Below, in pieces: positions 1-64,000 of a DNA stretch of 64,000 nucleotides (position 1 is the stretch's first letter; the number at the start of each line of letters is the position of its first letter). The stretch is from Methylophilaceae bacterium 11. GTDB lineage: Bacteria; Pseudomonadota; Gammaproteobacteria; Burkholderiales; Methylophilaceae. The translations under genes were made by a program, and so were the position numbers. The stretch is taken from positions 124,001 through 188,000 of the forward strand of contig JCKJ01000001.1 of the NCBI GenBank assembly GCA_000525025.1, in the 5' to 3' direction. Under the pieces are notes generated by a model, which had not been told where the DNA came from, did not search any database, and was given only the letters and a program-made list of their open reading frames with translations.

Positions 1-413
1 TACAAACCACAAAAACATCCATAGCCAGTGTGTTTAATGGCGTTACTAATGTGCTTGATTTTAGTGATGATTTTAATTTGCCGCAGGATAACTTATATAG
101 CGGTAGTGTCAGTGTGCAGCTTGCAAATGTGGCTGGGCTGGCACCGTTTGATGCGATTGATTTATCCATGGTGAGAAAGACTGTTGTGTTGGTGGATCCA
201 TGGGCTGCAAAAGGGCCGGCTGATATCAGCAGCAAAGTAAAAAATTCTGGTATCAAGACGTTTCCCTACCAAGTGTTACAAGTCCCAGCCAGTATTTTAG
301 AGCCCGTCATTTCAGTATTTGAGGATGGCTTAGGTGGTGCCTCTCCACCAAAAATTGGTAGGGTAGATGCAGATGTTGTGCCTAAAGACCGCGTACTGCA
401 GCCTTATCAATGA
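1..413 (+). CDS. C-terminal part of an unidentified protein, cut by the left edge
   Basis: The reading frame is open from the first complete codon at base 3, so the GTG at base 30 is probably internal and the gene begins outside the window. The visible 137 or so residues have no membrane segment and no motif I can name. They contain a mildly hydrophobic stretch around VVLVDPW and end in GRVDADVVPKDRVLQPYQ. The stop codon overlaps the ATG of the next gene (ATGA at 410-413), so the two are translationally coupled and this belongs to the Tad pilus operon that follows. A periplasmic or envelope accessory role is inferred from position only. Confidence 0.6.
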   Translation, partial: QTTKTSIASVFNGVTNVLDFSDDFNLPQDNLYSGSVSVQLANVAGLAPFDAIDLSMVRKTVVLVDPWAAKGPADISSKVKNSGIKTFPYQVLQVPASILEPVISVFEDGLGGASPPKIGRVDADVVPKDRVLQPYQ

Positions 414-1072
414 AAAAAATTATTTTGAGTATCGTATTAAGTTGCGTGGCAACTTGCAGTTGGGCTGACTGGCCTAGCTTGCCTTATCCCAATCATGCCA
501 AAGTAGAAGCGATTGGCGAGCAGGTGCGCTTGAATGGGGTGCCAATGCGCATGCATCGCATACTCAGCGAACAAAGCGCGGAAAGTATGCTGGTATTTTA
601 CAAAAAAGCATTGGGCACAAGGCATGCACAGGCCGAGTTTTATGGCACACACATCTTGTCGCAAGAGCGTGGCGATTACTTTATTACGGTGAGGATTAGT
701 AAGCTTAGCCCAAGCTTAACCGAAACATTGTTATCTATCAGTGATGGTCGTGCATCGCAACGGATTGACAGCATGCCTTTAGGATTTTCTCTGCCAGCAG
801 ATAGTGAGTTGTTGTCAGATATGGAGTCGACTGATGCAGGTAAAAGTTCACGCCAACTTATCTTTAATAACGGCCATTCTATGCAGACTAACGCAAATTT
901 CATTACAAAGGTTTTACAAGATAAAGGCTATGCATTACAGCCTAAGTTGACAGTTAAACATACCAATAGTCTTAGCTTGATGTTTGAAGGAAACAAACGC
1001 GAAGCTAGGCTGGTGGTAACGCAGGGTGAAGGTGAAACAAGCGCGGTACTCACAACGATATTAAGCCAATGA
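410..1072 (+). CDS. Secreted protein of the Tad pilus operon, function unknown
   Basis: This 220-residue protein starts with a typical Sec signal peptide (MKKIILSIVLSCVATCSWA, cleavage predicted after CSWA), so the mature part should be periplasmic. No further membrane segment or catalytic motif is visible. The start overlaps the stop of the upstream gene by four bases, and its own stop overlaps the start of the small pilin gene (ATGA at 1069-1072). Position between a truncated upstream protein and a pilin suggests a periplasmic Tad assembly accessory, but I do not recognise the family. Confidence 0.7.
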   Translation: MKKIILSIVLSCVATCSWADWPSLPYPNHAKVEAIGEQVRLNGVPMRMHRILSEQSAESMLVFYKKALGTRHAQAEFYGTHILSQERGDYFITVRISKLSPSLTETLLSISDGRASQRIDSMPLGFSLPADSELLSDMESTDAGKSSRQLIFNNGHSMQTNANFITKVLQDKGYALQPKLTVKHTNSLSLMFEGNKREARLVVTQGEGETSAVLTTILSQ

Positions 1073-1245
1073 AGCATATTAAAAAACAGCTCGGTCAGTC
1101 TGCAACAGAATACATCATCACTTTAATTGTTGTGATGATGATATTGGGGGTTGGTTTTGCGAACGAAGGCTCGGTGATTACCATTTTCTTGGATGCGGTA
1201 AGAGAAGGGTTTGAACGGTACAGTAGTTTCTTGTCGCTACCGTAA
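1069..1245 (+). CDS. Small Flp/TadE-like pilin, 58 residues
   Basis: The frame runs from the ATG at 1069 to TAA at 1243-1245 and encodes 58 residues. A short basic N-terminus (MKHIKKQLGQ) is followed by SATEY and a hydrophobic helix rich in I, V and M, then a short polar tail. This is the layout of Flp-type pilins and TadE pseudopilins: basic leader, glycine before the processing region, a conserved glutamate-tyrosine, and a hydrophobic stretch. It overlaps the stop of the preceding gene (ATGA) and lies just before cpaB, where Flp subunits are often encoded. The processing site by a TadV-type prepilin peptidase is inferred, and no peptidase gene is in view. Confidence 0.65.
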   Translation: MKHIKKQLGQSATEYIITLIVVMMILGVGFANEGSVITIFLDAVREGFERYSSFLSLP

Positions 1246-1306
1246 TAGCAAGGCTGAAACATTGGGATATGAAAGTTAATTATTTAAAGGAAGTAGCAGG
1301 AACGCG

Positions 1307-2221
1307 ATGATGCCAAAAATAAATAAAAATTGGTTAATTTTAATAGTGGCACTGTTGGTGGGTGCTTTTGCTGCGTTCAGCACAAAAAATTATATTAAAA
1401 GCAAAGTAGAAGACATTGAAGCGCAGAATAAAAACAAGGCGATGGTCAAAGTCGTGGTAGCAAAGCAAGCATTAGAAAAAGGGGAGTTGTTGTCTGCGGC
1501 TAATATGGCGACACGTGAAGTGCCGCAAGAGTGGGCACATTCAGGCGCAATCACACCGGACCAATTTAGTCGCGCAGAGGGCGCTGTATTGGCGTATGCA
1601 GCCAATGCAGGTGAGCCCGTGATTTGGGCTCAATTGGAAGGTCAAAAATTAGCCACATTCTCTGCCAAGCTAGATGCCGGTCGGCGAGCGGTGACGGTGC
1701 CGGTGGATGAGATTAGCTCAATTTCAGGCATGGTAGAGCCGGATGATTTGATTGATATTGTGGTTTCTATGCAAAAAGATACGCACAACTTTACCTTTAC
1801 ACTGTTGCAGAGTGTGCGTGTGCTTGCCACAGGTACCAAAGTATCGCAAAGCAGTAAAGACGATGCAGGTAGACCGGTGACTTACACAACAGTGACATTG
1901 GATACCAGCCCGGAGGATGCAAAGCGACTGATAGCAGCACGTGAAGTAGGGCGTGTAACTGCGTTGCTGAGGGCGCCAGGCGATATCACGGATGTCTCTG
2001 CAAGCCGTGCCAATGCAGAGGATTTGCTGGGTTTGGGTTCGCAAGCCAGTTACGGTTTAAGCTCTGTACCAGTGATTTATGGTGGCGGCCCAATTAAAGA
2101 AGGTCTGCGGATGAACCCGCCGCAAGTGCTAGAAGAGTTCATGCCTGCCGCAGATGCCAAGCAAGCCGCTTCTGTTTTGCCAACAAAGCCCACGTTTAAC
2201 AATGAGGCTAGCAGCCACTAA
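1307..2221 (+). CDS. cpaB: Flp pilus assembly protein CpaB/RcpC (SAF domain)
   Basis: This 304-residue protein has one N-terminal membrane anchor (residues about 10-30) followed by a SAF-type domain (VVVAKQALEKGELLSAANMA) and the RcpC/CpaB periplasmic core, including the DEISSISGMVEPDDLIDIV segment typical of the family. CpaB is a periplasmic protein that helps the Tad secretin assemble and gate. Two adjacent ATG codons occur at 1307 and 1310, preceded by a GGAA/AGGA-rich leader (AAAGGAAGTAGCAGGAAC). It lies between the small pilin and the secretin gene, the usual Tad order. Length is normal for the family. Confidence 0.9.
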   Translation: MMPKINKNWLILIVALLVGAFAAFSTKNYIKSKVEDIEAQNKNKAMVKVVVAKQALEKGELLSAANMATREVPQEWAHSGAITPDQFSRAEGAVLAYAANAGEPVIWAQLEGQKLATFSAKLDAGRRAVTVPVDEISSISGMVEPDDLIDIVVSMQKDTHNFTFTLLQSVRVLATGTKVSQSSKDDAGRPVTYTTVTLDTSPEDAKRLIAAREVGRVTALLRAPGDITDVSASRANAEDLLGLGSQASYGLSSVPVIYGGGPIKEGLRMNPPQVLEEFMPAADAKQAASVLPTKPTFNNEASSH

Positions 2222-2290
2222 TGGCCGCTTCACTTTGAATTCAAGATATCCAGATTACATATACATCATACTCAATTGTTAGGAAATACC

Positions 2291-3820
2291 TTGCTTAAAT
2301 TAACATTTAACACACGCACAATATCGGCATTGCTGTTATTGCTAACGCCTTATCTAACATACAGTGCTGGCTATGTGCCGTTGCCAGATGTGGTGCCAGC
2401 TTATGACGACACGAAACCTCAGCCAGTCATCAAAAAAACACCTCAGGCTGCAAAAAAAACGACCAACAATGCTTTACCTTATATACAAAACTTTTCTACA
2501 GAAATAGAAATGTTCGCAGGTGAAACACGGGTCATCAGTGAGCCCAATGCAGGGCGGTTGGCTGTGGGAAATGGATCGGCACTGTCCGCAGCGGTACTCG
2601 ACGACAAAGAAATCTTGTTGATTGCCAATGAAACCGGTGTGTCATCACTGCATATATGGACAAAAGATGGGAGAAATCGACGTATTAAAGTGACGGTAAT
2701 GCCTGGGGAGACTTCGCGAGTATCTAAGGAAGTCGCGTCGTTTCTCAAAACCATTCCCAAAGCCAAAGCAACGCTGGTGGGCGATAAAGTTGTGGTGGAA
2801 GGCGAGGGGATGGCAGATAACGACTTGACTAAGGTGGAGGAGCTATCAAAACGTTATCCGCAAATTATTAATTTTACCAACCGTCAAGGTTGGGAAAAAA
2901 TGATTGCCATGGATGTCAAAGTGGTTGAGTTTCCAACTAAGTTTTTACGGGAAGTCGGCATTAAGTGGGGTACGACTGGAGGAGGGGCCGTTGGGGCGGT
3001 TTGGGGACCAGTTCGATACAATAATGACGGCCCATTTCAGATTAATCAAATCTCTGGCACGCAAAACGCCGCGCCAATTACTGGGGGTGGGGGAAGTGCT
3101 TTAGCGATTCCCAGTGGGCTAAATATCCTTTCGGTACTCAATGTAGGCTTCAATGCGCAACTCAATATGCTTGAACAAAATGGCACGGCAGTGATCCTTG
3201 CTCGACCCACACTATCAACGCGTAGTGGTACAAAGGCAAAGTTTCTTGCTGGTGGCGAGTTTCCTTACTCTGTAAGTAATATCAACGGCACCACTATTGA
3301 GTTTAAGCCCTATGGCATTAAGCTAGATATTGAGCCTAGAGTGGATCAAAGCGGTGTGATTCGCGCCAAAATATTTAGCGAAGTCAGCGACATAGACTCT
3401 TCGGTGTCTACGCTTTCTGGCCCTGCACTTAGAACGCGTAGAACAGAATCAGAGTTTAATGTACAAGACGGCCAAACCATTGTGCTCAGTGGATTGCTGT
3501 CACGCGATAAAAACGTCACTGTAGATAAGTTGCCGTTTTTGGGAGACATTCCAATTCTAGGTGCATTATTTCGCTCTAAACGCTACCAAAATAATGAGAC
3601 TGAGCTAGTGGTATTTGTCACGCCCACTTCAAGTGAGAAACACACACACAACCAACAAGAAGAAATGGATAAAGCAACACAGCGTTTGCAAGCGGATAGC
3701 ATCGCATTAGGAAATCAATCACAAAAACAAATCAAGAAACAAGCCAATCAACCCACTTCAACAAATGGGCCAGACGCTAGCCCAGCGACGAGCTTATTGG
3801 CAAGTCCTCATCCCTATTAA
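2291..3820 (+). CDS. cpaC: Tad/Flp pilus outer-membrane secretin CpaC/RcpA
   Basis: The protein has an N-terminal signal sequence, a pilus/BON-like N domain (residues about 70-200) and a C-terminal secretin domain with the conserved VILARPTLSTRSGTKAKFLAGGEFP and DGQTIVLSGLL blocks. Secretins form the outer-membrane ring through which the Flp pilus exits. I prefer the TTG at 2291 (509 residues) to the TTG at 2276, because AGGA at 2281-2284 sits at ribosome-binding distance from 2291 and the signal peptide then begins correctly. The C-terminal 60 residues are Gln/Asn/Pro-rich and probably disordered. It is followed 10 bases later by cpaF. Confidence 0.92.
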   Translation: MLKLTFNTRTISALLLLLTPYLTYSAGYVPLPDVVPAYDDTKPQPVIKKTPQAAKKTTNNALPYIQNFSTEIEMFAGETRVISEPNAGRLAVGNGSALSAAVLDDKEILLIANETGVSSLHIWTKDGRNRRIKVTVMPGETSRVSKEVASFLKTIPKAKATLVGDKVVVEGEGMADNDLTKVEELSKRYPQIINFTNRQGWEKMIAMDVKVVEFPTKFLREVGIKWGTTGGGAVGAVWGPVRYNNDGPFQINQISGTQNAAPITGGGGSALAIPSGLNILSVLNVGFNAQLNMLEQNGTAVILARPTLSTRSGTKAKFLAGGEFPYSVSNINGTTIEFKPYGIKLDIEPRVDQSGVIRAKIFSEVSDIDSSVSTLSGPALRTRRTESEFNVQDGQTIVLSGLLSRDKNVTVDKLPFLGDIPILGALFRSKRYQNNETELVVFVTPTSSEKHTHNQQEEMDKATQRLQADSIALGNQSQKQIKKQANQPTSTNGPDASPATSLLASPHPY

Positions 3821-3830
3821 GAGTTAACGC

Positions 3831-5603
3831 ATGCTAAAAATAACGGTAGTGGATTCGAATAAAAGTACGCAGATAGTCAATGTGCTTGAGCGGGCAATGG
3901 TGATTGGTAAAGATAGACAGTGCCAATTAAAGCTAGATGGCTGGCGCGTCAATAAAGAGCACGCGCGCGTTTTTACAACGGATAGCGGTTTGTTCATACA
4001 GGACTTGGGTCAGTTTCATGCCACCTATGTCAACGGAAGCCGCATACAGCAGCATGGCCCTCTAATGAGTACCGATGAAATTGGCATAGGGGCTTATACC
4101 ATTAAAGTAGAGCAAGTACATGCATCGCAAACCGCTCAACTGCCAGAGGTGCAAGTGCCAAGCTTGCATGTACAGCCCACATCAATGCCAACGACTAACG
4201 CGATGATAGCTACCGCGCTCCCTGCATTAACGGTGTTTCATGGTTGGCGTAGACGTATCCATGAACAACTGCTTGAGACAATTGATTTGCGTCGCCGCGA
4301 TATATTAAGCATGGAGGATGCAGAGCTACGTATAGAGACTGAAAAGCTTATTCGAGAAATTATAGAAAAAGACAAAGCCAAGGCCAAGGCTCAACAGGAT
4401 AAGCCATCTAGCGTAAACAAAGAACGACGTAAGCATGTACGCGTCATTAATCAGCGCGATTATGAAAAATTAGTGAATGATGTGCTGAGCGAAGCGGTTG
4501 GGTTGGGGCCTTTAGAGGCGTTGTTAAAAGATGACACCATCACGGAAATAATGGTGAATCGCTTCGATGAGATTTTTTTAGAGCGTAAGGGACGATTAGA
4601 GCAACACGAAACGACGTTTACCAGTGACAGAGCTGTGTTAGGTGTAATTGAGCGCATTGTTGCACCGCTAGGGCGCCGTATTGATGAGTCATCTCCGATG
4701 GTAGACGCACGTTTAAAAGATGGTTCTCGTGTGAATGCGGTGATTCCACCTTTGGCCATTAAAGGGCCAACTTTGACCATACGTAAGTTTTCACAAAAAA
4801 CACTCACGACTCAAAACTTAATAGCATATGGCTCTATCTCGGAAGCGATGGGGACGTTCATGCAAATATGTGTCTTGCACCGCAAAAATGTAATTATTTC
4901 CGGCGGTACGGGTTCAGGTAAAACCACATTGCTTAACGTACTTTCAAATTTTATTCCAGACAACGAGCGCATTATTACCATTGAAGATGCGGCGGAATTA
5001 AAGCTCACGCATCCAAATTTGGTGAGCCTAGAAGCAAGGCCCGCCAATGCCGAGGGGCGTGGCCAAATTGCGATTCGTGACTTAGTTAAGAATGCTTTGC
5101 GTATGCGCCCTGACCGCATTGTGGTCGGGGAATGCCGTGGTGGCGAGGCCTTGGATATGCTGCAAGCCATGAACACTGGGCATGAAGGTTCGCTCACCAC
5201 GTTACATGCCAATAATGCACGCGATGCGCTGGCTCGATTAGAAACACTGGTATTGATGGCTGGCATGGACTTGCCGCTGACAGCGATTCGCGAGCAAATC
5301 GCATCGGCTGTGGATATTATCATTCAACAAGCACGCCTAACGGATGGACAGCGTGTAGTGACCAGTATTTCTGAGATTACCGGCATGGAGTCTGGCAAAA
5401 TCCAACTGCAAGAATTGCTCCGCTTTGAGCCGCTGAAACGTAACGAACAAGGACGTATTCAAGGTCGATTTACTGGCTGTGATGTTATCCCGCATTTTTA
5501 TGAGGCTTTGCGTGAAGCAGGGCTGCCACAAGATCACGCTATATTTCATAAGTCAGCGCATGAGTCGCAAAGCAACATGGCTGACATCAAAGGTGCTGCA
5601 TGA
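3831..5603 (+). CDS. cpaF: FHA-domain fused Tad pilus ATPase CpaF/TadA
   Basis: This 590-residue protein has an FHA domain at residues 1-100 (VIGKDRQCQLKLDGWRVNKEH, then YVNGSRI) joined by a linker to a complete CpaF/TadA secretion ATPase. The ATPase shows a Walker A GGTGSGKTT near residue 360, an Asp box (TIEDAAEL), a Walker B-like RIVVGECRGGEA and the His box (LTTLHANNA). It powers Flp pilus assembly from the cytoplasmic face. FHA domains read phosphothreonine, so the fusion suggests control by a Ser/Thr kinase; no kinase is in view. The serine usual in the FHA S-x-x-H motif is lysine here (NKEH), while the histidine and the NG pair remain. The stop overlaps tadB by four bases. Confidence 0.93.
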   Translation: MLKITVVDSNKSTQIVNVLERAMVIGKDRQCQLKLDGWRVNKEHARVFTTDSGLFIQDLGQFHATYVNGSRIQQHGPLMSTDEIGIGAYTIKVEQVHASQTAQLPEVQVPSLHVQPTSMPTTNAMIATALPALTVFHGWRRRIHEQLLETIDLRRRDILSMEDAELRIETEKLIREIIEKDKAKAKAQQDKPSSVNKERRKHVRVINQRDYEKLVNDVLSEAVGLGPLEALLKDDTITEIMVNRFDEIFLERKGRLEQHETTFTSDRAVLGVIERIVAPLGRRIDESSPMVDARLKDGSRVNAVIPPLAIKGPTLTIRKFSQKTLTTQNLIAYGSISEAMGTFMQICVLHRKNVIISGGTGSGKTTLLNVLSNFIPDNERIITIEDAAELKLTHPNLVSLEARPANAEGRGQIAIRDLVKNALRMRPDRIVVGECRGGEALDMLQAMNTGHEGSLTTLHANNARDALARLETLVLMAGMDLPLTAIREQIASAVDIIIQQARLTDGQRVVTSISEITGMESGKIQLQELLRFEPLKRNEQGRIQGRFTGCDVIPHFYEALREAGLPQDHAIFHKSAHESQSNMADIKGAA

Positions 5604-6442
5604 CTTTATTGCTCATCTTAAGTGTCAGCACTGCCATGCTACTGGTATGGGCGGGATTTACTTTAGGTAGTCAGCTGTTAGTCGATTACCGTCAGCGCTT
5701 TACTGCCGATACCACATTTAACTTGCGCGAATTATATATGGTGGCAGACCCGGTAAAGCTCTACGCGCTGAATTTGGTATTGTTATTACTAGCCACGATG
5801 ATGGTATGGTTAATGACTGGCAGTGCTATTTTGGGGGTGGTCTCTGCAGTAGCGTTAGGCTTTTTACCTTGGTTTGCATTTAATCTGCTAAAAAAACGGC
5901 GCATGGAGTTGATTGAGCAGCAGCTACCAGACACACTTCAATTATTCGCAGGCGCAGTACGGGCGGGGTTGTCGCTGGTAGGAGCGATTCGGCAAATTAC
6001 TTCGGAGCTACCCCTTCCTATCTCACAAGAGTTTCAGCTAATGTTGCGTGAGCAACGGCTAGGGGTGAGCTTGGACGATTCATTAGAAAATCTGACGCAC
6101 CGCGTGCCTATACAAGCAATCAATCTAATGGCGTCAGCCATGCGCATTGCCAACGAAACCGGCGGTAGTCTAGCTGAATCTTTAGAGCGTGCCGCGCATA
6201 CACTGCGCAGCCAACATGCAATGGAACGTAAAATTCGTGCATTGACAGCGCAAGGCAAAATGCAGGCATGGGTAGTGGGTCTACTGCCGCTTGGTTTGCT
6301 TGTGATATTAAGCAAAATGGAGCCACAGGCAATGGGGATGCTCTGGACCACCCGTATAGGCTGGGGTGCGATTGCACTAGTACTCATGCTAGAGTTTTTT
6401 GGTATTTGGTTTATACGAAAAATTGTAGCGATAGATGTCTAA
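5600..6442 (+). CDS. tadB: Tad pilus inner-membrane platform protein TadB
   Basis: The 280 residues contain two N-terminal hydrophobic segments, a cytoplasmic type II secretion F domain (LPDTLQLFAGAVRAGLSLVGAI, then SLAESLERAAHTLRSQ) and two C-terminal membrane segments. This is the architecture of TadB, which with TadC forms the platform on which the CpaF ATPase acts. It starts inside the stop of cpaF (ATGA), so the two are coupled. Unusually, tadC does not follow directly: about 950 bases with a tandem repeat and two unrelated small genes separate them. Confidence 0.92.
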   Translation: MTLLLILSVSTAMLLVWAGFTLGSQLLVDYRQRFTADTTFNLRELYMVADPVKLYALNLVLLLLATMMVWLMTGSAILGVVSAVALGFLPWFAFNLLKKRRMELIEQQLPDTLQLFAGAVRAGLSLVGAIRQITSELPLPISQEFQLMLREQRLGVSLDDSLENLTHRVPIQAINLMASAMRIANETGGSLAESLERAAHTLRSQHAMERKIRALTAQGKMQAWVVGLLPLGLLVILSKMEPQAMGMLWTTRIGWGAIALVLMLEFFGIWFIRKIVAIDV

Positions 6443-6484
6443 ATATGTATGTGTAAACTGTGCTGCGGATGGATACTGTTAAAC

Positions 6485-6554
6485 GCAGTTGGCAGTTGGC
6501 AGTTGGCAGTTGGCAGTTGGCAGTTGGCAGTTGGCAGTTGGCAGTTGGCAGTTG
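6485..6554 (+). repeat. Tandem array of the heptanucleotide GGCAGTT, about ten copies
   Basis: From 6485 the sequence reads GCAGTT followed by nine perfect copies of GGCAGTT (6491-6553). The array lies between the stop of tadB and the start of the yccF-like gene. An open frame upstream of yccF runs through it and translates as a repeated AVGSWQL block, which is an artefact of the repeat rather than protein. A seven-base unit is prone to slipped-strand copy-number change. It could therefore alter the spacing of a promoter for yccF, but no promoter was firmly placed. Confidence 0.95.
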
Positions 6555-6598
6555 TGGCTTGGCGTTATATTTTAATTGCCGTAAATAAGGAGACGTAT

Positions 6599-7000
6599 AT
6601 GCGCGTAATAGGTAACATTTTCTGGTTTATTTTAGGCGGCTTTCTGATGGGTGTGGGCTGGTGGTTAGTTGGAACAATCGCCTTTATCACCATCGTTGGT
6701 ATCCCATGGGGCAGGGCTTGTTTCGTGATAGGTAAGTTTGCATTTTTTCCTTTTGGAAAAGAGGCTGTGAGTAGAAAAGAGATCACTCAACATGATGATA
6801 TTGGTACAAGCAGCCTAGGCACAGTGGGTAACGTTATTTGGTTTATTTTTGCAGGTCTTTGGCTAGCTATTGGTCATATGATTTCGGCAATACTTTGCTT
6901 TATCACTATATTGGGCATTCCATTTGGCATTCAACACTATAAGTTAGCACTTATCTCGTTAGCACCCATTGGAAAAACTATTGTGCCTATTGATCGTTAA
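6599..7000 (+). CDS. yccF: YccF-family inner membrane protein
   Basis: The 133-residue protein has two internally similar halves, each with a paired hydrophobic segment and a glycine/proline turn (FITIVGIPWG and FITILGIPFG). This duplication is the hallmark of the YccF (DUF307) family of small inner-membrane proteins, whose function is unknown. I place the start at the ATG at 6599, with AAGGAGA just upstream as a strong ribosome-binding site. The longer open frame to 6449 only translates the heptanucleotide repeat. The gene interrupts the tadB-tadC pair and is followed by a ybjQ-like gene 28 bases later, so it looks like an inserted two-gene unit. Confidence 0.85.
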   Translation: MRVIGNIFWFILGGFLMGVGWWLVGTIAFITIVGIPWGRACFVIGKFAFFPFGKEAVSRKEITQHDDIGTSSLGTVGNVIWFIFAGLWLAIGHMISAILCFITILGIPFGIQHYKLALISLAPIGKTIVPIDR

Positions 7001-7028
7001 GGCTTCTATCAACAATAAGGAAAAAATA

Positions 7029-7322
7029 ATGCTTTTGCTCACCACACCCACTCTGCCACAAGGTTTAATTGTAAAAGAAGCTTTCTCATTAGTGCTCATC
7101 AATCAGGCGATTGAAGTCTCCAACAAAGGCATCATCAGGGGGCTTCTACAGAGAAAACGCAACGAATATCAAGAGGCCTTAGATTTTTTAGAAGCCCAAG
7201 CCCCTAAAGAGGCTAATGCAATTATTGGCATCCAAATTTCCACATCCACACAACAATTTTCTAATGGTACATTTTTGTACCTCACGGCGGTTGGTACGCC
7301 AGTTATTTACAGTGAAGCCTAA
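7029..7322 (+). CDS. YbjQ-like (DUF74) small protein
   Basis: This 97-residue cytosolic protein follows the YbjQ/DUF74 pattern: an N-terminal strand with TTPTLP, a middle basic helix (RGLLQRKRNEYQEALDFLEAQA), then a KEANAIIGIQIS strand and a C-terminal strand ending in LYLTAVGTPVIY. Members are small pentamer-forming proteins sometimes described as heavy-metal-binding; the function is not settled. The ATG at 7029 is preceded by AAGGAAAAAAT. An in-frame earlier start would overlap yccF heavily and is unlikely. It probably shares a transcript with yccF. The fit to the family is by overall pattern, so confidence is moderate. Confidence 0.65.
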   Translation: MLLLTTPTLPQGLIVKEAFSLVLINQAIEVSNKGIIRGLLQRKRNEYQEALDFLEAQAPKEANAIIGIQISTSTQQFSNGTFLYLTAVGTPVIYSEA

Positions 7323-7393
7323 CTCAGCTGCTCAGTTTACTTACTCGGCATATTACAAACTGGCTACTTAATATAGCTCTTTAACTCAAGCGA

Positions 7394-8275
7394 ATGATGG
7401 AAAACTTTATTATTTTTTTAATTGCCGCCAGCGTAGCGCTGAGTGTGTGGCTTTTGTTTTGGCTGAGCTCTCGTTTGGTAAGCGCAGTGCCAGAGCAAGA
7501 CCGCACTTGGAGCGACCCGCCGCCATTGGGGTTTAAAATAGTATGGTGGCCAATACAGTGGTTAGCCCATTACCTTGCGCCGTTTATCACACAAAAGCGA
7601 TACGATGCTAGGCTCGCGCAATTGCGTCAAGCCGGGTTGGACTATGCCATCAACCCTAGCCAGTTTTTAAGTGGACGCATTGTCTGGGGTCTGCTGTTCG
7701 CAGCCATTATCTATTGGATTGCTGCTAGCTTTAAATTTTATAGCCTACTACTCATCTTAGGGGGCTTCATCCTTGGCTATTATTACCCGGCTATTTGGTT
7801 GACTGATTTAATCAAATTACGCCGGATACAAATGCTAAAAGCGCTGCCATTTTACTTAGACATCATTACCTTGTGTGTAGAGTCTGGATTGAACATTAAT
7901 GGGGCGCTTCAACAAGCAGTAGCAAAAGGGCCTAAGGGTGTATTGCAAGCAGAGTTTCAGCGCGTGCTACGAGATGTGCGCGCTGGCAGTAGCCGTAGCG
8001 ATGCGCTAAGAAGTATGGCGCAGCGCTTAAACCACACCGCTGTCACCAACTTTACCAGCACGCTCATTCAAGCTGAAGCAACCGGTATGAGCTTAGGCCC
8101 TATTTTGCGTGCGCAGTCCGAACAAAGAAGAAATGAGCGTTTTACGCGTGCCGAAAAAATTGCGATGGAAGCGCCTGTTAAGTTGTTGTTTCCGCTGATT
8201 GTATTTATTTTTCCTTGTGTATTTATTATCTTGCTCTTCCCTATTGCCATGAAAATAATGGCACAAGGCTTTTAG
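7394..8275 (+). CDS. tadC: Tad pilus inner-membrane platform protein TadC
   Basis: The 293 residues have an N-terminal membrane helix, a cytoplasmic region with RYDARLAQLRQAGLDYAINPSQ, a central membrane pair, the type II secretion F domain (LPFYLDIITLCVESGLNINGAL, then LIQAEATGMSLGPILRAQSEQRR) and a C-terminal helix. This is the usual TadC layout and length. It completes the TadB-TadC platform of the locus. It starts 71 bases after the ybjQ-like gene, and the DUF192 gene begins five bases after its stop, implying one transcript. Confidence 0.92.
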   Translation: MMENFIIFLIAASVALSVWLLFWLSSRLVSAVPEQDRTWSDPPPLGFKIVWWPIQWLAHYLAPFITQKRYDARLAQLRQAGLDYAINPSQFLSGRIVWGLLFAAIIYWIAASFKFYSLLLILGGFILGYYYPAIWLTDLIKLRRIQMLKALPFYLDIITLCVESGLNINGALQQAVAKGPKGVLQAEFQRVLRDVRAGSSRSDALRSMAQRLNHTAVTNFTSTLIQAEATGMSLGPILRAQSEQRRNERFTRAEKIAMEAPVKLLFPLIVFIFPCVFIILLFPIAMKIMAQGF

Positions 8276-8280
8276 GCGCC

Positions 8281-8622
8281 ATGACAACCACAAAAACAAT
8301 ACATTTCAACAGCGTGATACTAGAAGTCACAATTGCGAACCAATTTTTTACGCGGTTACGTGGCTTATTGTTCAAGACTCCACTCAAGCAGCAGGAGGCG
8401 CTGTTAATCAGCCCATGTAAAAGCGTGCATACAATAGGGATGTATTACGCGATTGATGTGGTATTTTTAAGTGCTGATTATCGGGTACTAAAAATAGTAG
8501 AGCGTTGCGTACCCAGACGCATGGCAAGCTGTAAACAAGCAAAGCATACGTTAGAGCTACTTGCTGGTGAGGCACATCGGCTAGGGGTTGTAGAGGGCAT
8601 GCAACTTCCATTTATCATTTAG
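8281..8622 (+). CDS. DUF192 family protein
   Basis: The 113-residue protein matches the DUF192 fold: TRLRGLLFKTPL, EALLISPCKSVHTIGMYYAIDVVFL and LELLAGEAHRLGVVEG are the signature blocks. Most DUF192 proteins are exported, but this one has no signal peptide and should be cytosolic. I start it at the ATG at 8281, directly after tadC; a longer frame would run back into tadC. DUF192 genes are repeatedly found at the end of Tad operons, which fits here, but their function is unknown. It converges with hipA on the other strand. Confidence 0.85.
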   Translation: MTTTKTIHFNSVILEVTIANQFFTRLRGLLFKTPLKQQEALLISPCKSVHTIGMYYAIDVVFLSADYRVLKIVERCVPRRMASCKQAKHTLELLAGEAHRLGVVEGMQLPFII

Positions 8623-8672
8623 GCATGATCGGTTAAAATGAAAATTTGTCCGTCACCCATCACTATGGGGGC

Positions 8673-9932
8673 TTAGCTTGTAAACAAGCGTTTTTGAAAG
8701 CTCTTTGTGTTGCTGGAGATGTGTTGGATTAATCGATCAACCATTGTTTGTTCCGTACCTACGGATGCCATCACATTAACCTCCTCTGAAGTCGCATGTA
8801 GTTTAGCCAGCAAATCGTTAGAAATTTCTTCTGCAACAGTGAGTACATACTTGGGTTTAAAGCCAAGTAACGCAGACATTGCAATCACTTGGTCTCTATG
8901 GATGTTTGATGGTTTGTTTTCCCCGCCAATCTTGAAAGCAAATTTGCGTGACAAACCTGAATACAGCGATGTGGAGAGCAAGTCATAAAATGGTGTTAAC
9001 CTTACGCCGTGCTTAGGCAGAAAATAGATGGAAAGATTTTTTGCATGGCTATCATGATTGCCAACGTAAAGATTAAAAAATACCCATTGAATAAAACGCT
9101 TAGTATCGGCTGCCACCACGCCGTTTTGGCTAAGCAGCTCTCGACATCTTAACAACGTTGGTCCGCCATCGGATTCATATTTAATAGTGGATGGCTTGCC
9201 GTCTATCTGACATAAATCGAGTTGATGCAGCTTTTGAATCTGTCCATTAGTATCTAGTAGCCTGTCATATCGTTTAATCACGCATGCTTTGGCAATGGAA
9301 TGGTAACTGACATCCGCTACATCCAGCCCTAGCATGGCTGCCAGCCTCATGGTAAAGGTTTCATTGATTGAAGAAGCCCAAACACCTTCAATGCCTTTAA
9401 TATCAGGTTTGACGATATGCGTGGATGGAGAACTTCCCAGAGGTATTAGCGGATTTCCATTGCTGTCGATGCAAATGCTGAGTTTTCTCTGCGCGCCTGC
9501 TAAGGATATTCTTAACCCACCTTCTTCTTGAATATCGCGGATAATCCCTTGTGGCTGTGTAAACGCATCGGCGATATCTTGCCAAGTAATGGCTTGATAT
9601 TGTGGCGGTTGCGGAACTTCGCCTTCCGGTAGAATGGTGAGATCGCTAGCAGTGTCGCCACCAATGATACTCAGCAATCCAAATATGGAAGTGACTTGAT
9701 GCTTGCGTGTTAATAAGTCACGAATCGTTGCTTCTGGCAGAAGATTTTCAAAGTAAGATTCGACGGCTTGCCCTGAATGCTCAGCCTGAGATATTGGCAT
9801 GTTTGGTGATACAGGCGCTTGATGCTTTTGTCGCCAACTTGTTTCATATACAAACCGGATGGGTGTTTCATCCAATAACATACCTACAAGTTCCGCACCT
9901 CTAAATACTGCTAATTTTTTTACGGCGCGCAT
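8673..9932 (-). CDS. hipA: HipA-family serine/threonine kinase toxin
   Basis: This 419-residue protein is a full-length HipA. It has the N-terminal couple domain (VAVFRG-like LAVFRGAELVGML), the SLAGAQRKLSI loop, HIVKPD for nucleotide binding, the catalytic VGNHDSHAKNLSI block and the LTPFYDLLST metal-binding motif. In E. coli, HipA phosphorylates glutamyl-tRNA synthetase and induces persistence; the target here is unknown. All the kinase motifs look intact. Its start shares one base with the stop of hipB, the usual antitoxin-first order. The pair sits between the Tad locus and the RHS island and may help hold that island in place. Confidence 0.93.
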   Translation of the reverse strand: MRAVKKLAVFRGAELVGMLLDETPIRFVYETSWRQKHQAPVSPNMPISQAEHSGQAVESYFENLLPEATIRDLLTRKHQVTSIFGLLSIIGGDTASDLTILPEGEVPQPPQYQAITWQDIADAFTQPQGIIRDIQEEGGLRISLAGAQRKLSICIDSNGNPLIPLGSSPSTHIVKPDIKGIEGVWASSINETFTMRLAAMLGLDVADVSYHSIAKACVIKRYDRLLDTNGQIQKLHQLDLCQIDGKPSTIKYESDGGPTLLRCRELLSQNGVVAADTKRFIQWVFFNLYVGNHDSHAKNLSIYFLPKHGVRLTPFYDLLSTSLYSGLSRKFAFKIGGENKPSNIHRDQVIAMSALLGFKPKYVLTVAEEISNDLLAKLHATSEEVNVMASVGTEQTMVDRLIQHISSNTKSFQKRLFTS

Positions 9933-10183
9933 TAGAAGTTAGCCTTCTTTTGGATCACTATCTCTAGGCCAAGTGTGTCTAATACATCCAGTACTTTTTG
10001 AAACTGCACAGTTGGTTTGCCATTCTCTAGCTCTACAATAAAACGATTACCAGTATTGGCCATGCCCAAAATATCGGCTTGTGTCATTTTTTGTGCGACT
10101 CTAAACTCCCGCACAAAACTCCCCAATTCTTTGGTGGATTTTATTTTCACATATTGGTTTGGCTTGTTTTGTTCATTCATCAT
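9932..10183 (-). CDS. hipB: HipB-family antitoxin, XRE helix-turn-helix repressor
   Basis: The 83-residue protein has a Cro/C1-type helix-turn-helix (LGSFVREFRVAQKMTQADILGMANTG region, residues about 17-70), followed by RFIVELENGKPTVQF and a short C-terminal tail, as in HipB antitoxins. It should bind operators upstream of its own gene and neutralise HipA by complex formation. The three palindromes between 10198 and 10313 are the obvious targets. It precedes hipA and is translationally coupled to it. Confidence 0.9.
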   Translation of the reverse strand: MMNEQNKPNQYVKIKSTKELGSFVREFRVAQKMTQADILGMANTGNRFIVELENGKPTVQFQKVLDVLDTLGLEIVIQKKANF

Positions 10184-10197
10184 GACGCATCCTATAT

Positions 10198-10313
10198 ATT
10201 ACCTATCGGTAATATGGTACATGATTTATTTGATTTGGCAACAAAAAATTACCGGAAGGTAATTTTTAATGTCCACATGGGTGTAAATGGGCAGTTTATT
10301 ACCGTAAGGTAAT
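10198..10313. promoter_or_regulatory. Three HipB-type operator palindromes at exact 50-bp spacing
   Basis: Three 16-bp palindromes of the form ATTACC-N4-GGTAAT begin at 10198, 10248 and 10298. Their spacers are TATC, GGAA and GTAA. The half sites are identical in all six copies and the start-to-start distance is exactly 50 bp both times, close to five helical turns, so dimers would lie on roughly the same face. They lie directly upstream of hipB on the minus strand. E. coli HipB also uses several operators, but with a different half site. Binding by this HipB is inferred from position. Confidence 0.85.
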
Positions 10314-10401
10314 AAATATATTGATGTATCTACGGCTACGCGCTCATTGCTGCTTAACTTCTATCTGACTATATGCAGAATATTTTATACATAAGTTTAC
10401 T

Positions 10402-10435
10402 TTGACTAGACATTATTATACACATGTATAATAAT
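10402..10435 (+). promoter_or_regulatory. Putative promoter overlapping a perfect 11-bp inverted repeat
   Basis: ATTATTATACA (10412-10422) and its exact complement TGTATAATAAT (10425-10435) are separated by only CA. The right arm contains a consensus -10 box TATAAT (10427-10432), and a TTGACT box lies at 10402-10407, giving a rather long 19-bp spacer. The arrangement suggests a promoter for the TadE-OmpA/RHS operon (start at 10478) occluded by a dimeric repressor. The TetR-type regulator at the far end of the island is one candidate, by inference only. Confidence 0.45.
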
Positions 10436-10477
10436 ATACTACTGTATAGAGCGTATCTCTAGAAGTGAGACTTTTGC

Positions 10478-11812
10478 ATGCTGTCTATTAAGCTTAGTAA
10501 TAATTCCCAACATCACCTGCATCAAAAAGGCGCCTCGCTGGTCGAGTTCGTTGTCGTTGCACCCACTTTGTTGTTCATGATGCTTGGGATTGTGCAAGCT
10601 GGTATGGTGTTTCATGCCAAAAGCAACCTCAATTATGCCACCTTTGAAGCCGCACGTGCAGGCAGTGTGGGGCATGGCAATGTCAACACCATCCGTGCAA
10701 CCTTTACACGGGCAATGGTCGGTTATTACGGCGGTGGTCGTAATGCAGAAGAGATCGCTGAAGCCACTGCCCGCGCCACAGCTGATATCACCCCCACAAG
10801 TCTACAGATCGAATTACTCTCACCTACCAAAGAAAGCTTTGACGACTACGCAAGCCCTAAACTCGCTGCCAAATACAGCACCAAGGCACGTGTGATTCCC
10901 AATAACAACTTGAGTGCCATCACTTGCCCGGTAGACAAAACTAGTTGTAACAATAACCCCAAGACTAACGCTTCCGGACAAACCCTCAGTGATGCGAATT
11001 TGTTGCGCATTAAGATGACTTACGGCATCCCAGCCGCTAAACAAGTGCCCTTGGTCGGGCGCTTCTACGTCATGGTATTACAAGGCCTTACCAATCTTGG
11101 TGTTACAGCCGAAACCGATCCTTTTAAAGTTGCACTCCTCGCACAAGGCCGTATTCCTATGGTCGTGCACAACACCATGCGTATGCAAAGTGACCCGATA
11201 GAAAATGGCAACGTCAGTAATCCCGGACCGGGGAACAATGGTGTGCCGACAGACCCTCCGCCTGTTGACCCTGGCACAGATCCCGGAGACCCGGGAGATG
11301 GTAGTGACAATGGCGACGGAACGGATGATATTGATGACACCCCTTGTGACCCCACAGTAGATATTGAGTGTGCGCCAACACCAGACCCTTGTGGTACAGG
11401 CGTGGTATCAGAAGATTTAGCTTCAGATGTGTTGTTTGATTTTGACTCGGCCACATTAACGGCAGCAGGTAAGGTCGCGCTAGATAAAATGATTAGCACA
11501 CTCAATGCGGAAAAAGCCAACACGTATCGTACCGATGAAATTTTTATCACAGGATATGCGGACAAAATTGGTGATGATGCCTATAACTTAAATTTATCCC
11601 AAGCGCGTGCAGAAGCGGTGCAAGAGTATCTACAACAACATCTTGACGATGATGTAGAGGTAGCGATTAAAGCTGAAGGGAAAGGCGAGCTAGACCCAAA
11701 AACATCAGATGGTGTGTGTACAGAAGAAAAGACAGAAAGTAACAAAGCTAACTGCGCCCCAGATAGACGCGTCAACATTACCCGTAAGCTAGCAACTTTT
11801 GAGGCACCATAG
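10478..11812 (+). CDS. TadE-like pseudopilin fused to an OmpA peptidoglycan-binding domain
   Basis: The 444 residues divide into three parts. Residues about 15-60 are a TadE-type segment (KGASLVEFVVVAPTLLFMM) with the invariant glutamate before a membrane helix. A periplasmic region and a Pro/Gly/Asp-rich linker with several cysteines (about 240-310) follow. Residues about 315-440 form a complete OmpA-like domain (VLFDFDSATL, ITGYADKIGDDAYNLNLSQARAEAV, and DRRVNI near the end) that should bind peptidoglycan. It is thus an inner-membrane-anchored protein reaching the cell wall. The RHS gene starts 50 bases downstream, so this may serve RHS secretion or anchoring rather than the Tad pilus. Confidence 0.85.
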   Translation: MLSIKLSNNSQHHLHQKGASLVEFVVVAPTLLFMMLGIVQAGMVFHAKSNLNYATFEAARAGSVGHGNVNTIRATFTRAMVGYYGGGRNAEEIAEATARATADITPTSLQIELLSPTKESFDDYASPKLAAKYSTKARVIPNNNLSAITCPVDKTSCNNNPKTNASGQTLSDANLLRIKMTYGIPAAKQVPLVGRFYVMVLQGLTNLGVTAETDPFKVALLAQGRIPMVVHNTMRMQSDPIENGNVSNPGPGNNGVPTDPPPVDPGTDPGDPGDGSDNGDGTDDIDDTPCDPTVDIECAPTPDPCGTGVVSEDLASDVLFDFDSATLTAAGKVALDKMISTLNAEKANTYRTDEIFITGYADKIGDDAYNLNLSQARAEAVQEYLQQHLDDDVEVAIKAEGKGELDPKTSDGVCTEEKTESNKANCAPDRRVNITRKLATFEAP

Positions 11813-11861
11813 CCAGCCAAAAACCTAGTGAATTAAACAATTAATTGCGACTAAAAATACC

Positions 11862-14800
11862 ATGCAAAATATTCCCCGTATCAGCAACGTCTTGCCACTC
11901 AACGTTGGCTTAGGTACTCAATCATTCTTCACTACACTCTTACGTTGCGCATGTCTATGGATTAGTCTGCTGGTATTGGCTGCAGCGTGGCCAGTCAATG
12001 CTGACACAGCCACCAATGCCAGCACAGACCCTACGCAGCCAAACTTAGGTGAAGTGTTGGGGACCACCACCGGACAAGGCACGACACCAGGCAGTCAGGC
12101 GGGTTGCAGTGACCCCGCCGGCCCTGCATGTGATGCCGGTGCAGGCAACCCCATTAATGTCATGACCGGCAATAAATACCAGCAGGAAGAAGACTTGCCG
12201 GCATTGCCCGGCAATATGGGCATTGAAATCGTGCGTCACTACAACAGCTTGCACATGGGGCTAGGCCAAATCGGTTATGGTTGGCGCTTGGGTTACGAGA
12301 TAGATTTATACCCCAGTAAGCACAGCATTCGTATTATCCAAGCCGATGGTAGTCAAACCATTTTTAATCGTAGTGTGTTCAACCCCAGTGATTGCGCCTG
12401 CCAAGACCCGGCACAGGGCCATGTGATGATCTATCACACCGCGCAAGGGGATGAATACACTTGGTTTATGACCAATGGCAAACAGCTGCACTTTAATCAC
12501 TTGGGCAAGCTCGAGCGCATCACCGCCGCCACAGGCGAGAGCACACATCTGCTGCGCGGCCCAAAAGGCGAACTGTTAAAAGTCACAGATCCACAAGGGC
12601 GTAGCCTTGTGATGCACTATGCAGATAAACAAAAGCCAGGCTTTAAAGGGATTGTGGCCATTGATACGCCAGTAGGCCGATTTGAATACCTGCACAATAA
12701 CGATCTGCAAAGTGCCGGCATCAGCAACCTTATTCAGGTGACCTATCCACAAGACAACGCATCTCAGACCACAAGTACACAAGACGATAGTGCACACCAC
12801 ACAGCACGCTCTAAAATCTATCATTATGGTGAAGTTGCCTACGTAGATGCGCACATGGCGCCCGCCAACGCACAACGTCCGCAGATTCCGCATGCTGCGC
12901 ATCTGCTCACGGGTATTAGCTTGTCTTGGATAGATAGCAACAGCCAAGCACAACACCATACCAACCAACGCAGCACAGAACGTCAACGTACTTGGAGCTA
13001 TGATCAATATGGGCGCGGTATTTTAAGTGTACACGGCATACCCAATAGCAAAAACGCTACACAATCGGTCAAAGTGAGCTATCACGTTGTGCCTTTAAAG
13101 CCTGCTGCTCAACAAAGCAAACAACGTAAACCAAGCAATGCCACACAGCCTTACCCGCGTATTACCCATAACGGCCAAATAGGCCAAACGACGATTACTA
13201 ATAGCGCTGGCCTGACCACCACCTACAACTACACGCTAATTGCAGGTGAATACCGTTTGCTACAAATACTGGGGGCCGGCTGCAGCGAGTGTGCAGCGCC
13301 TAATGTGGTGTATGGGTATGACAAGTTCGGCCGACAGACCGATGTGACCAAAGTGAGCCTCCTCAATATCAGCCATAGCGATAAAACAAATCAACCAAGC
13401 AAACCACATCAAAAAGCCAAGCCGGTTTACCAAGCCATCAGCACTATACACACCGACTATGACCTAAGCGGACGTGTAGTAAAAATAAGTAATATTGCCT
13501 ACCGCAACGGCCAAGCCCAAGCACCACAAATGCAGGTGCGCTATGCTTATGCCAACACCCCCCTATTCCCTCAGTTGAAACAAGCCAACCGTGCCGCACA
13601 AGAATCGGTGCAAGTATTTAACCAACCCAGCATAATCGCTAAGCCCAGTGTCATTGCCGGTAAGGAACACCAATGGCAGATTCGCTATAACCAATATGGC
13701 CAACCCACACAAATGACAGAAACTGGCTACCGCCCAGTGTTAGCCACTGACAGTAGCAAAACGCCCTCTGGGATTACCCGTACTACTACTTACACCTATG
13801 CCAACGTCAATGGTAGAAGCTTGCTCAGCCAAACTGACGGGCCTTTGCCCAATGGTAAGACCAACACGCCTAAAGACAGTGACATTACGCAATACCAATA
13901 TGACAAACTGGGGCAATATCTTACCCAAATCACGGCACCTAACAACGTCACTACCCAGCTTGTGTATGACACCTCAGGTGCAGCAATAGCAGGGAGTGCT
14001 GCAATGGGGGGTACAGGTAGGGTAGTGCAGACAGTAGCAGGCAATGGTGTAGCCACACAATTTACTTACAACGCCGTGAGTAAAATACTCAGTACTCAGC
14101 GATATCCGGCAACATTAAGCTTAGGCTACGCCAAAACCGCTGGCTTATTACAAACTACTGCCATGCAATATGATGTATTTGGCAATACCACTATGATGCA
14201 ACGTGCTGACAGTCAAACGGTACATTTGCAATATGGCACTGATGGCAAACTCACACAGCTGCGCGATGGTTTGGGTAATCGCGTGGAATGGAATGCCTGG
14301 GGCAAAGGCAACATACAAGATGCTAGCCACACGGTGAGTACTCAGCAATGGTTTACTGCCGATGCGCCGGATACCGTGGCACGGGCTTGGTACTTCTGGC
14401 ATGACAATCAGCAACGCCTGACACAAAGACTAAGCCCTGACGGAGGTGTAGATACTTGGCGCTATAGTGATGCACAAGGCAGTGGTACCCCCGAACCTCA
14501 AGCGGATGAGTCAGGTTCAACAGCCACATTGCCAATGTCAACACAGTGGGTAGAGCACATAGACCCACTCAACCGCATGACGCTAAGTGCTGTGAGCGGC
14601 CAAGGCACAGCGCAAATCCGCATGACACCTGCTGGCTATGTGGATGTCAGTATCCAATCTGGTAGTGCAAACAATACAAATGCACAGGGCAATGCTAAGC
14701 AAACAATGGGCACCACGCCATCGCAATCTAGTCAGATCAAAGATGACTTTGGTCGCACTATTCAATTTAACAGCCCACAACATGGCACGCACACCGCCCA

Positions 14801-17492
14801 ATATGATGCAGCCAACCATATCACCCACATGACACAAGCCGATGGCACGCAGATTGACTACCGCTATGACGTAAGCGGACGCCTACTCAGCAAAACTGCC
14901 AAGCCTATTAGTTTAGTCAAATTCACATTAAATCAAGCACAACACTTAAACAAACCTGCCAACGATAGTCAAACCGCCGACACCATCCACTACGCTTACA
15001 ACGCCTTTGGCCTACTGCAAATACAAGACGCACACCAAACCATCCGCTACACCCAAGATTTATTAGGTCGAGAAACAGACAAAGCCACCACGCTTATATT
15101 GCAAAACAACCAAGCAAGCACCTACCATATTCGCACCCGTTATGATGCCTTAGGTCACATTAAAGCTAAGCAATTAATAGATGGTCAATGGCTAGTTTTT
15201 ACCCTGAATGACAAGACGGGCTTAACTACAGCCATGCGTTTACATAGCACCATCTGGCCGAGCTTAACCAACAAACTAGCGGATTGGCTTAACCTGCCCG
15301 ATTTGCCATTACAGATTGCGACTAGACAAAGCATCGTCACCGACATTACCGCGCACCCATTTAACGGCATTACCCACCTAACTCACGGTAACGGCATGAG
15401 CGATGATTACACTTTTGACTTGGTAGGGCGATTAACCACCGTCAGCCATGGCATAGGCAATGGTGCGCAACAGCATCCATCTAATAATAAGACTGGTAAT
15501 CCCCTCATTCAAGCCAGCTATACCTATGATGCTGGCAGACGTCTGACCTCAGAAGCTTGGACTGATGTTGTCAACCGCCGCCAAGTCAACCAATACGCCT
15601 ACCAAGGCTGGAATCAGTTGGCCACCAAGCCACAGGCAGGCTTAATTAAGGCAGTAGCAACTACAACCACTGCTAGCACTACAGTGAGTCGTAATGAGAG
15701 CCATTACAAATCTGTAGAATCTCAAAATGCAACATTAGACCGAGCTGGCCGTACAGTCGCCGATACTGACTATCGCTACAGTTACAATGCTTGGGGTAAA
15801 CTAAGCGCTGTGCAAGCCAATACCAACAATAAAACTATTGCTACTTACCAACACAACGCCTTGGGTGAACGCATCATGACCAACTACCCAACAGAAAGCA
15901 GAGCGCGTAACACAGCGCCGTCATTGCGAGCAGAGGCTTTATCAGACAAGCGCGGCAATCTACCACCAGGCCAAACCCGCTACTACCTATACGACCATCA
16001 ACAACGTATTGCCGAGTTGGATGAAAAGGGTCACGTATTACAACAATACCTCTATATCAACCAAACCCCAGTGGCCGTCATCAATACGCCAACAGACACA
16101 GAATCAGCATCAAACAAACAAAACCCAACAGGTATCATTGCCATTCACACCGATAGACGTAACGCCCCCATTGCCGCCACCGACGAGCAAGGCAAAGTGA
16201 TTTGGCAAACACAATATGACGCTTGGGGCAGGGCAAGTCCCATACAAAAAGTAAGCAACACCTCATCTGAAAACGCCGTTGGTGGTGAACTGGTCGAGCC
16301 ACAAACACAACCGTCATTGCGAGCGGAGCGTGGCAATCCAAACCAAACTAGCCAACATAGCTTCAATCTTGCCCTACGCCTACCCGGCCAATGGCAAGAC
16401 CAAGCCACCGGCTTACATTACAACTACCAACGCGATTACAACCCAGATACTGGCCGATACTTAACGCCAGATCCGCTAGGCTTCCCAGATGGGACTGACT
16501 CGTATGCGTATGTGAACAACGATCCACTCAACAAGATAGACCCGCTGGGGTTGTATCAAAGTGATATTCATTACTATATGACCTTCTTTTTAGCAGTAGC
16601 CGCAGGTGTGCCAGCGGAGGATGCAAGGATTATTGCACTAGCAACGCAGTATATTGATAGAAATACGCTAACACAGCCACTAGATGACAATCTAGGCAAT
16701 GCCGCAATGAATATTTTATTCAAAAATAAAGAGGTACAAAGTCGCTTGTTAAGTTATCACTTTGTATTGGTGCCTTCTGTCATTGGTTCTGATGGCTTAG
16801 CTGTTGCTGACCCTAATGGTCAAAACCCAACTAATAACTTATATGCTAATCCTTACAGTGACCAGCTAGACAGGCTATACGACGCCGTTACTAAAGCAGA
16901 ATGCAAAAATACTAAACTACAATTCTTTGGTGAGTACCTGCACGCCTTTGAAGACACCTTTAGCCATCGCAACAGTAAAGATGTGCCATATCCCATATAC
17001 GGTGGTTTTGGACATGGTACGGATGGCAGCAATCCTGATTTCACCTATAACCATGGAAAATGGCAAAGTAATGAAGACCGCACCTTGCAGATGGAGATGG
17101 AGGTATTCCAACAAATGAATCAGTTTGCAGTAGCTGGCAACCTCACTAAAGACTGGCAGGATTTGATTTCTGTGATGGAGCAGTTTAATGCCACAGCGCA
17201 GCATGAAGATGGTCATGATAATCCGCAAGATTTTGCGAGCGACCCTAGCAAAGGTGTTGCTGTGGGCAAACTAGATTTGCTCAATGCCAAATTGGCCGAA
17301 TGGGGCTTTAAGAATGCGGATGGTAGTGAGATAAACTTGTTAAACCAAGCTGAAGGCGACCCTAGCGCTAATGGGTTTATTGAAAACGAAGCAAAGGCCA
17401 ATCGTAACAACTTTTTATGTGACGCCAGTGGACAACGTTTAAAACAAACGAATTATCCTGGCACTATTTTACCCACCACTTCTTGCCCATAG
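11862..17492 (+). CDS. Secreted RHS-repeat protein with a putative metal-dependent toxin tip
   Basis: This 1876-residue protein begins with a long Sec-type signal (hydrophobic segment about residues 25-45, cleavage likely near PVNADTA). Next is a DUF6531-type N-terminal module (NPINVMTGNKYQ, IVRHYNSL, GWRLGYEIDLY) and many YD/RHS repeats (for example YDVSGRLLSKT, YDALGHIKAK). The RHS core ends in RDYNPDTGRYLTPDPLGF, SYAYVNNDPLNKIDPLGL at about residue 1562, the usual boundary before a variable C-terminal toxin. The remaining 312 residues are mainly helical with HAFEDTFSH, an HxxxDxxxH pattern reminiscent of zinc-dependent phospholipase C/S1-P1 folds. The toxin activity is inferred. Two REP-like sequences are embedded in frame. 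Confidence 0.9.
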   Translation: MQNIPRISNVLPLNVGLGTQSFFTTLLRCACLWISLLVLAAAWPVNADTATNASTDPTQPNLGEVLGTTTGQGTTPGSQAGCSDPAGPACDAGAGNPINVMTGNKYQQEEDLPALPGNMGIEIVRHYNSLHMGLGQIGYGWRLGYEIDLYPSKHSIRIIQADGSQTIFNRSVFNPSDCACQDPAQGHVMIYHTAQGDEYTWFMTNGKQLHFNHLGKLERITAATGESTHLLRGPKGELLKVTDPQGRSLVMHYADKQKPGFKGIVAIDTPVGRFEYLHNNDLQSAGISNLIQVTYPQDNASQTTSTQDDSAHHTARSKIYHYGEVAYVDAHMAPANAQRPQIPHAAHLLTGISLSWIDSNSQAQHHTNQRSTERQRTWSYDQYGRGILSVHGIPNSKNATQSVKVSYHVVPLKPAAQQSKQRKPSNATQPYPRITHNGQIGQTTITNSAGLTTTYNYTLIAGEYRLLQILGAGCSECAAPNVVYGYDKFGRQTDVTKVSLLNISHSDKTNQPSKPHQKAKPVYQAISTIHTDYDLSGRVVKISNIAYRNGQAQAPQMQVRYAYANTPLFPQLKQANRAAQESVQVFNQPSIIAKPSVIAGKEHQWQIRYNQYGQPTQMTETGYRPVLATDSSKTPSGITRTTTYTYANVNGRSLLSQTDGPLPNGKTNTPKDSDITQYQYDKLGQYLTQITAPNNVTTQLVYDTSGAAIAGSAAMGGTGRVVQTVAGNGVATQFTYNAVSKILSTQRYPATLSLGYAKTAGLLQTTAMQYDVFGNTTMMQRADSQTVHLQYGTDGKLTQLRDGLGNRVEWNAWGKGNIQDASHTVSTQQWFTADAPDTVARAWYFWHDNQQRLTQRLSPDGGVDTWRYSDAQGSGTPEPQADESGSTATLPMSTQWVEHIDPLNRMTLSAVSGQGTAQIRMTPAGYVDVSIQSGSANNTNAQGNAKQTMGTTPSQSSQIKDDFGRTIQFNSPQHGTHTAQYDAANHITHMTQADGTQIDYRYDVSGRLLSKTAKPISLVKFTLNQAQHLNKPANDSQTADTIHYAYNAFGLLQIQDAHQTIRYTQDLLGRETDKATTLILQNNQASTYHIRTRYDALGHIKAKQLIDGQWLVFTLNDKTGLTTAMRLHSTIWPSLTNKLADWLNLPDLPLQIATRQSIVTDITAHPFNGITHLTHGNGMSDDYTFDLVGRLTTVSHGIGNGAQQHPSNNKTGNPLIQASYTYDAGRRLTSEAWTDVVNRRQVNQYAYQGWNQLATKPQAGLIKAVATTTTASTTVSRNESHYKSVESQNATLDRAGRTVADTDYRYSYNAWGKLSAVQANTNNKTIATYQHNALGERIMTNYPTESRARNTAPSLRAEALSDKRGNLPPGQTRYYLYDHQQRIAELDEKGHVLQQYLYINQTPVAVINTPTDTESASNKQNPTGIIAIHTDRRNAPIAATDEQGKVIWQTQYDAWGRASPIQKVSNTSSENAVGGELVEPQTQPSLRAERGNPNQTSQHSFNLALRLPGQWQDQATGLHYNYQRDYNPDTGRYLTPDPLGFPDGTDSYAYVNNDPLNKIDPLGLYQSDIHYYMTFFLAVAAGVPAEDARIIALATQYIDRNTLTQPLDDNLGNAAMNILFKNKEVQSRLLSYHFVLVPSVIGSDGLAVADPNGQNPTNNLYANPYSDQLDRLYDAVTKAECKNTKLQFFGEYLHAFEDTFSHRNSKDVPYPIYGGFGHGTDGSNPDFTYNHGKWQSNEDRTLQMEMEVFQQMNQFAVAGNLTKDWQDLISVMEQFNATAQHEDGHDNPQDFASDPSKGVAVGKLDLLNAKLAEWGFKNADGSEINLLNQAEGDPSANGFIENEAKANRNNFLCDASGQRLKQTNYPGTILPTTSCP
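15918..15960 (+). repeat. REP-like element inside the RHS gene, copy 1
   Basis: The stretch begins with CCGTCATTGCGAGC and ends with GCGGCAATC, the two ends of a dispersed palindromic repeat common in many bacterial genomes. The interior has diverged or gained bases (GCTTTATCAGACAAGC, itself a small stem). It is read in frame and yields PSLRAEALSDKRGN in the RHS protein. Confidence 0.65.
16311..16338 (+). repeat. REP-like element inside the RHS gene, copy 2
   Basis: CCGTCATTGCGAGCGGAGCG followed by TGGCAATC is the canonical form of the dispersed repeat also seen at 15918. It is read in frame as PSLRAERGNP, the typical translation of this element. Just before it, GGTGGTGAACTGGTCGAGCC gives GGELVEP, another short repeat-like peptide seen in genomes carrying such elements. 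Both lie in the C-terminal part of the RHS core, before the toxin junction. Confidence 0.7.
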
Positions 17493-17501
17493 GGATATGT
17501 C

Positions 17502-18587
17502 ATGCTTAGTACCAGAAATCTTATTTTTTTGACTATACTTGCTGCGACTGTATTCATGCAATGCCCAGTATATGCAGCAGATAGCGCTAGCTGTAAGATT
17601 TTGTCCACAGAGCTAGAGGATAAAGAATGGCTAAAAGGTACGCCGATTAGGCAATCAGGTAACTATTGCCTGCCAGCAGATGTGACGGCCTATCGGTCAG
17701 ATGGAGGAAATAATGCTGGTATCATAGAAGTACAAACTTCTAATGTTACTATCGATTTGCAAAATCATCGGTTGAATGTTAAGTCTCGTGGACAGCCCGC
17801 ATTTACACAAACTGGAAAGCCAATTGTTACACATATTACTGTTAGGAATGGTGTACTCAAAAGCTTTGGTATGGAAGGTATGCGATTTGCAGGTGTTGAT
17901 TACCTCTCATTTAACCAAGTAATGAAATTAATAGACTTTTTAAGAGTGCCTCGTAAAGAGTGCGAGAGTGACGGCTGTATACGCACAAAAGTAAAGCTAG
18001 ATGAGCTAAACAATAAACTCGCTAAAATCCGCAACAATTTTCCCTTAACCGAGCATATCATTGATAACATCAAAGTTTCTGCTGAGGATATTGGAGTGGG
18101 AATTAGCGGCGGCGGCAACATCATCCGCAACAGCGTGATTATGATTGGCGAGAACAATGTCAATTGGGGTAAAAAAACGCCTCAAGAAGTGTTTGAAGAA
18201 GACGGAAGAGGGGGGCAACCTAAATCTTGGGGCGGCGGCAGCGCCAGCATCTACCTGTTTGGCCCCAACCAACTTATCGAAAACAACATCATCATCTTCA
18301 AAGGCAAAACCCGCACCTCTAGCTCTAGTGCAGCGCCCATCAAGATTCACGCAGCCGATGGCACCATCATCCGCAACAACACCATTATTATTGAAAGTTC
18401 TGGTGAAGATATACCACAAACCGCTATTAGCATCTTTGATAGTAAAAATGTTGTCATCGAAAACAACAAAATATTTGGCACTAAGTCTGTTTACAAGATT
18501 TGGGATGAGGAAGATAAAGGCAGCTCAGTGAAAGAGAGCGGCACTACTTTCCCATCGTTTTGGAAAAAGCCAAACCTTAGTTTTTAA
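17502..18587 (+). CDS. Secreted right-handed beta-helix protein
   Basis: The 361-residue protein has a signal peptide (cleavage near PVYAADS) and then repeated beta-helix rungs such as NVTIDLQNHRLNV, QLIENNIIIFKG, GTIIRNNTIIIE and NVVIENNKIFG, the pattern of parallel beta-helix (pectate-lyase-like) proteins. An inserted charged helical stretch (about residues 145-185, with KLDELNNKLAKIRNN) interrupts the helix. No catalytic residues can be assigned, so enzyme activity is uncertain. It starts 10 bases after the RHS stop and three bases before the next gene, so it is part of the RHS operon and may be a partner of the RHS protein in the envelope. Confidence 0.75.
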   Translation: MLSTRNLIFLTILAATVFMQCPVYAADSASCKILSTELEDKEWLKGTPIRQSGNYCLPADVTAYRSDGGNNAGIIEVQTSNVTIDLQNHRLNVKSRGQPAFTQTGKPIVTHITVRNGVLKSFGMEGMRFAGVDYLSFNQVMKLIDFLRVPRKECESDGCIRTKVKLDELNNKLAKIRNNFPLTEHIIDNIKVSAEDIGVGISGGGNIIRNSVIMIGENNVNWGKKTPQEVFEEDGRGGQPKSWGGGSASIYLFGPNQLIENNIIIFKGKTRTSSSSAAPIKIHAADGTIIRNNTIIIESSGEDIPQTAISIFDSKNVVIENNKIFGTKSVYKIWDEEDKGSSVKESGTTFPSFWKKPNLSF

Positions 18588-18589
18588 AG

Positions 18590-18976
18590 ATGAAAGTGAA
18601 TCCCTATGAAAAAACTGCAATAGTCCTATTTTTATTGGGCGTAATGTGTAACGCCCATGCAAGCGGCGATGGTGATTTATGGGCATCCATAGTCATGTTT
18701 ACCTGTTTGGAGCAGGATCCTGCTAATCAAAAAACCACATTAGGGCAAAAATTTACAAAGGCCCCAGAATATTCCGCGATGATGGAGGGGACTGAACAGG
18801 GTAATGGGTTTAAGTGTTTGGCTAAGAAAAAAATAGTGCCTCAAAAACTGTGTTTGACACTACTTAATCAGACAGATGAGACCTCTAAAATAGTCAAATT
18901 AGATGGCTTGTATGAGCAATATAAAGATAGCCTTGATAGGTTAAATGATGGATTTAAAGAGTGTCAAACAAGGTAA
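18590..18976 (+). CDS. Small exported protein of the RHS operon, unknown
   Basis: This 128-residue protein has an N-terminal signal sequence (hydrophobic segment IVLFLLGVMCNAHA, likely cleavage after AHA). The mature part is charged, has four cysteines (TCLEQD, FKCLAKK, KLCLTLL, KECQTR) that could form two disulfides, and ends in a helical region. It starts three bases after the beta-helix gene, so the two are coupled. It matches nothing I recognise. Its small size, export and place just downstream of an RHS toxin gene make it a candidate immunity protein, by context only. Confidence 0.6.
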   Translation: MKVNPYEKTAIVLFLLGVMCNAHASGDGDLWASIVMFTCLEQDPANQKTTLGQKFTKAPEYSAMMEGTEQGNGFKCLAKKKIVPQKLCLTLLNQTDETSKIVKLDGLYEQYKDSLDRLNDGFKECQTR

Positions 18977-19093
18977 TTCGTCCAATAAGTTGTGTAACAT
19001 GAAAGGCTCTCTAAACCGACTTCGAAGGCGATTAATAAAACAAATCTCACTAACAACAGGCTAACTCAGGCTCTATAATTTTTTAAGAAAAAA

Positions 19094-20173
19094 ATGAAAA
19101 AAACAATACAAAACATACTTCACTTTAGCTTATTTGCTTTAACGCTTGTGCTATCTATGCCTACTTACTGTGAAGAAATGATAGAACGCAATCAGATAGG
19201 GAATGAGGTCGCAGAGTCAATCAACCAAGAAAATTTTGCAAAACTAGAGCAACTCTCAGCAACATATAGAGAGCGTCAAGACAGAACTTCTAGCGGAGTA
19301 TGGAAACTAACGGTTTTTTATGGAGGCTTACGTTCTGCACTACTGGGAGATTATAAAAATGAGGCAGAATGGTCTGCAAAAAATGAAATTGTTAATCGCT
19401 GGATAGAAGCTTATCCAACATCACCTTCGGCTCACCTGATGAAAGCAAATCTACTAACTCTCAGAGCATGGCAATATCGAGGAACGGCCTCAGCTAAAGA
19501 TACGTCGCCTGAAAGTTGGGATGGATTTAATAAATACATGAAAGAGGCAAGGCAGTGTTTGAGTGACAAAAAATCACTGATGTTTAAAGACCCATACTGG
19601 TATGAACTCATGTTAGAGCCAGAAAGAAGCTGGGCTGAAAAAGAGTATTCTTCTGGCACTAAGTTGATAGGTGAAGCGCTCCACAAGTTTCCAACTTATT
19701 ACCAGTTTTCTTTTAATGCGCTTAACTATGCTCAAGCAAAGTGGAGACTGCACTTGGGAGACTACGGGCCTGGCGGATTAGACACAATAGACAAGCTAAT
19801 AAAAGAGTCAACTGCAGCAAATTTTTCAACTGATGGCAACGGAATGTATGCACGTATGTACTGGTATTTAAGTAGTTTGATGGGTGAAAATATTTTCAAA
19901 TATCCAAAACTCACACACTTAGACTGGGACAAAATGAAGGTGGGTATGGATGATGTGCTGAAGCAATATCCTGATGATTGGAATATTACTCATTTTGCAA
20001 GATTTGCATGCTTAGCAGGCGATGAGCAAAAAACAATTGATCTTTTAAATATGCGAAAAATAGCTTTGACGGAAGAAGATAAAAATCTAATATACGCTCG
20101 TTGCCAACCTGTTGTAACAAAAAAACGAGCTCAGAAAAAGCTGAATGAAAATCAGCCACATGCAAATAATTAA
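19094..20173 (+). CDS. Secreted DUF4034-like helical-repeat protein
   Basis: The 359-residue protein has a signal peptide (cleavage near PTYCEE) and an all-helical, TPR-like body. The segments ENFAKLEQLSATYRERQDRT, WIEAYPTSPSAHLMKANLL and LTLRAWQYRGTASA match the style of the DUF4034 family, whose function is unknown. The gene is visibly richer in A and T than the RHS gene, a possible sign of separate acquisition. It follows the small exported protein by 118 bases. Helical-repeat proteins of this kind are often found near RHS or type VI genes, so a role as immunity or adaptor protein is possible but not shown. Confidence 0.65.
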   Translation: MKKTIQNILHFSLFALTLVLSMPTYCEEMIERNQIGNEVAESINQENFAKLEQLSATYRERQDRTSSGVWKLTVFYGGLRSALLGDYKNEAEWSAKNEIVNRWIEAYPTSPSAHLMKANLLTLRAWQYRGTASAKDTSPESWDGFNKYMKEARQCLSDKKSLMFKDPYWYELMLEPERSWAEKEYSSGTKLIGEALHKFPTYYQFSFNALNYAQAKWRLHLGDYGPGGLDTIDKLIKESTAANFSTDGNGMYARMYWYLSSLMGENIFKYPKLTHLDWDKMKVGMDDVLKQYPDDWNITHFARFACLAGDEQKTIDLLNMRKIALTEEDKNLIYARCQPVVTKKRAQKKLNENQPHANN

Positions 20174-20199
20174 ATTGTTAAGATTGTTAGCTCGCGTAG

Positions 20200-20222
20200 G
20201 GTGGACTCGTTTACAGTCCGCC
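20200..20222 (+). terminator. Hairpin after the RHS operon, possible terminator
   Basis: GGTGGACT (20200-20207) pairs with AGTCCGCC (20215-20222), eight pairs including one G-T, around a 7-base loop. It lies 27 bases after the stop of the DUF4034-like gene. No clear T-run follows, so it may be a Rho-assisted or weak terminator. Confidence 0.35.
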
Positions 20223-20269
20223 GTATGTTAAATATTGAATATCCTATAATGTAGAACTCCATCCCAATT

Positions 20270-20440
20270 AGAGCATAAATTCATCAGCGACCCCATTTAA
20301 TTGCATCAAGCATCTTACCAATGGTAACGGACTCAGCGATGATGATGGTTTTGACTTGGTAAGGAAGGTACGCCACCGTAAGTCATGGTGCAATCATGGC
20401 ACTCAAACATCCGTCAAATCATAACTAGAATGGCAACTTA
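20270..20440 (+). pseudogene. Decayed RHS core fragment
   Basis: The bases from CCCATTTAATTGCATC near 20292 to about 20400 align almost gap-free with the RHS gene near 15356-15460. Shared blocks include GGTAACGG, AGCGATGAT, TTTTGACTTGGTA, CCACCGT and CATGG. In one frame it reads TPFNCIKHLTNGNG and LSDDDGFDLV, against HPFNGITHLTHGNG and MSDDYTFDLV in the intact protein. Weaker similarity seems to continue to about 20440. The piece is too short and too diverged to be expressed. It is a remnant of a second RHS gene or an old RHS segment displaced during tip exchange. Confidence 0.7.
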
Positions 20441-20882
20441 TATACCCGTGATGTAATCATAAGAGAAAGCATTCTAATGATGAAATTAAGCAAAAATAAG
20501 AGAATAAAATCACTCGGTAATGGAAATGTTCATGATATGCATCAGATTGCACAATTAGGACAAGACATACTTTTAAGAGTAAAGCTTTACATGGCCTATC
20601 TCTTTCTTACTTTTGCGACACCGTCAGATGCGCTCACTCAATCGTACTACGTACGTTGAGCCTCCCTAAGAGCGCTCGAATATTTCACAAAACATCCATC
20701 AATGTGCTCAAACATAGCCTCCTATGGTGGGGTTCCAAACTTCTTATTTCTTAACACAAGCTAAAATGTTACTATAGACCGTACTGTATACTTATGCAGT
20801 TTCGTTGGTACCAATAATAATAATATTGCTAAAACTCCCTTGAGTAAGATTGTTCAATTGTTATTATTTAAGTTGGAATACC
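20441..20882. other. Gene-poor stretch between the RHS island and the TetR gene
   Basis: No convincing gene was seen. One short open frame (20477-20659) has no recognisable domain and no clear ribosome-binding site. The DNA is AT-rich, with a small palindrome CGTACTACGTACG and an ATAATAATAAT run before the regulator gene. It probably contains the promoter of that gene. Confidence 0.5.
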
Positions 20883-21656
20883 GTGAAAGAAAAAAGATCA
20901 AGAGCGCGTTTATCTGATGATAAACGTATCAAAGAAGTTACCCTAATTGCTGAGCTTATTATTGTTAAGCGTGGTTTTAAGGAGCTAACACTGCAAGAGG
21001 TGATTGCACAGAGCAGCATATCTAGAGGTACATTTTTTAAGCTGATTCCCAATAAAGAGACACTGATTACGCATTTGGGTATTAAGGGTATTAACTATTG
21101 GTTGGAGCTTATCAACAAGGCCGGTGATTTTGAGGGCTTGGCTAGAGAGAAGATGCTGGTGTTGCATGCATCGCAAGTGATTGCTAATAAGCTCAATCGT
21201 ATTATTTACCAGAGCATATTTATGGCGAATGCTGCGCTTAATAGATTAGCCGTTACGCCAGAGTTAAACTTGATATTGGATGACCGCATTAATGAGCTGA
21301 TTCAGTTTTACAATAGCTGTATACAACTTGGTCTGAAAGAGGGCAGCTTTTCTGCAAAAAGTTACGCCATGAGCACGGAGGAGTTGGCTTATTTTATGTG
21401 GGCTAATCGATATGGCGCCACAGTGAGCAGTATTAATTATATGCCTTACAACAATATCAGTGATTTGACGGAGAAGTATAAAAAGTTTGTGGATGTTCAT
21501 TTGGATTGTATGGGATGGAGGCCGTTGTCTAGTGAGCTAAACTATAGCCGTGTGCTGCTGGATATTTATACTAAGTACTATAAAAAAGAAATTGCACAGA
21601 TTAAGAAAAGTGATTGGCGCGATGATCAGCCGTCGATTACTGAACAAGAATTTTAG
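20883..21656 (+). CDS. TetR-family transcriptional regulator
   Basis: The protein has a TetR-type helix-turn-helix at residues about 10-60 (AELIIVKRGFKELTLQEVIAQS, then ISRGTFFKLIPNKETLI), with the typical F-F-K/Y turn. A long helical ligand-binding region follows that I cannot assign to a ligand. I prefer the GTG at 20883 (257 residues) over the TTG at 20850, because the family's N-terminus is short and a GGA lies at suitable distance. It sits at the right end of the RHS island and could control it or a nearby gene. The palindromic promoter at 10402-10435 is one candidate site. Confidence 0.8.
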   Translation: MKEKRSRARLSDDKRIKEVTLIAELIIVKRGFKELTLQEVIAQSSISRGTFFKLIPNKETLITHLGIKGINYWLELINKAGDFEGLAREKMLVLHASQVIANKLNRIIYQSIFMANAALNRLAVTPELNLILDDRINELIQFYNSCIQLGLKEGSFSAKSYAMSTEELAYFMWANRYGATVSSINYMPYNNISDLTEKYKKFVDVHLDCMGWRPLSSELNYSRVLLDIYTKYYKKEIAQIKKSDWRDDQPSITEQEF

Positions 21657-21888
21657 GGTAAATCTTATAGTTTTATCACTATTAGTTACCTCGTTTCTCC
21701 CACGCTTTTTTCTGCAATTGATACGCGGAGCAAGCTGCGCCGTTGCGTTGTGTCCATTAGAATTAGCGCCATTTCTCCACGTTGTTTCTCACATCAAAAG
21801 TGATGCATTCCCGTTATGATTGATCTTAAATAGGGTTTAAGGCTTTGTTGGTTTAAGTCTTGAATAATCATTATGTGATATCGGTTCG

Positions 21889-22917
21889 GTGTGTGCCAAT
21901 ACTTTGCCAAATGCCTTAGTCAATCCGTTTTTGGAGTCTCTCATTGCGCTTACTAAAGAGCGCGATGCGTTTACGCTTGAGCAGATGCTGAAGCAAGCCA
22001 TTGTGAATTTGATTGATATGTTTGTGCAGCAAAAAACGCAGTCTATTCATGTTTATCGCTTAAAAGATATTTCCAAGCTATTTCTCTCTGCAATTTCGTT
22101 AGAGCACATTGCTGGTGGTGATGATATTCCAGAGGTGTTGTGTCAAAAGCTGCTGGATTGCTACAACGGCGGTGAGCGAGACGTACTCACTTTGGATGAT
22201 GGCCGCATCTTTCATTTTTTTCCGTTAAAGCAAGCGGTGGCTTATCGCAACTCGGTCATTGTGATTGAGGCGCAATATACCAATGCTGACCTTACGCAAG
22301 CCATTATTAATTTGCTGGATATTTATCAAAACTATAACGGTTTACTCAATGACAATGAGCGTGACACGCTGACAGGATTGCTGAACCGTAAAACATTTGA
22401 TCAGAAAATTAATAAAGTATTGTCTACCGTGCACTCTAAAGCCATGCGCCAGGATGACCATGGGCATCTGCATTATTTTATTGCGATTTTTGATATTGAT
22501 CACTTTAAGCGAGTCAATGATGAGTTTGGCCATTTGATTGGTGATGAGGTGTTGTTGTTAATGTCTCAGTTGATGGGAAAATCGTTTAGAGAGTCAGACC
22601 CGCTGTTCCGCTTTGGTGGTGAAGAGTTCGTGGGTATTTTTGGCTGTGCACAAGAAGAGGATATTCAACTGGTGCTCCATCGTTTTGCAGAAAAATTACA
22701 CGCTTATCAATTTCCGCAAGTAGGTAAAGTCACGGTGAGCGTGGGCTATGCCAAATTAACCATAGACAGTACACCGACACAGTTGGTGGACCGCGCTGAC
22801 CTTGCTTTATATTACGCAAAAAACCATGGGCGCAATCAAATCTGTAGCTACGAACTTTTGAAAGCGGCAGGCTTGTTGACCGAAGATATCAAAGAAGGCG
22901 AAATCGAGTTGTTCTAA
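21889..22917 (+). CDS. GGDEF diguanylate cyclase with an unassigned N-terminal domain
   Basis: The 342 residues comprise about 165 N-terminal residues without recognisable sensor motif or membrane segment, then a GGDEF domain opening with RDTLTGLLNRKTF and carrying the active-site FRFGGEEF near residue 245. RESD five residues before GGEEF is an intact I-site, so product inhibition by c-di-GMP is expected. It should be a soluble, active cyclase. The start is a GTG at 21889 with little Shine-Dalgarno support. It lies ahead of the sigma-54 regulator and the MSHA-like genes, whose ATPase has c-di-GMP-binding motifs, so it may feed that machine. Confidence 0.88.
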   Translation: MCANTLPNALVNPFLESLIALTKERDAFTLEQMLKQAIVNLIDMFVQQKTQSIHVYRLKDISKLFLSAISLEHIAGGDDIPEVLCQKLLDCYNGGERDVLTLDDGRIFHFFPLKQAVAYRNSVIVIEAQYTNADLTQAIINLLDIYQNYNGLLNDNERDTLTGLLNRKTFDQKINKVLSTVHSKAMRQDDHGHLHYFIAIFDIDHFKRVNDEFGHLIGDEVLLLMSQLMGKSFRESDPLFRFGGEEFVGIFGCAQEEDIQLVLHRFAEKLHAYQFPQVGKVTVSVGYAKLTIDSTPTQLVDRADLALYYAKNHGRNQICSYELLKAAGLLTEDIKEGEIELF

Positions 22918-23116
22918 AAAAGCTGCGCGCAATACATCCATGACATTTAGCACATAAAACCGATATATTTCAGCTATTTATTTTCTTTTACAGATTCCCT
23001 GTAGCTCTCTACGCCAACCTGAGTTTTTTCCGTTAAACATTGATGGCTAAGCCATGTCAGGCTATAGTATCTTTAATCAATTAACATTAAGAATAAAATC
23101 GATTAAGGGTGCAAGT

Positions 23117-24544
23117 ATGGCTGAAACACGTCCAATATTAATGATCATCGACGATGATCCTTTGATCACCGATACACTCCATTTTGTATTGAGCAAGCAT
23201 TTTGAAGTGTGCGTGGCCGACTCACGTGCGCAAGCCAAAAGTTTGTTGCGACAATTGGATGAGCCTCCGGCACTGGCCTTGGTTGACTTAGGGTTGCCGC
23301 CATCCCAGCATAAACCGGATGAGGGTTTTAAAATGATTGGCGAGCTGCTTGCGCATTCACCGACCATGAAAATTCATGTGCTTTCCGGGCAAAGTGATGA
23401 TGTGAATGTGAAGCATGCGCTAGCTTTAGGCGCGCTAGACTTTATTCCCAAGCCATGTGATGTAGAGCGTCTAAAAGACCTGCTGATTAGCTCATTAAAA
23501 GTACAAAGTGTTGAGTTAACCGAGCAATCTGAAGATAAAAATGGCGGTATGCTGGGGCAAAGCTTGCCTATGCAGACACTCATTATGCAAATTCGTCAAT
23601 TTGCCGATTCGCCTTTCCCTGTGCTGATTGAGGGCGAGTCTGGTGCTGGTAAAGAACGTGTGGCCAGCAATTTCCATCGCTTTAGTAAACGTAGTAAGCA
23701 AGAGTATCTGTCAGTCAACTGTGCTGCTATTTCGCCTATGTTGGCAGAATCTATTTTGTTTGGGCATGCCAAGGGCGCATTTACTGGCGCAGCGGGGTCG
23801 CACACCGGCTATTTTGAAGATGTGGGCGATGGCACTTTATTTCTGGATGAAATTGGTGAGCTGCCATTGGAAATGCAAGCCAAATTACTGCGTGTGTTAG
23901 AGAATGGCGAATACGCGCGCGTGGGCGAGACGCAGATTCGCAAGAGTAAGGCGCGTATCGTTGCCGCTACCAATCGAGATTTGCGTGCGGAAGTGCGAGC
24001 TGGTCATTTCCGTTCAGATCTATACCATCGTTTAAGCGTATTTGCTGTCAAAGTGCCGCCATTGCGCGAGCTAGGCGAAGATAGCATTGTGCTGCTAGAA
24101 CACTTTAATCAGTTCTACGCGCGTGAGACCGAGCAACAACCCTTTAAGCTGGATGACCGCGCAAAAACACGCTGGCTCAGCTATCACTTTCCGGGCAACG
24201 TCCGCGAGTTGCGTAATATCATCATCCGCCTGATTGCAAAATATGCAGGCCAAACCGTGACTGAGCAACAATTGTCTGCCGAGTTAGATCTGTCGCGTCA
24301 AAATGAGCTGAGCGAAGGTCCAGTGGTTTCCAATAATGGCGATTTGTCTGGCTATGCCATGCAACATCTACAAACAGAGGCCAATGTGAGTTTGGACCAA
24401 GTGCTGAAATCGTGGGAGAAAGCGTATATTGATGCCGCCATGAAAATCACACATGGCAATTTGAGCCAAGCGGCCAAGTTGCTAGGCGTCAATCGCACCA
24501 CCTTGTATAGCCGTATTCAACTACAAGAGCAGGGCAGCGCATAA
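23117..24544 (+). CDS. Sigma-54-dependent response regulator
   Basis: The 475-residue protein has a receiver domain (IIDDDPL, phosphoacceptor in ALVDLGLP, K in FIPKPCD), a sigma-54 AAA+ domain (Walker A GESGAGKE, GAFTGA loop, GDGTLFLDEIGELP Walker B) and a Fis-type C-terminal helix-turn-helix (NLSQAAKLLGVNRTTLYSRI). I start it at the ATG at 23117 with AAGGG upstream, not at the ATG at 23054, which lies within a small ATGGCT-A-AGCCAT palindrome. No cognate kinase is adjacent. It is next to the MSHA-type cluster, and a sigma-54-like promoter lies before mshL, so control of that cluster is a reasonable inference. Confidence 0.9.
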   Translation: MAETRPILMIIDDDPLITDTLHFVLSKHFEVCVADSRAQAKSLLRQLDEPPALALVDLGLPPSQHKPDEGFKMIGELLAHSPTMKIHVLSGQSDDVNVKHALALGALDFIPKPCDVERLKDLLISSLKVQSVELTEQSEDKNGGMLGQSLPMQTLIMQIRQFADSPFPVLIEGESGAGKERVASNFHRFSKRSKQEYLSVNCAAISPMLAESILFGHAKGAFTGAAGSHTGYFEDVGDGTLFLDEIGELPLEMQAKLLRVLENGEYARVGETQIRKSKARIVAATNRDLRAEVRAGHFRSDLYHRLSVFAVKVPPLRELGEDSIVLLEHFNQFYARETEQQPFKLDDRAKTRWLSYHFPGNVRELRNIIIRLIAKYAGQTVTEQQLSAELDLSRQNELSEGPVVSNNGDLSGYAMQHLQTEANVSLDQVLKSWEKAYIDAAMKITHGNLSQAAKLLGVNRTTLYSRIQLQEQGSA

Positions 24545-24562
24545 TGATGTGGGTGCTTTAAC

Positions 24563-26017
24563 ATGTATTACGCGCACTTTGGGCTAAAAGAACCCCCGTT
24601 TAAAATCACCCCCAATACCGAGTACTTTTACAATGGCAGTAATCGTGGTGCCGTGTTGGACGCTTTGCTATATGCCATTACCAGTGGCGAAGGCATTGTA
24701 AAAGTGGTGGGCGAGGTGGGTAGTGGTAAAACCATGTTGTGCCGCATGCTGCAGAACATGCTGCCGGAACAGGTGGAATGTATCTATTTGGCTAACCCAA
24801 GCGTGGCGCCAGAAGATATCTTGCACGCCATTGCGTTTGAGTTGGGCGTCAAGCTCCCCAAAAATGCCGATAAATTAAAGGTGATGCAGGCACTACAATC
24901 CTATTTGCTGTCGCGGCACGAGGCCGGTAAGCAAGTGGTGATTTTTGTAGAAGAAGCACAAGGCATGCCGCTGGCCACGCTGGAAGAAATCAGGCTGCTT
25001 TCTAACTTGGAAACCAAGCATCACAAATTGCTGCAAATGGTATTGTTTGGTCAGCCAGAATTAGATGTGAATTTAAATCAAACGCACATTCGCCAGCTTA
25101 GAGAGCGCATTACCCACAGTTTTAACCTCACGCCGTTACGGCCAAAAGAAGTAGGTGAGTACCTGATTTTTCGCTTACGCGCGGCGGGCTATTTTGGCCC
25201 GCATTTGTTCAGTGATAAATCCATTGCAAAAATCTCTGCTGCGGCAGAGGGTTTGATTCGGCGCGTGAATATTCTGGCGGATAAAGCGTTATTGGCCGCT
25301 TTTGCCGATAACGTATACCTGGTGACGCCTAAGCATGTAAAAGCCGCCATTGCTGATAGTGAATTTGGTGCAGAAAAAGCCAAAAAAGCCAACCGCAGAT
25401 TTTTGCTGCTGGGCTTGCTGGGTGTGTTGCTCTTGGGCTTGGCGTTGGGCTATTTAGCACACAGGCTGTATCAGGCACAATTTTCACGGTCATCCAGCCA
25501 TGCCGCGGCACTGGCGGTTACTCCGCCAGTTGCACAGCCGAAAGTGCCAGTCGCTCCAACTGCTGAGTCTGTGCCGCCAGCTGCAATTATTGCAACTGCA
25601 CCGCAAGCTGTGAATACACAGGCCGCTACAGATACGCAGGCGATTACGGCCGAAGTGGCTGCTGTGCCTGCATCTGATGTCACCACTGATCTTTTACAAG
25701 CACGGTTGCAAGCCACGCAGCAGTGGATGCGCATGCAGCCCAAGGATACGGTCACCATTCAAATACTGGGGGCATCAGATGAGTCGCAATTAAAAAATCA
25801 ATTGACGCTATTGGCCCAAACCATTGAGCGGGATAAGATTTATGTGTACCAAACCAAAGTCAATCAGCAAACGTTTTATACGGTGTTGTATGGTGGCTTT
25901 GTGGACAGGTTTTCAGCGAACGAGGCGCTGAAGCAATTGCCAGTAAGTTTGCAAAAAAACCGGCCACAATTACGCACGATTGGTGGGATATTGGAAGAAA
26001 CCAACAAAAGTACTTAG
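24563..26017 (+). CDS. ExeA/MshM-like AAA ATPase with C-terminal SPOR domain
   Basis: The 484-residue protein has an ExeA-type AAA domain (MYYAHFGLKEPPF, Walker A GEVGSGKT near residue 55, Walker B-like VVIFVEEAQ), a single membrane helix (about 278-298) and a long Ala/Pro-rich linker. It ends in about 90 residues with the SPOR pattern (TVTIQILGASDE, then YTVLYGGFVDRFSANEAL). ExeA/MshM proteins help insert secretins using peptidoglycan contact. Here a SPOR domain, which recognises denuded septal glycan, would supply that contact. It lies 18 bases after the regulator and just before the secretin gene. Confidence 0.87.
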   Translation: MYYAHFGLKEPPFKITPNTEYFYNGSNRGAVLDALLYAITSGEGIVKVVGEVGSGKTMLCRMLQNMLPEQVECIYLANPSVAPEDILHAIAFELGVKLPKNADKLKVMQALQSYLLSRHEAGKQVVIFVEEAQGMPLATLEEIRLLSNLETKHHKLLQMVLFGQPELDVNLNQTHIRQLRERITHSFNLTPLRPKEVGEYLIFRLRAAGYFGPHLFSDKSIAKISAAAEGLIRRVNILADKALLAAFADNVYLVTPKHVKAAIADSEFGAEKAKKANRRFLLLGLLGVLLLGLALGYLAHRLYQAQFSRSSSHAAALAVTPPVAQPKVPVAPTAESVPPAAIIATAPQAVNTQAATDTQAITAEVAAVPASDVTTDLLQARLQATQQWMRMQPKDTVTIQILGASDESQLKNQLTLLAQTIERDKIYVYQTKVNQQTFYTVLYGGFVDRFSANEALKQLPVSLQKNRPQLRTIGGILEETNKST

Positions 26018-26059
26018 TAAATTAATTGCAAAGCAATTTAGTAAAGATAACAAAGTAGC

Positions 26060-26075
26060 TGGCAAAAGGGATGCA
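26060..26075 (+). promoter_or_regulatory. Sigma-54-like promoter upstream of mshL
   Basis: CTGGCAAAAGGGATGCATAA contains GG at 26061-26062 and GC at 26073-26074 with exactly ten bases between them. The match to the sigma-54 consensus (TGGCAC-N5-TTGC) is TGGCA plus ATGCA, one mismatch in the -12 element. It lies about 110 bases before mshL and two genes after a sigma-54 activator. This is a match by eye. Confidence 0.45.
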
Positions 26076-26186
26076 TAAGGAAAATTAACAGAACTTTCAA
26101 TAAGTTAGTATTGCAATTTAACCCCCATTGTGCGATAAACTCCAAGAGAAATTATTAGTTAAATTAAGTGATGGGGTTAGTCAAAC

Positions 26187-28028
26187 GTGTTTAATAATAA
26201 TCACCCGTTTAAATATTTTATTTGCTTGCTGGTGACCATGCTATCGGCATGTGCGCATCAGACCAAAGTTACGCCGTCTACCGGGCATATTGAATCTTCC
26301 AACGCGCCAAAATCCACGCCAGAAGTTGCACAGGCGCCTATTCCCAAGCCGGTAAGAAGCCAAACACAGTTGCCACCGCCTAAAGCCATTCTCAAATCAC
26401 AAACCTACAGCGTGGTGGTGAATGAGGTGCCGGTGAAAGAGATTTTGTTTGCGCTGGCGCGCGAAAGCAAAATCAATATTGACATTCATCCTGCTATACA
26501 AGGCCGCGCAACACTCAATGCGGTCGATCAAACGTTGCCTTCCATATTGGAGCGCTTAGCCAAGCAAGTCGATTTGACGTATCGCATGGATGGCAATGTG
26601 CTGTATATCACGCCGGACCAGCCAGTGCTCAGAACCTACAAGGTGGATTACGTGAACATGAACCGCGATACCAAGGGATTTATTGGCGCGGCAGCTGAGA
26701 TTTCTAGCACAGGCCAGAGTGCAAGTACTGGTGCTAGCGGTAGCACGACCACCACCAATACTAGCGGTAACGGTACAAAAAATAGCTCAAGCACTGCAGT
26801 AGAAAGTGCTTCAAAAAATCATTTGTGGGAATCGTTGATTCAGAATATCAAAGAATTACTAGCGGAAACCGACAAGGAAGTAATTGTGTCACGCTACGGT
26901 AACGTGGGCGAAAAAGATACAAGCGCCAAGTTGTCTGCCGAAGATGCAAAAGCGCAGGCTGATAGTACCAAAGCAGAGTTGGAGCAACGTAAAGAACAGC
27001 GCTCCGAATATAAGACTTTGCTTGCGGCCACGGTGATTGCTAACCCGGAAACAGGCGTGATCAGCGTGCGCGCAACCAATAAGCAACATGAAAAAGTACA
27101 AGAATTTATTGATCGAGTCATGAGCAGTGCCAAACGCCAAGTGTTGATTGAGGCGACGATTGTAGAGGTGAGATTAAGCGATAGCTTTCAGGCCGGCATA
27201 GATTGGAGCAGGCTTGGCAATGCTGGCGCAAGCAGTGGTTTCACGTTTAGTCAAAATTTGAATAGCGATAATTTCTCTCCGGGCGGATTAACCACGCGTG
27301 CCACAGGTAACGGCTTGATTGCTGGCTATTTTAATCCTACTAGTGTGTTGGGCAATATTGCAGCCTCAGTAAGTTTATTAAAGCAATTTGGCGATACTAA
27401 AGTGTTGTCTAGCCCTAAATTAATGGTGTTGAATAACCAAACAGCAGTGCTTAAGGTGGTCGATAACTTAGTGTATTTCACGGTGCAAGCGCAACAATCT
27501 CAAGGGGCAGTAGGTGGTGGTATTTTGTCTACAGTGACGACCACGCCCAATACTGTGCCTGTTGGTGTGGTGATGAGTGTGACGCCGCAGATTAACGAGG
27601 CTGGTACGGTCAATATCAATGTGCGTCCAACGATTTCACGTGTGCTTAGCTTTGTACGCGATCCTAATCCGCAGTTAAATGGTGCAAATGGCGCTTTGGT
27701 CATCCCAAGTCAGATCCCGCAAATTCAAGTGCGCGAAATGGAATCGATGCTGCAAATTAATAGCGGCAATACGGCGGTGTTGGGTGGCTTAATGCAAGAT
27801 GACATTCAGCGCAACTCAGACAAGGTACCGGGGTTGTCGGAGATTCCAGGAGTTGGCAAAGTATTTACAGGGCGCGATGATGCCAATAAGAAAACTGAGT
27901 TGGTGATTTTCCTGCGTCCAACGGTGATTTTTAATGCCAGTTTAGAAAGCGATGAGCTACAAACATTTAAACAGTATTTGCCCGCACAACAACTAGAAAA
28001 AGTGCTTGTTGACGAAGCAAATAAGTAA
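26187..28028 (+). CDS. mshL: MSHA-type secretin MshL, outer-membrane lipoprotein
   Basis: This 613-residue protein begins with a lipoprotein signal (lipobox LSAC, cysteine near residue 21). It has a secretin N0/STN-like domain (NEVPVKEILFALARESKINI), a low-complexity Ser/Thr/Gly stretch (about 175-205), a secretin N1-type region and the C-terminal secretin barrel domain (VLSSPKLMVLNNQTA, then MLQINSGNTAVLGGLMQDD). It would form the outer-membrane pore of the MSHA-like pilus. The start is GTG at 26187. It heads the cluster mshL-mshN-mshE-mshG, the order known from MSHA loci. Confidence 0.92.
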   Translation: MFNNNHPFKYFICLLVTMLSACAHQTKVTPSTGHIESSNAPKSTPEVAQAPIPKPVRSQTQLPPPKAILKSQTYSVVVNEVPVKEILFALARESKINIDIHPAIQGRATLNAVDQTLPSILERLAKQVDLTYRMDGNVLYITPDQPVLRTYKVDYVNMNRDTKGFIGAAAEISSTGQSASTGASGSTTTTNTSGNGTKNSSSTAVESASKNHLWESLIQNIKELLAETDKEVIVSRYGNVGEKDTSAKLSAEDAKAQADSTKAELEQRKEQRSEYKTLLAATVIANPETGVISVRATNKQHEKVQEFIDRVMSSAKRQVLIEATIVEVRLSDSFQAGIDWSRLGNAGASSGFTFSQNLNSDNFSPGGLTTRATGNGLIAGYFNPTSVLGNIAASVSLLKQFGDTKVLSSPKLMVLNNQTAVLKVVDNLVYFTVQAQQSQGAVGGGILSTVTTTPNTVPVGVVMSVTPQINEAGTVNINVRPTISRVLSFVRDPNPQLNGANGALVIPSQIPQIQVREMESMLQINSGNTAVLGGLMQDDIQRNSDKVPGLSEIPGVGKVFTGRDDANKKTELVIFLRPTVIFNASLESDELQTFKQYLPAQQLEKVLVDEANK

Positions 28029-28045
28029 TCGTCACCCATATTGGT

Positions 28046-29383
28046 ATGAGTTTATTAATAAAAGCATTGGATAAAGCCGAAAAAGCGCAAGTTGAAAAAG
28101 CGCAGGCTGAACAGCAAAAAGTTGAGCAGCAGAAGCTTGCGCAAGAAGCTGCCACTTCGCCGCAAAATACAAGCAGAAGAAGTGCAGGTAATATTGCCAA
28201 TGAGCAAACGGAAAGCACGATTGATGCGCCATTTATTCTGGAGCTGACTGAGCCAGAGCAGGCACAAGCTCAAGCAACACAAGCATTTGCACGTACCAAT
28301 TACTCAGAAGAGCACACGTCAGAACGTGCAAATAATGTATTTGCATCTAAAGCTGCGCCCACAACAGAGATCAAGCCGATTGTTTGGATTGTGTTATTTG
28401 GGTTGTTTGCAATGCTATCCATTGCTGGTTATTTTTATTACCAGCTCAACCAAATGCAAGCCCCTATTGCTTCGCCTGTGGTGAGTCAACAAAATACAAC
28501 GGTCAATCCAACACAGTCAGCGGTTGCTCAACCGCTTACTGCAAACGCGCCGCCTGTTGCGGAAAACCCTCCTGCGGATGCCCCAGCTTTAACTGAACAA
28601 GAAAAAACGGTGGAACTGTCACCAGCAAAATCCGTAGCAAGCAAGACGCATGTTGCAACTGCTACACAGCAGCCGGAGGCACAGTCTGCAGAGCCGCGCG
28701 CAATCAATGTAGTGAGCAGTGGTGATATCAAGGTTAGGCGTTCTACAGTGTCACAGTCGGTGCCGACAATCGCTTCAGAAAGTGCTTCGATTAGAGTCTC
28801 TCGGAGTGCTTCTGCACCCGCCGTGAACCCTGTGCTGATGAGCGCTTATAACGCTTATGTTGCCGGCAATGATAGTGAGGCACAGGCTTTGTACAAACGT
28901 GTATTACAACGTGAAACCCACAATGTAGATGCGCTACTTGGCATGGCGGCCATTGCAGAGCGTCAAAATCGTATGGACGATGCGCTGGGCTGGTACCAAA
29001 AAGTATTAGAGGCTGACCCTAAAAATACAATTGCGTTGACCGCTACCGCAGGCAATACGGCGGATCGCCAAACACAAGCATTACAACTCAAGAACCTAAT
29101 TGCACAGCACCCTAACGACGCGAATGCTTATGCTAACTTAGGTGCCTATTTTTCAGAACAATCACTTTGGCCAGAGGCGCAACAAGCATATTTTGAAGCA
29201 TTTAGATTGAATGCCAGCGCAGAAAATGCATTGAATTTGGCGGTGAGCTTAGATCAAATGGGCAAGCCAATGCTTGCGCTCCCTTATTATCAACAAGCAC
29301 TGGCGTTAGTGGCCTCCTCTCAGTCAAGTACGATTGATGTTGCAGCATTACAAGCACGCATGGCTGCAATTCAAGCACAATAA
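28046..29383 (+). CDS. MshN-like TPR protein with one membrane anchor
   Basis: The 445 residues comprise a Lys/Ala/Gln/Glu-rich N-terminus (MSLLIKALDKAEKAQVEKAQ), a membrane helix at about 113-132 (IVWIVLFGLFAMLSIAGY), a disordered Pro/Ala-rich stretch and tetratricopeptide repeats from about residue 275 (YNAYVAGNDSEAQALYKRVL, MDDALGWYQKVLEADPKN, WPEAQQAYFEAFRLN). This layout and the MSLLIKAL start are typical of MshN. The repeats would lie in the periplasm and act as a scaffold for secretin or pilin assembly. It sits between mshL and mshE with short gaps. Confidence 0.82.
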   Translation: MSLLIKALDKAEKAQVEKAQAEQQKVEQQKLAQEAATSPQNTSRRSAGNIANEQTESTIDAPFILELTEPEQAQAQATQAFARTNYSEEHTSERANNVFASKAAPTTEIKPIVWIVLFGLFAMLSIAGYFYYQLNQMQAPIASPVVSQQNTTVNPTQSAVAQPLTANAPPVAENPPADAPALTEQEKTVELSPAKSVASKTHVATATQQPEAQSAEPRAINVVSSGDIKVRRSTVSQSVPTIASESASIRVSRSASAPAVNPVLMSAYNAYVAGNDSEAQALYKRVLQRETHNVDALLGMAAIAERQNRMDDALGWYQKVLEADPKNTIALTATAGNTADRQTQALQLKNLIAQHPNDANAYANLGAYFSEQSLWPEAQQAYFEAFRLNASAENALNLAVSLDQMGKPMLALPYYQQALALVASSQSSTIDVAALQARMAAIQAQ

Positions 29384-29389
29384 ATAACT

Positions 29390-31096
29390 ATGGCAGAACA
29401 AAGACGTAAATTAAGACTAGGCGATTTAATGGTGCAGCAAGGCCTGATTACTCAGGATCAGTTGCGCATTGCCTTGATCGAGCAAGACCAAAACAATTTG
29501 CCACTTGGTAAGCAATTGGTGCGTTTGGGTTTTGTGTCTGAATCCATGGTGCGTGATTTGGTGGCACATACCATCGGGCAAGAAAGTATTGATCTGAGTG
29601 CAGTGGTGGCCGATATCGATGCGCTTAGCATGGTGCCGGAAGACTTCTCCAGACGTTATCACGTATTGCCCGTCTCTTATGACGACGCCAGCAAGGTCAT
29701 GGTGGTGGCCATGGCCGACATGTTTAACGTGGTAGCGCTAGATCAGCTCAGAGCGATGCTTGGTGGGCAAATTCAGCTCAAACCGGTATTGGCAGCAGAA
29801 GCGCAACTGGAAGAGTTTATAGACCAGTTCTATGGCTACGAACTTTCGGTAGATGGCATTCTGCGGGAAATTGAAACTGGCGAGATTGACTATCAAAGCT
29901 TGTCTGAAAATGGCAACGAGTACACACAGCCAGTGGTGCGTTTAGTGGGTGCCTTGCTTATGGATGCCGTGAAGCGTGGCGCATCGGATATTCACTTTGA
30001 GCCCGAGTATGCGTTTTTACGTATTCGCTACCGCGTGGATGGCGTGCTGCAACAAGTCCGTAGTTTGCATAAAACCTATTGGCCGGGGGTAGCGGTGCGC
30101 TTAAAAGTGGTGTCCGGTATGGACATTGCTGAGACGCGCTCACCGCAAGATGGCCGATTAAATATGAATTTATGCGGCCGTCCGATTGATTTCAGGGTGT
30201 CCACACACCCCACCATCAATGGCGAGAATATTGTATTAAGGGTGCTCGACCGCGAAAAATCCATCATTCCGCTAGAACGCATGGGACTGAGAACCAATAC
30301 GCTGGATGAGCTCAAATTCATGATGACGCGCCCGGAAGGCATCGTCATTGTCACAGGGCCGACCGGTAGTGGTAAGACCACTACCCTATATTCATTGCTC
30401 TCACATTTGAATACCGAAGCTGTGAATATCATGACCCTGGAAGACCCGGTGGAGTATCCGGTCACCATGATGCGTCAAACCTCGGTGGCGGAAGTGAATA
30501 AAGTAGATTTTGCCAACGGCATTCGCTCTATTATGCGGCAAGACCCGGATATTATTTTGGTGGGTGAGATTCGTGACGAGGATACGGCCACCATGGCGTT
30601 TCGTGCCGCCATGACTGGTCACCAAGTGTTCAGTACCTTGCACACTAACTCTGCCTTAGGCACCTTCCCGCGCTTGCTGGATATTGGTATTTCGCCGGAA
30701 ATCATGGCAGGCAATATCATTGGTGTAGTGGCGCAACGTTTGGTGCGTGTGCTCTGTCCGCATTGTAAAGAGGCAGTAAAGCCCAGTGATGATGAGCGCA
30801 AAATTTTGGGCGTAAGCCAGTCTGAGGCAGTACAGATTTTTAGGCACAAAGGCTGTAAACGCTGTGGGTTTACTGGCTTTAGAGGCCGCATGGCCATTAT
30901 TGAGTTATTGCGTGTAGACAGCGATATGGATGCGCTGATCGCGCGACGCGCGCATTTGGATGAGTTGCGTAAACTTGCGCTGCAAAAAGGGTTTGTCACA
31001 TTAGCAGATGATGGCGTACGTCGTATTTTAGAGGGCTACACCAGCATCGACGAAGTGATGCGTGTGATTGACTTAACTTCAAGAATTAAGCATTAA
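29390..31096 (+). CDS. mshE: MSHA pilus extension ATPase MshE with c-di-GMP-binding MshEN domain
   Basis: The 568-residue protein starts with an MshEN domain: RLGDLMVQQGLITQDQL and then PLGKQLVRLGFVSESMV are the tandem RLGxxLVxxG-type motifs that bind c-di-GMP in Vibrio MshE. The GspE/PilB-type ATPase follows, with Walker A GPTGSGKTTTL, Asp box MTLEDPVEY, Walker B ILVGEIRDEDTA, His box STLHTNSA and the tetracysteine zinc motif (CPHCK, CKRCG). It powers assembly from the cytosol. Several GGDEF proteins are encoded in the same window, so second-messenger control is likely. Confidence 0.93.
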   Translation: MAEQRRKLRLGDLMVQQGLITQDQLRIALIEQDQNNLPLGKQLVRLGFVSESMVRDLVAHTIGQESIDLSAVVADIDALSMVPEDFSRRYHVLPVSYDDASKVMVVAMADMFNVVALDQLRAMLGGQIQLKPVLAAEAQLEEFIDQFYGYELSVDGILREIETGEIDYQSLSENGNEYTQPVVRLVGALLMDAVKRGASDIHFEPEYAFLRIRYRVDGVLQQVRSLHKTYWPGVAVRLKVVSGMDIAETRSPQDGRLNMNLCGRPIDFRVSTHPTINGENIVLRVLDREKSIIPLERMGLRTNTLDELKFMMTRPEGIVIVTGPTGSGKTTTLYSLLSHLNTEAVNIMTLEDPVEYPVTMMRQTSVAEVNKVDFANGIRSIMRQDPDIILVGEIRDEDTATMAFRAAMTGHQVFSTLHTNSALGTFPRLLDIGISPEIMAGNIIGVVAQRLVRVLCPHCKEAVKPSDDERKILGVSQSEAVQIFRHKGCKRCGFTGFRGRMAIIELLRVDSDMDALIARRAHLDELRKLALQKGFVTLADDGVRRILEGYTSIDEVMRVIDLTSRIKH

Positions 31097-31109
31097 CTGC
31101 TAACGCACT

Positions 31110-32315
31110 GTGGCTACCTACAATTACAAAGCAATTGATAAGTCTGGTCGCTACGCACGTGGTCAAATGGATGCGGTCAATGAGGTGGATTTGGAAATCC
31201 GCCTTGAACGGATGGGTTTGGATCTCATCACGTTTAAGTCTTCCAGTAAATCAAGCCAAGTGTTGTCTGGCAATCGTGTCAGTAATCGCGATTTGGTGAT
31301 GTTTTGTTTTCAGCTAGAACAACTCACCAGTTCCGGCGTGCCACTGTTAGAAGGTTTGAATGACCTGCGTGAAAGTACCACTAACCCTTATTTTCAAAAA
31401 GTCATCGGCGGTTTAGTTGCAGATGTAGAAGGCGGTAAAGTGCTATCGCAAGCGCTGGCAGACTACCCCAATGTGTTTAGCGAGGTGTTTGTTAACTTAG
31501 TGGCGGCGGGTGAGCAAACTGGGCAGTTACCTTTGGTATTCAATAACTTAAGCGATACCTTAAAGTGGCAGGATGAGCTGTTTGCGCAAACCAAGCGTTT
31601 ATTGATGTACCCATTGATTTTGCTGGTGGTAGTATCGGCAGCGGTGATTATACTGATGGTGTATTTGGTGCCGGAAATGGTGAAGTTTCTCAATAGCTTG
31701 GGGCAAGAGCTACCCTGGAATACCAAATTATTAATCGCCATCTCCGACGCATTTGTGCATTATTGGTGGCTGATATTGCTGCTCATAGCGGCCGCAGTCA
31801 TTGGTGTGTTCTCTTTATTGAAGTCTAGTGAGAGTGCGCGCTATCAATTTGATTACCTGAAATTGAAATTGCCGTTAACGGGTGAGATTTTGCATAAGAT
31901 TGTAATGGCCAGATTCTCGCGTTATTTTGCATTGATGTATCAAACCGGCATTCCAGTATTGGATGCCATTAAAACCTGCGAAAAAATTGTAGGCAATCGT
32001 GTCATTGCCGATTCGTTGAATCGTGTGCATGGGCAAATCAATGCGGGCGATAGCATGAGTGAAAGCTTTCAGAATGCAGGCTTATTCTCACCGCTGGTGG
32101 TGCGTATGATTAAAATTGGCGAGAACACGGGTGCTTTGGATAAATCGCTTATGAACGTGAGCTATTTTTATGACCGTGACGTCAATGACATGATGCAAAA
32201 AATGCTCAAATTGCTGGAGCCTGCATTGACCATTATTCTGGGCTTAGTATTATTATTCATCATGGCATCCGTATTGTTGCCGGTGTATGACTCATTTAGT
32301 GCGATGAAGATATAA
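31110..32315 (+). CDS. mshG: MSHA/type IV pilus inner-membrane platform protein MshG
   Basis: The 401 residues form a PilC/GspF-type protein: N-terminal YNYKAIDKSGR, two type II secretion F domains (VMFCFQLEQLTSSGVPLLEGL and MARFSRYFALMYQTGIPVLDAI) and three membrane segments, the last near the C-terminus. It is the polytopic membrane platform that couples the MshE motor to the growing pilus. The GTG start at 31110 follows mshE by 13 bases. Length and order are normal. Confidence 0.92.
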   Translation: MATYNYKAIDKSGRYARGQMDAVNEVDLEIRLERMGLDLITFKSSSKSSQVLSGNRVSNRDLVMFCFQLEQLTSSGVPLLEGLNDLRESTTNPYFQKVIGGLVADVEGGKVLSQALADYPNVFSEVFVNLVAAGEQTGQLPLVFNNLSDTLKWQDELFAQTKRLLMYPLILLVVVSAAVIILMVYLVPEMVKFLNSLGQELPWNTKLLIAISDAFVHYWWLILLLIAAAVIGVFSLLKSSESARYQFDYLKLKLPLTGEILHKIVMARFSRYFALMYQTGIPVLDAIKTCEKIVGNRVIADSLNRVHGQINAGDSMSESFQNAGLFSPLVVRMIKIGENTGALDKSLMNVSYFYDRDVNDMMQKMLKLLEPALTIILGLVLLFIMASVLLPVYDSFSAMKI

Positions 32316-33896
32316 ATGGCTATTTCTAAATTGATTTTATGCGCATCTAACCACCACCTGACAGCAGGGGTATGGTTTGGCACGCGCCTGCACTACTACG
32401 AGACCTTTGCCAACACCGAAGATGGCTATCAAGCATTTGATGCGTTTATCAAAAAAAATGCAAAAATGAATGTGTATTTGATCGCGGATGCCATTGAAGA
32501 GGAGTATCGCCTAGAAAGTCTGCCGCATACCACTGGTGGCACTAGAGCCGAGCTACTTGAGCGCAAGCTGAATCAGTTTAATCGTAATAACCTGTTTAGA
32601 ACAGCCCACTTTATCAGCCAAGATAAAGACAAGCGACGCGATGATAACTTCCTATTTGTTGCACTGAATAACGCCGACTTTTTACAAGGTTGGATGGGTG
32701 TGATTCAAGGGAATCAAGTGCCGCTGGTGGGCCTGTATTTGCTGCCGATGATTAGCCAATACACCGTGCAGCAAATGAAGTTAATGGCGCCCAATATTTT
32801 GCTATGCGAGCGATTGTCTTCTGGCCTGCGCCAAACCTATTTACACAATGGGCATTTGCGCATGAGCCGTTTGGCGCCCATTGTGGATGTGAAGCCTAAT
32901 CAAATGGCTTATTTCTACTTGGTGGAGATAGAAAAAACACGTTTGTATTTGCTTAGCCAGCGTTTTATCACCGATCACACCGAGCTACAGTTGGTCATGC
33001 CTTCCTCGGATAATCAGAGTGAGGTAATCGGTAGAAGCATTAGCCAAGAGCAGGGCATGGAATGCAAAATTGTGGATTCTTTGGCTTATGCTAAACATAT
33101 CAATATTGCGCCAGATCTCGTACTTAAACACCCAGAGCTGCTGCACATGCAGCTGTTGGCCAATGGCAACATTCCCGCCAATTTAGCACCAGATCAATTA
33201 ACCAAGGCCTATCATCTTAACAAGTTACGGCAGGCGATTTATATTGCTGCCGCTGCAGTGGCGCTGATTGGCATAGGCATTGCCAGCTATAGTTTTCTGC
33301 AAGCCAATTGGGATGCGCGTGAAACTGAACAGCTTGCACTACAGACACATGCACAACAGCAGCGCTACGAGGAAGTGGCGAGTAATTTTCCCACCACGCC
33401 TATCCCTAGTGCCGAGCTAAAAACGGCGGTGGATTTGGCTGCAAGCGTGAAGCAATACAACATTACGCCGGAAGAAATGATGCGTGTGTTGAGTGGGGCG
33501 CTAGAAACGTCGCCAGAAATTGCCATCGAACGTCTGCGTTGGATGCAAACCGACAACGTGGAGGTGCAGGATGCAGAGAAAGCGCGTGAGCCTAACGCCA
33601 ACAATGCGACTTCTCAGGCCGCAACGTTACGTCAAATTGCATTTGTCAGTGCATCGCTCAGTAACTTTAACGGGGACTACCGTGGTGCGCTCAACAGTGT
33701 GAATCAATTTGTTGCGCAGATTAAAAACAACCCCAAAGTAGAGCAGGTAATGGTGTTGCAAGAACCAGTCAATGCCAGTTCATTTGCCAGTTTGCAAGGG
33801 AGCACGCTGGATGAAAATACATCCGAACAAGTGCCCGCCATGTTTAAGTTGAAAGTGGTATTAAAGCCAATGGTGGAAACAGGGGTGGCCAGATGA
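32316..33896 (+). CDS. PilM/PilN-like (GspL/MshI-like) pilus assembly protein
   Basis: The 526 residues look like a cytoplasmic actin-like or PilM/GspL-type domain (residues about 1-300), one membrane helix at about 310-328 (AIYIAAAAVALIGIGIAS) and a periplasmic coiled-coil plus fold of PilN type. This order is that of GspL, or of a PilM-PilN fusion. Sequence identity to any family is low by eye, so the call rests on architecture and position directly after mshG and before PilO- and PilP-like genes. It would link the ATPase to the periplasmic frame. The downstream ORF overlaps its stop by four bases. Confidence 0.6.
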   Translation: MAISKLILCASNHHLTAGVWFGTRLHYYETFANTEDGYQAFDAFIKKNAKMNVYLIADAIEEEYRLESLPHTTGGTRAELLERKLNQFNRNNLFRTAHFISQDKDKRRDDNFLFVALNNADFLQGWMGVIQGNQVPLVGLYLLPMISQYTVQQMKLMAPNILLCERLSSGLRQTYLHNGHLRMSRLAPIVDVKPNQMAYFYLVEIEKTRLYLLSQRFITDHTELQLVMPSSDNQSEVIGRSISQEQGMECKIVDSLAYAKHINIAPDLVLKHPELLHMQLLANGNIPANLAPDQLTKAYHLNKLRQAIYIAAAAVALIGIGIASYSFLQANWDARETEQLALQTHAQQQRYEEVASNFPTTPIPSAELKTAVDLAASVKQYNITPEEMMRVLSGALETSPEIAIERLRWMQTDNVEVQDAEKAREPNANNATSQAATLRQIAFVSASLSNFNGDYRGALNSVNQFVAQIKNNPKVEQVMVLQEPVNASSFASLQGSTLDENTSEQVPAMFKLKVVLKPMVETGVAR

Positions 33897-34510
33897 TGCT
33901 CAATCAACAAGATTGGAAGCGCTTACAAGCCCCAATATTATGGCTAGGGGTTGCGTTAGTCGTTGTAGGCTTACTGGCGTTTTATGCCAAGAATTATCAT
34001 GATGAAAAAAGAGTTGCACTTGAGCAGCAACGCACTCAACTAAATCAAGCACGCCAAAAATACTTATCATCTGGGCAAGAGCGGGAAATGATTGTGCAGT
34101 ATCTTCCGCTGTATCAGCAGTTGATCGCTACAGGATTTATTGGAGAAGAGCGACGAATTGAATGGATAGAAGCGTTAAGGCAGATTCATCTGCAACACAA
34201 ACTGTTTAGCATTGATTACAACATCAGCCAGCAAGCAACAATGCACCCTAGCTATTTGTCTAACCTGGGTAGTTTTATCTTGCATAGTTCCACCATGCGT
34301 TTAAATTTCGGCTTGCTGCACGAAGGCGATTTACTGACGTTGCTGGACAACTTACGCGCGCAATCCACTGGCTTTATCGTACGCGAATGTACCGTGACGA
34401 AACTCTCTAGGGCAAAAATCAATCCCACCATGCTCACCGATTACTTGGATGCAAGTTGTGATATTGATTGGATTACGTTGCGAGACCCACAGCTAAGGAC
34501 GCCGCTATGA
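33893..34510 (+). CDS. PilO/GspM-like membrane protein
   Basis: The 205-residue protein has one N-terminal membrane helix (about residues 15-33, ILWLGVALVVVGLLAFYA), a coiled-coil stretch (EKRVALEQQRTQLNQARQKYL) and a periplasmic domain of alternating strands and helices. This is the PilO/GspM arrangement. It overlaps both neighbours by four bases (ATGA), and lies between the PilM/N-like and PilP-like genes, which supports an inner-membrane alignment-complex role. No motif gives certainty. Confidence 0.6.
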   Translation: MMLNQQDWKRLQAPILWLGVALVVVGLLAFYAKNYHDEKRVALEQQRTQLNQARQKYLSSGQEREMIVQYLPLYQQLIATGFIGEERRIEWIEALRQIHLQHKLFSIDYNISQQATMHPSYLSNLGSFILHSSTMRLNFGLLHEGDLLTLLDNLRAQSTGFIVRECTVTKLSRAKINPTMLTDYLDASCDIDWITLRDPQLRTPL

Positions 34511-34974
34511 GGCTACTTATTCTCTTAATGTTGCTGTTTAGCTGGCATGTACAGGCCGCAGATGCTGGGCTAGGGCGTTTATTCAGCACACCAAGTGATC
34601 GTATAAATTTAGATCGTTTACGTCAAACCAAAAAAGAAATTGTGCCGCAAAAAGTGGAAACACCGACCACGCAAACAATGCTGCCTGCGGCTGCGCCAAA
34701 CGCGGTAGAGGTGCAAGGGTATGTCAAACGTAGCGATGGAAAAAAAGGCACGGTATGGGTAAACCGTCAGGCAGTGCAAGAAGGCACGAAAAATGATGAG
34801 GTGACGGTTGGGCATTTACCAACGCAGCAGAATCGCATTCCTATCCAAATCAATGCCACAGGCAAAGTGCTGTCGTTAAAGGCCGGGCAAACTTATGATC
34901 CTGAATCTAATCGCGTGAGAGAAATACGATACTCAGTGCAAGGTGACTCTGGCACAATCGGCAATGCTGATTAA
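34507..34974 (+). CDS. PilP/MshK-like small periplasmic protein
   Basis: The 155-residue protein has a signal peptide (MRLLILLMLLFSWHVQAADA) and a basic region with NLDRLRQTKKEIVPQK. A small beta-rich domain follows (VEVQGYVKRSDGKKGTVWVN, LSLKAGQTYDPESNRVREI) of the kind found in PilP, GspC and MshK. I start it at 34507, where the ATG overlaps the stop of the PilO-like gene; the longer frame back to 34468 would add residues in front of the signal peptide. The VEVQGYVKR-G-K-VWVN pattern is typical of proteins that contact secretins. Function is inferred from context. Confidence 0.65.
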   Translation: MRLLILLMLLFSWHVQAADAGLGRLFSTPSDRINLDRLRQTKKEIVPQKVETPTTQTMLPAAAPNAVEVQGYVKRSDGKKGTVWVNRQAVQEGTKNDEVTVGHLPTQQNRIPIQINATGKVLSLKAGQTYDPESNRVREIRYSVQGDSGTIGNAD

Positions 34975-34976
34975 GT

Positions 34977-36614
34977 ATGAGTGTATCTAAATCTTATACA
35001 AAACAAAAAGGCGCGATAGTCATCTTAGCTGCTTTTATTCTTGGATTAGCTGCAACCGCGTATTTGTTAAAAGTATTTAACCCAGAAAGTCTTAGAGTAG
35101 AGCAAAACAGGAAAACTAGTTTGGCATTGAACGAAGCGAAGCAGGCTTTAATTGCGTGGGCTGTTAGTAATACAATAAATCCGGGGCAGTTTCCATTTCC
35201 TGATAGAAACAATGATGGCAATTATGATGGAAGAAGCGACTGTCCTTCTCCAGTTTCTGCATTTTCTTACGCATTCTTAATTGGGCGTTTGCCAATCTAT
35301 GGCCAAACCAATCCGTGTGTTAGTCCTCAAACTGGTTTAGGGGTTAATGTACAAGATGGGCAAGGTAATCAGCTATGGTATGCGGTTTCGCGTAATTTGG
35401 TACATAAATACGATGCTCCAACCTCTAATCCCGCTATCAACCCATCTATTATTTTAACCCCTACCTATCCTTGGCTTAAAGTGTTTGATGGGAGTGGGGT
35501 GCTAATCTCTGACCGCGTAGCTGCAGTTATTATTTCGCCAGGAAATTCAATTGGCGCCCAAGATAGAGCAGCAGGCGTGGCGGACGCTAATCACTACTTA
35601 GATACATTTTTAATAGGCGCTACGGTTTTTAGTAATAGTGATTACAATAGTGCGGATGAGGATTTTGTGGTGATCCAAAGTAATGCAGATGTGAATGATC
35701 GGCTTACATATATCACTGCTGACGAGTTGATCTATGCTTTAGAAAAAAGGGTGCTGCAAGAGGCGAAGAATAAGCTGACAGCATTTTACGCAGCTAACAG
35801 TTATTATCCCTTTGCAGCAGGCTTTGGCTCAGTAGCTAATCAAAATCAGTGCATCCAAGGCAATCTTCGAGGATTACTCCCGGTAAATGCACCGAATAAT
35901 CATGTATGTACTTGTGCAGCTGCAGATAAAACCTGTCATTGCAGCTTTAGCATAGTAAGTTCGGCCTCGTTTACTAGAGATGATGATAGTTTTGTTCCAG
36001 ATGGTGCGGGAGTAAATAGTCCGACAGGCGCTTGCTCTGTGAGCCTTGCTGATACTAAGACTTGTAGTTGTAAAGGTGCAGGTGGTTGCAAGAGCTTAAC
36101 TGGCACAACCGATTACCAGTGTGATGCTTGTGGGGTTTGTGTTGCTACTGTGGACGGTATAAATAAATTTACTACCACAGGCGCATTTGCGGGTGATGCC
36201 GGCGCTTGCATTAGCAGTGCTAATCAGGCGAGTTGTGTGAGTGGCTCAGATGGTAGTTTTGCCCTTATAGCATGCAATGGTAGTCAACTGATGGGTGGGC
36301 TTTTGCCTGCATGGTTTACATCAAATCAATGGGAAAAATATATTGTTTACGCAGTATCAGGTGATTGCGTTTCATCCTCCACTTGCCTTTCAAATACCTC
36401 ACCTCCTAAAATAACAGTTGGGATAAATCCTAAGATAAATGCACTAGTTGCAGGATCCTTGGCCAATCCTAATGCTAGTTGCAGTATAGCGAGTTATCTT
36501 AATAGTGGCGAAAGTAGCAATATAAACGTAAGTAATGGAATACAAGATTCTCTATATCAAATGACGCAGCCTAGAACCTTGACCAACGGTGATCAGATAG
36601 TGGTGATCCCATGA
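34977..36614 (+). CDS. Pseudopilin-like protein with a cysteine-rich region
   Basis: The 545 residues begin with a short basic leader (QKGAIVILAAFILGLAATAYLL) that resembles a pilin N-terminal helix. A LALNEAKQALIAWAV stretch, shared in style with the next gene, and FPFPDRNNDG follow. From about residue 280 to 430 the protein is rich in cysteine (clusters such as VCTC, KTCHC, KTCSC, CDACGVC), about twenty in all. No type III prepilin cleavage signature with glutamate at position five is evident, so processing is uncertain. It overlaps the next gene by four bases. A minor pilin or tip adhesin is a reasonable guess. Confidence 0.6.
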   Translation: MSVSKSYTKQKGAIVILAAFILGLAATAYLLKVFNPESLRVEQNRKTSLALNEAKQALIAWAVSNTINPGQFPFPDRNNDGNYDGRSDCPSPVSAFSYAFLIGRLPIYGQTNPCVSPQTGLGVNVQDGQGNQLWYAVSRNLVHKYDAPTSNPAINPSIILTPTYPWLKVFDGSGVLISDRVAAVIISPGNSIGAQDRAAGVADANHYLDTFLIGATVFSNSDYNSADEDFVVIQSNADVNDRLTYITADELIYALEKRVLQEAKNKLTAFYAANSYYPFAAGFGSVANQNQCIQGNLRGLLPVNAPNNHVCTCAAADKTCHCSFSIVSSASFTRDDDSFVPDGAGVNSPTGACSVSLADTKTCSCKGAGGCKSLTGTTDYQCDACGVCVATVDGINKFTTTGAFAGDAGACISSANQASCVSGSDGSFALIACNGSQLMGGLLPAWFTSNQWEKYIVYAVSGDCVSSSTCLSNTSPPKITVGINPKINALVAGSLANPNASCSIASYLNSGESSNINVSNGIQDSLYQMTQPRTLTNGDQIVVIP

Positions 36615-37411
36615 CATCTTTACGTTACAGAAGTAGTGGTTTTACGCTTGTAGAGATTGCTATCGTATTGGTTATCTTTGGACTGATTATGTCTGCGCTA
36701 TTTGTGCCACTACGCGCCCAACGTGAGCAAGCTGCATTAACGCAAACTATTAATGCTATGGATAATGCCAAACAGGCATTGCTAGCATTTGCACAAGTTA
36801 ACGGCAGGCTGCCATGTCCAGCTACTGCTACCAATTTCATAAAAGATACAGATGCTGGTAGCTTTGGAATGGAAAACCCATTAGGTGGTACAAGGAACAT
36901 CACACCGCCATTGCCAGCAGTGCCAAATTGTGCTGCGTATGTTGGGTTTTTGCCTGCAGCTACACTAGGTTTGCAACCTGTGGATGGTAGTGGTTTCGCG
37001 CTAGATGCTTGGGGCAACAGAATTAGGTATGCAGTTACGTCTGTTGACAGCAGTGCTACTTGTGGAGGCGACACCGCACCTGATTTTACTACTGCTGGTA
37101 ATATGAGTGTAGTTGGCTTGAGTTGTTTAGCTCCAAATTTAAGAGTCTGTAGCACGTCAGTTGTGGCTAATTGCTCAGTTGCTGTGAATTTAATTAATAA
37201 TGCTGTGGCTGTAGTTTACTCAACAGGAGCAACGGCGGTATTAGGTAGCGCAGGAAAAGCAGATGAATCAGAAAATTTAAATATCGATACTATTTTTGTG
37301 AGTCACGATATTTATCAAGGCGATACTCCCAACGAGTTTGATCATATTGTCACTTGGATATCGCCTTATGTGCTCTATAACGCTATGATTCAGGCAGGTC
37401 AATTGCACTAA
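36611..37411 (+). CDS. Prepilin-type pseudopilin
   Basis: The 266-residue protein has a clear type IV prepilin signature: short basic leader then SSGFTLVEIAIVLVIFGLIM, with glycine at the cleavage site and glutamate at mature position five. The body contains AKQALLAFAQVNGRLPCPA and a DAWGNRIRYAVT motif typical of type II secretion-like pseudopilins. It overlaps the preceding cysteine-rich gene (ATGA) and is the last gene of the MSHA-like cluster. A minor pilin of the complex is likely. The major pilin is not in this window. Confidence 0.82.
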   Translation: MTSLRYRSSGFTLVEIAIVLVIFGLIMSALFVPLRAQREQAALTQTINAMDNAKQALLAFAQVNGRLPCPATATNFIKDTDAGSFGMENPLGGTRNITPPLPAVPNCAAYVGFLPAATLGLQPVDGSGFALDAWGNRIRYAVTSVDSSATCGGDTAPDFTTAGNMSVVGLSCLAPNLRVCSTSVVANCSVAVNLINNAVAVVYSTGATAVLGSAGKADESENLNIDTIFVSHDIYQGDTPNEFDHIVTWISPYVLYNAMIQAGQLH

Positions 37412-37416
37412 CTCCT

Positions 37417-38160
37417 ATGAATGATCTTCAACTACTACGTTACAGCCGTCACATTCTATTGCCGCAAATTGAATATGATGGCCAAGACAAGCTCACGCAA
37501 AGTCATGTGTTGATTGTGGGAGCCGGCGGGTTGGGCTCGCCAGTGGCCATGTATTTGGCAGCCAGTGGGGTGGGTACACTCACCATTTGTGATTTTGATG
37601 CGGTGGATTTAACCAATCTGCAGCGGCAGATTATTCACACCACGCAGTCTGTGGGTACCAATAAGGCAGTGTCTGCGCAACAAGCGATATTTGAAATAAA
37701 TCCGGATGTGTTGGTGCACACTGTCCAGCAAAAATCCACGGAATCTGAAATGGCGGCACTAGTTGCACAAGCCGATGTTGTTGTTGATTGTTCAGACAAT
37801 TTTGCTACGCGTTACGCACTCAATCGTCTATGTTTTCAGCACAAAACACCTTTGGTATCTGGTGCAGCCATTCGGTTTGAAGGGCAGATTGCTGTGTTTG
37901 ATTTCCGTCATGCTGCAAGCCCGTGTTATCACTGTTTGTATCCGGATACCGGTAGCGATCAGGAAATGCGTTGCGCGGATAACGGTGTATTTGCGCCGCT
38001 GGTGGGTATGATAGGTACCGCGCAAGCGGCAGAAGCATTAAAGTTGTTGCTGAATATTGGTGAATCGCTGCAAGGGCGTTTGTTGCTATTGGATGCGCTG
38101 ACGGCGGAATGGCGTACGATTAAACTAGCACGCGATGCTGCTTGTACAGTGTGTGGCTAA
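37417..38160 (+). CDS. moeB: MoeB/ThiF-family sulfur-carrier adenylyltransferase
   Basis: The 247-residue protein is an E1-like enzyme: a nucleotide-binding GAGGLGSPVAMYLAASGVG, DFDAVDLTNLQRQIIH, RFEGQIAVF, a catalytic-type cysteine in MRCADNGVFAP, and two CxxC zinc motifs (CYHC and CTVC). It would adenylate the C-terminal glycine of MoaD or ThiS for molybdopterin or thiamine synthesis. It lacks a rhodanese domain. A separate TusA/rhodanese cluster lies about 10 kb away. The start is five bases after the pseudopilin stop, so it may share the pilus transcript. A hairpin overlaps its stop codon. Confidence 0.92.
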   Translation: MNDLQLLRYSRHILLPQIEYDGQDKLTQSHVLIVGAGGLGSPVAMYLAASGVGTLTICDFDAVDLTNLQRQIIHTTQSVGTNKAVSAQQAIFEINPDVLVHTVQQKSTESEMAALVAQADVVVDCSDNFATRYALNRLCFQHKTPLVSGAAIRFEGQIAVFDFRHAASPCYHCLYPDTGSDQEMRCADNGVFAPLVGMIGTAQAAEALKLLLNIGESLQGRLLLLDALTAEWRTIKLARDAACTVCG

Positions 38161-38180
38161 ATCTAGATGCTTAGCCACAC
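38151..38180. terminator. Bidirectional hairpin between moeB and the SPFH gene
   Basis: GTGTGGCTAA (38151-38160) and TTAGCCACAC (38171-38180) are perfectly complementary 10-bp arms around a 10-base loop. The left arm includes the TAA stop of moeB. The genes converge here, and the structure is suited to end transcription from both sides, though no long T-run follows. Confidence 0.6.
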
Positions 38181-38192
38181 CTTATAGCGCTA

Positions 38193-39038
38193 CTACTTAC
38201 CGCCACCCACTAGATTTTTCACTGCACTGATAATATCTCCGGGGACAACAACCAGTTTACTATTGTTGGATTCCGCCATTTTCTGCATGGTCTGAATATA
38301 GCGGTCGCCCAATAGAAAAGTCGCCGAAGTATTGTTTTCTTTGACAGCGTCAGTAATCAGTCGGATTGCTTCAGAGGACGCTTTAGCTGCCACTAGTTGT
38401 GCTTCCGCATCTTTACGCGCTGCTTCTAAGCGCGCTTCTGCATTTAAAATCAGCGATTGTTTTGCGCCTTCGGCTTCTGTCACAACTGCCACACGCTCAC
38501 GCTCTGCCGCTGCTTGTCTTTCCATGGCTTCTTGCATATTGGGTGAAGGCTTGATGTCTTGAATCTCGACAGATTTTACTGTGAGTCCCCAATCCAATGC
38601 TTCATCTGCAATCGCCGTTTTTAATTCAGCTTTAATGCGATCACGCGAGGTGAGGGCTTGGTTTAAATCCATGCCGCCAATAATAGAGCGTAAGGAGGTT
38701 TGCACCATATTGCGCATGGCTTCACGGAAATTCTCAATGCCATAGACTGCGCGTTCAATGCTCGATACTTTAATAAACGCCACGGCATTGGCCAAAATCA
38801 CAGCGTTGTCGCGCGTAATCACTTCCTGCTGTGGCACATCTAAAATGATGTCTTTGGTGGTGACTTTGTAGCTTACCTTGCTGAATAACGGATTGATGAC
38901 GTGTAAGCCTGGGCTGAGTACCCCGGCAAATTTACCTAAGCGCTCTACTACCCACTCTTCACCTTGGGGCACAATGCGTACGCCTTTGATGATGGCAACA
39001 ATCACTAGAAGTATAAGAATAATACTAAATTCTGGCAT
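38193..39038 (-). CDS. SPFH/band-7 membrane protein, QmcA-like
   Basis: The 281 residues have one N-terminal membrane helix (FSIILILLVIVAIIKG), the SPFH core (VPQGEEWVVERLGKFAGVLSPG, then QQEVITRDNAVILANAVAF) and a helical C-terminal region rich in Ala and Glu (EAMERQAAAERERVAVV). It is the size of QmcA/stomatin-like proteins, which form ring-shaped oligomers in membrane microdomains and associate with FtsH-type proteolysis. The gene pairs with an NfeD-like gene 33 bases upstream on the same strand, the standard SPFH-NfeD operon. Confidence 0.92.
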   Translation of the reverse strand: MPEFSIILILLVIVAIIKGVRIVPQGEEWVVERLGKFAGVLSPGLHVINPLFSKVSYKVTTKDIILDVPQQEVITRDNAVILANAVAFIKVSSIERAVYGIENFREAMRNMVQTSLRSIIGGMDLNQALTSRDRIKAELKTAIADEALDWGLTVKSVEIQDIKPSPNMQEAMERQAAAERERVAVVTEAEGAKQSLILNAEARLEAARKDAEAQLVAAKASSEAIRLITDAVKENNTSATFLLGDRYIQTMQKMAESNNSKLVVVPGDIISAVKNLVGGGK

Positions 39039-39071
39039 GACGAGATTCCTTATAAGAGATGCAGTAATGGG

Positions 39072-39515
39072 TTACGAATGTGCGATGACTCTGAGCATAT
39101 TGCCTTCAACCGCAGTGACTTGCGCTTGCTGGCCGACTTCTAATGACACAGTGCTAATGGCAGTCCATTCACGGCTGCCCATCACACCTTGTGTAAACTG
39201 AATCACCCCATTTTGGGTTGGGCCACATGCTTGTGTAATCGTACCAATCCGTCCGATTTCTTCGCCCTGAGATTGTCCCACACGCGAGTGTGTTTCGGTT
39301 TTTTTATAATAGCGCTTCCAAATGACCAACGCGGTGACGGAAAGCAGTGCGTACATGGCAAATTGAATACCATAATGCAAGTTAGGGTATGCCCAAACTG
39401 CAACGGCCATACATAAGGCGGAAATGCCAAACCATAATAAATAGATAGTGCCTGTAGCCATTTCTGCGGCAAGTAGTGCAAGGCCCAGTGCTCCCCATAT
39501 CCACATTGTTTCCAT
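39072..39515 (-). CDS. NfeD-like membrane protein
   Basis: The 147-residue protein has two hydrophobic N-terminal segments (about 8-65) and a C-terminal OB-fold of NfeD type (EEIGRIGTITQACGPTQNG, VGQQAQVTAVEGNML). I start it at the ATG at 39515, because the minus strand reads AAAAGGAATGTAGC just before ATGGAAACA, a good ribosome-binding site. The longer frame would add a doubtful LLLLKRN extension. NfeD proteins partner SPFH proteins and may organise membrane domains; the SPFH gene lies directly downstream. Confidence 0.88.
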   Translation of the reverse strand: METMWIWGALGLALLAAEMATGTIYLLWFGISALCMAVAVWAYPNLHYGIQFAMYALLSVTALVIWKRYYKKTETHSRVGQSQGEEIGRIGTITQACGPTQNGVIQFTQGVMGSREWTAISTVSLEVGQQAQVTAVEGNMLRVIAHS

Positions 39516-39693
39516 TGCTACATTCCTTTTCAGCAGTAAAAGCACATGAATCTTAGCATTATTTTAAATAGGCTTGCCGAGATGCAGGTTTATTTAATGA
39601 ATTAATTTGAAATGGTTGCAAATTACGAACGATATGTGGACAATGGATAAGATTCTCGATATAACTCACTCATTTATAACGAATAAAAAATTA

Positions 39694-40923
39694 ATGGCGA
39701 CTTCTTTCAAGCTTATATTGCCCGACGATAGAATTGAGCGTCTACAGTACATTCGACGCATGTTTCCACAAGCCAAAGGTAGGAACCTGATTGATGCATG
39801 GCAAGGCGGTAGAAAGCAAGCTTTCGCGCGTCTACAAGCAGTAAATGCCAGTGCTTACGGGCGTAACCGCAATTTTATCAATGGTGCCGTCACCCGTTTA
39901 TCCCCTTATTTACGCCATGGCTGTTTGACGGTAAAAGAAACTGTGGACCATATTCAGCAGCACTTTGGTAAGCAGGGTGCCAAGCTGGTGGAGGAGTTGG
40001 CCTACCGGGATTTCTGGCGTCAAAACTGGTACCGACATGGCAATGCCATCATGAGCGATATGGAAGAGCCGAAAGTTGCGCTTGGAAATAATATGCTGCC
40101 CGCGTTTATTCCACAGGGGATCACCGGCTTGCCCTGTATGGATGAAGTGGTCCGTGAACTGCTCAACGAAGGCTATGTGCATAACCACGGGCGTATGTGG
40201 TTTGCCGCATATATTATTCACTGGTTAAAGGTAGATTGGCGTAGAGCTGCCGATTGGTTTGAAGCACAATTGCTGGATGGTGATAAGGCTTCGAATCACT
40301 TGTCTTGGCAATGGGTAGCCAGCACGTTTAGCTCAAAACCTTATTATTTTAATAAAGAAAACCTAGCGCGATTTACGGGTGAAAAATACTGCGCTACTTG
40401 CAAAATAGAGTGTCCATTTGATGATAGTTACGAAAATCTTCATCAAAGGATTTTTAGCGATGATGGGCCTATCGTCACCAAAACTTATCCGGTCAACATG
40501 CCAGAGAAGGCGCCTATTTCTAAACACTCCTCGGTGAGTGTGTATGTGCACGATGAAATGCTTTCGTCCACTAATCCGCTGACCAAATTGGCCATGCCTA
40601 AAGTCTTTGTTTTTGATGAGGCGCTGTATGACCATTGGCCCCTCAAGCGCATTCAATTTATGGCAGATTGCCTGAGTGAAATGCCCAATGTGGATGTTTG
40701 GCTGGGCGATACGCGCACGGTGCTGCAAGAGTTGGGCGTAGGGCAGGTGATTTCACAAAATACGCCCAACTTGCAGGTCAAAGCGTTATTGGCGCCGTTT
40801 AATCCTATCTGGCAAGAAGAGGAAAAGCTCACGCATGTAGAGCTCAGTTTAAAACGCCTAGCCAGATTTACCCGCTATTGGGAAAAAGTGCAGCCGGATA
40901 TCTTGGGCGAGCAAACTGCTTAA
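39694..40923 (+). CDS. Photolyase/cryptochrome-like FAD protein with permuted domain order
   Basis: With the ATG at 39694 (the open frame begins at 39607) the protein has 409 residues. Its first 230 or so residues contain the FAD-binding photolyase core: TRLSPYLRHGCLT, ELAYRDFWRQNWYRHG, VHNHGRMWFAAYIIHWLKVDWR and LSWQWVAST. The antenna-binding alpha/beta domain that normally precedes it is missing at the N-terminus. Instead the C-terminal 110 residues look like such a domain (KVFVFDEALYDHWPLKRIQFM, DVWLGDTRTVLQELGVGQVI). Three cysteines lie at about 233, 236 and 240 (CATCKIEC). DNA-repair activity is inferred from the FAD core. No strong ribosome-binding site fixes the start. Confidence 0.8.
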   Translation: MATSFKLILPDDRIERLQYIRRMFPQAKGRNLIDAWQGGRKQAFARLQAVNASAYGRNRNFINGAVTRLSPYLRHGCLTVKETVDHIQQHFGKQGAKLVEELAYRDFWRQNWYRHGNAIMSDMEEPKVALGNNMLPAFIPQGITGLPCMDEVVRELLNEGYVHNHGRMWFAAYIIHWLKVDWRRAADWFEAQLLDGDKASNHLSWQWVASTFSSKPYYFNKENLARFTGEKYCATCKIECPFDDSYENLHQRIFSDDGPIVTKTYPVNMPEKAPISKHSSVSVYVHDEMLSSTNPLTKLAMPKVFVFDEALYDHWPLKRIQFMADCLSEMPNVDVWLGDTRTVLQELGVGQVISQNTPNLQVKALLAPFNPIWQEEEKLTHVELSLKRLARFTRYWEKVQPDILGEQTA

Positions 40924-40947
40924 TCGTTAACATAAAGGGGATTCGGG

Positions 40948-41514
40948 ATGCCGATTGTATTGCTGGTTATTGGTGTGATGGTGCTGCTGTATATTATTAC
41001 GGTGTACAACAGTTTGATTACCATTCGCCACAATGTGGAAAAAGCATGGTCGAATATTGATGTCCTATTAAAGCAGCGTAACGAAGAGCTGCCTAAGTTG
41101 ATTGATACCTGTAAAGCCTATATGGCGCATGAATCTCAAACGTTAGAAAAAGTGGTGCAAGCGCGTATGGGGGTGACTCAAGCGCTCAAGTCACATTCAG
41201 CAGCGCAGTTAAGTCAGGCAGAATCGTCTTTACTTTCTAGCATTGGTGGGCTTTATGCAGTGGCCGAAAACTATCCAGATTTAAAATCCAATCAAACATT
41301 TCTCAATCTACAACAGCGCATTACAGGTCTAGAAAATCAAATTGCAGACAGACGCGAGTTTTACAATGACTCTGTGAATGTCAATAACGTGCGTATCGCA
41401 CAGTTTCCAGATTTAATCGTGGCAAGATTGTTCAACTTCCAGCGTGCTGATTTATTGCAGTTTGCGGCAGATGAGCTGAAAGATGTCGATGTCAGTGCAC
41501 GTTTTAACGCCTAG
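40948..41514 (+). CDS. lemA: LemA-family protein
   Basis: The 188 residues begin with a membrane anchor (IVLLVIGVMVLLYIITVYNSL) and the LemA-type helical body: RHNVEKAWSNIDVLLKQRNEELPKL, then YPDLKSNQTFLNLQQRITGLE and RREFYNDSVNVNN. All are signature blocks of the family, which forms helical bundles at the membrane with an unknown role. A GGGG-containing leader (AAAGGGGATTCGGG) precedes the ATG. It is followed 18 bases later by a GIDE-domain gene, a pairing seen repeatedly in proteobacteria. Confidence 0.92.
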   Translation: MPIVLLVIGVMVLLYIITVYNSLITIRHNVEKAWSNIDVLLKQRNEELPKLIDTCKAYMAHESQTLEKVVQARMGVTQALKSHSAAQLSQAESSLLSSIGGLYAVAENYPDLKSNQTFLNLQQRITGLENQIADRREFYNDSVNVNNVRIAQFPDLIVARLFNFQRADLLQFAADELKDVDVSARFNA

Positions 41515-41532
41515 CATCAGGCGTTAACTGTA

Positions 41533-42435
41533 GTGTTTCAGCGCCTTAAAACGCAGCGTTTCAATTTGATTTGCCTAGGGTTGATGCTAGCCGTGGCAAT
41601 GCTAGGCTATGTCAACCATGTGCCGCGTATCTATTGGCTGTACATCGCGCTCTTTGGCATATTGGTTTGTATGTTGGCCAGTGTGTTTCATTATTGGCGC
41701 TTTCTTAAGATGAGCGAAGCGCCAATTTCAAGTATCGCCAGTGCCGCACAAGGTTATGTTGAGCTATACGGTCAAGCCCGTACAGAAAAACCATTAAAGA
41801 CGCCGTATCATGGCATTCCCTGTGTCTGGTTTCGTGCTTGGGTATTTTCAAATCAGCAGGGCAACCATCAATCCCATCAACTGCTGGATAATCGCCTGCT
41901 TGATTATCAAGAAAGCCGCTCTCCTTTTGTATTAGAGGATGAGAGTGGTCAATGTGTAGTAAACCCTGACGGTGCTGAGGTCATTTATTACGAGGCGCGC
42001 ACGTGGCGTAAAAATAATCACCGCTATGTGGAAGAGTACTTGCCCGCCCACCAGTCTATTTATGTGATCGGTGTGTTAGACACACGAAAAGACGCGCTAG
42101 ATTCAGCCAAGCTAAATAAGGAAGTAAGCGCACACTTAAAGGCGCTAAAACAGCAGCCATCACGCCTGTTGAACCTATACGACCATGATTTAAATGGTGA
42201 GATCGATCTGCACGAGTGGGAGCTGGCGCGGCAAGATGCGATCTGGCAAGTGCAGTCAACGCATGCCATGCAAGCGCATACCGCTGGTTTTGAATTGGCC
42301 AAGCCAGCAGGCCAGCAATTGTTTTTAATTTCTGCAAAATCTCCATTACAGCTACGTAAAAACCATCTGCAATGGTTGGGCGTGTTTATCTCTCTGCTTA
42401 CATTTTTTGTTGCGGCCTACATGAAGCTTGCATAA
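41533..42435 (+). CDS. GIDE-domain membrane protein with an EF-hand
   Basis: The 300-residue protein has two N-terminal hydrophobic segments (about 11-58) and one C-terminal segment (about 280-298). Between them is a GIDE-type domain as in mitochondrial MULAN-like E3 proteins (AQGYVELYGQARTEKPLKTPYHGIPCVWFRAWV, about residues 75-200), but no RING finger. At about 217-228 is DHDLNGEIDLHE, a canonical EF-hand loop with D, D, N, I and E at the expected positions. Calcium sensing at the membrane is thus possible. The GTG start lies 18 bases after lemA. The biological role is not known. Confidence 0.78.
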   Translation: MFQRLKTQRFNLICLGLMLAVAMLGYVNHVPRIYWLYIALFGILVCMLASVFHYWRFLKMSEAPISSIASAAQGYVELYGQARTEKPLKTPYHGIPCVWFRAWVFSNQQGNHQSHQLLDNRLLDYQESRSPFVLEDESGQCVVNPDGAEVIYYEARTWRKNNHRYVEEYLPAHQSIYVIGVLDTRKDALDSAKLNKEVSAHLKALKQQPSRLLNLYDHDLNGEIDLHEWELARQDAIWQVQSTHAMQAHTAGFELAKPAGQQLFLISAKSPLQLRKNHLQWLGVFISLLTFFVAAYMKLA

Positions 42436-42460
42436 AAGACTTTAGCGCGCCTATGTTAAA

Positions 42461-45397
42461 ATGGCGGCTATGAATACAACCACACCAACCCCCGAACTCG
42501 CTAAGTCATTTGATCCCAAAACCATTGAAAGTAAATGGTATGCATTTTGGGAGGGCAAAGGCTACTACGCTGCTGGTTTAAACCCAGAAGTGAACGATAA
42601 TTTCTGTATTTTGCTGCCACCCCCCAATGTCACAGGCACGCTGCACATGGGGCATGGCTTTAACCAAACATTGATGGATGCGCTCACGCGTTACCACCGC
42701 ATGCGTGGTGACAATACGTTATGGCAACCAGGCACAGACCATGCCGGTATTGCCACGCAGATTGTGGTAGAGCGTCAGTTAGATGCACAAGGTGTGTCGC
42801 GTCATGATTTGGGTCGTGAGAAATTCCTAGAAAAAGTGTGGGAATGGAAAGAATACTCCGGCGGCACCATTACCAAACAAATGCGCCGTTTAGGCACTTC
42901 GCCAGATTGGTCACGCGAGCGTTTCACCATGGATGCAGGGTTGAACAAAGTGGTGACAGAAACCTTTGTGCGTTTGTATAACGAAGGCTTGATTTACCGT
43001 GGAAAACGCTTGGTGAATTGGGATGTGAAATTAGGTACAGCGGTTTCTGACCTTGAAGTGGTGCAGGAAGAAGAAGACGGCTTTATGTGGCACATCAACT
43101 ATCCACTTGCCGATGGTTCTGGTCATTTAACAGTTGCGACCACACGTCCAGAAACAATGTTGGGCGATGTGGCAGTGATGGTGCATCCTGAAGACGAACG
43201 CTACGTCCATCTCATTGGTCAGCATGTCAGCTTACCATTGTGCAATCGCAATATCCCGATTATTGCCGACGACTATGTCGATAAAGAATTCGGTACAGGC
43301 GTCGTTAAAGTGACGCCAGCGCATGACTTTAACGATTTTGCGGTGGGTCAACGTCATAATCTAGCTCCAATATCAGTGATTAGTTTGGATGGAAAGATAG
43401 TTTCTGATGAAATCAATTTAGACTTAAATTATGGTGCGAAACTTCAGGATTCTGCAGAAAAGTACGTAACTATAAAAATTCCAGAGTGTTACCAAGGTAA
43501 AGACCGTTTTGAAGCGCGGAAGCTAATTGTTGCAGACCTAGAAATTCAAGGCTATTTAGTTAAAGCAGAGAAACATAAGCTCAAAGTGCCGCGTGGAGAT
43601 AGAACTGGCGTAGTAATTGAACCGATGTTAACAAATCAATGGTTTGTGGCCATGAGCAAACAGGGTAATGATGGCAAGAGCATCACCGAAAAAGCACTTG
43701 ATGTGGTCGCGACTGGTGAAGTCAAGTTTTACCCAGAAAACTGGGTGAATACTTATAATCAGTGGCTGAATAATATTCAAGACTGGTGTATTTCTCGCCA
43801 ACTGTGGTGGGGACACCAAATTCCTGCTTGGTACACAAAGTCGGGTGAAAAATTTTATGTAGCTCATACAGAAGAGGAAGCTAAAGCTTTAGCTGCAAAA
43901 GATGGATATACAAAAACGTTAACTAGAGACAATGATGTACTAGACACTTGGTACTCCTCTGCTTTATGGCCATTTTCTACGCTCGATTGGACAGGCGATG
44001 ATGCAATAGATGCACAAAACCAAGCATTGAAACAATTTTTGCCATCTAGCGTATTAGTCACGGGCTTTGACATCATCTTCTTTTGGGTGGCGCGTATGGT
44101 GATGATGACCAAGCACATCACTGGTCAGATTCCGTTTAAGCATGTCTATGTGCATGGCTTGATTCGTGATGCCGAAGGCCAAAAAATGTCTAAATCCAAG
44201 GGCAATGTGCTTGATCCCATTGATTTGATTGATGGTATTGGCTTGGACGATTTAATCAAAAAACGCACGACGGGGTTGATGAACCCGAAAGATGCGGAAA
44301 AGATTGAGAAACGCACGCGTAAAGAGTTTCCGGAAGGCATTTCTGCGTATGGTACGGATGCGTTGCGCTTTACCTTTGCAGCTTTGGCCAGCCCTGGCCG
44401 TGATATTAAGTTTGATTTGCAGCGCTGTGATGGTTATCGTAATTTCTGCAATAAATTGTGGAACGCCACACGTTTTGTGTTGATGAATACGCAAAAAGAA
44501 GATGGTACGCCCCAAGACAACGGTTTTGGGCCAGAAAGCTGTGAGGCGGGTGGGCGTAAGTTTAGTCAGGCAGATCGCTGGATTGTGAGCGCACTGCAAC
44601 GCACAGAGGCAGAGGTGGAACGTGCCTTTACAGACTACCGTTTTGATTTAGCCGCGAAAGCTATTTACGAGTTTGTGTGGGACCAATATTGCGATTGGTA
44701 TTTGGAAATTGCCAAAGTGCAAATTCAAACAGGCGATGAAGCTGAACAGCGTGCTACACGTCGCACCTTGTTACGTGTGTTAGAAACTATCTTGCGTTTG
44801 GCACACCCGATTATTCCGTTTATTACCGAAGAGATTTGGCAAACGATTGCCCCGATGACTGAGCTTAAAGACAAGTCGCGCGGAACTGAAAGTATTATGT
44901 TGCAGGCTTATCCAAAAGCGGATTTAGAAAAAGTGGATGAGCAAGCAGAAGCGTGGGTAGCAACACTTAAAATAGCGGTGGAAGCTTGTAGAAGTCTGCG
45001 TGGTGAAATGGGAATTTCTCCAGCATCTAAAGTACCGTTGATTGCGGCGGGTGATGCTAAGCAATTAATTGCTTATGCCCCGTATCTCAAATCGCTTGCT
45101 AAGTTAGAGAGCGTAGATGTAGTGGCAGACTTACCAGAGGCGGATGCGCCAGTGATGTTGGCGGGTGATTTTAGGTTGATGCTGAAAGTAGAAATTGATG
45201 TCGCTGCTGAAAAAGAGCGTTTAGGTAAAGAGATTGCGCGTTTGCAAAGCGAAATTGCCAAAGCCAACGGTAAGCTGAATAACGAAAGCTTTGTGGCAAG
45301 GGCGCCTGCCGCAGTGGTGGAGCAAGAAAAAGCACGTGTGGCTGAGTTCAGTGCAAGTTTGCAAAAGCTTGAGACACAGCTGGTTAAACTGAAGTAG
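42461..45397 (+). CDS. valS: Valyl-tRNA synthetase
   Basis: The 978 residues cover a complete class Ia synthetase. [16 protein letters not shown] is the HIGH region, QKMSKSKGN the KMSKS loop, [12 protein letters not shown] and [15 protein letters not shown] belong to the CP1 editing domain, and [16 protein letters not shown] is characteristic of ValS. The C-terminal 70 residues form the tRNA-binding coiled coil. It charges tRNA-Val in the cytosol and is essential. ATG occurs at 42461 and at 42470, and neither has a convincing ribosome-binding site. Two internal stretches (about 43350-43640 and 43860-43980) are visibly more AT-rich than the rest. Confidence 0.97.
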
Positions 45398-45436
45398 CTG
45401 GCAGCGCAATGCAGGCGTAAGCAAAAGGAGGGTTGC

Positions 45437-45847
45437 ATGAACACAGAAATCGTAGCTGATGTAGCGCGTGCAACGCTAGCTGGTGAAGTTGCTTTCCCTG
45501 AGGTGGTGCGCCAGTTGATGGAAACAGGCGTTGAGTATTATCACGTGGACTACGTTAGCCGGAGCAAGTCTTTTTACAGCGCGAGTGGAGATGTAGTCAC
45601 CACACCGATTAGTTATGAGCATCTACCGGCTGTTGCCGCCAATTTTGATTTGGCAGGGCTAAAAGCAGCCATTTTTGATAGTCAGCACAATCATCAGCAT
45701 TATCGCGACTTTACCCGACGTGCCATGGAAGCTGGCGTACAAGGTTATATGGCTTTCTTACGTGGTCAGCGTGTCACCTATTGGGGGCGTGATGGCGAGC
45801 AGCATACCGAATGGTTTTCTGGCGCAGCACCAGCCCGTGCTGACTAG
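45437..45847 (+). CDS. DUF1398 family protein
   Basis: The 136-residue soluble protein matches the DUF1398 pattern of small uncharacterised proteins: FPEVVRQLMETGVEYYHVDYVSRSKSFYSASGD, then FDLAGLKAAIFDSQHNHQHYRDFTRRAMEAGVQGY. The histidine cluster HNHQHYRDF stands out. A strong AAAGGAGGG precedes the ATG at 45437. It starts 40 bases after valS and lies three bases before a BFD-type ferredoxin gene. Its function is unknown. Confidence 0.8.
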   Translation: MNTEIVADVARATLAGEVAFPEVVRQLMETGVEYYHVDYVSRSKSFYSASGDVVTTPISYEHLPAVAANFDLAGLKAAIFDSQHNHQHYRDFTRRAMEAGVQGYMAFLRGQRVTYWGRDGEQHTEWFSGAAPARAD

Positions 45848-45850
45848 CGT

Positions 45851-46051
45851 ATGAGTACAGACGACGATATCACGAATGAGGTGATGTGCGCCTGTAGTGG
45901 CACCACCCGTGGTCAAATCTATGACTTGTTTATGCAAGGCCTCGATCAAGAGGCTATATCGAGACGGACAGGCGCACTTTCTGGTTGCGCCGGATGTGAG
46001 TGGGATGTCGCACAGTTTTTGAAAGCCCTTGCCGAGCAACAAAAAACGTAA
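45851..46051 (+). CDS. BFD-type [2Fe-2S] protein
   Basis: The 66-residue protein has a CxC near the start (VMCACSG) and a CxxC (GCAGCEWD) 36 residues later, the spacing of bacterioferritin-associated ferredoxin-like (BFD) domains, which bind a [2Fe-2S] cluster. Bfd releases iron from bacterioferritin in known systems, but no bacterioferritin gene is near. Alternatively it may be a small electron carrier. It is encoded directly after the DUF1398 gene and probably cotranscribed. Confidence 0.8.
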   Translation: MSTDDDITNEVMCACSGTTRGQIYDLFMQGLDQEAISRRTGALSGCAGCEWDVAQFLKALAEQQKT

Positions 46052-46053
46052 TC

Positions 46054-46106
46054 AGTGACTTCATGAAGTCACTTTCATCACTTTCAAGTGAAGCGATTCG
46101 CTTGAA
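46054..46106. terminator. Two tandem hairpins between converging genes
   Basis: A perfect 20-bp palindrome lies at 46054-46073 (half site AGTGACTTCA). A second stem, TTCAAGTGAA (46083-46092) with TTCGCTTGAA (46097-46106), has nearly complementary arms. They follow the stop of the BFD gene and precede the stop of the zinc-ribbon gene on the other strand, so they are well placed to end both transcripts. Confidence 0.55.
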
Positions 46107-46116
46107 AATGCGCTAT

Positions 46117-47169
46117 CTAATTATTTGCCTGTGAAAGATTAGCGCTTGCACCACAGCCTTGGCAAAACTTGCTAAATGCACTTTTGCGTGTGCCGCAGCT
46201 GCTGCATTTATTGTGCAGGCCAATACCGCAGTGCTGGCAGAAGTCATTTCTAGCATCTTTTAAATCAATGCCGCGTTCGCACCCTGGGCATACACCTTTA
46301 TTCAGCAAAGTCAGCGCGGTATCGTAATTCAACTCTTCACGGCGCACTAATTGTGGCTGCGCTTCTGCCAACCGTTGTTTTTCCAAGTATTTCTGTAGGG
46401 CGGAAATCGCGTACTTGCCTCCCAGCACCGTCATGATAATGCCGACTAAATAGCGGACATAACCACCGTAATCGGGCAAATAGGGCACAAGCTCAACAAA
46501 GAAAGTAATCAGCGCAAAAATAATAAAGCCCCATACAAATGGCCAGTAAGGCGTTTTACGTTTTTTGGCAAAGAGCCATGCGGCAAGCGCAAGCAGCGGT
46601 AAAGCAAGCAATAGGCGATAGAGAAATACGCGCGTCGCTTGTTTTTGGTTGGCGTCATACAGTTGTTGATAGGCGGTGTCTTCAAGTGCTTTTACTTGAT
46701 CGCGCACTTTTGATTCGGATTGGTTCTGGTCTAGCTGTGTTTTGGAGAGTGCTTCTACGGCTTTTTCAGCATCACGCTCCAGTGCTTTGAGTTGGTCGAG
46801 CGCTGCAGTGCGTTTGACTAACTCGTCATCCTGCTGGTTTTGCTGGGTGACATCACGCGTGGCTAGCCAGTTTTCAAAGGTACGTCTGGTCGATTGGTAA
46901 TCATTGCGACGCGTATTCAGCGTGAGCTGCGCTTGGACTAATTTGTCGCTGGTTTCTCTATGTTGTGGTTGGAGCGCATCTAACTGCGCGCGCAGTGGAT
47001 CAATTGTCGCGTGGTCGACAAAATCCTCTATTGAATATGTGTGCTCTACATGTGGTAAATCGTGGATAACGGCTGAGCCTAAACCCAGCAAAAACCAAGC
47101 AAATACGAACGCGACTAGCCATAATGCACGGTTAAACCATTTTTCTGAAAGTCTTGCACCTTTGCCCAT
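46117..47169 (-). CDS. Membrane protein with coiled coil and C-terminal double zinc ribbon
   Basis: The 350-residue protein has one N-terminal membrane helix (about 14-34) and a long Gln/Glu/Lys-rich coiled coil (about 50-175). Three more hydrophobic segments follow (about 180-265), then a C-terminal pair of zinc ribbons (CPGCERGIDLKDARNDFCQHCG and CSSCGTRKSAFSKFCQGCG). The gene starts nine bases downstream of the DsrE-like gene, in the same transcript. The zinc ribbons suggest a structural or partner-binding role. I cannot name a family, and the link to sulfur relay is by position only. Confidence 0.75.
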   Translation of the reverse strand: MGKGARLSEKWFNRALWLVAFVFAWFLLGLGSAVIHDLPHVEHTYSIEDFVDHATIDPLRAQLDALQPQHRETSDKLVQAQLTLNTRRNDYQSTRRTFENWLATRDVTQQNQQDDELVKRTAALDQLKALERDAEKAVEALSKTQLDQNQSESKVRDQVKALEDTAYQQLYDANQKQATRVFLYRLLLALPLLALAAWLFAKKRKTPYWPFVWGFIIFALITFFVELVPYLPDYGGYVRYLVGIIMTVLGGKYAISALQKYLEKQRLAEAQPQLVRREELNYDTALTLLNKGVCPGCERGIDLKDARNDFCQHCGIGLHNKCSSCGTRKSAFSKFCQGCGASANLSQANN

Positions 47170-47178
47170 GGATTACTC

Positions 47179-47646
47179 CTATATAAACAAACTGACATCC
47201 GAATTGCCGGCAAACTCAAAGAACGTTGCGGCGCCTCCGATTTCAATGCCTTCAATAAAGTCACTGCGTTTAAAATCAAATAAATCGACTGTCATTTGAC
47301 AGGCAATCAGCTTGACACCACTTTCTAAACAAGCGCGGCGTAAGTCTTCGATCGATGCCACGCCTTTGTCTGCTATCTGTTGCTTCATCATCATGGTGGC
47401 CATGCTCTCCATCCCCGGTAGCATTTGCACAAAATTGGGCATGGGTACAGGCATAGGCATGGCTGGGTTGCCAAGTGGCGAGACTTTTAAATCTGAAATG
47501 TCTTTTTTAAGTAGGGTAAGCCCATAAAAAGTGAAGAAAATACAGACTTCATAATCAAGGGCTGCTGCGGTAGAGGCTAAAATAAAAGGTGGGTAAGCCC
47601 AGTCGAGCGTACCTTTGGAAGCGATAAGGGCAAGTTTCTTTGCCAT
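47179..47646 (-). CDS. DsrE/DsrF/DrsH-like sulfur-relay protein
   Basis: The 155 residues form a DsrE-type Rossmann fold: KKLALIASKGTLDWAYPPFI, ALDYEVCIFFTFYGLTLLKKD and SGVKLIACQMTVDLFDF, where the cysteine is at the usual persulfide position, then IEIGGAATFFEFA. A Met/Pro-rich central stretch may be a flexible loop. Such proteins accept sulfur from rhodanese or TusA partners in the cytosol. tusA lies four bases upstream and a rhodanese gene beyond it, so the three form a sulfur-transfer operon. Confidence 0.88.
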   Translation of the reverse strand: MAKKLALIASKGTLDWAYPPFILASTAAALDYEVCIFFTFYGLTLLKKDISDLKVSPLGNPAMPMPVPMPNFVQMLPGMESMATMMMKQQIADKGVASIEDLRRACLESGVKLIACQMTVDLFDFKRSDFIEGIEIGGAATFFEFAGNSDVSLFI

Positions 47647-47649
47647 GAT

Positions 47650-47889
47650 TTAAAGCGCGTCGTTGCGCTTTTTAATATAAAAAGTAAACACTTTGTCGGT
47701 TTGGTCCAGCTGCAATAGTGTGTGACCGGTTTGCTTACAGAAGGCTTCGAAGTCTTTGACTGAGCCTGGGTCAGTCGCCATGATTTTGAGCACTTGATTC
47801 GCCTGCAGATCGTTGAGCCCTTTTTTACATCGCAAAATAGGGAGCGGGCAATTTAAGTTTTTCGCGTCTACTTCTTTATCAAAGTCCAT
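47650..47889 (-). CDS. tusA: TusA-family sulfurtransferase
   Basis: The 79-residue protein carries the TusA CPxP motif (NLNCPLPILRCKKGL), with the first cysteine as the persulfide carrier, then the DPGSVKDFEAFCKQTGHTLL helix and a final strand pair. It relays sulfur to acceptors such as DsrE or molybdenum and thiouridine pathways. It sits between the rhodanese and DsrE genes, so it is likely to shuttle sulfur between them rather than serve only tRNA modification. Confidence 0.92.
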   Translation of the reverse strand: MDFDKEVDAKNLNCPLPILRCKKGLNDLQANQVLKIMATDPGSVKDFEAFCKQTGHTLLQLDQTDKVFTFYIKKRNDAL

Positions 47890-47906
47890 ATTTTGTGCCT
47901 GTTATT

Positions 47907-48227
47907 TTATTGGTTGACGAAATCATAGCCCGCTTTTGCCCATGCAATCACACCACCAGTTAAATTGTACACATGCGCAGACCCTTTGCTTGCGGCAAAA
48001 TCTGCTGCCAGCGCTGAGCGTACACCGCTATGACAGTAAAACACTACATGGCTTGCATCTTCTAGTTGTTGATATTGCACCGGTAACATCGACAACGGAA
48101 TATGAATGGCGTGAGGAATTCGCCCACGCATCACCTCATCCTCATTGCGTACATCGACCAACAGCACACGATGCTGGGTCATAAGTGTTGCTAAATCTGC
48201 GGCTTCAATGTGTTGAAATTGGCTCAA
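47907..48227 (-). CDS. Single-domain rhodanese
   Basis: The 106-residue protein has one rhodanese domain: LLVDVRNEDEVMRGRIPHAIHIPLSML, the active loop with FYCHSGVRSALAA, cysteine in CHSGVRS, and GGVIAWAKAG. It transfers sulfane sulfur in the cytosol. I choose the TTG at 48227 because AGGGGA lies at proper distance upstream on the minus strand and the product then starts MSQFQH; an earlier GTG at 48260 would add eleven unlikely residues. It is the first gene of the rhodanese-tusA-dsrE operon. Confidence 0.9.
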   Translation of the reverse strand: MSQFQHIEAADLATLMTQHRVLLVDVRNEDEVMRGRIPHAIHIPLSMLPVQYQQLEDASHVVFYCHSGVRSALAADFAASKGSAHVYNLTGGVIAWAKAGYDFVNQ

Positions 48228-48571
48228 AATGATGTCCCCTGGATGCATTAGATTGTACACAGGATTTTAAATTGATGCGATGGCATCGCAAGCCGCAATG
48301 TGCGAATTTGCACAACGCGTGAATACGCTGCCAAACCTACACGCAGGGCGTTGCTGCATGTAAGAAAAAGAGCAGCATAAGTGATCTACATTGCACCATG
48401 CCTGACAAATAAAGTATGTATTAATGATATATACGTGAATAACTGCCTAAATTGAAAGGGTAATAGGATGAATAGATTGTATTTTTTGAGTAGAATTAAG
48501 TCGTGTAGCGATAATTTAAGATGAAATTTTGTGTCGACCTGATATTACGTTGAATAGAAGGCTAGATAAGA
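48228..48571. other. Intergenic stretch with two short palindromes
   Basis: No gene was seen. The divergent promoters of the rhodanese operon and the large GGDEF gene must lie here. TGCGATG-G-CATCGCA (48276-48290) and TGTGC-N6-GCACA (48299-48314) are close inverted repeats that could be operators. The latter looks like an FNR/Crp-style spacing but does not match either consensus. The rest is AT-rich. Confidence 0.45.
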
Positions 48572-51361
48572 TTGCAATCAGCTCCCATCCCGCATAACGA
48601 GCAAGCGCGCATTGAGGCGCTACGCCAGTACCGTATTCTGGATACGTTGCCTGAGCCTTTGTTTGACGATATCACCCTACTGGCCTCACAAATATGCGAA
48701 ACACCTATTGCCTCTATCACGCTGGTAGATGCGCATCGGCAATGGTTCAAGAGCATACGCGGTATTGATGCCACAGAAACATCGCGAGATATTTCTTTTT
48801 GTGGCCATGCCATTCTTGGCCATGAAATATTTGAAGTCCCAAACGCGACAGAGGATATTCGTTTTTTTGATAATCCACTCGTTACAGGCGACCCTAATAT
48901 TCGTTTTTATGCTGGTACGCCGCTAATCACTGGGCTTGGATTTAGCTTGGGTACTTTATGTGTGATTGATTCGGTTCCGAAAGCCCTCACGGAAAGTCAG
49001 CGCAATGCACTCAAAGCCTTAGGGCGTCAGGTGGTCTCGCTGATTGAGAGCCGTCTTATTGCACAAGAAGCACTACAAGCATCCGAATTGCTAGAGCGCA
49101 CTGGTGAAATAGCTAAAATTGGTGGATGGCAAATGGATGTCAACGGTACGCATGTTGAGTGGACAAAAGAGGTATTCCATATTCATGAATTGACACCACC
49201 ACATTTACCTACGTTGGAGGAGGCTATTCACTTTTATGCACCAGAAGCGCGGCCTGTGGTTCAAGCAGCTGTGGAGCGTGCAATCGTTGATGGCTCCGGC
49301 TGGGATTTAGAGTTGCCGTTTATTACCGCAACAGGCCGTTCTATTTGGGTGCGCGCCGTGGGCATGACGACAATGGTGGGTGGAAAAGTCGAGCGCCTAT
49401 TCGGTACGTTTCAAGACATCAGTGAGCGCAAACTAGCGCAGCTGGATCTGGCTTGGCTGAATCGTGCACTGATGATGTTGGGCAAGTGCAACGAGACCTT
49501 GATTCATGTGGCTGACGAATCAAGATTAATTGTCGAGATTTGTCGTATTGCGGTCGATGTTGGGGGTTATCGCATGGCGTGGGTGGGCTATGCTAACGAT
49601 GATGAGAAAAAATCGATTACGCCTAGAGCCTACTTTGGTAAAACACACGATGCACTGAAAGACGTAGCGCTCAGTTGGTCTGAAGAAACACAAGCAGGCA
49701 GAGGCCCTGCCGGCAAAACCATCCGCAGCGGCGAGCCGATTACCGTAGAAGATATGGCAACATTGGATTTGGATCCTGCATTAAAAGCCTTATTGGTAGA
49801 TTTGGGCTATCGTGGGCTGGTGTCTTTGCCACTTAAATATAAAGGTAAAACCATTGGTTTGTTAGCGATGTATTCAGGGGAGATGCGTACATTTGCTGCC
49901 GATGAAGTCAGGTTGCTACAAGAAATCGCAGATAACCTTGCGTCAGGGGTTATTAAAATCCGTGCAGAAATAGAGCGGCAACGGCTACATAACTCCATGC
50001 TGGCGGTGGCAACCGCAGTGAGTTTGCATAGCAGCGAGACGTTTTTCCCCGAGCTGTTGCGTAAGATGATTCAAGCTATTGGTGGGCAAGCTGGTTATAT
50101 CGGTCAATTTACCAGCCAAAAACCTTGGGCCGCTAAAACCATCGCGGTACAGGTGAATCAGCAGATTATCAAAAATTTTGACTTTGCCATTCCAAGTACG
50201 ATTGCAGATACTCTGTTTTCCAGTGCAGAGGTGCGGATAGTGCCAGCCTTTGCTGCGCGAGATTACCCTGAGCTTGTCATGATGCGCTACCACCCGTACC
50301 AGGCATTTGCCGCGTTGCGTTTGATAGACTCTAATCACCACCCGATAGGCTTGCTGTTTGTACTATTTGAAGACACGATTGCAAAAGATGCGATTGCAAT
50401 GATTTCTTCCATATTAACAATTTTTGCAGCCCGCACCGCAAATGAGCTGGAGCGGTTAAAGGCCTTGTCGCTCATTTCTGAGCAAGCCTCTCTGTTAGAT
50501 AAAACGCGTGACGCGATTGTCGTCCGAGATATGCATCGTCGCATCACTTATTGGAACAAGGCAGCAGAGACCTTATATGGATGGACCGCCGCAGAAGCGC
50601 TAGGCAAGGATATTCACAAGCTCCTCAAACATGTGGCGTCCGATGTTCGTCAGACCGAAAAGAACGTGCTCAAACATGGTGAGTGGTCGGGTGAAATGAC
50701 CAAACGACACAAGGATGGCAGTCCGCTGATGATTGAAAGTCGACTGACCTTGGTGCGCGACAAAGAAGGTCATCCGGTTTCTGTATTCTCGATTCATTCT
50801 GATATTGCGGATCGTAAGCTGGCAGAAGCCGAGATTAGGCGACTAGCGTTTTATGATCCGCTTACCAATCTTGCTAACCGTCGTTTGTTGATCGAGCATC
50901 TGGAGAAAGCGCTTAAATTTGTCCGTCGTAAAAAGAATGCGGGCGCCGTGCTGTTTATTGATTTGGATAACTTTAAATCGCTCAATGACACCTTTGGCCA
51001 CGATAAAGGCGATTTGCTACTCAAAGTTGTTGCGGAACGCCTCAAGCGGTGCGTGAGAGATTGCGATACCGTTTCGCGCTTGGGTGGAGATGAGTTTGTG
51101 ATTTTGCTGGAAGACTTATCGGGTGTGCAAGTGCAGGCAGCCCATGTTGCGCGTATGGTGGCAGAAAAGATATTGGTGGAGTTGAATCAACCGGCAGATT
51201 TAGCAGGTCACATGCACAAGATCACGCCTAGCGTCGGCATTGCGCTGTTTGATCATCAGGCCAAAGATGTCTCCAGTGTGCTTGCGCAGGCAGATGCTGC
51301 TATGTATCGGTCTAAAATGGGTGGGCGTAATCAATATCAATTTTCGGCAGACTTGGACTAG
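48572..51361 (+). CDS. GAF/PAS multi-sensor diguanylate cyclase
   Basis: The 929 residues comprise a GAF domain (1-160, with DISFCGHAILG and FFDNPLVTGDPNIRFYAG), a PAS/PAC unit (about 165-285), a second GAF (about 305-460), a third GAF-like region (about 470-640), another PAS/PAC (about 650-765) and a GGDEF domain. The latter opens with DPLTNLANRRLL and has RLGGDEFVILL. The I-site RDCD lies five residues before GGDEF, so product inhibition is likely. No membrane segment is present, so it should be cytosolic and sense small ligands. The start is a TTG at 48572. It is monocistronic by spacing. Confidence 0.9.
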   Translation: MQSAPIPHNEQARIEALRQYRILDTLPEPLFDDITLLASQICETPIASITLVDAHRQWFKSIRGIDATETSRDISFCGHAILGHEIFEVPNATEDIRFFDNPLVTGDPNIRFYAGTPLITGLGFSLGTLCVIDSVPKALTESQRNALKALGRQVVSLIESRLIAQEALQASELLERTGEIAKIGGWQMDVNGTHVEWTKEVFHIHELTPPHLPTLEEAIHFYAPEARPVVQAAVERAIVDGSGWDLELPFITATGRSIWVRAVGMTTMVGGKVERLFGTFQDISERKLAQLDLAWLNRALMMLGKCNETLIHVADESRLIVEICRIAVDVGGYRMAWVGYANDDEKKSITPRAYFGKTHDALKDVALSWSEETQAGRGPAGKTIRSGEPITVEDMATLDLDPALKALLVDLGYRGLVSLPLKYKGKTIGLLAMYSGEMRTFAADEVRLLQEIADNLASGVIKIRAEIERQRLHNSMLAVATAVSLHSSETFFPELLRKMIQAIGGQAGYIGQFTSQKPWAAKTIAVQVNQQIIKNFDFAIPSTIADTLFSSAEVRIVPAFAARDYPELVMMRYHPYQAFAALRLIDSNHHPIGLLFVLFEDTIAKDAIAMISSILTIFAARTANELERLKALSLISEQASLLDKTRDAIVVRDMHRRITYWNKAAETLYGWTAAEALGKDIHKLLKHVASDVRQTEKNVLKHGEWSGEMTKRHKDGSPLMIESRLTLVRDKEGHPVSVFSIHSDIADRKLAEAEIRRLAFYDPLTNLANRRLLIEHLEKALKFVRRKKNAGAVLFIDLDNFKSLNDTFGHDKGDLLLKVVAERLKRCVRDCDTVSRLGGDEFVILLEDLSGVQVQAAHVARMVAEKILVELNQPADLAGHMHKITPSVGIALFDHQAKDVSSVLAQADAAMYRSKMGGRNQYQFSADLD

Positions 51362-51528
51362 CGAGGTACACAGACAAAACGCACCTCCGGCTTGGTGAAC
51401 GGTCTAATGAGGGTGCACAGTGGATAGTACACAGTATCAAGTGCGAACAAATCGTCACTAAGCAGCAGTGGCAGTAGCTAAGCTTAACTTTTTAAATTTA
51501 TTAGATTTTTAAATTGATTGGTTTTGCA

Positions 51529-52665
51529 ATGAAGCTCACTCAATTAGAAAAATGGTTTAATCAATTATTGAATGAAGCAGGGATTAGCCTCAACGGCCCT
51601 AACCCTTGGGATATTCAAATCCATCATCCCGCAGCCATTCAGCGGATTGTGGCAGAGGGCAGCCTTGGTTTGGGCGAATCCTACATGCAGGGAGATTGGG
51701 ACGCAGCGCAGCTGGATGCGTTCTTCTATCGCCTGCTGCGTGCACAACTGCATGAGAAAGTGAAGCCGATAGGCTTATGGTTTCATACCCTTCAACACAC
51801 GCTGATGAATAAGCAAAATAGTCGGCGTGCTTGGAGAGTGGGGGAATATCACTATAACCTCGGTAATGCGTTTTATCAGGCCATGTTAGATAAGCGCATG
51901 ACATATACCTGTGCGTATTGGCAGGATGCACTGGATCTTGATCAGGCGCAGGAAAATAAACTGGAGATGATTTGCCAGAAATTAAGACTACAACCTGGCA
52001 TGCGCTTGCTTGATATTGGTTGCGGCTGGGGTAGCTTAATGGGGTATGCCGCAGAAAAATATGGTGTGGAATGCGTAGGTATTACCGTATCATCAGAGCA
52101 AATGAAGTTTGGTCAGCAACGCTACGCACATTTGCCGGTAGAGTTTAGATTGCAAGATTATCGTGAAATGGATGAGCCATTTGATGCGGTCGCCAGCGTG
52201 GGTATGTTCGAACATGTGGGTAGAAAGAATTACCGCACATTTATGCAGGTGGCGCATCGTTGCCTAAAAAGTGATGGATTGTTTTTATTGCATACCATTG
52301 GTAAAAACCTCACCCATTTAATGCCAGACCCCTGGCTGGATCGCTACATTTTTCCTAATGGCGATTTGCCCTCTATTCAGCAGATTGCCCAAGCAGTGGA
52401 AGGCCAGTTTGTGGTGGAAGACTTACATAATTTTGGCGCGGATTATGATCGGACATTGATGGCTTGGTTTGACAATTTTAATCACCATTGGTTGGAGTTC
52501 AACACCGAGTATGGGAGTGAGTTTTATAGAAAGTGGAGCTACTACTTGTTATCTTGTGCAGGTGCTTTCCGCGCGCGTGATATTCAGTTATGGCAGTGGG
52601 TATTGTCTAAACAGGGTATTGTGGGGGGGTACCAACGCCCTGTTTTGCCAAATATTGAGACATAA
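51529..52665 (+). CDS. cfa: Cyclopropane-fatty-acyl-phospholipid synthase
   Basis: The 378-residue protein is a full Cfa: GSLGLGESYMQGDWD near the N-terminus, HYNLGNAFYQAMLDKRMTYTCAYW, the SAM-binding LLDIGCGWGSLM, and FDAVASVGMFEHVGRKNY. It adds methylene from S-adenosylmethionine to unsaturated phospholipid chains at the inner membrane. I start it at the ATG at 51529, since the TTG at 51514 would add a non-conserved IGFA. It is followed 14 bases later by a DNA glycosylase gene. Confidence 0.95.
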   Translation: MKLTQLEKWFNQLLNEAGISLNGPNPWDIQIHHPAAIQRIVAEGSLGLGESYMQGDWDAAQLDAFFYRLLRAQLHEKVKPIGLWFHTLQHTLMNKQNSRRAWRVGEYHYNLGNAFYQAMLDKRMTYTCAYWQDALDLDQAQENKLEMICQKLRLQPGMRLLDIGCGWGSLMGYAAEKYGVECVGITVSSEQMKFGQQRYAHLPVEFRLQDYREMDEPFDAVASVGMFEHVGRKNYRTFMQVAHRCLKSDGLFLLHTIGKNLTHLMPDPWLDRYIFPNGDLPSIQQIAQAVEGQFVVEDLHNFGADYDRTLMAWFDNFNHHWLEFNTEYGSEFYRKWSYYLLSCAGAFRARDIQLWQWVLSKQGIVGGYQRPVLPNIET

Positions 52666-52679
52666 AAGCCAGCAACTCA

Positions 52680-53186
52680 ATGCGCACGATTACTGGTTTT
52701 CAGCCAATAGCAGTGCCGTCTGCACATACTCTTGTTTTGGGGAGCATGCCCGGCGTGCTTTCCCTCAAGGCCAATCAATATTATGCCCATCCGCGTAACG
52801 CATTCTGGTCCATCATGGCCAGTATTTGCGGATTCAGCCCTGAGCTGCCATACCTGCACCGGGTAGAGCAGCTGCAAGCCGCGGATATTGCGCTGTGGGA
52901 TGTGCTGCATACTTGCGTGCGTCCCGGCAGCCTTGATAGTGCGATTGAAGAGGGGTCGCGCGTACCGAATGACTTTGCGGCATTTTTCCAACAGCACCCA
53001 CATATCAGGCTGGTGGGGTTTAACGGTGCAGAGGCAGAAAAAAGTTTTAACGCGTATATATTGCCTCAATTAAACGTCAGCGGTATCCATTTTGTCCGCC
53101 TTCCTTCGACAAGCCCAGCCCATGCTGCACTGACTTTAGCGCAAAAAATCACGGCGTGGCGAGAAGCGCTTTGCATCAAGCCTTAG
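52680..53186 (+). CDS. Hypoxanthine/uracil-DNA glycosylase (Mug-related, family 6)
   Basis: The 168-residue protein has the UDG-superfamily signature GSMPGVLSLKANQYYAHPRNAFW and the second motif LPSTSPAHA, as in DNA-deoxyinosine glycosylases of family 6 and close to Mug. It would remove deaminated bases from DNA in the cytosol. Key residues Asn in HPRN and Ser/Pro/His in STSPAH are present. The stop overlaps the end of a membrane-protein gene on the opposite strand by 11 bases. It is likely cotranscribed with cfa. Confidence 0.9.
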   Translation: MRTITGFQPIAVPSAHTLVLGSMPGVLSLKANQYYAHPRNAFWSIMASICGFSPELPYLHRVEQLQAADIALWDVLHTCVRPGSLDSAIEEGSRVPNDFAAFFQQHPHIRLVGFNGAEAEKSFNAYILPQLNVSGIHFVRLPSTSPAHAALTLAQKITAWREALCIKP

Positions 53187-53538
53187 TCAATGCAGACTGT
53201 GGCCTTGCAATCACAGGAAATGCGATACCAATGATGATGGCGAGTAGATGGTAGCTGGAAGATACGTATGGGATCGCGCTTAACCTAGGGATGAATTCAA
53301 AAGCGATAGCAACCGCAGGTAACGCTACCAGCCACTGCTTGCCGATCAGTGCGCCTCTTACTACGCATATCCAACATAGCGCTAGCAATGCGCACAGCAC
53401 CACCATCCACTGTATATGCAATATATTGGGCGAGTGTGAGGCAGATGCTGCGCTGGCCAGCGGTAAATAATAGGTAGGTAACATCAACAAAATGTATGAC
53501 ACGACAAATGTTGTATTGTTGGCGAATGCTTTATTCAT
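53176..53538 (-). CDS. Small multipass membrane protein, unknown
   Basis: The 120 residues contain about four hydrophobic segments (VVSYILLMLPTYYLPLA, WMVVLCALLALCWICVV, WLVALPAVAIAFEFIP, LLAIIIGIAFPVIA) and no recognisable domain. It lies three bases downstream of rnk on the same strand and overlaps the glycosylase gene at its end. The function is not known. Confidence 0.65.
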   Translation of the reverse strand: MNKAFANNTTFVVSYILLMLPTYYLPLASAASASHSPNILHIQWMVVLCALLALCWICVVRGALIGKQWLVALPAVAIAFEFIPRLSAIPYVSSSYHLLAIIIGIAFPVIARPQSALTKA

Positions 53539-53541
53539 GGT

Positions 53542-53919
53542 TTACGCTTCCTTTTGATTGGGTATGGCAACACTTAACACTCTTAAACTTCTGGATCGAT
53601 TATTGGGGAATGACCAATCGATGGATTGGCCTTCCCTTAAGCCCAATAGCGCAAGACCGACTGGTGAAAGTACAGAGATTTTTCCATGCTCCACATTGGC
53701 ATCTTCTGGAAACACCAGTTCCACCTCTCTCCTAAGGCCGTTGCTTTCATCCAAGTAGGTCACGCGCGCATTCATGCTAACAACGTTGGTGGGGACTTGA
53801 TCCGCTGGCACTACATAGGCGCGGCTGAGTTCATAGGCCAATAGCGCACTATTTTCTAGCCTAGCCAGGCGGATATAGTCTTTATCTGAAATGATTAAAT
53901 CTTCTGGTTCCATTGTCAT
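53542..53919 (-). CDS. rnk: Rnk-like GreA/GreB-family nucleoside diphosphate kinase regulator
   Basis: The 125-residue protein has a short N-terminal helix (ISDKDYIRLARLENS) and a C-terminal FKBP-like fold of GreA/GreB type (VVSMNARVTYLDESNGLRREVELVFPEDA, SVLSPVGLALLGLREGQSIDW). It lacks the long coiled coil of Gre factors, as Rnk does, so it probably binds RNA polymerase without stimulating cleavage. Length fits Rnk. Two ATGs are close (53919 and 53913). The membrane-protein gene follows immediately. Confidence 0.88.
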   Translation of the reverse strand: MTMEPEDLIISDKDYIRLARLENSALLAYELSRAYVVPADQVPTNVVSMNARVTYLDESNGLRREVELVFPEDANVEHGKISVLSPVGLALLGLREGQSIDWSFPNNRSRSLRVLSVAIPNQKEA

Positions 53920-54046
53920 CTCTATCGTTGTGTTACAAGCAATTTCCCGTATGGGTTGGTGATGGCTGAATCATAATGTGTTTACATCAATATAATTAGC
54001 CCTTGCAATCGCACATAATTGTTTCCTATGGCGCTACAATAGCGCT

Positions 54047-54952
54047 ATGTATGATTTAAATTTAATGATTATTTTTGCCCAGGTTGTGAACGAGCAAAGC
54101 TTCTCTGCCGCCGCCAGAAAACTGGGTGTTTCCAGATCGTCCGTCAGCAAAGCGGTTGCAAAGTTAGAACATGCACTGGGCGCAAGTTTGCTTAACCGAA
54201 GTACGCGTCACTTGAGTTTGACCGAAGTGGGCACAGCCTTTTTTGATTACTGCACACGCATTAACTATGAGGCGGATCAAGCCCATAAAATGATAGAAAG
54301 CCTGAATGCGCAGCCACGCGGAGTGTTGAAAGTGGCCGCTTCAGTTGCTTTCGGCACGCTACATATCGCACCGGCAGTCGGGGATTTTATGCGGCGCTAT
54401 CCGGAGCTGACCATTGATATGACGATTACCGATAGAGTCGTCGACTTGGCAGAAGAGGGATATGACGTGGTGATTTGCGTGACGCGCGATTTGCCTTTGG
54501 CCTTAGTGGCGAGAAAGCTAGCGCCAATCCGCCGCAAAATTTGCGCAACACCTACTTACTTTGATGAGTTTGGTGTGCCTACTTTCCCACAAGATTTAGT
54601 GCATCACAACTGTCTGGATTATATTCACTCTGGTGATAGGGGGCTGTGGCGCTTACGTGGCCCTGAAGGCGATGTGTCTGTGCCTGTCTCTGGCAGGTTG
54701 CGCATCAACGATGATGAAGCCTTATCGCAAGTCGTGTTGGGTGGGTTCGGCTTAGCGTTACTGCCTACATACATTATCGGTAAAGATATTCAGGCCAAGC
54801 GCCTCAAGTCGGTGTTATCCGAATATATTCCGGTGGAGCAGCATGTCTATGCGATGTATCTGCCCAAGCGTAATTTACCGTTGAAAATTCGTGTGTTGAT
54901 TGATTTTTTAATAGAGCGCTTTGGCGCGGAGCCATATTGGGATAAAGAGTAA
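54047..54952 (+). CDS. LysR-family transcriptional regulator
   Basis: The 301 residues have an N-terminal winged helix-turn-helix (MIIFAQVVNEQSFSAAARKLGVSRSSVSKAVAKLE) and a typical substrate-binding domain (LKVAASVAFGTLHIAPAVGDFMRRYPEL). The C-terminal YAMYLPKRNLPLKIRVLIDFL is common in the CrgA/DsdC-like branch of LysR proteins. The inducer and targets are unknown. It is divergent from rnk and 113 bases ahead of a PepSY gene, which is one candidate target. Confidence 0.92.
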   Translation: MYDLNLMIIFAQVVNEQSFSAAARKLGVSRSSVSKAVAKLEHALGASLLNRSTRHLSLTEVGTAFFDYCTRINYEADQAHKMIESLNAQPRGVLKVAASVAFGTLHIAPAVGDFMRRYPELTIDMTITDRVVDLAEEGYDVVICVTRDLPLALVARKLAPIRRKICATPTYFDEFGVPTFPQDLVHHNCLDYIHSGDRGLWRLRGPEGDVSVPVSGRLRINDDEALSQVVLGGFGLALLPTYIIGKDIQAKRLKSVLSEYIPVEQHVYAMYLPKRNLPLKIRVLIDFLIERFGAEPYWDKE

Positions 54953-55065
54953 TGCTTACGCACTGAGTCGGCTAGCAATAGATTCTCAGCCTGCTGCCAA
55001 TTTTAAGCTTGTATTCAGGTTGGGGGCGTAGAGTGGGTCTCACATTCACTCAATGGAGAAATAGT

Positions 55066-55386
55066 ATGAAAAAATCAGTGCAAACCCTTTTGATGGCAAC
55101 CGCCATTTCTTTTGCCATATTTGGCCCCGCCCATGCGGATGACGATGATTTGCAAGAGATGGAGTCTATTTCAAAATCATTTGGCTTGATCCCTTTGGAA
55201 CAAGCCAAAGCGACTGCATTACAAGCCAAGCCAGGTGTGATTAAAGATGCTGAACTTGAGAACCGCACCTTTGAAAAAGGCTGGGATTATGAGTTTGAAG
55301 TGGTCGATGCAGATGGTAAGGAGTGGGAAGTCAATGTGGACGCAAAAACCGGTAAAGTGCGCAACATCAAACGCGATTGGTTCTAG
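55066..55386 (+). CDS. Secreted PepSY-domain protein
   Basis: The 106-residue protein has a signal peptide (cleavage near PAHADDDD) and one PepSY domain (IPLEQAKATALQAKPGVIKDAEL, then WDYEFEVVDADGKEWEVNVDAKTG). I start it at the ATG at 55066 after GGAGAA. PepSY proteins are periplasmic and often regulate proteases or two-component sensors. It faces the sensor kinase gene across a 16-base gap, with a second PepSY gene on the far side of the regulator pair. Confidence 0.9.
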   Translation: MKKSVQTLLMATAISFAIFGPAHADDDDLQEMESISKSFGLIPLEQAKATALQAKPGVIKDAELENRTFEKGWDYEFEVVDADGKEWEVNVDAKTGKVRNIKRDWF

Positions 55387-55402
55387 CCGAACATTTTAAC
55401 GC

Positions 55403-56734
55403 TCAACCTTCATGCGCGTTAAATCTAATTTCCACCCGTAGGCCGCCCAGTGCGGCCGATCTGCCAAAGCTCAAGTGCGCACCATAGCTATCGACAATAT
55501 CGTGTGCGATGGCCAATCCAAGACCGCTGCCTGGTATGGATTCATCTGCACGAAAACCACGACGCGTCAGTAAATTAAGCTCATGCTCGGCACATCCCGG
55601 CCCATCATCTTCAATGACAAAAATCGTGGTATTGCTCCCGCTGATGGTCAGCGATACGCTGCTGCGGCACCATTTGCATGCATTGTCGAGCAGGTTCCCC
55701 AATATTTCTAACAGGTCTTCCCGGTCACCATGAAAACGTGCATCCGGTGTGATTTCCCACATGATATTGACCGCTTTGGCCTGATAAATTTGCCGTAGGG
55801 TGTGCACCAGCTGTGCAATTTCTGCTTTCAAATCTACTCTGCGTGCAGGGTGCGTATCGCCTAGTAAACGTGCACGTTTAAGTTCATGCTCGATAGTGTG
55901 GCTAATGGATGTGGTTGTGCGATAAATGTCGTTGCGTATTTCCGGAAGCATTTCCATCTCTGGTCGTTCAGCCGCCTGATTCAGCAGTGTCAGCTTGGTT
56001 TTAAGCGCATGTGCAAGATTGCCTAACGATTCTCTGGAACGTCTGGATTTATGTTGCACGGCGATCAAAAGGCGATTCATCTCTTCAATCAGCGGGGCTA
56101 CTTCTTGTGGGCCATTATTGTTAATCTGACTTTCTTCGCCACTGGTCAGCTTGGCTATGTTGTCCTTGATTTGCTGCAAAGGTCGCAGTGCGTTCAGTAC
56201 TACCAGCCGTTGTATGGCCAGCAAAGTAAATAACCCTAATAAAGAAACGACAGCATAGAGTATTTGAAAACGCATCACGCCAGCTTTGAGTGATGCCAGA
56301 TTTTCTGCCACCGCAATGGTGATGACCCCTTGTTGTTTTTGGTAACCGTGCACGACAACGAGCAAAGGTTGTTGCTCAGGGCCATTGATATAGCGCTTGG
56401 TATGGGCGCCGGTGGTTAACTGTTGGATAGGTAAATCGACATCCCACAAAGAGCGGGAGGTGTGGCGCTGCTTGCCAGAAAATATCACATAATAATGACC
56501 AGAAAAAGGCCGCTGATACACCGCACTGACATGTTTTGCATCCAGCAATAACTGTCCTGAAGCATCGAATTCTGTGCCCGCCAGCAAGCTTTCGCCCTCT
56601 CGCTGTAAGCGCTCGACCAGCTGGTCCTCTGTAAGCTTATTGATGGCATAAGTCACAATGGCCCATTGCAATGTCAGCAATGCAACCAGACTGATAATCA
56701 GCCCCCAAGAGAGGTGGCGCTTGAGAGAAATCAT
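55403..56734 (-). CDS. PhoQ/QseC-type sensor histidine kinase
   Basis: The 443-residue membrane kinase has a periplasmic domain between two helices (about 10-30 and 157-178), a HAMP-like segment (LRPLQQIKDNIAKLT) and a dimerisation H-box with LGNLAHALKTKLTLL. The catalytic domain shows GNLLDNACKW (N-box), EDDGPGC and GSGLGLAI. The H-box has KTK where the family has KTP, so the conserved proline after the histidine is lysine. It overlaps the response-regulator stop by four bases. The genes form a PepSY-regulator-kinase operon. The signal may be periplasmic metal or peptide, by analogy only. Confidence 0.9.
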   Translation of the reverse strand: MISLKRHLSWGLIISLVALLTLQWAIVTYAINKLTEDQLVERLQREGESLLAGTEFDASGQLLLDAKHVSAVYQRPFSGHYYVIFSGKQRHTSRSLWDVDLPIQQLTTGAHTKRYINGPEQQPLLVVVHGYQKQQGVITIAVAENLASLKAGVMRFQILYAVVSLLGLFTLLAIQRLVVLNALRPLQQIKDNIAKLTSGEESQINNNGPQEVAPLIEEMNRLLIAVQHKSRRSRESLGNLAHALKTKLTLLNQAAERPEMEMLPEIRNDIYRTTTSISHTIEHELKRARLLGDTHPARRVDLKAEIAQLVHTLRQIYQAKAVNIMWEITPDARFHGDREDLLEILGNLLDNACKWCRSSVSLTISGSNTTIFVIEDDGPGCAEHELNLLTRRGFRADESIPGSGLGLAIAHDIVDSYGAHLSFGRSAALGGLRVEIRFNAHEG

Positions 56735-57399
56735 GTGCGTTTGGCCCCAAATACATAACCTTGGCCACGCTTGGTTTGAATTAAATCATTGCCGATTTTT
56801 TGGCGTAAACGATTCACGTACACTTCAATCACGTTGCTGTCTTTGTCTTCGTCATATTCATACACATGGGCGGTGAGTGCCGTTTTGGAGAGCACGTGAC
56901 CGGGGTGCAGCATAAAGTAGCGTAATAATCTGAATTCGGTGCCTGTGAGGTCGTGACGCTCACCATTCTCCAGTACGACTGCTTGCGATTGTTCATCCAA
57001 GCTAAAGTGATCATGTTGCAACTCTCCGCTGACCACACCAGCACTGCGCTTCAACACGGCACTGATACGGGCTAATAGTTCTTCAATCTGAAAAGGCTTG
57101 CTAATGTAATCATCTGCGCCTGCATTAAAGCCCGCCACTTTTTCCTGCCAACTGCCGCGCGCGGTCAAAATAATGACCGGTATGCGGCAATCACCGTTGC
57201 GCCAGTTTCCAAGGACTTCTAGCCCTGAACGCTTTGGCAAACCTAGGTCCAACACAATCAAGTCATAGGGCTCTAATGTCCCCTGTATTTCTGCCTCTAC
57301 GCCATCGGTGGTTAAATCCACGGCATAGCCGGCTCTTTGCAACGCAGCCTGTAGCTGTGGGCCCAGCGTAGGGTCATCTTCCGCCAACAGTAAACGCAT
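56731..57399 (-). CDS. OmpR-family response regulator (PhoP/QseB-like)
   Basis: The 222 residues hold a receiver (LLAEDDP, phosphoacceptor D in IVLDLGLP, T in ILTARG, K in YISKPF) and a winged-helix DNA-binding domain (LTGTEFRLLRYFMLHPGHVLSKTAL, then NVIEVYVNRLRQKIG). It is the partner of the kinase immediately downstream (ATGA overlap). The upstream PepSY gene ends two bases before its start. Its target is unknown, but both PepSY genes are likely candidates. Confidence 0.93.
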   Translation of the reverse strand: MRLLLAEDDPTLGPQLQAALQRAGYAVDLTTDGVEAEIQGTLEPYDLIVLDLGLPKRSGLEVLGNWRNGDCRIPVIILTARGSWQEKVAGFNAGADDYISKPFQIEELLARISAVLKRSAGVVSGELQHDHFSLDEQSQAVVLENGERHDLTGTEFRLLRYFMLHPGHVLSKTALTAHVYEYDEDKDSNVIEVYVNRLRQKIGNDLIQTKRGQGYVFGAKRT

Positions 57400-57401
57400 A
57401 A

Positions 57402-57770
57402 TCAGTCGTCTTGCTCCATCTTGATCAGCTTGCCGGTTTTGGCATCAAGTTTCAGCTCCCACACCAGCCCTTTGTCATCGAGTATTTCTACCTCGTACAC
57501 ATATGCGCCATGTTTGCGTTCAAGCTCGGTTTCCAAAATCTCCCCGGGCTTGAGTGCTTTGGCTGCTTTGGTGATTTTTTCAAGCGAGAGAATTTGCCCG
57601 GAGGCTGACAACTTACGAGCAGTCGCCGGGCTTTCTCCAGCGCTGATGGGCTGAACGGTAAACCATACTAACGCGATAGCTAGCGGTGCTATCACGAGTA
57701 ACACGCGGACTGATAGCGCCTTGGCGCATGCAGATACGCATTTGTTAAAGTAATAATTGTCAGTATTCAT
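57402..57770 (-). CDS. PepSY-domain protein of the two-component operon
   Basis: The 122-residue protein has an N-terminal hydrophobic signal or anchor (VLLVIAPLAIALVWFTV) and a PepSY domain (ISLEKITKAAKALKPGEILETELERKHG-like region, YVYEVEILDDKGLVWELKLDAKTG). It is the first gene of the operon with the response regulator and kinase. Its likely role is periplasmic, modulating the kinase. The ATG at 57770 has a long polar leader before the hydrophobic stretch, so the true start may be slightly downstream. Confidence 0.85.
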   Translation of the reverse strand: MNTDNYYFNKCVSACAKALSVRVLLVIAPLAIALVWFTVQPISAGESPATARKLSASGQILSLEKITKAAKALKPGEILETELERKHGAYVYEVEILDDKGLVWELKLDAKTGKLIKMEQDD

Positions 57771-57989
57771 AACGCCATTTTAGACCGTTGTTCACAACGC
57801 GAGAAGGTTTAGGGATGATGCTTAATGTTAACGCCAGAAACTTAATTCAAGCTGAATATTGGGACTTGGTGTTTAAAGCGGACATCTCTATATGTTGTGA
57901 TCGAATAGAGGATGAATTAATTCTAAAAGTATATGCCTAAGTTGTATCTGATTCATCTACACTGACTTATATAGCTAGGATATTGATTG

Positions 57990-58592
57990 ATGGAACTGCA
58001 AAAGCACCGAACACCTGAAGATCTACGTGACCATATCGCGCTTAGTTTCACTAAGTTTTTACGCTATTTTGCAGACACGTTTTTTAGTGGACGCTATGGT
58101 CACCGTGCCGTTGTACTAGAAACTGTAGCCGCCGTGCCAGGTATGGTAGGGGGTGCGCTGCAACATTTAAAATCTTTACGCACCATGCAGCCGGATCGTG
58201 GCTGGATAAAAACATTGTTAGATGAAGCTGAAAATGAACGTATGCACTTGATGACGTTTATTGAGATTGCCAAGCCCAATGGATTTGAGCGTTTTTTAGT
58301 GATATTGGCGCAAGGTGTTTTTTACAATTTCTTCTTTGTGCTGTATGTGTTTTCGCCTAAAACCGCACATCGCGTCGTCGGATATTTTGAAGAAGAAGCA
58401 GTGATCAGCTATACCGAGTATTTGGCGGGTATTGAAAATGGCACTTACGAAAATGTTCCAGCACCACAAATTGCTATTGATTATTGGAAGCTTGCGCCAG
58501 ATGCGCGCTTGAAGGATGTAGTGATAGTTGTCCGCAATGATGAAGCCGGACATCGCGATGTGAACCACGATTTTGCCAATCAACTCAGTTAA
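57990..58592 (+). CDS. Alternative oxidase (di-iron ubiquinol oxidase)
   Basis: The 200-residue protein has all di-iron ligands of the alternative oxidase family: E in [11 protein letters not shown], ExxH in [12 protein letters not shown] in [14 protein letters not shown], and ExxH in [11 protein letters not shown]. The [19 protein letters not shown] and [11 protein letters not shown] blocks match plant and bacterial enzymes. It oxidises ubiquinol and reduces oxygen to water without pumping protons, at the cytosolic face of the membrane. I start it at the ATG at 57990, not the TTG just before. It stands alone, with no cytochrome genes adjacent. Confidence 0.94.
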
Positions 58593-58602
58593 AACGCTTG
58601 CG

Positions 58603-61377
58603 TTACTTAGTCTTTTTAGGTGGCTTTTTAGTATTAATCCAACGCAAAAACGTATCAACAGGCATCGGCTTGGCAATCCAATAACCTTGTGCGATATCAC
58701 AGCCTAACTCGACGAGTCTGTCCCACTGTTCCTGTGTTTCCACGCCCTCTGCAACTACTTTTTTATCCAGCGCGTGCGCTAAATCAATAGTGGAACGCAC
58801 AATCATCAAAGACTCTTTGCTCAACAACATATTGCTCACAAACGATTGATCAATTTTAATGAACTGCACCGGGAGTCGTTGCAGGTAGCTGAGCGATGAA
58901 TAGCCCGTTCCAAAATCATCAATACTCAGGGGAATGTCTTGCTCACGTAATAGGTGCAATATCTCCAAGGCATGCTGCGCGTCATCCATGACGGAAGTTT
59001 CCGTGACTTCAATCTCCAAAAGATTTGCGCCTATGTTCCACTTGGTTTTTAAGTCGTGGATTCTCTCTACTAGATCTTCCTCGTGTAAGTTGCGTGCTGA
59101 GAGATTGATGGCGATTGGCATCACAAAACCAGCGCTTTCCCAAGTGTGCATCAATTGCATCGCCGTATCGATGACCCATTGAGTGATGGGCTTAATCAAC
59201 CCGATTTGCTCAGCCAGTGGAATAAATTCACTGGGCGAGATCAACCCACGTTCAGGGTGGTTCCAACGTATGAGTCCTTCAACACCACATGTCTTACCCG
59301 TGTTGAATTCCACTTTGGGTTGCAGGTAAAGCGCGAGTTGGTTTTGATCGATGCCACGCCTAAGTTCTGCTGCCAGTGCTAAACGATGCGGTTTGTCTGA
59401 ATCCTGCGTGTGATCAAACATTCGGTAGCGGACACCTTTTTTCTTAGCCTGACGTACTGCAAAATCGGTATGTCGATATAAATCATGAGGTGTTAACCCG
59501 TGCTCTGGAAACATGGCGATACCGATTTTTGCAGAGATATCGAGTGCAATGTCCGAGATCACAATCGGCTGCGCTAATAAAGATTCAAGCTGATTCACCA
59601 ATCTCACTGCATCATCGGCGCTGCTATTGTGCAATAAAATCCCAAACTCATCACCGCGTAGTCTGGCTATGTTGCTTGTAGCAGGTGCTACTCGCTTTAA
59701 TCGCTCTGCAAATTCTTGGAGTACTTGGTCGCCTTTACTAAACCCTAGCGCATCGTTGATTTCACTTAATTTTTCGATATTGATCTGCACGAGCGGAAAA
59801 GACTGATTCGTGCGTTTTCCTGATTCTATGGCTTCAATGAGCAGGTCGGTAAACTGAGTTTCATTGGGTAAGCCAGTCAGGGCATCAAAATGCGTCAGTT
59901 TGTAAAACGCTAATTCAGCTAATTTTCTATCGGTGATATCAGCAATGAGCACATAATAGCCGCCAATCACGCCATCCATATTGGTGGTGGGTACATAGTT
60001 AACCATCTGCCAAACATTCGGGAACGGCTCCCAATCATAGTGAATAGATTTACCTAGTAGCGCCTGAGCTATATGCGGGGCCGCCTTTTGGTAACGCTCA
60101 TCGCCAAGCGCTTCTTTTACACTTAACCCTTGAATGTTACTCGTGTCTGGTGTAAAAAACCGATCAATATATCTTTGGTTGGCATAGACATATCGCTGCT
60201 GCGCATCCACGTAAGCAATGAGCGCAGGCACATTGTCCGTCACTTTACGTAGGTTTTCTGCGCTAGCTTGCAACTCAGCTGTGCGTGCTTCAACCTCTTT
60301 CTCAAGCCGATTGTTTTGCGTTTGAATATCACGCTCGGCCTCACGCTCTATGCTGACATCTCTGAACACAAGTACAACGCCAACCACCACTCCAGAGGAA
60401 TCTAGTATGGGCGCCGCACTGTCGGCAATTGGACGCGTAATACCATGACGGTCAACTAGTACGGTGTTCTTTTCTAAGCCTTGCACCGCTTTAGTTTCAA
60501 TGGCGGTTTGGATAGGGATAGAAGAAGGACGGCCAGTGAGCTCGCTAAATATTTTAAACACCTCTTCAATCGGGCGGCCTTCTGCGGCAGAAAAATGCCA
60601 GCCAGTTAATTGCTCTGCAATGGGATTCATGCGGGTGATACATCCATTGGTATCTGTCGCGATTACACCGTCTCCAATAGAGTGGAGCGTTGTGGACAGT
60701 CTATTTTCATTTTCGGCTAATGCTTTACGGCTTGAATAGAGATCTTTTAGCTGTTTTAAGATGAGGAAAAATGTAGAAAAAAGCAGCGCTAAAAGCAATG
60801 TGCCGGAAAATAAAAGGGCAGCGATACTCAACTGCCGGGTTCTATCTTGTTCAATCAAGCGTTGTTTTAATAACTGCCGCTCTTCGTTCTCCATGTCTTG
60901 CCACAAATGGTAGATACGATCGCGAGTCTCTTGCAAGGGAGTTCTCGCGATATAGGCATTAGCAGCTTCCAAGCCTTGGCTTTTTCTCAGATACACCATG
61001 TGCCTGGCAATTGTTAGGCGCTCATCGATCACCTCCCGGATTTGTTGCCAGCGAAGTTGCTGAATGGGGTTATCAACAGTTGCTTGCTTAATGAGGTGTA
61101 GGGATTTTTCTCTTGATTGGATGACTTGATCGCGCTCGGCAATGCGCTTTTCATCGCCGGTAATTCTGTAGGTTTGCGTGCTTAACTCTATTTGAATCGT
61201 GTCAGACTTGGCTTGCACAACATTATTGAGCACTTCGTGTGTGTGTTGCACCCACACCATTGCATCTGCAGCGTTTTTGGATAAGTGCAATGCCGCGGCT
61301 ATAATTGCAAGCACGATAAAACAAGCTACACCGAACACTGATAGCAATTTCTCATGAAATGCGTAATAAGCCTTCAA
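58603..61377 (-). CDS. CHASE3-PAS-GGDEF-EAL membrane protein
   Basis: The 924 residues have two membrane helices (about 12-32 and 187-207) enclosing a periplasmic CHASE3 sensor, then two PAS domains (about 225-345 and 375-490), a GGDEF domain and an EAL domain. The GGDEF motif is degenerate (RLRGDEFGILL, first glycine replaced) and there is no I-site RxxD, so cyclase activity is doubtful. The EAL domain reads VEGLIRWNHP (EGL variant) but keeps NLSARN, TET, DDFGTGYSSL, KIDQSFV and AEGVET, so phosphodiesterase activity is likely. It converges with the alternative oxidase gene and ends 10 bases from it. Confidence 0.9.
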   Translation of the reverse strand: MKAYYAFHEKLLSVFGVACFIVLAIIAAALHLSKNAADAMVWVQHTHEVLNNVVQAKSDTIQIELSTQTYRITGDEKRIAERDQVIQSREKSLHLIKQATVDNPIQQLRWQQIREVIDERLTIARHMVYLRKSQGLEAANAYIARTPLQETRDRIYHLWQDMENEERQLLKQRLIEQDRTRQLSIAALLFSGTLLLALLFSTFFLILKQLKDLYSSRKALAENENRLSTTLHSIGDGVIATDTNGCITRMNPIAEQLTGWHFSAAEGRPIEEVFKIFSELTGRPSSIPIQTAIETKAVQGLEKNTVLVDRHGITRPIADSAAPILDSSGVVVGVVLVFRDVSIEREAERDIQTQNNRLEKEVEARTAELQASAENLRKVTDNVPALIAYVDAQQRYVYANQRYIDRFFTPDTSNIQGLSVKEALGDERYQKAAPHIAQALLGKSIHYDWEPFPNVWQMVNYVPTTNMDGVIGGYYVLIADITDRKLAELAFYKLTHFDALTGLPNETQFTDLLIEAIESGKRTNQSFPLVQINIEKLSEINDALGFSKGDQVLQEFAERLKRVAPATSNIARLRGDEFGILLHNSSADDAVRLVNQLESLLAQPIVISDIALDISAKIGIAMFPEHGLTPHDLYRHTDFAVRQAKKKGVRYRMFDHTQDSDKPHRLALAAELRRGIDQNQLALYLQPKVEFNTGKTCGVEGLIRWNHPERGLISPSEFIPLAEQIGLIKPITQWVIDTAMQLMHTWESAGFVMPIAINLSARNLHEEDLVERIHDLKTKWNIGANLLEIEVTETSVMDDAQHALEILHLLREQDIPLSIDDFGTGYSSLSYLQRLPVQFIKIDQSFVSNMLLSKESLMIVRSTIDLAHALDKKVVAEGVETQEQWDRLVELGCDIAQGYWIAKPMPVDTFLRWINTKKPPKKTK

Positions 61378-61517
61378 TATAGTTCCAAATTAACAATGGT
61401 TATTATTTTGTTTTATTGTAAATGAACTTTTACAAATATTGAAAATTGTCCATTAAAATTAATTGCTTAGTTTAGGTCGGACCTTTTTCTGATGTTGTTG
61501 TACGGATTTCCTGTTTT

Positions 61518-63707
61518 TTACGCAACGGCCCGCGCGTATTGTTTGATGCCTAGTATTGCTGAAAATTTAATCGCTGACATGGGTTTGCCAAATAAGTAGC
61601 CTTGGCCCTCGCTGCATTTCTTTTGCATCAGGTGCTTACGTTGCGCTTCAGTTTCAATCCCTTCAGCAATCGCTTCAAGATGGAAGCTGTGCGCCATGTC
61701 CAACGTTGCGCGGATCACAGAGGCATCCTGCTCATGTTCCAACATGCCGTGAACGAATGATTGATCGATTTTGATACGGGTCAACGGATAAGTCTTGAGT
61801 AGGCTTAAAGATGCATACCCTGTACCAAAATCATCAAAAGCAATACCAACACCATGTTCACGCAAGTGATGCAATGAGCGGAGTACCACGTCATCATGAT
61901 TCAGCGCAATATTCTCAGTAATCTCCAGCTCTAGTGCTTCAGGGGGTAAGCCATGCCTGTCTAATGTTTCCATGACTTCTGAGACTAGATCGCCCACTCT
62001 GAATTGTGCTCCAAACAAATTAACGCCCATACGCAGATTGGCTGCACCGTTACGTCGCCAGTATGCGGCTTGTGCACATGCTCCATCTAAAACCCAAGCG
62101 CCAACCGTTGCCGCAAGTGTGCCGCCCTCTAGCGCAGGGAGAAATGAAGCAGGCGTTAATATGCCTCTTTGTGGGTGGTTCCAGCGGATGAGTGCTTCTG
62201 CGCCGGTAATTTCGCCAGTCAATAAATTCACCTGTGGCTGATAGAAAAGCAGAAACTCTCCCTCATCGACAGCGCGATGCAGTTCAAGTGCATACAAGCG
62301 CCTAGCGTCTGCCTCCATGCGTAAAGCCGTGACAAATAGAAAAACACGTCCACGCCCTAGGCTTTTAGCTTTGAATAAGGCAAGGTCAGCATTGCTGACC
62401 AATTCCAACGCTTCATGTGCCTGAAGTGGGGCGAGTGCTGCGCCACAACTTGCTGCGATCCTGACTTCCTGACCATCCATCACAATCGGTAATGCAATGT
62501 GTTGAATCACTGATTCGGCGACTTCTTTCACCAATGCTGTGTCCGTCATAAAAGGCAATAAAATCGCAAATTCATCCCCGCCAATTCTGGCTGCAACCCC
62601 AATATGTTCCACCAATTTAGCAATGCGAACCGAGACTTCTTTGAGTATCGTATCACCAACGATATGTCCCAAGGTATCGTTGATGTCCTTGAAGCCGTCC
62701 AGATCGATCATTAACACAGATGCTGGCTTAGCGGCGATGAGTGTGTCTTCTACACTGCGATAAAAGCTTGCTCTATTGGCAAGACCCGTGAGCGGATCAA
62801 TGTTGGCTTGATGGCGTAACTCCATTTCTTCCAGACGTTGTGCGGTGATGTCTTTAAGCACTGCTTCAAACTTCATTTGGCCGGCTTCTTTCCAACCAAA
62901 TAGTGAGAATCCGAGCAGAAACTCGGTGCCATCTTTACGCAAGCCTCGTACTTCCGAAGGGATGCTGAGCTGATCCAGAGAGGCTGTAGCAATTGCATGG
63001 GCGACGGAGGCTTGGAACTGTAAATGATGGCGTTCTGGAATCAGCATTTCAACCGGTTTACCAACGCCTTCTTCAAGGGTATAGCCATGAGATTGTGCGG
63101 CTGCTGCATTCCATGCAGTAATACGACGGGTCTCGTCAAACCACACTACAGGCGTATTTGAACTGCCTGCATATTCTTCAAAGTTAGGTCTGGTGCGGTT
63201 AGCCGCTACTTCAATGCGCCTTAGCTCAAGACGGTCTGACACCATCTTGGCAAGCTCTTGTAACCGCAAATGATCATCTGCAGAAAAATCCAAGTGTGGC
63301 TTATTATCAATGATGCACAACGCCCCCAGTGCGAGACCTTCCGGAGTGCGCAATGGAACCCCAGCATAAAAACGAAGATTTGCCACGCCGGTGACTAAAG
63401 GATTATCGTGGAATCGATCATCCAGCGTGGCATCTGGAATCACCATGCCATTGACTTCATTGATGGCATGCGCACAAAAAGAGACATCGCGACTCATGTC
63501 CACCGTACCAACGCCCACACTCGCGGCAAAGAACACATGATCACTACCAATCATGTTGACTGCAGCAACAGGCATATTGAACATGCGCGCTGCAATCTGA
63601 ACTGCTGGTTCAAGGCTAGGGATTAACTTTTCATCGTCTAGGCCATGATTGGATAAGGCAATCAATCGTTCTGATTCAGTCGAAAGTATCGCTGGACACT
63701 TCATCAA
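61518..63707 (-). CDS. GAF-PAS-GGDEF-EAL bifunctional c-di-GMP protein
   Basis: The 729 residues comprise a GAF domain with DVSFCAHAINE and FHDNPLVTGVANLRFYAG, very like the first GAF of the other large cyclase in the window. A PAS domain (about 165-290), an intact GGDEF (ARIGGDEFAILLPF, no I-site) and an intact EAL domain (GAEALIRWNHP, EITEN, DDFGTGYASL, KIDQSFV, AEGIETEAQ) follow. Both halves could be active. It has no membrane segment. The ATG is at 63707, with AGGAGGG upstream on the minus strand. Confidence 0.92.
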   Translation of the reverse strand: MMKCPAILSTESERLIALSNHGLDDEKLIPSLEPAVQIAARMFNMPVAAVNMIGSDHVFFAASVGVGTVDMSRDVSFCAHAINEVNGMVIPDATLDDRFHDNPLVTGVANLRFYAGVPLRTPEGLALGALCIIDNKPHLDFSADDHLRLQELAKMVSDRLELRRIEVAANRTRPNFEEYAGSSNTPVVWFDETRRITAWNAAAAQSHGYTLEEGVGKPVEMLIPERHHLQFQASVAHAIATASLDQLSIPSEVRGLRKDGTEFLLGFSLFGWKEAGQMKFEAVLKDITAQRLEEMELRHQANIDPLTGLANRASFYRSVEDTLIAAKPASVLMIDLDGFKDINDTLGHIVGDTILKEVSVRIAKLVEHIGVAARIGGDEFAILLPFMTDTALVKEVAESVIQHIALPIVMDGQEVRIAASCGAALAPLQAHEALELVSNADLALFKAKSLGRGRVFLFVTALRMEADARRLYALELHRAVDEGEFLLFYQPQVNLLTGEITGAEALIRWNHPQRGILTPASFLPALEGGTLAATVGAWVLDGACAQAAYWRRNGAANLRMGVNLFGAQFRVGDLVSEVMETLDRHGLPPEALELEITENIALNHDDVVLRSLHHLREHGVGIAFDDFGTGYASLSLLKTYPLTRIKIDQSFVHGMLEHEQDASVIRATLDMAHSFHLEAIAEGIETEAQRKHLMQKKCSEGQGYLFGKPMSAIKFSAILGIKQYARAVA

Positions 63708-64000
63708 ACCCTCCTTGTTCTTACGTAGATTTTTAGCGGAGATAGATCAAGACTGTTGATTCTATTAAAAAATTGGGTGTTTGCATACCCATCAAAATTG
63801 TATGGTGCCAGTTTTTTATGAATTAAATCTGTCATCGTTGATGTAACGAGAAGGTGGCTATCACCATTGATTGCCATGCGCACAAAGTATATTAGACAAG
63901 GAGTATTTTTCACTTATATGAATAATGACTAGGTTATGGCTGTCCTAAACTTTTCTTTACCACCACTGTCTTGATTTATCGAAAGCTTCTTACTTTGAGC
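63708..64000. other. Right-edge stretch without a supported gene
   Basis: No gene is supported here. A short minus-strand open frame (63704-63913) has no domain and overlaps the GGDEF-EAL start by four bases; it is not convincing. The region should include the promoter of that gene. The sequence is AT-rich. Confidence 0.5.

Follow-up and report, generated by a model that had tools for sequence, protein, structure and literature searches.

A predicted photolyase with reversed domain order in Methylophilaceae bacterium 11 and the separately encoded halves of its relatives

Photolyases with a reversed domain order are already known from marine cyanobacteria, in which the two halves are mostly encoded by separate genes. 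Two adjacent genes of Synechococcus WH7803 were proposed in 2012 to form a heterodimeric photolyase, according to passages of PMC3441193. Excerpts of PMC9426592 describe the genes phr4/phr5 of marine Synechococcus and the fused gene phr6 of Cyanobium, use the term reverse domain order, predict (6-4) activity for Phr4/Phr5, report UV phenotypes and ascribe the same gene complement to Nostoc punctiforme; they leave open whether phr4 and phr5 yield one frameshifted protein or two. In E. coli, the Synechococcus pair gave no protection under UV-B, and protection under UV-C came without a significant difference between light and dark (same excerpts of PMC9426592). Also, passages of PMC13274461 report an inverted domain topology for NewPHL/SPL, and short photolyases (SPL) were proposed to be ancestral for want of an antenna domain, as stated in part of PMC9649867.

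Here, we analysed a gene in a stretch of 64,000 nucleotides (the window; contig JCKJ01000001.1, positions 124,001 to 188,000) of Methylophilaceae bacterium 11, the genome of which is a single contig of 2.79 Mb. The product of the gene is probably a reverse-order photolyase in a single chain, belonging to the Phr4/Phr5/Phr6 (short photolyase-like) group; it is predicted to split dimers, most likely CPDs, and its halves would have been joined from two genes. It adds a fused reverse-order form from a proteobacterial family that is distant from the picocyanobacteria, where this order was described. Domain relations, domain order, pairing of the halves and conservation of catalytic and cluster residues were computed. 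Beyond the descriptions in the passages of PMC9426592 and PMC3441193, the results add members from Methylophilaceae, Planctomycetota and Deinococcus, a near-perfect pairing of the halves, unlinked pairs and a count of changes between fused and split forms. The literature found on reversed photolyases names, in the passages at hand, no Methylophilaceae, Planctomycetes or Deinococcus, and we do not claim an absence of reports from these groups. The features of the gene are the following:

39694..40923, + strand: reverse-order photolyase gene, 409 aa plus stop (ORF and translation, relatives)
39694..40458, + strand: FAD (catalytic) domain, about aa 1-255, with the FAD_binding_7 core at aa 100-220 (Pfam, PDB matches, model)
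40135..40137, + strand: Cys148, predicted first [4Fe-4S] ligand (alignment columns)
40390..40413, + strand: Cys233, Cys236 and Cys240 (CATCKIEC), predicted remaining [4Fe-4S] ligands (alignment columns)
40531..40920, + strand: C-terminal photolyase-antenna-like alpha/beta domain, from its first strand (aa 280-284) to the end (profile comparison, model)
within the C-terminal domain, + strand: motifs and residues FVFD (aa 305-308), R319, F322, G338 and the closing RFTRYW (aa 391-396) (alignment)

The ORF at 39694-40923 is a real gene, since a strong match was found in 26 of the 37 genomes of Methylophilaceae (own genome included; two of the 26 cut by contig ends) and since single fused frames, a few of them cut by contig ends, were present in 62 of 79 surveyed loci, these being the best 79 of at least 572 confirmed matches. 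Close relatives align from the ATG at 39694 and not from the TTG at 39607, which is the earliest start codon of the frame and an alternative start. The 29 codons between this codon and the ATG are too few to conceal an N-terminal antenna domain. Relatives of the gene were not found among viral contigs; a phage search yielded 10 records, none of which covered 80% of the query and all of which matched within aa 3-226, and PADLOC gave no match. On the same strand, 24 bases downstream, a LemA-like gene (named by eye) is located at 40948-41514, and the two genes possibly share a transcript.

In the whole protein, the sole Pfam match up to E 10 was FAD_binding_7 at aa 100-220 (E 3.4e-23). NCBIfam matches (DASH, class I and others) remained below their cut-offs, and the later parts of these profiles, like the later parts of PDB photolyases, align with the N-terminal half of the protein. 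The original prediction had placed the FAD core in this half and an alpha/beta domain last; all motifs that it named are contained in the translation, and both the position of the core and the reversed order were confirmed.

For the comparison of single residues, columns were taken from PDB and family alignments, and a core set of 123 family rows was used, from which two FeS-BCP rows, one canonical row and four Leptolyngbya-type split rows were left out. The small cysteine cluster CATCKIEC, which had been noted as a feature of the link between the domains, is present; it is no linker curiosity, since C233, C236 and C240 together with C148 fall in the columns that hold the [4Fe-4S] ligands in FeS-type photolyases. 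All four cysteines were found in 122 of the 123 family rows, the exception being a shortened frame, and in 122 of 127 if the four Leptolyngbya-type rows are added, which have none of the four and were set apart after this lack had been seen. None or one of the four occurs in four L027-type rows, the Persicobacter row and ten NewPHL rows; the 26 canonical rows lack Fe-S cysteines, and the two FeS-BCP rows carry cysteine in the same four columns as the window family. The full set is thus either retained or lost, as expected of a cluster site. The same assignment of cysteines was made for Phr4 in the relevant passage of PMC9426592.

Most active-site residues of the window family are, by alignment, of the CPD type, contrary to the published (6-4) prediction. 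In E. coli photolyase numbering (W277, E274, N341, R342, M345, W359, N378, W382, W384, W306), the equivalents of W359, N378, W382 and W384 are invariant in 123 of 123 family rows. The N341 equivalent is N in 119 and the M345 equivalent M in 113 of the 123 rows, in contrast to H and L, respectively, in the two FeS-BCP rows. At the W277 equivalent, W is present in 103 and Y in 18 of 123 rows, the window protein having Y, and at the E274 equivalent the same 123 rows show E in 102, Q in 17 and A in four. The R342 equivalent is His in 123 of 123 family rows and Arg in 26 of 26 canonical rows, and an equivalent of W306 was not seen on inspection by eye.

These residues bear on the question whether a reverse-order photolyase of this kind is (6-4)-specific, as was proposed for Phr4/Phr5 from the Fe-S cysteines. 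The four cysteines fit the columns of the two FeS-BCP rows, the R342 equivalent is not Arg, and the effects described in PMC9426592 were, in the part considered, obtained with UV-C rather than UV-B; the change from R342 to His and the lack of UV-B protection in that source slightly weaken the main reading, a reverse-order photolyase most likely acting on CPDs, and slightly strengthen the (6-4) alternative. Against (6-4) specificity stand the N341 and M345 columns, in which the family differs from FeS-BCP. CPD repair by an SPL with an Fe-S cluster, reportedly found by Xu in 2021, likewise argues against it. We regard (6-4) specificity as unlikely, and on balance CPD repair is expected over (6-4) repair.

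A cryptochrome-type photoreceptor without repair activity was also considered. Repair activity has been lost in some members of the photolyase/cryptochrome superfamily. However, most repair residues are retained in the 123 family rows, photolyase genes adjoin in several relatives, and the Synechococcus pair has a UV phenotype (PMC9426592, in excerpt), so that a photoreceptor appears decidedly improbable. The gene probably encodes a light-driven DNA repair enzyme. As to the chemistry and substrate of the window protein, we infer that its N-terminal domain, for which FAD and a [4Fe-4S] cluster are the predicted cofactors, would use light-driven electron transfer from the reduced FAD to split pyrimidine dimers formed under UV, most likely CPDs.

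The C-terminal segment had been proposed to resemble the missing antenna domain, and profile comparison bore this out. An alignment of 41 C-terminal domains, 28 from fused genes (window included) and 13 stand-alone, was used. Up to E 10, PF00875 (DNA_photolyase) was matched by 14 of the 41 domains, with a best value of 1.6e-4, and the next Pfam family by two of the 41; the window's own C-terminal domain gave no Pfam match in this range. Against 16 canonical antenna domains the C-terminal profile reached an hhalign probability of 96 (E 4e-9, 78 columns), whereas the controls USP, ETF and FAD domain gave 0.67, 0.39 and 1.8, respectively (all below 2%); the canonical antenna profile itself scored 8.6 against USP. 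In a PDB search with the C-terminal profile, photolyase/cryptochrome antenna domains made up 10 of the 11 sequences at E up to 5 (best E 0.026), and in four of 20 loci the profile matched the N-terminal part of canonical photolyases at E up to 1e-3. In a protein of Deinococcus sp. AJ005, FAD_binding_7 spans 102-218 and PF00875 comes after it, at 300-395 (E 7e-4); the PF00875 match has 20 bits and is below the curated cut-off of 26.6.

Models of the domain were searched with Foldseek. The isolated C-terminal domain (pLDDT 89.6) found nothing at E up to 0.001; phosphopantetheine adenylyltransferase was first (E 0.094) and CryB twelfth (E 0.32, probability 0.84). By fold alone the domain would be called Rossmann-like, and by sequence profile a photolyase antenna. 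With the whole model, photolyases came first, led by PhrB (5lfa) with a TMq of 0.49, which no other TMq exceeded. The whole-chain values (pLDDT 94.9, pTM 0.93) suggest that the mutual placement of the domains is predicted with confidence. As judged from its profile, the C-terminal domain is related to the usual N-terminal antenna domain; it would be the equivalent of that domain and is predicted to pack against the catalytic one.

The C-terminal domain may carry a light-harvesting chromophore, which in the window organism is probably not 8-HDF. Such binding is putative because the C-terminal domain alignment lacks the RRDLR motif that canonical antenna domains have. Also, no match to CofG near the cut-off was found in the own genome (20 bits versus 213), which makes 8-HDF unlikely; lumazine or folate is possible. 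In NewPHL, the C-terminal domain is a lid sealing the FAD site, and a purely structural lid over the FAD site, without chromophore, would be compatible with the reading as a reverse-order photolyase. The lost RRDLR motif, the lack of CofG above cut-off and the missing Pfam match of the window's own domain are consistent with such a lid. On the other side, the Phe and Asp of FVFD and the Arg and Phe of R..F are conserved and common to canonical antenna domains, and the profile matches antenna domains, not USP or ETF. We give the lid slightly less than even chances.

How widely the domain order occurs had been posed as a question for a family search. The order does recur, as the 62 fused loci of the best 79 of at least 572 matches show; it had already been described in PMC9426592, in the passages on phr4/phr5 and phr6. 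Within these best 79 of at least 572, the fused loci comprise 51 from Methylophilaceae or proteobacterial MAGs and 11 Planctomycetota records, and in 15 loci the two domains lie in adjacent genes, FAD then alpha/beta (Ferrovum, other Betaproteobacteria, Synechococcus, Leptolyngbya/Microcoleus and a cyanobacterial isolate). The remaining two are a contig end and a locus with the FAD gene alone, that of PCC 7702, which has an alpha/beta gene about 0.63 Mb away. Among plasmids, the alpha/beta query matched four records, all from Deinococcus; the FAD gene is present on each of them, fused in three and split in one. Among 299 Pseudomonadota genomes, the strong FAD-first type was present in two, the own genome (G000) and G571 (split), besides nine weaker matches, one of them a canonical photolyase and the other eight similar in size to NewPHL. 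In the planctomycete phylum it was present in one of 246 genomes, which is the query's centre genome itself.

A tree was calculated from FAD domains. Of 181 domains, one partial row was dropped, and thinning at 80% identity left 121 rows, which were reduced to 90 by random draw of Methylophilaceae and canonical rows. A further 12 rows were excluded, namely the long-branched Persicobacter row and 11 that represent a second photolyase in their locus, seven of these mislabelled as split, so that 78 were left. The outgroup consisted of eight canonical rows, each from a relative of the window's order. The window family and the Synechococcus split genes were set apart from the canonical rows by a branch with 100/96, and the ten NewPHL rows formed one clade (100/99), the position of which rests on long branches. 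Some inner branches of the 78-row tree are weak. On this tree the label fused or split needs four changes, and the starred branches force four for the fused label. The four fused groups are Methylophilaceae, Planctomycetota, Deinococcus and the L027 type, and outside Methylophilaceae the closest rows (Ferrovum, other Betaproteobacteria) have the two genes split. L027, L028, L029 and L256 represent a further FAD-first type, in which the C-terminal domain is divergent (FPWS..RW.FV motif) and the Fe-S cysteine set is missing; the L027-type C-terminal domain has an hhalign probability of 96.5 to that of the window family and of 1.9 to the canonical antenna.

The co-occurrence of the two halves was analysed in 244 cyanobacterial genomes, from the phylum of Synechococcus WH7803, with thresholds of E up to 1e-25 for the FAD gene and E up to 0.01 for the alpha/beta profile, the best candidates (at most 16) being scored per genome. 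The FAD gene was present in 48 of the 244 genomes, and alpha/beta matches in 58, of which 47 were strong and stand-alone (E below 1e-29) and 11 weak only. A strong stand-alone alpha/beta gene was found in 47 of the 48 genomes with the FAD gene versus none of the 196 others, counted over at most 16 best candidates per genome and with kinship ignored. The 20 weak alpha/beta rows had E values of 4e-5 to 0.008, and 19 of them belong to frames about as long as ordinary photolyases (477-596 aa). G093, the only genome with an FAD gene but no strong alpha/beta gene, has a fused gene with a C-terminal domain resembling those of L027-L029 (by eye and tree). In the 47 pairs, the genes are adjacent within 600 bases in 27, overlap in the search match in two more and lie within 2 kb in three. 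The other 15 pairs are unlinked, eight at 0.48-4.9 Mb along a contig and seven on different contigs, with at least 5 kb free beside one gene where an adjacent partner would sit. At least in these 15 pairs, the halves have to work as separate subunits.

The original prediction had considered a natural circular permutation, in which a canonical photolyase gene is duplicated and the outer halves are then lost. The same two domains in reversed order would result from it. This picture does not fit well, since close relatives have separate FAD and alpha/beta genes, some of them unlinked, and the tree shows fused forms in four separate positions; the split state of the nearest rows outside Methylophilaceae and the four fused/split changes also speak against a true permutation, which we consider highly improbable, although for the deep origin it is hard to distinguish from fusion by sequence. 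Separate and sometimes unlinked genes in relatives, together with fused forms in four tree places, point to gene fusion (or repeated fission). We infer fusion rather than fission as the direction, so that the reversed order would have arisen by the joining of two genes, which are separate subunits in cyanobacteria, Ferrovum and one Deinococcus.

A wider idea, for and against which we see equal chances, is that FAD-first photolyases with Fe-S cysteines are two-part by nature, the "short" ones using an antenna in trans from a freely movable partner gene and the single-chain forms being repeated later fusions. If true, this would undercut the idea that the family descends from antenna-less SPL, and programmed frameshifting would be unnecessary for the phr4/phr5 pair. 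The proposal of ancestral SPL, as worded in the passage of PMC9649867, needs review if the antenna domain is routinely encoded elsewhere. The unlinked pairs bear on the question of one frameshifted protein or two, raised in the cited part of PMC9426592, and indicate two polypeptides, at least there.

Neighbouring genes were inspected as well. A companion photolyase, with its domains in the canonical order, adjoins the FAD-first gene in several lineages, in frames of 342-580 aa that are in part truncated at the end of the locus (L006, L018, L024, L025, L034, L035, L039, L042, L044, L054, L073, L076, L084, L086, L106, L172, L218 and L223); L084, L086 and L106 also contain an FeS-BCP-like gene and thus are photolyase gene clusters. 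Among the ORFs of the window, no companion photolyase was found next to the gene, and the own genome held no closer match than a canonical photolyase of 500 aa. In L175, L183, L184 and L256, the start of the FAD-first gene is overlapped by an oxidoreductase gene of the NAD(P)-binding or FAD-dependent kind (in L256 named by eye), the product of which could be a source of reducing power for the photolyase.

Compared with known systems, the window protein is closest to Phr4/Phr5/Phr6 as described in the passages of PMC9426592, with which it shares an FAD domain with four cysteines, an alpha/beta partner and an identical order. Phr6 of Cyanobium is, by the same description, fused as is the window gene, and locus L092 comes from WH7803, the strain of the 2012 pair (PMC3441193, in part). 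In the tree, however, the window protein stands in a separate fused group (Methylophilaceae), and some cyanobacterial pairs are unlinked, which the passages of PMC9426592 and PMC3441193 do not mention. The class I CPD photolyase of the own genome (G000:C1:2308666, 500 aa) likewise has an FAD core and an antenna domain, but there the antenna is N-terminal, and canonical rows lack the Fe-S cysteines. With FeS-BCP and the PhrB (6-4) photolyase the window protein shares the four cysteine columns, and PhrB was the best whole-model match. It differs from FeS-BCP in having Asn and Met, the residues of its family, instead of His and Leu in the N341 and M345 columns, and a DPRP domain (PF04244), which comes first in FeS-BCP, is absent.

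NewPHL resembles the window protein in having the FAD domain first and a second domain last, and catalytic residues are conserved in the ten NewPHL rows, which were assigned by eye and domain order rather than against the published sequences (Emmerich 2020). In contrast to the window family, these rows lack the full Fe-S cysteine set and form their separate clade, and their C-terminal Z-domains (n=7) reached an hhalign probability of only 2.7 to the family's domain, so that any relation would be a very distant one. An origin of the Z-domain from the same antenna ancestor found no support in hhalign, with this value and 1.1 to the canonical antenna, although the alignments are colinear. Fe-S cysteines are present in some members of SPL, and the short FAD domain is a likeness to SPL drawn from descriptions of that group. 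Unlike SPL, which excerpts of PMC9649867 and PMC9178010 describe as lacking an alpha/beta domain, the photolyases analysed here have this domain fused, in an adjacent gene or in an unlinked one.
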